Source of the DNA: a virus
Strand: one strand, 5' to 3'
DNA: 20,884 nucleotides
Virus record (IMG/VR): IMGVR_UViG_3300044681_000134
Coordinates: 1-20,884 of that record
Below, piece by piece: positions 1-20,884 of this stretch (position 1 is its first letter; every line of letters begins with the position of its first letter). The translations under genes were made by a program, and so were the position numbers. Below the pieces are notes generated by a model that ran no database searches, was not told the DNA's origin, and worked only from the letters and a program-made list of their open reading frames with translations.

Positions 1-308
1 CTCAGTCTCAGGAAAATCTGGCGGCGACTACGCAGAATCTTGACCAAGCGCGTCTTCAGTTACAGCAAGCGGTTGGCGCAGAACAACAAGCGATGGCCCA
101 GAAAAGTTTGGACCAGGCGTACCAAGACTTCGTCAATGCTCGCGACTACGAGCGTCAGCAGCTGGCGTTCTACAACTCCCTGCTCCGTGGTATTCCGGTG
201 CCGGTTCAGCAAGAAACGATTCAGTACCAGCCCGGCGCTGGTCTTGGCACACAGTTAGCCGGTCTCGGTATTGCGGGTCTCGGTGCATACAATCAGATGG
301 GCCGTTAA
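1..308 (+). CDS. 3' end of a Gln-rich, probably virion-associated protein (partial)
   Basis: The reading frame is open from the left edge (first full codon at base 3) to the TAA at 306-308, leaving about 101 residues; the true start lies outside the window. The N-terminal half is rich in Gln, Ala and Leu and looks like a long alpha helix or coiled coil. An in-frame ATG at 93 exists, but the same composition continues upstream of it, so I do not take it as the start. The C-terminal 30 residues become Gly/Ala/Leu-rich (GTQLAGLGIAGLGAY), a short hydrophobic tail. The next gene starts 3 bases after the stop, so the two are probably co-translated. I do not recognise the family. Its place directly before two large internal-protein-like genes suggests a tail or DNA-ejection component, which is inference from position only. 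Confidence 0.7.
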   Translation, partial: QSQENLAATTQNLDQARLQLQQAVGAEQQAMAQKSLDQAYQDFVNARDYERQQLAFYNSLLRGIPVPVQQETIQYQPGAGLGTQLAGLGIAGLGAYNQMGR

Positions 309-311
309 GAC

Positions 312-2375
312 ATGAACATCGTAAAGCTACAAAACGACCTGAAAGACCTGTCCGACCAGCAGCTGTTGAGCACTATGCAGTCTGGGTCCTCCCCTCAGTA
401 TTTGGTCCTCGCCGAGATGCAGCGCCGCAAGAAGATGCGTGACGAAGCGTCTACTCCGAACGAGCCGCAGGCTCAGGGCACCGTAGCTGACGAGATTATG
501 GGGGGTATTGCTTCCATCCCTATGGGCAGCATGGACATGGCCTCTGGCGGTCTGGTGAGTTTTGCGGAAGGTGGCATGACTGGCTATCAAAAAGGCGCTG
601 CGGAAGCATGCTGGAAGAACCCTGAAACTGGTGAAACCGAGTGCCCTTCTGCTAAGCCTGACATCCGCAAGCCGACTGTTAAAAAAATGCAAGAGGGCGG
701 TGTACTCCGTCTTCTCCCCGCTGATCCAGTAGCGGATGCGTACACATACCTCCAGAGCCGTGGTGCTGAAGTTCCAGCGGATATGTCTGAGCAAGGCATT
801 ATTGAGTATGCGAACCGCGTGCGTGCGCTGGACGAGAATGAAGTTAAAGGTGCAGGCGTTAATGTTCCGGCAGAGGCGGCTCCAGCCGCCCGTCCTAGCT
901 GGCCTGCGTTGTTCCGTGATTATGGTAGCGGTGGTCGTGGTGAAGTTATGCCTGAGACCCAGCTTGATACTGCTCCGCAGATGCCGATGGACGGCAGTGA
1001 AATGGCTCCGGGCTTCTCCCCTGTAGCTCCGACTCAAGAAGGACTTCCGGGCTTGCTGGCTCCAGAAGGTCCGACTCCAGAGCGCGCTGTTCCATTCCTC
1101 GGTCAGGTGATGGAGAACATCGTGCCTGCTGCGCAGGCTGCTGAGCCATTTCCGGGTGTACGGGAACAAGCTATTCGCACGCTTCAGAAAGAAGAAGGGC
1201 GTGCTCCGCTAGATTTGAAGACTGAAATGGGTGATCGCAGCGATCTTGAGAACATCCCTAAAGAACTTGTTAACTATGTCATGGAAAACCCCGGTGACGC
1301 TGCACTTACGGCAGCTGGTTTTATCCTCATGGCCTCACCCGCCGGTAGAGTTTATCAAGTAGCTAAAGGCAAAGTCGCAGATTTCGCAAAACGCGGATGG
1401 AACAAAGTTAGAGACGTTTACGGTGAACAGAAGGTTCCTAGAGGGGCAAAAGTAGCTGGCGAACTGGAAAAAGGTCCGCAACCATACTTAACGCGTGAGA
1501 TCGCGGAAAAAATGGCGGCTAAACAACCGGGCATGAAAGTCGTAGCTGCTGAAGGTGGTGGGTTCGAAGTGGTGCCATCAGCTATGAATGTGGCTAAAGG
1601 CATTGCAAAAAGTAAAACCGGTCAAGGTATAGCGTTAGGCACAGGTATTACTGCGCTAAGTATGGCTGGTGATGACGAACCTAAAACAGAAGATTTACTT
1701 CGCGGCCCGCAGTTACCTCCAGAGCCTGAAAGTTCGCTTCCAGCATGGGCGCGTGCAGCTGGCGTAGCCCCAACTACGCCTACAACTGAACCGCCCAAGG
1801 CACCGCCAGAACCTCCTGAACCGCCTGAAAAAGAACTGACTGGCCGTGAAGCCTACTTCGACTACCTGCTCAAGCGCCGCAAGGGCTTAGAAGGGCGAGA
1901 AAAAGACGCTGCCAATCAGGCGCTGATGGCTATGGGCTTGTCGATGATGGCGAGCAAGAATCCTGACTTCTTAGGTGCTCTCGGTGAGGGCGGCATCAAG
2001 GGTCTTGAGCAGTACGGCAAAGCTCAGAAAGAGCGTGAAGAACAGATTCTCGGCCTACTCAAGGAAGAAGGCGACATCTACGCAGCTGAATCTATGTATG
2101 GCACCCGTCAGGGCCAGCTGGGTGTGAGCGCGTTTGATAAAGCCGCCAAGATCCTTGAGAGCAAGTACTCAGGGCTAGGCCGTGCGCAGACTAGGGCGGC
2201 ATTAAAGGCGAAATACCCTAACGCTACGCCAGACCAGATAGAAAACGCGTTAGACAGGCAGTATATGCTCGAAGTTGAAGCACTAGCTGCTAGAATGCAA
2301 GGGACTGGTATGGGTGGAATGCCTCGTCCGCCGGGGTATGACAAGTCCGATTTTGTTGATGTAGGCCAGAAATAA
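312..2375 (+). CDS. 687-aa putative internal virion / DNA-ejection protein
   Basis: The ATG at 312 follows the previous stop by 3 bases and has only a weak GGG about 10 bases upstream, so translation may depend on coupling. Residues 1-45 are a charged helix ending in a basic LAEMQRRKKMR patch. Residues about 75-100 contain a Gly-rich SGGLVSFAEGG motif, a style common in structural proteins of environmental phages, and a second EGGV follows later. Two hydrophobic stretches, about 329-343 (ALTAAGFILMASP) and 437-453, could meet a membrane. A Pro/Glu/Thr-rich hinge lies at about 487-510, followed by a helical C-terminal domain with a Met-rich segment (ALMAMGLSMMASK). No enzyme motif was found. 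Helices, hydrophobic patches and the giant polyvalent gene downstream fit an ejected internal protein. A minor structural or tape-measure-like role is possible. Function is inferred, but the gene itself is secure. Confidence 0.85.
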   Translation: MNIVKLQNDLKDLSDQQLLSTMQSGSSPQYLVLAEMQRRKKMRDEASTPNEPQAQGTVADEIMGGIASIPMGSMDMASGGLVSFAEGGMTGYQKGAAEACWKNPETGETECPSAKPDIRKPTVKKMQEGGVLRLLPADPVADAYTYLQSRGAEVPADMSEQGIIEYANRVRALDENEVKGAGVNVPAEAAPAARPSWPALFRDYGSGGRGEVMPETQLDTAPQMPMDGSEMAPGFSPVAPTQEGLPGLLAPEGPTPERAVPFLGQVMENIVPAAQAAEPFPGVREQAIRTLQKEEGRAPLDLKTEMGDRSDLENIPKELVNYVMENPGDAALTAAGFILMASPAGRVYQVAKGKVADFAKRGWNKVRDVYGEQKVPRGAKVAGELEKGPQPYLTREIAEKMAAKQPGMKVVAAEGGGFEVVPSAMNVAKGIAKSKTGQGIALGTGITALSMAGDDEPKTEDLLRGPQLPPEPESSLPAWARAAGVAPTTPTTEPPKAPPEPPEPPEKELTGREAYFDYLLKRRKGLEGREKDAANQALMAMGLSMMASKNPDFLGALGEGGIKGLEQYGKAQKEREEQILGLLKEEGDIYAAESMYGTRQGQLGVSAFDKAAKILESKYSGLGRAQTRAALKAKYPNATPDQIENALDRQYMLEVEALAARMQGTGMGGMPRPPGYDKSDFVDVGQK

Positions 2376-2394
2376 TTAGGTTAAGGGCGAACTC

Positions 2395-5300
2395 ATGCCT
2401 AGCTATTACGCAAGGACCGCTAATGGTCAGACGATTGAGTTTAATCACCCCGATCAACTTAGTGATGACCAAATTAGAGAAATAGCCGCGTACCGTGCGT
2501 ATGAGCTGTCTCAAGACCCTTTTGCTGAATTAGAAGCAACCCCTCAGCAACCGCCAGAAGAATCTGGGCTTTTCGCGTCCCTTGAGTCTGGCGCTCGCAC
2601 CGCTGTCGGTACCGGTCTCTACGGGCTGGGTGAGCTGACTGGCCTTGAGGGCGTCTCTAAATACGGCGAAGAGATTCTGCAAGGGCAGCCGGGGTACGCT
2701 CCAATTACTTCTGAGGAAGTAGGCCAAGCGTTTGAACAGGGCGTAATGCCGGGCCTCGGTGCTGGTGCACAGTATGTAACTGAAGCTACGGGTGAAGTAG
2801 CCGGTGGATTGCCAGCGTACATAGCGACTGCATTAGGTGGTGCTAAGACCGGTGCGGCGTTGATGCCGATTCCGCAGTTCAAACCTGCGGCAGCGTTAGC
2901 TGGTTCAGTTATAGCTCCTGCCATGACCTATTTCTTTGGTCAGAACCGTCTGGCTCAAGAAGAACAAATTCGCAAAGCTGAGGAAGAAGGTGTACCGCCA
3001 CCTCAGTTCAATGACCTAGAAACCTTTGGCTACGGCCTGCTCCAGTCCGGCGTTGAACGTACGGGTATTGCAGTCTTGGCTAGACGCTTCCCGATCCTTA
3101 ACCGCTTGTTCGGCGGTAACAAAGCTGACGCTGATGCAGCGGCTAGAGAACTGGCCGAGCAGGGTCGCGCTGCGGCATTCGGTCGTGGTGCAGCTACCGG
3201 TGTGGTTACAGAAGTTCCGGTTGAGCTTACCCAGCAAGTGCTGGAGCGTATGGCGTCAGATCAGGAACTGACCAGCGACGAAGCCCTTGCCGAATACGTA
3301 GAAGTTATGAAGCGTACCGCTGCCGGTATCGCTCCGATCGGCGGTGTTACTGGTGTAGCGTCTCGCTCAGGTGCCATCTCCCGCCAAGAAGCGCAGCAGC
3401 GTCAGGCCCGCGAACAAGAGTTGGCGGAGATGCGTGCGCAGGCTACGGAGGCTGCTCAGACTGATCTTGCTGCGGTGCAAGCACGAGAGTTTGCTGAAGA
3501 GGAGCTGCCTGATTTTGGTGTGGGTTTCGCATCGACTGGTCTAGGACCCACAGTTAGCCGTGAAGGCATCATGTCTGACATCCGCGTGGCGGACGAAGAG
3601 TGGGATGTAGAACCGATACGCCAGAGATTGCAGGAGACTGCGAACGCAGTCACTCAGCTGACCGAGCAGAGCCGCAAGGCTATTGACGAGGTTGAGCGCA
3701 ACCAACTCTATGACGAGCTAAATATGGCTCGCACCGAGAACATATTGGCGCAGGCAGCTACATACCGTGAAGCTGAGCAGCGTCTCCGCGCAGCGGGTAA
3801 GCAGAACGAAGCCAACGGGGCGATGCGTAAGTATTACAGCACCCTCGACAAGGCCAAGGTTGCGTTCGATCAGGTGCAGAACCAAGAAATCCGCACGGAG
3901 CTTGGCGCGACGTTGGAGCAAGTTACGGCTAAACCGGAAGGGTTGGAGCCTACTACCACTACTCCAAGCGCTGCCGCTAAAGAAACCGTCACTTTATATC
4001 GTGGTGTTCCTGAAGGTAGAGATCCGATGGCACCTAGTGATATTGGCGGTTTGTTCTTCTCCCCAAGCAAGGATGAGGCGGCTGCTTACGGTGGCGAAAA
4101 CGCGGTAATTGCTGAAAAAACCTTCGATTTTGAAAATTTGCTTACCGGCAAAAACTGGATGGATGTCAAATCTAAACTTGGTTTAGAGAAGAACGCGCAG
4201 TGGAAAGATATTACGTCGGCAGCTAAACAGGCTGGATTTGACGGAATTAAATATAGCGGAAGCAACGGGCTGGAATATATTGTTCTTGATAAAGCCCCAC
4301 AGACCCCAACTCCGACTATTGCTCCGCAGGCAGTATCCGCTCAGATCGGGCTGAGCCCACGCTCAAACGCAGCCAAGGCTATCGACCAGCTGGACATCAA
4401 CACGCCAGAAGGGCGGGCACAGGCTCGTGAAATCATCAACGCCGTTCGTGATGCGAAGGGCACGTCTCCCAAGACTATTGAGCGTATGGCACAGAGCCCG
4501 CTCGTGCAGGAGCTGGATGCAGAAGGCCAAGGTGAGCTAGAAGTAGACGTCACTGAACCGACCCTGCAAGAGTACGCCCGCATGTGGGCTGAAGCCAAGG
4601 CTGCTAAGAATGAAGCTGGTGCAGACGCTATCAGAAGTGAAGCAACTCGCGTGTATAGCCCATCCGACTTTGACGCTGAGATTCAATCTGCGGTTATGCG
4701 GTTGGCGGCTGAAAGAGACATTGATATATCAAAACCAGCAAAAAGCCAGATAGAACTCGACCGAGACGCCCGCTGGTCTGAAAACCAAGACAATGACCTC
4801 CGCGCCAATATGCGCGATGAAAACACGCTGGGTGTGCTGGAAGCGCTTAAGAGGAACGAGAACCCAGTCATTGCGGCGGTAGCTCAGCGTTTTGACGAGA
4901 TTCCGACTACAACTCCGGCTGTAAACATCGACGAGGCGGCGATTGTAAACGCCGTTAGGCGCAGAAGGTTGGGTAAGGACGCTGAGATTGCTGTGGCGGG
5001 CATGTTCGACCCGAACACCAACACCGTCGTCATGCGCGATGAGCTGGCAGCTGGCAATCCAGAATTTGTTGCCCACGAGCTTGTCCACGCTCAAGCCTCC
5101 GATGTACTCGACTCCAAAGTAAAAAACTTAACCGATACCCAACGTGCGGGTGTAGAGCAGCTGAAGAAGCTGTACAAATACGTTAAAGAAAATACTCCAA
5201 CCGACCTCATAGAGGCGCAATACGCGCTAACTTCTGTCGACGAGTTCCTTTCCGAGGGTATGGGCAACAAGCGTTTTCAGGACTACCTGAAGACTGTCGA

Positions 5301-8300
5301 ATACAAGAACACGAACGCATGGTCTGAGTTCGTTGCAGCCATTGCCAAGATGCTCGGCCTCAAGCCGGATACTGCGTTCACTGAACTACTGAGTGCTTAT
5401 GAACAAATTACTACGCGACCTGAAGCGAAAGCTCCTCCTAAATCTGAGCAAGTTACCCCTACCAAAAAGCGTAAAGCACCGGCTGACGTTGGAACTCCTG
5501 AAACTCTAACTGCGGCGGCAGTCCAGCGGTACGGGAAGGCGTACCAGCAGGCGCGTAAGACTGACAAGTTCCCCGGTGAAGAGGCTGTCCGCGTCCGTGA
5601 GGTGATCGAAAAAGCGATCAAGGAAGCAGGCGGCAAGAAGGCTGATATTGCAAAAGTACGTGGTGCGATTGCCAAAGCTGAACGCTTAGAAACCGAGGCG
5701 CTAACACGTCCAGAACGCAAAAAAGCCGAAGCCAAGGCCAAGCAGGAGCAGAAGTTCAGAGAGCGTGAGGAAGCTGCTCAGGTTGAACGCCAGAAAGAGA
5801 TTGCAGAGGGCGCCAAGGAGACTGAAAAGCTCCAAGAGCGTGAGCGCCAGCGTCGTGCACGCGGCGCCGGTGTAGAGCCGACTGACCTCCTCCAAGCGTC
5901 GATCGAGCGCCAGCTGAACGAGCTGCGCAATATGGCAGAGGCTAAGCGCAGAAATGAGATGCGTCCGCTGCTGAAGAAGATCATCGCTCGTGTGCGTGAG
6001 CTGAATCCTGAGTGGCGTGCTGGCGACAGCGAGGCCAAGATTATTGATTCTGTGCTGCGGGCACCGAGTCCGGTGGGCTTCATGCGTTCTATCCGCAGCC
6101 AGTACGACCCGATGTACCAAGCGTACTTGCAGGGCAGTCTGGGTGTTGACGAGGAAATGGGCTTGACCGAGACCGACGCGATGGTCGGCGGTATGCGCCA
6201 AGAGTTCGAGCAGCAGATGGCGCGCATGGAGCAGGTGATGACCGAGACCGATGCGTTTAACGACGCTGAGATCGACGAGATCATGGCCGCTATGCGTGTG
6301 CTGAAGAATCCGAAATCAGACCCAGAAGCAGCTGTAGAAGCCCAAGAAGTTATTCAGAAGTACGACGACATCGTCCGTGCTGAGCTTACCCGTGAAGAGG
6401 GTGAGCTGATGTTTATGATTTCTGGCGGTAAAAAGGCCGTTAGGGTGAGACAGTCCTCTATCCGTCAAGCGTTGGCTGAGTACTCTATGTCGGATGGTAA
6501 AACCCGTGCGTATATTGCATGGGTAGATCCGAAACAGTTCGTGGAGCTGAACACTGAGTCTGCTGCTGAGGCTGAATCAATACTTAACAGCTTTAAGTAT
6601 GGCACTAAAGATGGAAAGATCGAAACCAGAAAAATTATTGAAGAAGGTTGGCCTCGCATACCTTACGTGAGAGTAGGTAAAGAGATTTTGGAAGGCGAGC
6701 CATACGGATCCTTGGGCAAGACTTACCACAGAGGCGAAGTAGACTGGGGCGCGCACGAAGGCCGTCACAGAGCCGCTGCTTTAGCCGCAGCTGGCGTAGA
6801 GCGCATGCCTGTAGTTATTCAAATTAACGACGTGCCGTATTTAGATCCGGGTCAGATGCCTATTTTCACGCAAAGAGCGACGTTCTTTGGTGATACCGCA
6901 GCTCCGCTCGCATCAGCAACGCTTACTAACCCAAACAATTTAGTGTTGGGCATGGACGTTGTGGATTCGGTACCGTTAAGTAACAAAAAACTTGCGGAAA
7001 TAAACGACATGTTCGGTGTAGTAAAAACCGAACCAGAAACCGAAACCGGGCCAGAAGTAGAAGCCGCTTTAGAAGCAGGCGAAGTCCTCTTCAAGATTGA
7101 CACGGAAGCCACTAGAGCCGCAGAGGAGCGCGTAACCGCGTCTGGCGGTCGCATATTCAGCAACGAGCAGGATCGTAAGGGTTTGCTCCGCAACATGAAG
7201 GACTTCGGCTTCAAGGAAGAAGACGGCCAGATGGTGCGTAAGGGTGCCAACGACTACGTCAAGGATAGCGTGACCGTAACTGACTGGGTTGCCACTAAGT
7301 TCCTGTCCTCTGACTCTGCGGTCGTCAACGGCATCCGCCGTCGCTTGCGTGAGATGAACGTCAGCGAGCACGAGTTCTTAGGCAGTATGCTGAACGCCTC
7401 CACATCGCAGGTGTGGCACGCTGAAGCCCTCGGTGCTGTAACTCTGGAGTTCGGCAACCTGCGTTACAACGAGGAGCTGCACAAGTACGAAGGCATCCAA
7501 GACGTCAATAATTACAAGACGTTAATTGGCAAACTTGAAGAAATTTCTAAGGACCGTGGCATTCCGATGAATGTCATCGAGTCCGACGCGCACCGCTACG
7601 TGGAAGCCAAGCGCCTGCTGGCTATCCGCAACGAGCAGGAACTCATCCAGCGCAAGATCGACGCACTGAACAAGTCAGGCCGCATCAGTAACAAGCGCAA
7701 GGCGCAGAAGCTGCAAAAGTACGCAGATCGCTACATCCACATGGACGACGCGCAGATCCGTACGGCTCTGGAAGCTGGCAAGGCTATCCCTGAATACAAC
7801 GACGTGTTCAAGATTTGGGACGGCATGCGAAAGAACGTCATCAAGGTGATGGTGGATTCCGGGCTGGTTGACCCGTATGAAGCTGAAGTCTGGTTAGACA
7901 ACTCAGACTATGCGCCGTTTTACCGTAAGACGCAGCTTGAAGCGAAGCAAGGTCCGAAGGAGTATATCAGCGGGCTTGTAGCAGATCCGAACTTGAAGCG
8001 ATTCAAGGGCACTGACGCTGAAGTCAACAATGTGTTCGACAACATGGCGAAGTGGGTCGAGTTTTATGTTTCCGCTTCTGTGCGCAACAACTCTGCTCGC
8101 CGGATGATTCAAGAGATGCGCCGTGTGGGCATGGCCCGTGCGGTTGACGCGAAAGAAAAGCTCAGCCCGTCCGAGCGGGAACGCCGTGTAGGCGTGTGGG
8201 AGAAGGGCGAGAAGAACTTCTACGTCGTCGAACAGACGATTTTCCTAGAAGCGTTCAAGGGCATGGAGTCAGCAGGTATTCCTGTGATTGGCATCGCTGC

Positions 8301-9825
8301 CAAGTTCACCGACATGCTGCGTAAAACCGTTGTACTCAACCCGATATTCTCACTGGCGCAGCTCAGTCAGGACTCATTCGGCGCGATGTTCACTTCTGGG
8401 CTACCGCTGCAAACCGCGGTGAAGCTGCCGATCCGAGTGGTGAAAGAGTTTATTAAGACTCTGGACGGCACCAGTGCATCGCACAGCGAGCTCCGCCGTA
8501 TGGGTGCTGTGGGCGTGCGCGACTACAACGCCGCAGTTGTGATCCGTGAAGCAGAAAGTTTCCTGACCAATATGCAGGATGCCAAGGCTGGCCCGCTACG
8601 CCGACTGATGCGTGGGCTTGAGAACTTCTCAATGGCGTCAGATAACGCTGTGCGTCAGGCGATTTACGAGCTGTCGCAGGAAAACGGTGCGACTAAGGCT
8701 GAAGCCATCGAGAAGGCGTTTGAAGTCATCAACTTCCGCCGTAAGGGCTCTTCGCCCACCATCCAGTTGGCAAACCGTCTGGTGCCGTTCTTTAACGCCT
8801 ATCTACAGGCGCTGAGCGTTCAGCAGAAAGTATTGGCAGGCGAAGGTGTTTCACCACGCAACAAGAAGAGTTGGAACGAGTTTACGCAGAACCTCGCGGC
8901 GTTCACTGCGCTGTCTATATTTATGGCGCTCCTGAACGAGGACGACGAAGAGTATCAGCGCATGGAGCCCTATGTGCGCAACCGCATGTGGTACCTCGGT
9001 AACGGCTTTGGGCTGCCAATTCGTACTGACTTGTTCCTCCTACCCAAGATTATTGCTGAAGAAGTCACTCGTATGGCGTATGACTCCGCATCGGCAGATC
9101 CGGGCGTGCTGAAGAAGGCAATCAAGGAAGGACTGGCTAACGGCCTGTTTGGCCCGACCGCAGTGCCGCAGATATTTAAGCCAACCATCGAAGTTGCGAT
9201 TGACCACAGCTTCCATACAGGTCGCGCGCTGACTCCGGCGTATGCCGAGGGTTTACAGAACGAGTTCCAGTACAACGAGTACACCTCTGAGCTGTCTAAG
9301 CTGATTGGTGCTGGTGTAGACGGTTCGCCAATTCTGATTGAGCACTGGTTGCGTGGCACGTTTGGCTCAGCTGCTGGGCTTCTGATGTGGACCTCAAATC
9401 TGTGGGGCATGGGTGCTGGCATCCGTCCGCCTGAGAACTTCCGCGAGATTGCAACCTCTGCACCGGGTATGAGTCGCTTCCTGTCCAGAGAGTTTGGTGG
9501 CGGCCTGCGTTCTATGTTCTACGATGCGGCCAAGCTGTCTAACGAAGCCAAATCTACATATACAACGCTATCTACTCGCGACCCAGAAGGCGTTGACGCG
9601 TGGCTGTCTGAGGATGACAACCTGATCCGTGCGTTGTCTGACGAAACGCTTCGTGAGTACCAGAAGGAAATTGGCAAGATTCGCAGAGAGATACGCGACG
9701 TGTCGCTGTCTACACAGCTGGATAACAACTTCAAGCAGGAGTATTTGCGCGAGCTGCGTAACTACGAGCAGATTATGCTTGAGGCTATGGACATCAAGGG
9801 CATTCGGAAAACTCTGAACATGTAA
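2395..9825 (+). CDS. 2476-aa polyvalent phage protein (ART-like, zinc metallopeptidase, ParB-like, LPD38-like)
   Basis: The ATG at 2395 has AAGGG spaced 7 bases upstream, and the frame is intact for 7.4 kb. Layout: residues 1-40, a small N-terminal motif; about 60-180, a Gly/Ala-rich hydrophobic region; 325-520, helical; about 530-640, ADP-ribosyltransferase-like (LYRG with R536, FFSPS at 554-558, E627 in LEYIVLD); about 880-990, zincin metallopeptidase (HELVH 894-898, likely third ligand in DEFLSEG 949-955); 1103-1160, Lys/Glu/Arg coiled coil; about 1373-1485, ParB/sulfiredoxin-like (HEGRHRAAAL from 1454); C-terminal third resembling LPD38 (NPIFSLAQLSQDSF from 1982, LVPFFNAY 2129-2136). Phage polyvalent proteins are known to combine such domains and are thought to enter the cell with the DNA. 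The peptidase may cut the polyprotein. Domain names come from motif recognition, not a profile search. Function as an injected effector carrier is inference. Confidence 0.9.
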   Translation: MPSYYARTANGQTIEFNHPDQLSDDQIREIAAYRAYELSQDPFAELEATPQQPPEESGLFASLESGARTAVGTGLYGLGELTGLEGVSKYGEEILQGQPGYAPITSEEVGQAFEQGVMPGLGAGAQYVTEATGEVAGGLPAYIATALGGAKTGAALMPIPQFKPAAALAGSVIAPAMTYFFGQNRLAQEEQIRKAEEEGVPPPQFNDLETFGYGLLQSGVERTGIAVLARRFPILNRLFGGNKADADAAARELAEQGRAAAFGRGAATGVVTEVPVELTQQVLERMASDQELTSDEALAEYVEVMKRTAAGIAPIGGVTGVASRSGAISRQEAQQRQAREQELAEMRAQATEAAQTDLAAVQAREFAEEELPDFGVGFASTGLGPTVSREGIMSDIRVADEEWDVEPIRQRLQETANAVTQLTEQSRKAIDEVERNQLYDELNMARTENILAQAATYREAEQRLRAAGKQNEANGAMRKYYSTLDKAKVAFDQVQNQEIRTELGATLEQVTAKPEGLEPTTTTPSAAAKETVTLYRGVPEGRDPMAPSDIGGLFFSPSKDEAAAYGGENAVIAEKTFDFENLLTGKNWMDVKSKLGLEKNAQWKDITSAAKQAGFDGIKYSGSNGLEYIVLDKAPQTPTPTIAPQAVSAQIGLSPRSNAAKAIDQLDINTPEGRAQAREIINAVRDAKGTSPKTIERMAQSPLVQELDAEGQGELEVDVTEPTLQEYARMWAEAKAAKNEAGADAIRSEATRVYSPSDFDAEIQSAVMRLAAERDIDISKPAKSQIELDRDARWSENQDNDLRANMRDENTLGVLEALKRNENPVIAAVAQRFDEIPTTTPAVNIDEAAIVNAVRRRRLGKDAEIAVAGMFDPNTNTVVMRDELAAGNPEFVAHELVHAQASDVLDSKVKNLTDTQRAGVEQLKKLYKYVKENTPTDLIEAQYALTSVDEFLSEGMGNKRFQDYLKTVEYKNTNAWSEFVAAIAKMLGLKPDTAFTELLSAYEQITTRPEAKAPPKSEQVTPTKKRKAPADVGTPETLTAAAVQRYGKAYQQARKTDKFPGEEAVRVREVIEKAIKEAGGKKADIAKVRGAIAKAERLETEALTRPERKKAEAKAKQEQKFREREEAAQVERQKEIAEGAKETEKLQERERQRRARGAGVEPTDLLQASIERQLNELRNMAEAKRRNEMRPLLKKIIARVRELNPEWRAGDSEAKIIDSVLRAPSPVGFMRSIRSQYDPMYQAYLQGSLGVDEEMGLTETDAMVGGMRQEFEQQMARMEQVMTETDAFNDAEIDEIMAAMRVLKNPKSDPEAAVEAQEVIQKYDDIVRAELTREEGELMFMISGGKKAVRVRQSSIRQALAEYSMSDGKTRAYIAWVDPKQFVELNTESAAEAESILNSFKYGTKDGKIETRKIIEEGWPRIPYVRVGKEILEGEPYGSLGKTYHRGEVDWGAHEGRHRAAALAAAGVERMPVVIQINDVPYLDPGQMPIFTQRATFFGDTAAPLASATLTNPNNLVLGMDVVDSVPLSNKKLAEINDMFGVVKTEPETETGPEVEAALEAGEVLFKIDTEATRAAEERVTASGGRIFSNEQDRKGLLRNMKDFGFKEEDGQMVRKGANDYVKDSVTVTDWVATKFLSSDSAVVNGIRRRLREMNVSEHEFLGSMLNASTSQVWHAEALGAVTLEFGNLRYNEELHKYEGIQDVNNYKTLIGKLEEISKDRGIPMNVIESDAHRYVEAKRLLAIRNEQELIQRKIDALNKSGRISNKRKAQKLQKYADRYIHMDDAQIRTALEAGKAIPEYNDVFKIWDGMRKNVIKVMVDSGLVDPYEAEVWLDNSDYAPFYRKTQLEAKQGPKEYISGLVADPNLKRFKGTDAEVNNVFDNMAKWVEFYVSASVRNNSARRMIQEMRRVGMARAVDAKEKLSPSERERRVGVWEKGEKNFYVVEQTIFLEAFKGMESAGIPVIGIAAKFTDMLRKTVVLNPIFSLAQLSQDSFGAMFTSGLPLQTAVKLPIRVVKEFIKTLDGTSASHSELRRMGAVGVRDYNAAVVIREAESFLTNMQDAKAGPLRRLMRGLENFSMASDNAVRQAIYELSQENGATKAEAIEKAFEVINFRRKGSSPTIQLANRLVPFFNAYLQALSVQQKVLAGEGVSPRNKKSWNEFTQNLAAFTALSIFMALLNEDDEEYQRMEPYVRNRMWYLGNGFGLPIRTDLFLLPKIIAEEVTRMAYDSASADPGVLKKAIKEGLANGLFGPTAVPQIFKPTIEVAIDHSFHTGRALTPAYAEGLQNEFQYNEYTSELSKLIGAGVDGSPILIEHWLRGTFGSAAGLLMWTSNLWGMGAGIRPPENFREIATSAPGMSRFLSREFGGGLRSMFYDAAKLSNEAKSTYTTLSTRDPEGVDAWLSEDDNLIRALSDETLREYQKEIGKIRREIRDVSLSTQLDNNFKQEYLRELRNYEQIMLEAMDIKGIRKTLNM
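3961..4310 (+). other. ADP-ribosyltransferase-like domain inside the giant protein
   Basis: Translated residues of about 523-639 show the three-part signature of R-S-E type ADP-ribosyltransferases: Arg in LYRG (R536), an aromatic-Ser-x-Ser strand (FFSPS, S556 and S558) followed by a helix with AAAYGG, and a late strand containing a Glu (E627 in LEYIVLD). Such enzymes transfer ADP-ribose from NAD+ to a target protein, nucleic acid or small molecule. Known family members sit in phage polyvalent proteins. The DNA here is about 42% GC by hand count over 4081-4260, against 57% at 4381-4440. The target is unknown, and activity is not proven by motif spacing alone. Confidence 0.65.
5000..5400 (+). 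other. Zincin metallopeptidase domain inside the giant protein
   Basis: The HExxH motif HELVH (residues 894-898) lies in a helix preceded by a beta-type segment (NTNTVVMRDELAAGNPEFVA). A downstream acidic DEFLSEG (949-955) would give the third zinc ligand, as in gluzincin-like peptidases. The segment that follows (W-x-x-F with a hydrophobic helix, residues about 974-1000) is the usual tail of the metallopeptidase domain seen in polyvalent proteins. The likely role is self-processing of the 2476-residue chain or cleavage of a host protein; neither can be told from the sequence. Confidence 0.75.
6481..7080 (+). other. ParB/sulfiredoxin-like domain inside the giant protein
   Basis: Residues of about 1373-1485 read as an N-terminal strand (AYIAWVDPKQFVEL), an internal strand with IPYVRVGKE, then AHEGRHRAAALAAAG (from 1453) followed by ERMPVVIQI. 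A Gly-x-His-Arg loop before an Ala-rich helix and a PV-V/I strand is the hallmark of the ParB/Srx fold, which binds and hydrolyses nucleotides and in some members acts as a nuclease. The DNA drops to about 40% GC (lines 6601 and 6961) against 58% at 7321-7380. Whether it is a CTPase, a nuclease or a protein modifier cannot be said. Confidence 0.6.
8300..8870 (+). other. LPD38-like region of the giant protein
   Basis: Residues of about 1970-2160 carry a helical scaffold with NPIFSLAQLSQDSFGAMF, a later SMASDNAVRQAIYE helix, an EVINFRRKGSS turn and RLVPFFNAYLQAL. This order (Asn-Pro..Asp, then Ala-x-Arg-x-Ala, then Phe-Arg-x-x-Gly, then Pro-Phe-Phe-Asn-Ala) is what I associate with the C-terminal 'large polyvalent protein-associated domain' class, specifically LPD38. 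It probably provides packaging or assembly contacts in the virion. The assignment is from memory of the family pattern. Confidence 0.55.
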
Positions 9826-9850
9826 AAAAGCCCCCTCACATGGAGGGGGC
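9824..9850 (-). terminator. Intrinsic terminator for leftward transcription
   Basis: An 8-bp perfect stem GCCCCCTC / GAGGGGGC with a 5-base loop (9830-9850) is flanked on its left by six A residues (9824-9829). Read on the minus strand this is a GC-rich hairpin followed by six U, a textbook rho-independent terminator placed just after the last leftward gene. On the plus strand the hairpin is followed by AACCAC with no T-tract, so stopping rightward transcripts would need another factor. The A-tract overlaps the stop codon of the giant gene. Confidence 0.85.
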
Positions 9851-9867
9851 AACCACTTCAGAGACCA

Positions 9868-9890
9868 GTGACTCCTGCTGGAGGAGTGAC
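9868..9890. repeat. Second hairpin in the convergent gap
   Basis: ACTCCT (9871-9876) and AGGAGT (9882-9887) form a 6-bp stem with a 5-base loop, extended past one G-G mismatch by a GT/AC pair. No T-tract follows on either strand, so it is not an intrinsic terminator by itself. It may protect transcript 3' ends in the 102-base space between the convergent units. The rest of that gap shows nothing else. Confidence 0.45.
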
Positions 9891-9927
9891 CCGAAGAAAG
9901 GATCGAAGAATCACTGTGGCGCCGATT

Positions 9928-10119
9928 CTACCGCACTCTCCACGCCCGTAAACCCTTTACGAACTCTTCTGTCACGTTTTTAACGCTCATAGAGTACCCA
10001 AAATCGTCGGCCACCTTGCGGATTCTGCTCTCTAGGGACTTACAGTCTAGGCAGGGGACAAAAAAGCTGTCCCCAACCCGCATACCGCTTATTGCCGCCT
10101 TAAGATTCCATTTCAGCAT
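9928..10119 (-). CDS. 63-aa small phage protein at the operon end
   Basis: The start chosen is the ATG at 10119, which has GGAAG six bases upstream; a longer version from a TTG at 10143 lacks a site. It overlaps the 3' end of the primase-helicase gene by 20 bases in another frame, which suggests coupled translation. The sequence has a GDSFFVPC segment, a basic helix (SLESRIRKVADDFGY) and an end, GLRAWRVR. I recall small phage proteins with this 'GDSFFVP ... G-hR-hWR' plan, possibly nucleic-acid binding, but no function is established. It is the last gene before the leftward terminator. Confidence 0.75.
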   Translation of the reverse strand: MLKWNLKAAISGMRVGDSFFVPCLDCKSLESRIRKVADDFGYSMSVKNVTEEFVKGLRAWRVR

Positions 10120-12958
10120 CGTTATCTTCCGGTAAGGCTTCAACTGACGCGATAAACGCTTCGGCCTCTTCCGGGGCTACCAGAAATTCTGCTGCGTCCA
10201 CTGGCGGCGACATAGTAAATTTAGTTTTGGAGAGCATCCGCTTCTTGACTTTGCGGCGGAAAGTGTAAGACCCGCCAGTCACCCGGCAGTCATTCAGCAC
10301 GTCGTCAATCGTGAACTGGCGGTCGGTGCAGTATTCGCGCAGATCCTTGTAGCTGATGTACAGCAGGTTACCCTCTTCCTCAAAGCGTACGGTACAGCGT
10401 GAGCCGTTGGGAACAATCTTGCCGTGGTCCCCAGACATCGGGTTAATCAGCGTAGAAATCACGGTGGTGTTTCTTAGGTTTTCGTAGATGAACTCGCTCA
10501 CCAGCTCAAACGCATCTACCACGTCGTTCTTAACCGTGTTGCGTGCTTCGTTGATCCTACTGACCATGAAGTCTTCGAGGCGGTCCATAGGGAACTGGCA
10601 CAAGTCCAGCTTCTGCGTAACGACGTTAGCAACCTGAACGGCAGCGAATAAGCCCGTGTGAAACCGCTCCTCAATCTTCTTGTTCACTCGTTTCCAGATA
10701 CGCTTGCGTGCCTTGTCGATCAGCTCCGGTATCTTGTCACCGTTATTGACCATCCACTTAGCCCACACATCGCCCGCAACACCATAGTTTTCTTCCAGCA
10801 GCGCAAACAACTCATCTGCCCCTTCAACCGTCTGGCGCTTGACTGGAATTTCGATCAGTCGCATCAGCTCGCCGTCCGGTCTGGCCTTCAGCTTAATCAG
10901 CTTGCTGACCATAGAGGAGTTTGAGTTCATCAGGTGGATGGTGTTCCACGTAGCTTCGTTATGCCGCTCGGTATTGCTCGTCGAGTTCATGCGGTTCTTA
11001 CCACGGCCCTGTGATGTGCCGTAGATTTCATCTGACAAGAACTCAGCCGGAGCGTTAGTCATTTCGTCCGACATAGCCACGAGGTTGTTATGCACGCCGA
11101 GGCGGTGCTGGCGCGAGGCCGGTGTATCACGCTGAGTCAGCATAGTTCTGTCTGGATGCCCAAACACGCTGAGTGCGAGCCTGCCTGCGGTTGACTTACC
11201 CGTACCTGATTCGTTACTGATGAGGTTGATAACGCCGCCAGCTACTCCGGTGAACTTCATCAGGGGAGCGGCGAACCCGCACAGGGCCACAAGCTGCAAC
11301 GCCTCCAGCCCCGGCTTGTTAATCGCGTTGAAGATTTCTTTCCATGTTTCCAGAGAACCTTTCATACCAAACGAGTCGATGATGTTCGCAGTGGTGCTGC
11401 TCGGGAAGTTGTGGCTGGGCTCTGATTTGCCTTTCTCATACACGCGATGCCCAACTACAAACTCTGTGTTGGCAGCGTGCCATCCAAACTGTAGGCGGGC
11501 TTCTTTTGCTTTTTCCCGCATCTGGAGTTCTTTGGTGTACCTGATTGCGTAGTCCATAATCTCGCTCATCTGTCTCTTGTTAGCGGCGACGCCTTTAGCG
11601 CCAAAAATCTTCTTAAATTGTTCTTGCGCGTGCATGTCCTTTACCGGAACCATGAACTCGCGCTCTCCGTCCATAGGCAGGTGGAGGTGAAACACCACAC
11701 ACTCGCCGTCATTCGGGTCAACTAGGCGAGTCGAAGCGTACAGATCGTTTTCGTACACCAGATGCTCAACCTTGTCACCGTCCGCATCGCGCTCTTCCCT
11801 GTACACACCGCCGTTAGCGCCACGGAAATATGGGAAGGGCGGCTTAAACAGCGCCTGCTTCACTACCTGAGTGCTGATACTCCCATCCGACTCTTCTTCC
11901 TCATCCGGTGCAGCAAACAACTCAGACTCGTCACGCTTGATTTCAGCGCCCAACTGAATCGGGCTAGTAACCTGCTGCGTACAGCCTTGGCACAGATCGG
12001 AACTCAACCCACGAATTACTTCACAGGTGTACGGCCCCTTGGTCAGGCTGGCTTTCTCCAGCGTATCTTCCGGCGTGTAATCAGGATGCTTACTGGACAT
12101 CCTGTGTATGGCCGTGTCGCGGTCTACGCAAGCCCATGCGATAGACAAGCCAGCACGCCACATAGGCTCTTCCAGCTCAGCTTGGTTACTTATGACTTCC
12201 TTGAGGAAGTTGCAGCCCTTGTCCTTGAGGCTCTTCTGCGCAATCGTGCTGAAGCGCGACTGCTTGTTCCCAAGAATTGCTTTAGCTGTTTCGCTCAACT
12301 CAGCGGTGTCTACCTTAACGCGTGGCTTCTTCGGCTCCGGCAGGTCAAGTGCAGCTAAGCAGTCAGCAAACAGGTCAACGTCGATGGGCTCACCGTGTTC
12401 ACACTGAATAACTTGCTTCGGGTCGTCAGGGTTCTTGAAGTTCAACGTCTGCGGTATGCGCAGAATACGCGCTTCGTCAGCGGTGACTGCCGGGTCAGCC
12501 TCAAGGCCGAGGTGCTCACACGCACGCTTTAGCTTCTCAGCGATCGGAGACCATGCAGAACTAGGGATGTACTGAGTCAGCAGCCAGTAGACGTGAATCC
12601 CGTTGCCAGAATTAACGATGGTTGGATGCGGCAGCTTGACCTCTACCCTGAACTTCTCAAGGGCTTCGAGGGCTTCAGCCTGACTCGGATATGGCTTGTT
12701 CGTGCCACAATCTAGATCAAGCCAGAACGACTTCATCCACTGGGCATTTTCTTGCGTGCGCTTCTCACTGCCTTCCTTGTAGGAGGCGACAGCAAAGTAC
12801 GCATCTATCTTGCGATCAACGAAACTCTCGGCACGCTCGGCCAAGGTATCAATATCGTCTACAAATTCTTGAAGGACTTTTCCGTCACTTATGCCAACTA
12901 CACAATAGCGGCCTTCCTCTGGCAGCACTTCATGTAGGAAATCGGTTGTCGGGCTCAT
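10100..12958 (-). CDS. AEP primase fused to DUF927-type helicase (952 aa)
   Basis: The ATG at 12958 has a modest GGAA about 7 bases upstream. Residues 1-205 are an archaeo-eukaryotic primase domain: the metal-binding DLD at 81-83 (FWLDLDCG), SGNGIH at 117-122, and DEARILRIPQTLNFK from 161. Residues about 245-330 hold four cysteines (C249, C312, C323, C326) suited to a Zn or Fe-S site, as in PriL-like modules. Residues about 380-760 are the P-loop ATPase: Walker A SNESGTGKST at 581-590 (K588) and Walker B VAMSDE (D631, E632), the pattern of DUF927 helicases. The remainder is a helical and winged tail with an acidic end. It should unwind the fork and lay down primers, the single-chain equivalent of T7 gp4. 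It follows the likely SSB gene after a 172-base structured leader. Confidence 0.88.
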   Translation of the reverse strand: MSPTTDFLHEVLPEEGRYCVVGISDGKVLQEFVDDIDTLAERAESFVDRKIDAYFAVASYKEGSEKRTQENAQWMKSFWLDLDCGTNKPYPSQAEALEALEKFRVEVKLPHPTIVNSGNGIHVYWLLTQYIPSSAWSPIAEKLKRACEHLGLEADPAVTADEARILRIPQTLNFKNPDDPKQVIQCEHGEPIDVDLFADCLAALDLPEPKKPRVKVDTAELSETAKAILGNKQSRFSTIAQKSLKDKGCNFLKEVISNQAELEEPMWRAGLSIAWACVDRDTAIHRMSSKHPDYTPEDTLEKASLTKGPYTCEVIRGLSSDLCQGCTQQVTSPIQLGAEIKRDESELFAAPDEEEESDGSISTQVVKQALFKPPFPYFRGANGGVYREERDADGDKVEHLVYENDLYASTRLVDPNDGECVVFHLHLPMDGEREFMVPVKDMHAQEQFKKIFGAKGVAANKRQMSEIMDYAIRYTKELQMREKAKEARLQFGWHAANTEFVVGHRVYEKGKSEPSHNFPSSTTANIIDSFGMKGSLETWKEIFNAINKPGLEALQLVALCGFAAPLMKFTGVAGGVINLISNESGTGKSTAGRLALSVFGHPDRTMLTQRDTPASRQHRLGVHNNLVAMSDEMTNAPAEFLSDEIYGTSQGRGKNRMNSTSNTERHNEATWNTIHLMNSNSSMVSKLIKLKARPDGELMRLIEIPVKRQTVEGADELFALLEENYGVAGDVWAKWMVNNGDKIPELIDKARKRIWKRVNKKIEERFHTGLFAAVQVANVVTQKLDLCQFPMDRLEDFMVSRINEARNTVKNDVVDAFELVSEFIYENLRNTTVISTLINPMSGDHGKIVPNGSRCTVRFEEEGNLLYISYKDLREYCTDRQFTIDDVLNDCRVTGGSYTFRRKVKKRMLSKTKFTMSPPVDAAEFLVAPEEAEAFIASVEALPEDNDAEMES

Positions 12959-13130
12959 TAAGTGGTTCCGGCGAAATAATAGGGCGGCAGCGGTTACGCC
13001 TACCGTTTTCGGGGAAAACTCCCCTAGCCGCCCTTGCTTGGGCTATTCGATGCTTGACGGCGGGAGGGCCGACAGTATCACCGGTTTTCTGAAACAGGCA
13101 AGCTGGTTCACAACTTGCTTATATTCAGAA
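12959..13130 (-). promoter_or_regulatory. Structured leader upstream of the primase-helicase gene
   Basis: This is the longest gap in the leftward operon. AGGGCGGC (12981-12988) and GCCGCCCT (13027-13034) form an 8-bp perfect outer stem. It encloses CGGT/ACCG (12991-13005) and GGGG/CCCC (13011-13024), giving a three-way junction. An alternative stem GTTTTC/GAAAAC (13005-13019) excludes the GGGG/CCCC one. On the minus strand the outer stem is followed by ATTATTT and then the primase ribosome site. An upstream minus-strand CCCGCC could also pair with the 5' arm. This could be a leaky terminator or attenuator setting primase level below SSB, or a replication-origin structure. No coding sequence with a ribosome site was found in it. 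Confidence 0.5.
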
Positions 13131-14009
13131 TTATTCGTCGCCCCACTCGTCGAGGATGGAAGCCACGTCAGCCTTCTCTGCCTGCACAGGCTCAGCCTTC
13201 TTCTTGACCACCTTCGGCTCTTCAGCTGCGGCCTTCGGCTTTTCAAATCCGTCGTTGGCCTTCAGGGTTTCCTCGTCCTCACGCTTGACAAACTGACGAG
13301 GGCCGGTATGCGCCTTCGCATCAGAGGAGTCACCCTTGTTTTGCACGGCTGCCCACTCTTCTTCGTTCAGCGGACGAGCAGCGCGGAACATCAGCTTCGG
13401 CACTGGTGACTTGGTGTCGAACTTCACCTCAGTAACAACCTTGATGATGTCGTAGCCGAACTCAGCCAGCTTGCGTACATACGCTTGAAGCGGAGCGTAC
13501 TTGCTGCCGTCCTCAGCCTTACCGAACACAGAAGTGGCGGGCAGAGTCACGCCGTACACGTCACCACGCGGGTCGCCTTCCAGTACCACTGCAAGTCGCG
13601 CGGAGTAGCGGCAGGCACGCCCATCACCTTGACCCGAACCCTTCACATTCTGCGGGCAGTTGGCACACAGGCTGGCCTGCGGGCTTTCTACATTTTCGCT
13701 AGGAGCGTTGCCGTCGTCCGACCAGCACGCCGGACTGGATGCTTGGCCTTCCTTGTAGCTTCCCTCGTAGTAAGTGCGGGCAATAGCCGGAGCAGACTTC
13801 ACGACGATCACGTTCATCGCACGATCTTCGTTCTGTGCTACTTCCTGAGCACCGACCATCATGCGGAACACAGAACCCTTGAAGCTAATGCGCTTCAGGG
13901 ACTGACCTGCTCCACCACCGGCAAGTGCCTTGGCGGTATCGGAAAGTTCACCACCTTGCAGGTGGGCTGGCATGGTTCCCATGCCTTCAAATAGAGTCAT
14001 ATCAGACAT
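13131..14009 (-). CDS. Putative ssDNA-binding protein with Cys4 zinc site and acidic tail (292 aa)
   Basis: The ATG at 14009 is preferred over the adjacent GTG at 14012 because AAGGAG lies 7 bases before it. The ATG shares one base with the preceding TGA (TGATG). Residues of about 38-80 and 135-215 look like beta strands of an OB-type core. Between them C95, C115, C118 and C133 (with CANCPQNVKG) could bind zinc. Residues 225-280 are a disordered Lys/Glu/Ala linker, and the chain ends in ILDEWGDE, an acidic aromatic tip like those of phage and bacterial SSBs that recruit partners. It lies next to the primase-helicase in a replication operon. No sequence-level SSB signature is certain, so the role is inferred from architecture and place. 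Confidence 0.65.
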   Translation of the reverse strand: MSDMTLFEGMGTMPAHLQGGELSDTAKALAGGGAGQSLKRISFKGSVFRMMVGAQEVAQNEDRAMNVIVVKSAPAIARTYYEGSYKEGQASSPACWSDDGNAPSENVESPQASLCANCPQNVKGSGQGDGRACRYSARLAVVLEGDPRGDVYGVTLPATSVFGKAEDGSKYAPLQAYVRKLAEFGYDIIKVVTEVKFDTKSPVPKLMFRAARPLNEEEWAAVQNKGDSSDAKAHTGPRQFVKREDEETLKANDGFEKPKAAAEEPKVVKKKAEPVQAEKADVASILDEWGDE

Positions 14010-14203
14010 CACTGGTCTCCTTGTGCGTATGTAAATTGCTGGCGTTCGACGTAGTCGATTAGCGCAGCTTTCTTGAAAAACACCTTCTTCCCCAGCTTCA
14101 CAAACGGAATTGCACCCGAGTCACGAAGTTTGTCTAGGGAAGAAACCGACAGCCTGAGAAACTCAGCTGCCTCTTTCTTAGTCAAAAGTCCTAGGTCGCT
14201 CAC
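14009..14203 (-). CDS. Excisionase/AlpA-like helix-turn-helix protein (64 aa)
   Basis: The start is GTG at 14203, overlapping the upstream TGA as GTGA, with GAGG about 9-10 bases before it. The sequence LLTKKEAAEFLRLSVSSLD is a clear winged helix-turn-helix of the MerR/excisionase (HTH_17) type, followed by KLRDSGAIPFVKLGKK, the wing, and a short C-terminal helix ALIDYVE. Such 60-70 residue proteins bind DNA as excisionases, directionality factors or small regulators. No integrase is visible in the window, so a regulatory or origin-binding role within the replication operon is as likely as excision. The next gene (putative SSB) overlaps its stop by one base. Confidence 0.85.
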   Translation of the reverse strand: MSDLGLLTKKEAAEFLRLSVSSLDKLRDSGAIPFVKLGKKVFFKKAALIDYVERQQFTYAQGDQ

Positions 14204-14595
14204 GATTTGTTTCCTCTTCGGACGACGATTGAATACCGACTGTCAGCATTGACGGGCGGTGCTATATCTGGATTGTTCTCCAGAAATTCCTTGAAGTTGC
14301 CTTGGTGAATCCGGCGCTCGACTAGGTCAAACCCGTTGTCACCCTGCTCCTTCAAGAACTCTTTGAATGAGTCCCAATCAGGGGCCCAATACCGTGTACG
14401 CACTACACGAGAGGCAGTGCCGTACGGGGTTTTCATGCTTTCCAGCCCATGCTCCTTGGCAAGATCGAGCAGGGTGGTTTCGATGGTGTCCATCTTTTCT
14501 TTCAGGGCGTTGTCCTCTTCATCGAACTTGTGCTTGAGGTCAGCACGAGCGTCACGAAGGTGGATGTACGCCGATACCAGCTTTGCTGTGTCCAT
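14200..14595 (-). CDS. Coiled-coil phage protein, weakly Gam-like (131 aa)
   Basis: The ATG at 14595 has GGAG spaced about 7 bases. Residues 1-55 are a charged coiled coil (LRDARADLKHKFDEEDNAL and on). The C-terminal half has a MKTPYGTASRVVRTRYW segment, WDSFKEFLKE, VERRIHQGNFKEFLE, then IAPPVNADSRYSIVVRR. Coiled coil, then T-x-x-G strand, then a 'D-hhERRh' turn and a PP-V end is a common plan in phage early proteins of unknown function. It recalls the Gam family of DNA-end binding nuclease inhibitors, but I cannot confirm that. It sits between the SNF2 helicase and the HTH/SSB pair and overlaps the HTH gene by 4 bases. Confidence 0.75.
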   Translation of the reverse strand: MDTAKLVSAYIHLRDARADLKHKFDEEDNALKEKMDTIETTLLDLAKEHGLESMKTPYGTASRVVRTRYWAPDWDSFKEFLKEQGDNGFDLVERRIHQGNFKEFLENNPDIAPPVNADSRYSIVVRRGNKS

Positions 14596-14618
14596 GTTGT
14601 AACTCCGAAGTGCGCGGC

Positions 14619-16175
14619 TCAGCCGCTAAGTTCTTGTTCATAAAGAGCCACCAAGTCTTTTTGGTTGGCTTCCTTGGATTCTAACGCATCGTATACCCTT
14701 TTTTCAACTGGTGAGCCGTAAATTTTTATCACAGTCATTTTATTGACCTGAGACGGCCTGTTTATACGCTCGTTCGCCTGAAGCCACGTTTCTACGGAGG
14801 CAACTGGGCCAAACCAAACGATCGTGTCAGCGGCGGTAAGGGTTACACCGTGCGCTGCACTCTGCGGCTGGATCACCAGCACGCGGGGGTCTGGGGTCTC
14901 TTGGAAGGACTTGAATATCTTTGTGCGGGCAGTCATAGACACTGCCCCGCTGATAATCTCTGCGGTGAACTTTTCCTTGCGAAGCCTGTCAATCACGATG
15001 TCGATCGCGTGCCGGAACGGCACGAACACAATCACCTTGTGTGCCGCCTCACGCACCACCTCGACAATCTCGTCCAGACGGTTCTTGGCATCAAACTGCA
15101 CCACCTCACCATCGTCTGAGTACACCGCCCCGCAGCTCAGCTGGAGCAGCTTGTTCAGGCCAGCCGCCGCATGGACAGCGGTGATCTGTTCACCGGCAGC
15201 CTCGACCATCATCTGCTTCTTCAGGACTTGGTAGTACTTCTTCTGCTGCGGAGTCAGCTCGATTTCACGCGTCTGATATGTCATCGGCGGCAGGTCAAGG
15301 CACTCGGCTTTGGTAAAGCGGATCGCAGGCTGGAGCGCAGCGTTGACTAGCTTTGTAGCGTTATTGCTTGGAATCCATTTGAACTGGGTGATCTTGACCA
15401 TCACCTTGTCACGCCAAGTGGTGTAGTAAGGCGGGACTCGCTGCGGCACAGCCATCTTAGCCAGCCCAAACGCGTCCACCGGACTCTGCGCGGCGGGAGT
15501 ACCGGTCAACATCCACAGCTTAGTCTGCGGGGTAATCACCTTGTTCAGCGCCTTCCAGCGGCGCGTGCTGGCAGTTTTTACGAAGTTGGCCTCGTCCGCT
15601 ACCACCAGATCAAACTGCCCCTGCTGGAGCTCCTCAACCACCGTGGGCACGCCGTCATAATTGATGATGACGAACTCATACTTCCCAAGGATTACTTTCT
15701 TGCGAGTCTCTTTGGAGCCATGAGCTACGGCAGCGGTGCGGTGCATGGCAATGCTGAAAATGTCCTGCATCCATGCGGAGTGCATGATCGACAGGGGGCA
15801 GACAATTAAGACTCTCTTAATATCGCCGATCTGCATCAGGTAGTCGGCAGCCCAGATCACAGCACCAGTCTTGCCTGTGCCCTGTTCTGAGAAACAGAAC
15901 GCACGGTTGTTGGCGGTCAGGAAACTGGCGGTCTGTTTCTGGTGTTCGTAGGGCTTGAAAGCGCCCGGCCAGTGATAGTCACGCAGGATCGGGCTCGGTG
16001 CTTTTCGCACGCCTAAGTTAGCTAAGCGGCGGGTATTTTCCAGATTCCACTTGACCAGCACTTCGTGGGATTCATCCCCGACTTGACCGAGGTAGCGGCT
16101 CTGCTGGATTGCGGTTGTGAAGCGGTCGGGTTCCCGAACGCGGACCAAAAGGCCCCTGTTATCAATGACTTCCAT
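14619..16175 (-). CDS. SNF2-type DEAD-like helicase (518 aa)
   Basis: The ATG at 16175 has AGGA about 7 bases upstream. The N-terminal 65 residues are a small domain. The helicase core follows: Q-motif-like YEHQK (76-80), Walker A EQGTGKT (97-103), LIVCPLSI (123-130, motif Ia), DEAN (194-197, motif II, where most SNF2 proteins have DEAH or DEAQ), LTGTPA (223-228, motif III), QSAAHGVTLTAAD (438-450, motif V) and QANERINRPSQ (466-476, motif VI). It is an ATP-driven DNA translocase that probably remodels forks or recombination intermediates. At 518 residues it is a compact, core-only form typical of phages. A VRR-NUC nuclease, often a partner of phage SNF2 proteins, is encoded upstream in the same operon. 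Confidence 0.93.
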   Translation of the reverse strand: MEVIDNRGLLVRVREPDRFTTAIQQSRYLGQVGDESHEVLVKWNLENTRRLANLGVRKAPSPILRDYHWPGAFKPYEHQKQTASFLTANNRAFCFSEQGTGKTGAVIWAADYLMQIGDIKRVLIVCPLSIMHSAWMQDIFSIAMHRTAAVAHGSKETRKKVILGKYEFVIINYDGVPTVVEELQQGQFDLVVADEANFVKTASTRRWKALNKVITPQTKLWMLTGTPAAQSPVDAFGLAKMAVPQRVPPYYTTWRDKVMVKITQFKWIPSNNATKLVNAALQPAIRFTKAECLDLPPMTYQTREIELTPQQKKYYQVLKKQMMVEAAGEQITAVHAAAGLNKLLQLSCGAVYSDDGEVVQFDAKNRLDEIVEVVREAAHKVIVFVPFRHAIDIVIDRLRKEKFTAEIISGAVSMTARTKIFKSFQETPDPRVLVIQPQSAAHGVTLTAADTIVWFGPVASVETWLQANERINRPSQVNKMTVIKIYGSPVEKRVYDALESKEANQKDLVALYEQELSG

Positions 16176-16278
16176 GTTGTTCCTGAAGTGGTTTGCCAGC
16201 TACGCTGGCTTATTACATTCACCGCTTTCACGGTGCGGCACTCCACAGTCTACCGCTGCGGTCGTGCCTTGCCAAGCC
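16176..16278 (-). promoter_or_regulatory. Leader with three consecutive stem-loops before the SNF2 gene
   Basis: The 103-base gap has no plausible gene. It contains GCCAGC/GCTGGC (16195-16209, 6 bp, 3-base loop), CACCG/CGGTG (16220-16235, 5 bp) and GGCAC/GTGCC (16237-16268, 5 bp) that encloses ACCG/CGGT (16252-16262). None is followed by a U-tract on the minus strand, so these are not intrinsic terminators. They may be RNA processing or stability elements between the HNH and SNF2 cistrons. Confidence 0.4.
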
Positions 16279-16536
16279 CTATTTCATCTTGGCAGATTTA
16301 GTTCTTGCGAAGCTACGATTCTTGCTTGCAGGCACTGCACGCAGGTTACTGCGCCCATTGCCACCGCCCTTCGCCAGCGGCTTCTTGTGGTCTACATCCT
16401 TGCCGTCACCCTTCTTAACGACGCCTTCTTTCATCAGCTGGTAGCGGGCACGGTTGCGTGCAGCGCGCTTCTTTTTAACTGATGGCTTGCCATCATATTT
16501 GCGTTCGAGGTCGTAGCGGCGAGGATTTCTAGGCAT
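16279..16536 (-). CDS. Small HNH endonuclease-like protein (85 aa)
   Basis: I chose the ATG at 16536 because GGAGG lies 5 bases upstream, one base after the previous stop; a GTG at 16557 has no such site. The first 45 residues are very basic. The core is KGDGKDVDHKKPLAKGGG with D49-H50, then SNLR (N64) and KNRS (N73), the beta-beta-alpha metal motif of HNH nucleases in its H-N-N form without zinc-binding cysteines. It resembles short phage HNH proteins linked to packaging or nicking and also free-standing homing nucleases. Its position inside the replication operon, followed by an unusual gap, leaves both roles open. Confidence 0.8.
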   Translation of the reverse strand: MPRNPRRYDLERKYDGKPSVKKKRAARNRARYQLMKEGVVKKGDGKDVDHKKPLAKGGGNGRSNLRAVPASKNRSFARTKSAKMK

Positions 16537-16537
16537 G

Positions 16538-17194
16538 TCAGCCTCCACAAAATTCACAGTGTTTCACAGGACACCACTTCCGGCACAGGCCGTTAGGGTT
16601 TGCAGGCCAATTATCGTTGTCGAAGGCCGCTTGTAAAAGCCCTGCTTTCTTCTCCCACTTACTCCACAGGAATGGCTGGTCTTGCTTGTCGTACGCTGCT
16701 TTGATGACGACATCGTGCAGTAGGAAAACCAGTGCCGCCTTTACTTCCTTCACCTCTGGGTAGTGCTCGAACACCATCAGGGCCATGAGTTCCAGCTGCC
16801 CCTTGTCAGGGTAGCGGGCGGAGCCAGTCTTGTAGTCCACGATCCACGCCTTCTCGCCGTTCAGGATCACGAGGTCAGCAATACCCCGCACCCAAACATC
16901 TTTGGCTAGGAACTTGGTGGGCTTCTTGTCGATGGTGAGGGCCATCTCCAGTTCGCACAGTTTCTCCCCTTCGATCTTGTTCAGGGAGTCGAGTGCTGGT
17001 TTGAACCGGAGGTGGCCCTTGGGGATTTCCTTCCCGTCTCGGATGTACTCCTCGGCAACCTTGTGGACTTCCTTGCCGTAGATCGTGTGCTCCGTCTCAA
17101 CGAAGGGGTAGAGTTTCTCTACCTTCTCGGCGTGGTATTTTCGAGGGCAAGTCTCAAATGTCTTTATCGAGCTGAAGCTCCAAGCGGCTGGCAT
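16538..17194 (-). CDS. Cas4/RecB-like PD-(D/E)XK nuclease with Cys cluster (218 aa)
   Basis: The ATG at 17194 is 8 bases after the polymerase stop and has AAGGA in that space. Motifs in order: WSFSSIKTFETCPRKY with C16; H44 in GKEVHKVAEEY; GIADLVI with D107; IVDYKTG with D120 and K122; QLELMAL with Q133; and a C-terminal cluster C204, C208, C213, C216. One N-terminal and three or more C-terminal cysteines around a RecB-family nuclease core is the Cas4/AddB/Dna2 pattern for a 4Fe-4S cluster. The enzyme probably trims DNA ends to give single strands for recombination or replication. No CRISPR array or cas1/cas2 is present, so it is best read as a phage exonuclease. Confidence 0.9.
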   Translation of the reverse strand: MPAAWSFSSIKTFETCPRKYHAEKVEKLYPFVETEHTIYGKEVHKVAEEYIRDGKEIPKGHLRFKPALDSLNKIEGEKLCELEMALTIDKKPTKFLAKDVWVRGIADLVILNGEKAWIVDYKTGSARYPDKGQLELMALMVFEHYPEVKEVKAALVFLLHDVVIKAAYDKQDQPFLWSKWEKKAGLLQAAFDNDNWPANPNGLCRKWCPVKHCEFCGG

Positions 17195-17202
17195 TGTTGT
17201 CC

Positions 17203-19125
17203 TTATTTAGCGTCGCCGTAGGTATCGGCAATGTCTCCTTCGGACCATGTTACCAGTTCAGGCCACCAATCAACACCTTGGCGCATAATGTTCTGCATGA
17301 AGTCAAGAGCCTCTTGCGCTTCAGCATTGGGGGTAACGAGGATCACTTCATCGTGAACGGTGTGCACAATCTGGTATCGCTGCTGAATCTTCAGCATCAT
17401 GTCGGACAGCGCTTCACGAGCGAGGTGCTGCACGATGTTTTCCGTCACCTTCCCAGCGTAGATGCGGGCCTTGCGTCGGCCATTGCCGTACACCCACTCC
17501 TTCCTGCCGGTTTCTTTGTCCGTCTCCACGCGTAAGTCTGGGTAGCGGATCATGCCCTGCGGCGTTTTGATTCCACCCTTAGCGGTCTTACACAACCCTG
17601 CGGGGTCAATCGGCACGCCTTCACGCCCGTGGTATATGTGGTCGAGCGCTGCGTGGCATGTTTTCCACCCCTGCGTAATCAGCGGGTAGGCTGCACGCCA
17701 ACGATTAACCACGTCGTACGACTCAGCTTCCGTTAGGTCAACGCCACCCATCAGCTTCGCTACATTCTGGAATGTCTTGCCACCAGCACCGAAACCGAGA
17801 CCAAGGTGCGCGACCTTACCCACCTGACGTTCCTGTTTGGTTACATCATCGACAGGCTTGTCGTATAGCTTGCTGGCGAAGTCCTTGTACAGGTCGGCTT
17901 TCTCAGGGTCAGCCTTGAACAAATCCATGCTGCTCTTCTCACGCCACAGGAAGTGATTCACACGCAGCTCGATGCCTGACAAGTCAGCCACAACCACCTT
18001 GTGTCCAGCGGGGGCTACTAAACTTTTTCTCAGCGCGTCAGCCGGTGACGGCTTGTATGGGTTTACGCGTGGCAGGTTCTGCTGGTTCATTTTCATCGTG
18101 CCTGACCAGCGGCCTGTGGTGTCTGCGCCGTAATAGTTCAGGGCAATGGGCAGCTTGCCATCGGCGGCTCTAGCACACGCGATAAACTGCTGGATGCGTG
18201 ATTCGAGGATGGTGCTCTTCACCTTCAGCCGTGCGGATGCAGCGGCAGCCACTTCAAAGTCATCGTGTTCTTGCAGAGCGAGGAACTCTTCATCCGTCTT
18301 AGCCAGAGCAGGCACTTCCCTGTCTGGGTTCGTGGGCGATGGCTTCATCGGAACTTCAACGCCCTTGGCCTTGAGATACTTGGCGAACTTCGGAGCCGAG
18401 GCGAGGATTTTCTTGGCGATCTCAACCTTCTCTTCGTCGGACATAAGCTCGACAGGTACATCAGAAACCTGTTCAGCCACGCTGAGCAGCATTTTCTTCT
18501 GCTTGGTCTGAATCTCCTCCAGCGTGCGTTCAAGTAGCGCGAAGTCCAACTCGAACTTAGGCTCGACAAGCATCTTGATCGTCATGTCGATCAGCTTCAG
18601 TTCGCGGCCTCCTAACTCAGGCGCAAGCCTGTGGAATATCTTGTAGCAAAGCTCGGTGTCGACGATGTTGTAGGTAGTCATGGCTTCCAACTCTTCGTCC
18701 GTGAAGTCAGCCAGCTTTTTGCCCTTGGTGTTGGTTGCTTCGAGGTCGAGCTTCTCACCTACATGCAGAGCAGCGGCTACCTTCTTCAGCGAGCCGCCTA
18801 CCGTTTTGGCGAAGCCTAGCGCGCGTGCCATAGCCAGCGTGCAGCCCCATGCCTTCGGCTTAATACCGAAACGCCACGCACAGATCATGGCATCGAAGCC
18901 TGACATGTTGTGGCCGATCAGCATGGCATCGGAGAAATCAGTAGCATCGACCCAGTTCTGGATCGCCTTCTCGCCGAACAGAACGAACGGCTCGTCGTTA
19001 CCTACTTTTATTGCGACCGACTGAATCTCGGTCTCGGGGTGCATGACGTATTCAACTGGGTGAATCTTCGTCAGCGAGTGCGTCTGAGACCAAAAGGTCT
19101 CGAAGTCAAGGACTATAGGGGTCAC
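17203..19125 (-). CDS. Family A DNA polymerase with 3'-5' exonuclease (640 aa)
   Basis: The start is GTG at 19125, inside a GTGA overlap with the nuclease gene, with GGAG five bases before it. Exonuclease motifs: LDFETF (D7, E9), HNMSGFD (D78), YNIVD (Y152, D156). Polymerase motifs: TGRWS (337-341), motif A VVADLSGIELR (D381, E386, R388), motif B RQVGKVAHLGLGFG (R433, K437, L441, F445) and motif C HDE (591-593). There is no 5'-3' exonuclease domain. It is the replicative polymerase of the phage. The residue matching E. coli Pol I F762 is Leu and that matching Y766 is Phe. Neighbours on both sides are nucleases. Confidence 0.96.
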   Translation of the reverse strand: MTPIVLDFETFWSQTHSLTKIHPVEYVMHPETEIQSVAIKVGNDEPFVLFGEKAIQNWVDATDFSDAMLIGHNMSGFDAMICAWRFGIKPKAWGCTLAMARALGFAKTVGGSLKKVAAALHVGEKLDLEATNTKGKKLADFTDEELEAMTTYNIVDTELCYKIFHRLAPELGGRELKLIDMTIKMLVEPKFELDFALLERTLEEIQTKQKKMLLSVAEQVSDVPVELMSDEEKVEIAKKILASAPKFAKYLKAKGVEVPMKPSPTNPDREVPALAKTDEEFLALQEHDDFEVAAAASARLKVKSTILESRIQQFIACARAADGKLPIALNYYGADTTGRWSGTMKMNQQNLPRVNPYKPSPADALRKSLVAPAGHKVVVADLSGIELRVNHFLWREKSSMDLFKADPEKADLYKDFASKLYDKPVDDVTKQERQVGKVAHLGLGFGAGGKTFQNVAKLMGGVDLTEAESYDVVNRWRAAYPLITQGWKTCHAALDHIYHGREGVPIDPAGLCKTAKGGIKTPQGMIRYPDLRVETDKETGRKEWVYGNGRRKARIYAGKVTENIVQHLAREALSDMMLKIQQRYQIVHTVHDEVILVTPNAEAQEALDFMQNIMRQGVDWWPELVTWSEGDIADTYGDAK

Positions 19126-19418
19126 AACTGCTCCAGCGTCTCTTTCAAGTGGTCTAAGTTATTAGCGTCAATGACAAGCGCAACTCCACCATGCTCGTCG
19201 ATTTCACGCAGGTTCTTTTGTTGTAGTGCGGTGGGCTTGTTCTTCTTCATGTCGGCCTTTACTTCAATGCCGATGAACCGCCCGTTGTAGCAGGCTACGA
19301 TGTCCGGCACACCCGAAGCACCGTAGCCGCCAGTTACCGGATAGAAGTAATACATTCCGTATTGCTTCAAGATGTCAACGATCTTGCGTTTGACTTTTTT
19401 CTCCGGTGTATCAGCCAT
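19122..19418 (-). CDS. VRR-NUC domain nuclease (98 aa)
   Basis: The ATG at 19418 lies 2 bases after the previous stop and has GGAG 8 bases upstream; a longer form starting at 19475 would overlap the previous gene without a site. The domain fills the whole protein: an N-terminal helix, GGYGASGVPDIVA with D39, IGIEVKA with E52 and K54, then PTALQQ (Q66/Q67) and a GGVALVI strand. This is the PD-(D/E)XK core of the virus-type replication-repair nuclease. Stand-alone phage members are thought to act as structure-selective or Holliday-junction-like endonucleases. The stop overlaps the polymerase start by 4 bases. Confidence 0.93.
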   Translation of the reverse strand: MADTPEKKVKRKIVDILKQYGMYYFYPVTGGYGASGVPDIVACYNGRFIGIEVKADMKKNKPTALQQKNLREIDEHGGVALVIDANNLDHLKETLEQL

Positions 19419-19420
19419 GC

Positions 19421-19618
19421 TTACTGCTCCAGCATCTGCGTGCGGATTCTTACCATTATCCGGTTGATGTCCCAAACAGCGGTGTTGCCGTCGTCCTCAG
19501 CTTCAATGATTTCTATGGCTAAGTTCTCCAGTAGCGTGCCTTCTTCAAGCCAGTCGCGAAGCATTCGTCGGTATTCAAGTCTAAGTTTGTTTTCGTTGAT
19601 GTAGTCGTGGTTGTTCAT
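19421..19618 (-). CDS. 65-aa hypothetical phage protein
   Basis: The ATG at 19618 shares a base with the previous TAA (TAATG). Upstream is only a G-run about 9 bases away, so coupling probably drives translation. The sequence is acidic and mostly helical (ENLAIEIIEAEDD, then a WDINRIMVRIRTQMLEQ helix). I do not recognise the family. Its stop-to-start distance to the VRR-NUC gene is 2 bases. Confidence 0.7.
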   Translation of the reverse strand: MNNHDYINENKLRLEYRRMLRDWLEEGTLLENLAIEIIEAEDDGNTAVWDINRIMVRIRTQMLEQ

Positions 19619-19917
19619 TAGTCTTTTTCCCCGTAATAAATTTCTGCAAGTCGTGCGCTGCGTTTCTTTACAGATTCAATACTTTCTTCGTCCATGTGCA
19701 GGAACGCTGGTAGATCCAAATTTGTTAGAAACCCAGTGAACAGCGCCTTTGACATGGACTCAACCGCCTTTTCGTGGTTAGTCACAGGCTTGCGAAACAA
19801 AATAGCGCGCACATCTGCTTTATGTAAGCCAGTCTCTTCAACTATGTCTGCAATAGCCATGCCGTTCTCATAAAACTCAACCACCAACGTTTCGTCTTTT
19901 GCATTAAACTTCTTCAT
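19618..19917 (-). CDS. Putative helix-turn-helix protein (99 aa)
   Basis: The ATG at 19917 has GGAG seven bases upstream; the longer frame from 19977 begins inside the previous gene and is basic and unlike a protein start. Residues of about 8-40 (VEFYENGMAIADIVEETGL followed by HKADVRAIL) read as a helix-turn-helix of the kind in resolvase and sigma-factor tails. The C-terminal half is helical (FTGFLTNLDLPAFLHMDEE). A small early regulator or DNA-binding accessory protein is possible. It overlaps the previous gene by 14 bases. Confidence 0.75.
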   Translation of the reverse strand: MKKFNAKDETLVVEFYENGMAIADIVEETGLHKADVRAILFRKPVTNHEKAVESMSKALFTGFLTNLDLPAFLHMDEESIESVKKRSARLAEIYYGEKD

Positions 19918-20089
19918 CTTCTTTCTCCAGTTCCTGCGTTTCCCACAGGATGTAGCGGGCTTCCTGCGCCATGTCATCTAGCGCGTAGTGGCATTCAACC
20001 CCATCGAAGTTTTTGCGTTCGGATAACTCCAGCGCCTTCTTAGCAAGGCAGCGTGCCTTCTTCAGCACGGTGAGGTTGTCGTGGTTCAC
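19904..20089 (-). CDS. 61-aa hypothetical phage protein
   Basis: I chose the GTG at 20089, with GGAGG about 6 bases upstream and a GTGA overlap with the previous stop; a TTG at 20110 would be longer but has no site. The chain is helical: basic first half (LKKARCLAKKALELSERK) and strongly acidic end (ELEKEDEEV). No known domain is recognised. Spacing and overlaps on both sides make it part of the early operon. Confidence 0.7.
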   Translation of the reverse strand: MNHDNLTVLKKARCLAKKALELSERKNFDGVECHYALDDMAQEARYILWETQELEKEDEEV

Positions 20090-20307
20090 TTGATCTCCTC
20101 CATGTTCCAAATGGTTTTGATCTTGTCGATGATCGTGTCACGACGCTTCTGCAACGCAACATAATCCTTGCCGGTGAAGTTCAGCTTGATTTCGTTCTGA
20201 CCTTTGGTGCGGGATAAGCGCATGGCTTCTTGGCACACCTCCTGCAAGTCTTTGCGCAGCTTGCGGAGGGAAAGGGAATGTAAAAACTCAGGTGGTCTTG
20301 CTCTCAT
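20086..20307 (-). CDS. 73-aa hypothetical phage protein
   Basis: The ATG at 20307 has a strong AAGGAG six bases upstream. The protein is helical and basic (LRKLRKDLQEVCQEAMRLS), with a GKDYVALQKRRDTIIDKI segment that may be a second helix of a hairpin. It overlaps the previous gene by 20 bases and the next by 4. No family is recognised. Confidence 0.72.
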   Translation of the reverse strand: MRARPPEFLHSLSLRKLRKDLQEVCQEAMRLSRTKGQNEIKLNFTGKDYVALQKRRDTIIDKIKTIWNMEEIK

Positions 20308-20485
20308 CGTCGGCTCCTTTGGGGTTCATGTAGTCGTCTACGGCTTGCAGCGCGTGCAAAATTATTAGCTTGTCGTACTCAGCTTTGTAGTTCTTGCCGA
20401 AGCGTTTGTTCTCGTCAATCCGACGCTGCGCTCCGGTCAGTTTCGAGATCAAGCTCCGTCTGTACCGCTTCAGTCCTTGGCTCAT
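20288..20485 (-). CDS. 65-aa basic hypothetical phage protein
   Basis: The ATG at 20485 has AGGA spaced about 7 bases; a longer frame up to 20578 reads as basic low-quality sequence and would run through the neighbouring gene. The chain is basic and helical in the first half (LKRYRRSLISKLTGAQRR), then YDKLIILHALQAVDDYM. The first 71 bases overlap the C-terminal part of the 55-residue gene in another frame. The function is unknown. Confidence 0.65.
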   Translation of the reverse strand: MSQGLKRYRRSLISKLTGAQRRIDENKRFGKNYKAEYDKLIILHALQAVDDYMNPKGADDESKTT

Positions 20486-20582
20486 CTTTCTTCCTAAATA
20501 TCTTTTCGTAGTTGTCCTCGTATGCTTTGCGATCTTCGGGGCGGCGCTTGCTGCCCTTACCGCCGTGCCATGTGTCACTCAT
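20415..20582 (-). CDS. 55-aa small phage protein of the 'WHGGKGS' type
   Basis: The ATG at 20582 has AAGGAG exactly 7 bases upstream and overlaps the previous stop by 8 bases. The frame runs to the TGA at 20415-20417. It begins MSDTWHGGKGSKRRP and continues with a YEDNYEKIF segment. I recall many phages having 30-50 residue early proteins with the same Gly-Gly-Lys-Gly start and a Tyr/Phe-rich 'IFG/IFR' end. No function is known. Here the protein continues for some 22 residues beyond that end, over the start of the next gene. Confidence 0.78.
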   Translation of the reverse strand: MSDTWHGGKGSKRRPEDRKAYEDNYEKIFRKKDEPRTEAVQTELDLETDRSAASD

Positions 20583-20805
20583 CCTTGTGCTCCTTGATTG
20601 TGAAGTTGCGCCAGTAGGGGTTCTTTGCGGCGATCTTGCCCGCCTGACTCCGCGTCATAACCGGAGTGTTCAACGCTTGCTCCAGCGTCCAGCCCCTGAT
20701 CCGTATGCGTTCAAGGATTGTGTGGCGCTTTAGGTTATGTATGTTGCGGGTACGGTCTGACCATGCTGCGCGCACGGCTTCTATGGTTTCGTCGTCTAGC
20801 TTCAT
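20575..20805 (-). CDS. Putative DNA-binding phage protein (76 aa)
   Basis: The ATG at 20805 has only a weak AGAG upstream, and it is the first complete gene of the leftward operon in the window. The middle of the chain, HTILERIRIRGWTLEQAL followed by NTP, matches a small helix-turn-helix element often found in phage homing nucleases and regulators ('R-x-x-x-GW-x-x-x-x-AL-x-x-P'). The N-terminal MKLDDETIEAVRAAW is another short helix-turn. A C-terminal KNPYWRNF segment is basic and aromatic. It probably binds DNA as a small early protein, an inference from the motif. Confidence 0.72.
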   Translation of the reverse strand: MKLDDETIEAVRAAWSDRTRNIHNLKRHTILERIRIRGWTLEQALNTPVMTRSQAGKIAAKNPYWRNFTIKEHKDE

Positions 20806-20832
20806 GTTGTCTCTGATTTATTTTTGTAGTTG

Positions 20833-20862
20833 GGACAAAAGCAACTCAAACTGCTTTTGTCC
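20833..20862. promoter_or_regulatory. 11-bp inverted repeat at the head of the leftward operon
   Basis: GGACAAAAGCA (20833-20843) and TGCTTTTGTCC (20852-20862) are perfect inverted repeats around an 8-base centre. They lie 28-57 bases upstream of the first leftward start codon. No T-tract follows on either strand, so a regulator binding site is more likely than a terminator. A weak minus-strand promoter, TTGAGT (complement of 20844-20849) and TACAAA (complement of 20823-20828) with a short 15-base spacer, would overlap it. The rest of 20806-20884 holds no visible gene. Confidence 0.5.
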
Positions 20863-20884
20863 AGAATAATTACTGGCTGTAGTC

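Follow-up and report, generated by a model that had tools for sequence, protein, structure and literature searches.

An int-alpA-like three-way-junction RNA in the leader of a phage primase-helicase gene, probably acting in cis on translation

Why does a gap of 172 bases precede a primase gene in this viral DNA, and does it hold a regulatory element? A sequence-only reading of the window (the whole stretch of 20,884 nucleotides analysed here, IMG/VR record IMGVR_UViG_3300044681_000134) had pointed to the gap and proposed that it holds a three-way-junction RNA with competing structures, serving as an attenuator or switch, or else the fold of a replication origin. The ORF list of the window confirms the gap at 12959-13130, between two minus-strand ORFs. 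The next gene is, as proposed, a primase-helicase (Pfam DUF927, 7.5e-25; PHROGs DNA primase/helicase, 6.4e-25), and it is presumably the gene controlled by the RNA. The upstream neighbour (13131-14012, minus strand) had been taken for an SSB gene, an identity that stays unproven: it has no Pfam match at E ≤ 0.01 and matches only PHROGs of unknown function. Just upstream of it, 14009-14203 (minus strand) encodes a 64-aa HTH_17 protein with a weak match to the Tn916 excisionase. Elsewhere in the window, a plus-strand ORF of 2,476 aa (2395-9825) has a PHROG of unknown function as its sole match.

The length of the gap is, by comparison with relatives, partly a peculiarity of the lineage. In all eight relatives examined, an ORF of 64-67 aa fills most of the gap and overlaps the stop of the upstream gene, leaving 81-86 nt, which hold the RNA and its tail only. 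The gap looks so long in this lineage alone; the window lacks the ORF that the eight relatives have. The ORF lies between the upstream gene and the RNA in L001, L002, L003, L004, L007, L010, L017, and L018, and in these loci it ends in QLKLF or QLKLL, which we take to resemble a beta-clamp binding motif. The features of the locus, all on the minus strand, are as follows.

10100-12958, minus strand: primase-helicase (DUF927), assigned with Pfam and PHROGs
12967-12969, minus strand: GGA, putative Shine-Dalgarno sequence of the primase-helicase, assigned from sequence
12970-12973, minus strand: CGCC, the single site for pairing with the H2 loop (alignment and primase-leader permutation)
12981-12990, minus strand: CU junction and 3' arm of P1 (GCCGCCCT) (inverted repeat, alignment, and covariation)
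12991-13005, minus strand: hairpin H2, CGGT-AGGCGTA-ACCG, with its loop at 12995-13001 (covariation)
12997-13000, minus strand: GGCG of the H2 loop, which can pair with the RBS-proximal site (pair kept in the window lineage)
13006-13010, minus strand: GAAAA junction from H1 to H2, invariant in nine aligned window-lineage sequences
13011-13024, minus strand: hairpin H1, GGGG-AGTTTT-CCCC (fold and window-lineage alignment)
13025-13026, minus strand: conserved UA junction, preceding H1
13027-13034, minus strand: 5' arm of the outer stem P1 (AGGGCGGC) (exact inverted repeat and covariation)
13035-13130, minus strand: rest of the gap, where relatives carry the 64-67 aa ORF

Most of the structure first described for the gap is borne out. 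The outer stem (12981-12988 with 13027-13034) is an exact inverted repeat, both inner stems form in the predicted fold, and ATTATTT follows the stem on the transcribed strand. Folding gave -66.2 kcal/mol for the minus-strand RNA (z = -4.43) and -70.2 kcal/mol for the plus strand (z = -3.69), with none of 200 shuffles as good in either case. The relevant strand is the minus (transcribed) one, on which the three-way junction lies, with 22 nt between the end of P1 and the ATG of the primase-helicase. Although the alternative stem (13005-13019, GTTTT/AAAAC) is able to form, it is not conserved: among six sequences checked, its GTTTT half occurs only in the window and in the near-twin L011, and is absent from L001, L007, L017, and L018. 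In some of the other primase leaders, GAAGA or GAACA takes the place of the GAAAA junction. Within 13035-13130, on the minus strand, the segments 13087-13093 and 13124-13130 form the arms of a further hairpin. A tRNA search found none, and a 10-nt inverted match of 90% between 12874-12883 and 13013-13022 was discarded, being near-palindromic and inside the primase ORF.

The idea of a regulatory three-way-junction RNA ahead of the primase is well supported, with compensatory changes present (see below); the attenuator and the origin suggested along with it are not supported. In favour of transcriptional attenuation or termination in the gap, a GC-rich stem is followed by A/T-rich sequence, and TTTT occurs within 14 nt in 19 of 78 family leaders. 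However, the terminator scan is empty at the element, the window-lineage tails (ATTATTT, ATTACTA, and similar) are not U-tracts, and the stem plus U-tract of a Rho-independent attenuator is lacking, which leaves this role very unlikely. The single promoter-like match is on the plus strand (13107-13134), versus 0.6 expected. The other role, a fold of the DNA itself that serves as an origin or single-strand initiation site, would suit a neighbour of the primase gene, but the GC skew shows no inflection near 13 kb; its sign changes at 9.5-10 kb, together with the coding strand. Moreover, elements of this kind are also found ahead of genes with no link to replication, such as those for endonucleases, Rha, and tail proteins, their complementarity is tied to ribosome-binding sites (RBSs), and G-U exceeds A-C in P1 (55 versus 29). 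We give a DNA element next to no credence.

To which family does the RNA belong? The alignments identify it as a divergent relative of int-alpA RNA (RF02996), an orphan family of Rfam. The window matches this model over its full length (positions 1-71 of 71) with 35.4 bits and an E-value of 6.2e-6, i.e., 0.4 bit under the gathering cut-off of 35.8, at which Rfam has no match in the window. A profile search of the window's own record with RF02996 gave no match at E ≤ 10, unlike the search with laxer filters. The int-alpA consensus core (three-way junction, CUAG, CGAAAA, CUG) is present in the alignment of the window, and the junction P1-UA-H1-GAAAA-H2-CU-P1' is shared end to end. The context is different. 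The name presumably implies a location between an integrase and alpA, whereas the window's element precedes a primase-helicase, with a short leader and a single loop site; AlpA is absent among the 25 Pfam families listed for 114 genes downstream of the wider family. A plus-strand match to HCV_5BSL1 (21.9 bits versus a cut-off of 44) was taken as chance, and blastn of the RNA core against phages gave nothing convincing (best E-value of 1). The int-alpA motif was reportedly defined in a paper of 2017. The literature searched, which excluded the motif-defining paper, contained neither a stated function for int-alpA nor the term RF02996; in the accessible part of one article, the motif is merely listed, in a table and one sentence (PMC12370729).

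A lack of compensatory changes in relatives had been named as grounds for refutation, and such changes were found. In an alignment of 89 rows, itself fitted to the structure, 11 of the 14 pairs have double changes, 99.2% of the cells are paired (versus 72.6% when shuffled), and the covariation score is 0.529, versus 0.095 when shuffled and 0.027-0.050 in slid controls. H1 looks invariant in these rows because the pattern used to find most loci fixed GG...CC within it; it does vary in the window lineage and in the loci found with the Rfam model. When only the nine window-lineage sequences are aligned, all cells are paired and double changes occur in 3 of 19 pairs, loop-site pairs included. From these nine sequences alone, with no int-alpA members, we built a covariance model (R1) and searched 100 loci: 95 that carry the motif and came from searches by pattern or protein, and five that the Rfam model had found. 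At E ≤ 1, R1 gave 89 matches spread over 87 loci; 54 had E < 0.01, and 45 of these lay outside the training set. The match at L120 (1158-1221) is clearly a false one. The model failed to detect 13 loci, including all five enterobacterial ones found with Rfam (L289, L298, L299, L301, L307). The Rfam cut-off was passed by 11 of 18 loci chosen among the pattern hits, and in 10 loci passing it R1 had nine matches at E < 0.01 and one, L171, at 0.32. As judged by these searches, the window-lineage model recognises many, albeit not all, members of the family at large.

What the RNA may do is suggested by its second hairpin. The H2 loop is commonly complementary to two downstream sites, one around 8 nt after the junction (site 1) and the other at the Shine-Dalgarno sequence of the next gene (site 2), a two-site complementarity that is new here. 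In this form, the idea of competing structures finds support at the level of the family, with two sites vying for one loop; the alternative stem originally put forward is not among them. We compared own with swapped loops in 91 clusters (2,000 permutations), using loci selected on the junction and H1 and not on the loop or the leader. At site 1, own loops scored 13.49 and swapped ones 8.41 (sd 0.22, z = 22.7, 0/2000); at site 2, the RBS, the values were 12.86 and 9.58 (sd 0.22, z = 15.2, 0/2000). The two control stretches gave no signal, with z = -1.5 for the 26 nt preceding P1 and z = 0.8 for 24 nt within the coding sequence, and the viral and genome subsets gave alike results. Site 1 starts at a median of 8 nt from P1 (10-90% range of 5-11, in the 69 leaders that match well). 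The end of site 2 lies a median of 8 nt before the start codon (63 leaders). The mean energies of the two duplexes are -6.92 (site 1) and -6.87 kcal/mol (site 2), with that of site 1 stronger in 38 of 78 cases. The stretch from site 1 to the start tends towards a weak hairpin that includes the Shine-Dalgarno (mean z = -1.40, n = 78, with 34 below -1.5). Among 10 elements found with Rfam, hand-picked from 15 believable parses of 29 loci and taken without permutation control, all have at least five complementary bases at the RBS, and six have at least four in the site 1 zone.

The same signal appears when the analysis is confined to primases. Out of 169 primase loci with a leader of at least 100 nt (some contigs being counted more than once), 78 carry the element, in 35 distinct forms; the other 91 have no such parse and include two other leader types and genes that, by eye, seem leaderless. 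With the misparsed L334 dropped, the primase-only test comprised 34 elements and 20 loops and gave z = 6.3 at site 1 (20 loops) and z = 3.9 at the RBS (18 loops), with 0/4000 permutations for each, in zones that were chosen after an earlier result had been seen and that, in the shortest leaders, share a few nt. The earlier zones, which cut site 1 in two, had given z = 3.4 for site 1 and z = 1.1 for site 2 (390/2000). Loop and site change together both at site 1 (ATGCCAA:TTGGCAT in L345, GCCGAA:TTCGGC in L372, CCGCA:TGCGG in L395) and at the RBS (ATCGCC:GGCGAT in L396 versus CCGCC:GGCGG in L386). The GGCG of the loop lies opposite CGCC in the window lineage, a pairing kept in 9/9 sequences; it is only 4 bp long and nearly invariant, and its sole support within the lineage is the G-U change to CGUC in two of the nine. 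The GGA lies directly 3' of CGCC and, in the window, 8 nt ahead of the ATG. We saw no second site and no RBS hairpin in this lineage. One primase relative, L117, has the same junction without convincing pairing between loop and tail.

These results lead us to think that the window probably encodes a cis-acting, int-alpA-like three-way-junction RNA, placed in the 5' leader of the primase-helicase and acting on translation. Comparison of sequences supports its structure, covariation, loop-site complementarity, and position; that the pairing changes translation, in which direction, and that the junction answers a trigger is what we infer from them. In the family at large, an H2 loop bound to the proximal site 3' of P1 would leave the Shine-Dalgarno free, and one bound to the Shine-Dalgarno, often displayed by the small RBS hairpin, would block the ribosome. 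The two pairings have about equal energy, as would be expected of a bistable switch. The leader of the window lineage appears to be a shortened version, in which one site is left; since its CGCC touches the GGA Shine-Dalgarno, formation of the pseudoknot should in itself block translation of the primase. The conserved junction may respond to a trigger, be it a protein, an RNA, a ligand, or upstream translation.

A narrower version of this explanation names the kind of trigger: a riboregulator that binds a ligand or protein in a UA/GAAAA/CU pocket and uses loop and sites as its expression platform. The letters of the junction are almost fixed, in contrast to P1 and H2, as in riboswitch cores; part of this fixity is selection, the loci having been found by the junction motif. 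Junctions can nevertheless be conserved for folding alone, and the downstream genes have no common pathway, and we regard this version as rather improbable. The preQ1 and SAM-II riboswitches are translational pseudoknots in which a loop pairs at or by the Shine-Dalgarno; the loop of this family seems to do likewise, with a junction core unlike theirs.

The main rival to cis control is a trans-acting role like that of C4. The C4 antisense RNA, or P4 CI RNA, acts by complementarity. In this scenario, an antisense RNA released from the leader would silence the RBSs of its own or related phages, like the immunity RNAs P1 C4 and P4 CI. The loop is indeed complementary to RBS regions, Rfam types int-alpA as an sRNA, and at least five T are found in the 10 nt after P1 in 25 of 78 leaders. 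C4 (RF01695, with its target RF03163) is likewise a phage RNA with hairpins inside an outer stem, the P4 operon with CI also carries the alpha primase, and the C4, isrK, and c4-a1b1 models detect P4 CI and its target. However, these models and int-alpA do not cross-match: RF01695 has no match at E ≤ 10 in 12900-13200 of the window, and int-alpA has none at E ≤ 5 in P4 8000-9300. The window-lineage tails lack a U-tract, and the target detected in P4 is upstream of CI, whereas both sites are downstream here and the proximal one is conserved in cis. The strongest complementarity is at site 1, with a narrow spacing that a purely trans-acting RNA would not need; this spacing, together with a signal above the one at site 2, favours a pseudoknot formed within one molecule, and with it control in cis. 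We deem the trans-acting role unlikely. In the part of PMC10111431 that could be consulted, the C4 and isrK profiles are described as picking up relatives of CI and seqA, and the word int-alpA is absent.

Cis control of this kind has a parallel in T4-type homing endonucleases. According to the accessible part of PMC2988022, hairpins hide the RBSs of I-TevI, segB, and mobE, and leader RNA holds back the translation of phage endonucleases, as well as of other genes, from long transcripts. Many int-alpA-like relatives precede HNH or GIY-YIG genes; in place of the hairpins sequestering the RBS that this source describes, they have a conserved three-way junction and a loop that might choose between two sites.

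The family is widespread. A loose pattern matched at least 119 stretches in viral contigs, some of them chance matches without stems, and a strict one matched 69 in the genome collection, mostly in Pseudomonadota by record titles, the others being from Planctomycetota, Bacillota, one cyanobacterium, one Streptomyces, and others. We parsed 139 distinct elements, 136 after filters. Among 149 genomes from the family of one host, 14 have RF02996 above the cut-off. An ATG ORF with a Shine-Dalgarno-like site begins 10-95 nt downstream of 113 out of 128 elements, versus 185 out of 1,280 random places. In 11 of 13 named phage records, an annotated gene begins 77-95 nt downstream of where the matched motif starts (the annotated start differs in Tyrion and IME307). 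The relatives sit ahead of HNH or homing endonucleases, DUF1376 proteins, and primase-helicases. From 126 downstream ORFs, 114 were scanned with Pfam (8 HNH_3, 6 DUF1376, 6 AP2, 5 DUF927) and PHROGs, in which single families reached at most 16 matches for an HNH endonuclease and at most 8 for a primosomal protein. In the phage records, the gene after the element encodes a Seg-like homing endonuclease (Rhizobium phage RHph_X2_25), Rha (two Acinetobacter phages), or, in one case, a winged-helix protein; the others encode hypothetical proteins.

It is an even question whether int-alpA-type RNAs form a broad class of bistable translational switches of phages and prophages, with a junction that reads a common signal of phage or host. 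A proximal decoy copy and the Shine-Dalgarno would then compete, at matched strength, for a single loop, and the genes so gated would be mobile endonucleases, replication initiators, and primases. The findings on the element give an orphan RNA family a testable function, predict its pairings base by base in well over 100 distinct elements, and link the expression of phage primases and homing endonucleases to one kind of RNA switch. If the junction does sense a signal, it would represent a new class of phage-borne regulators and a handle for synthetic control of translation.

Primase genes carry other leader structures as well. In a first sample, all 55 primases of at least 700 aa fell into three leader types, and a tree of 48 primases (18 of int-alpA type, 27 with a CGCCAG hairpin, 3 with a third hairpin) needs two changes between them. 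A wider sample of 92 primase loci included 42 of int-alpA type, one CGCCAG, and 49 others, several of them with a GAAGA junction; the notion that such leaders are universal at primases was dropped, as this sample held further types and seemingly leaderless genes. The CGCCAG-loop hairpin, whose stem varies, is found at L021 (6176-6245) and in 26 other primase leaders; the loop is invariant in 16 aligned leaders, a near-fixed GAGCGAAC precedes the start, and Rfam has no match in L021. From its sequence, the CGC of this loop could pair with a GCG by the start. The third structure, GGCTAGGTTTTTATCAACAAGGGGTTG...CCTAG, occurs with the same primase family in L027, L028, L035, and L068, with no Rfam match in L028. 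Simple GC-rich hairpins occur in the primase leaders of L335, L337, L338, L339, L340, L344, L348, L350, and L393. Judged by eye, their loop region seems complementary to a GCGG immediately ahead of the start codon, as with ACCGC in L335, and they are perhaps a simpler anti-RBS design at the primase gene.
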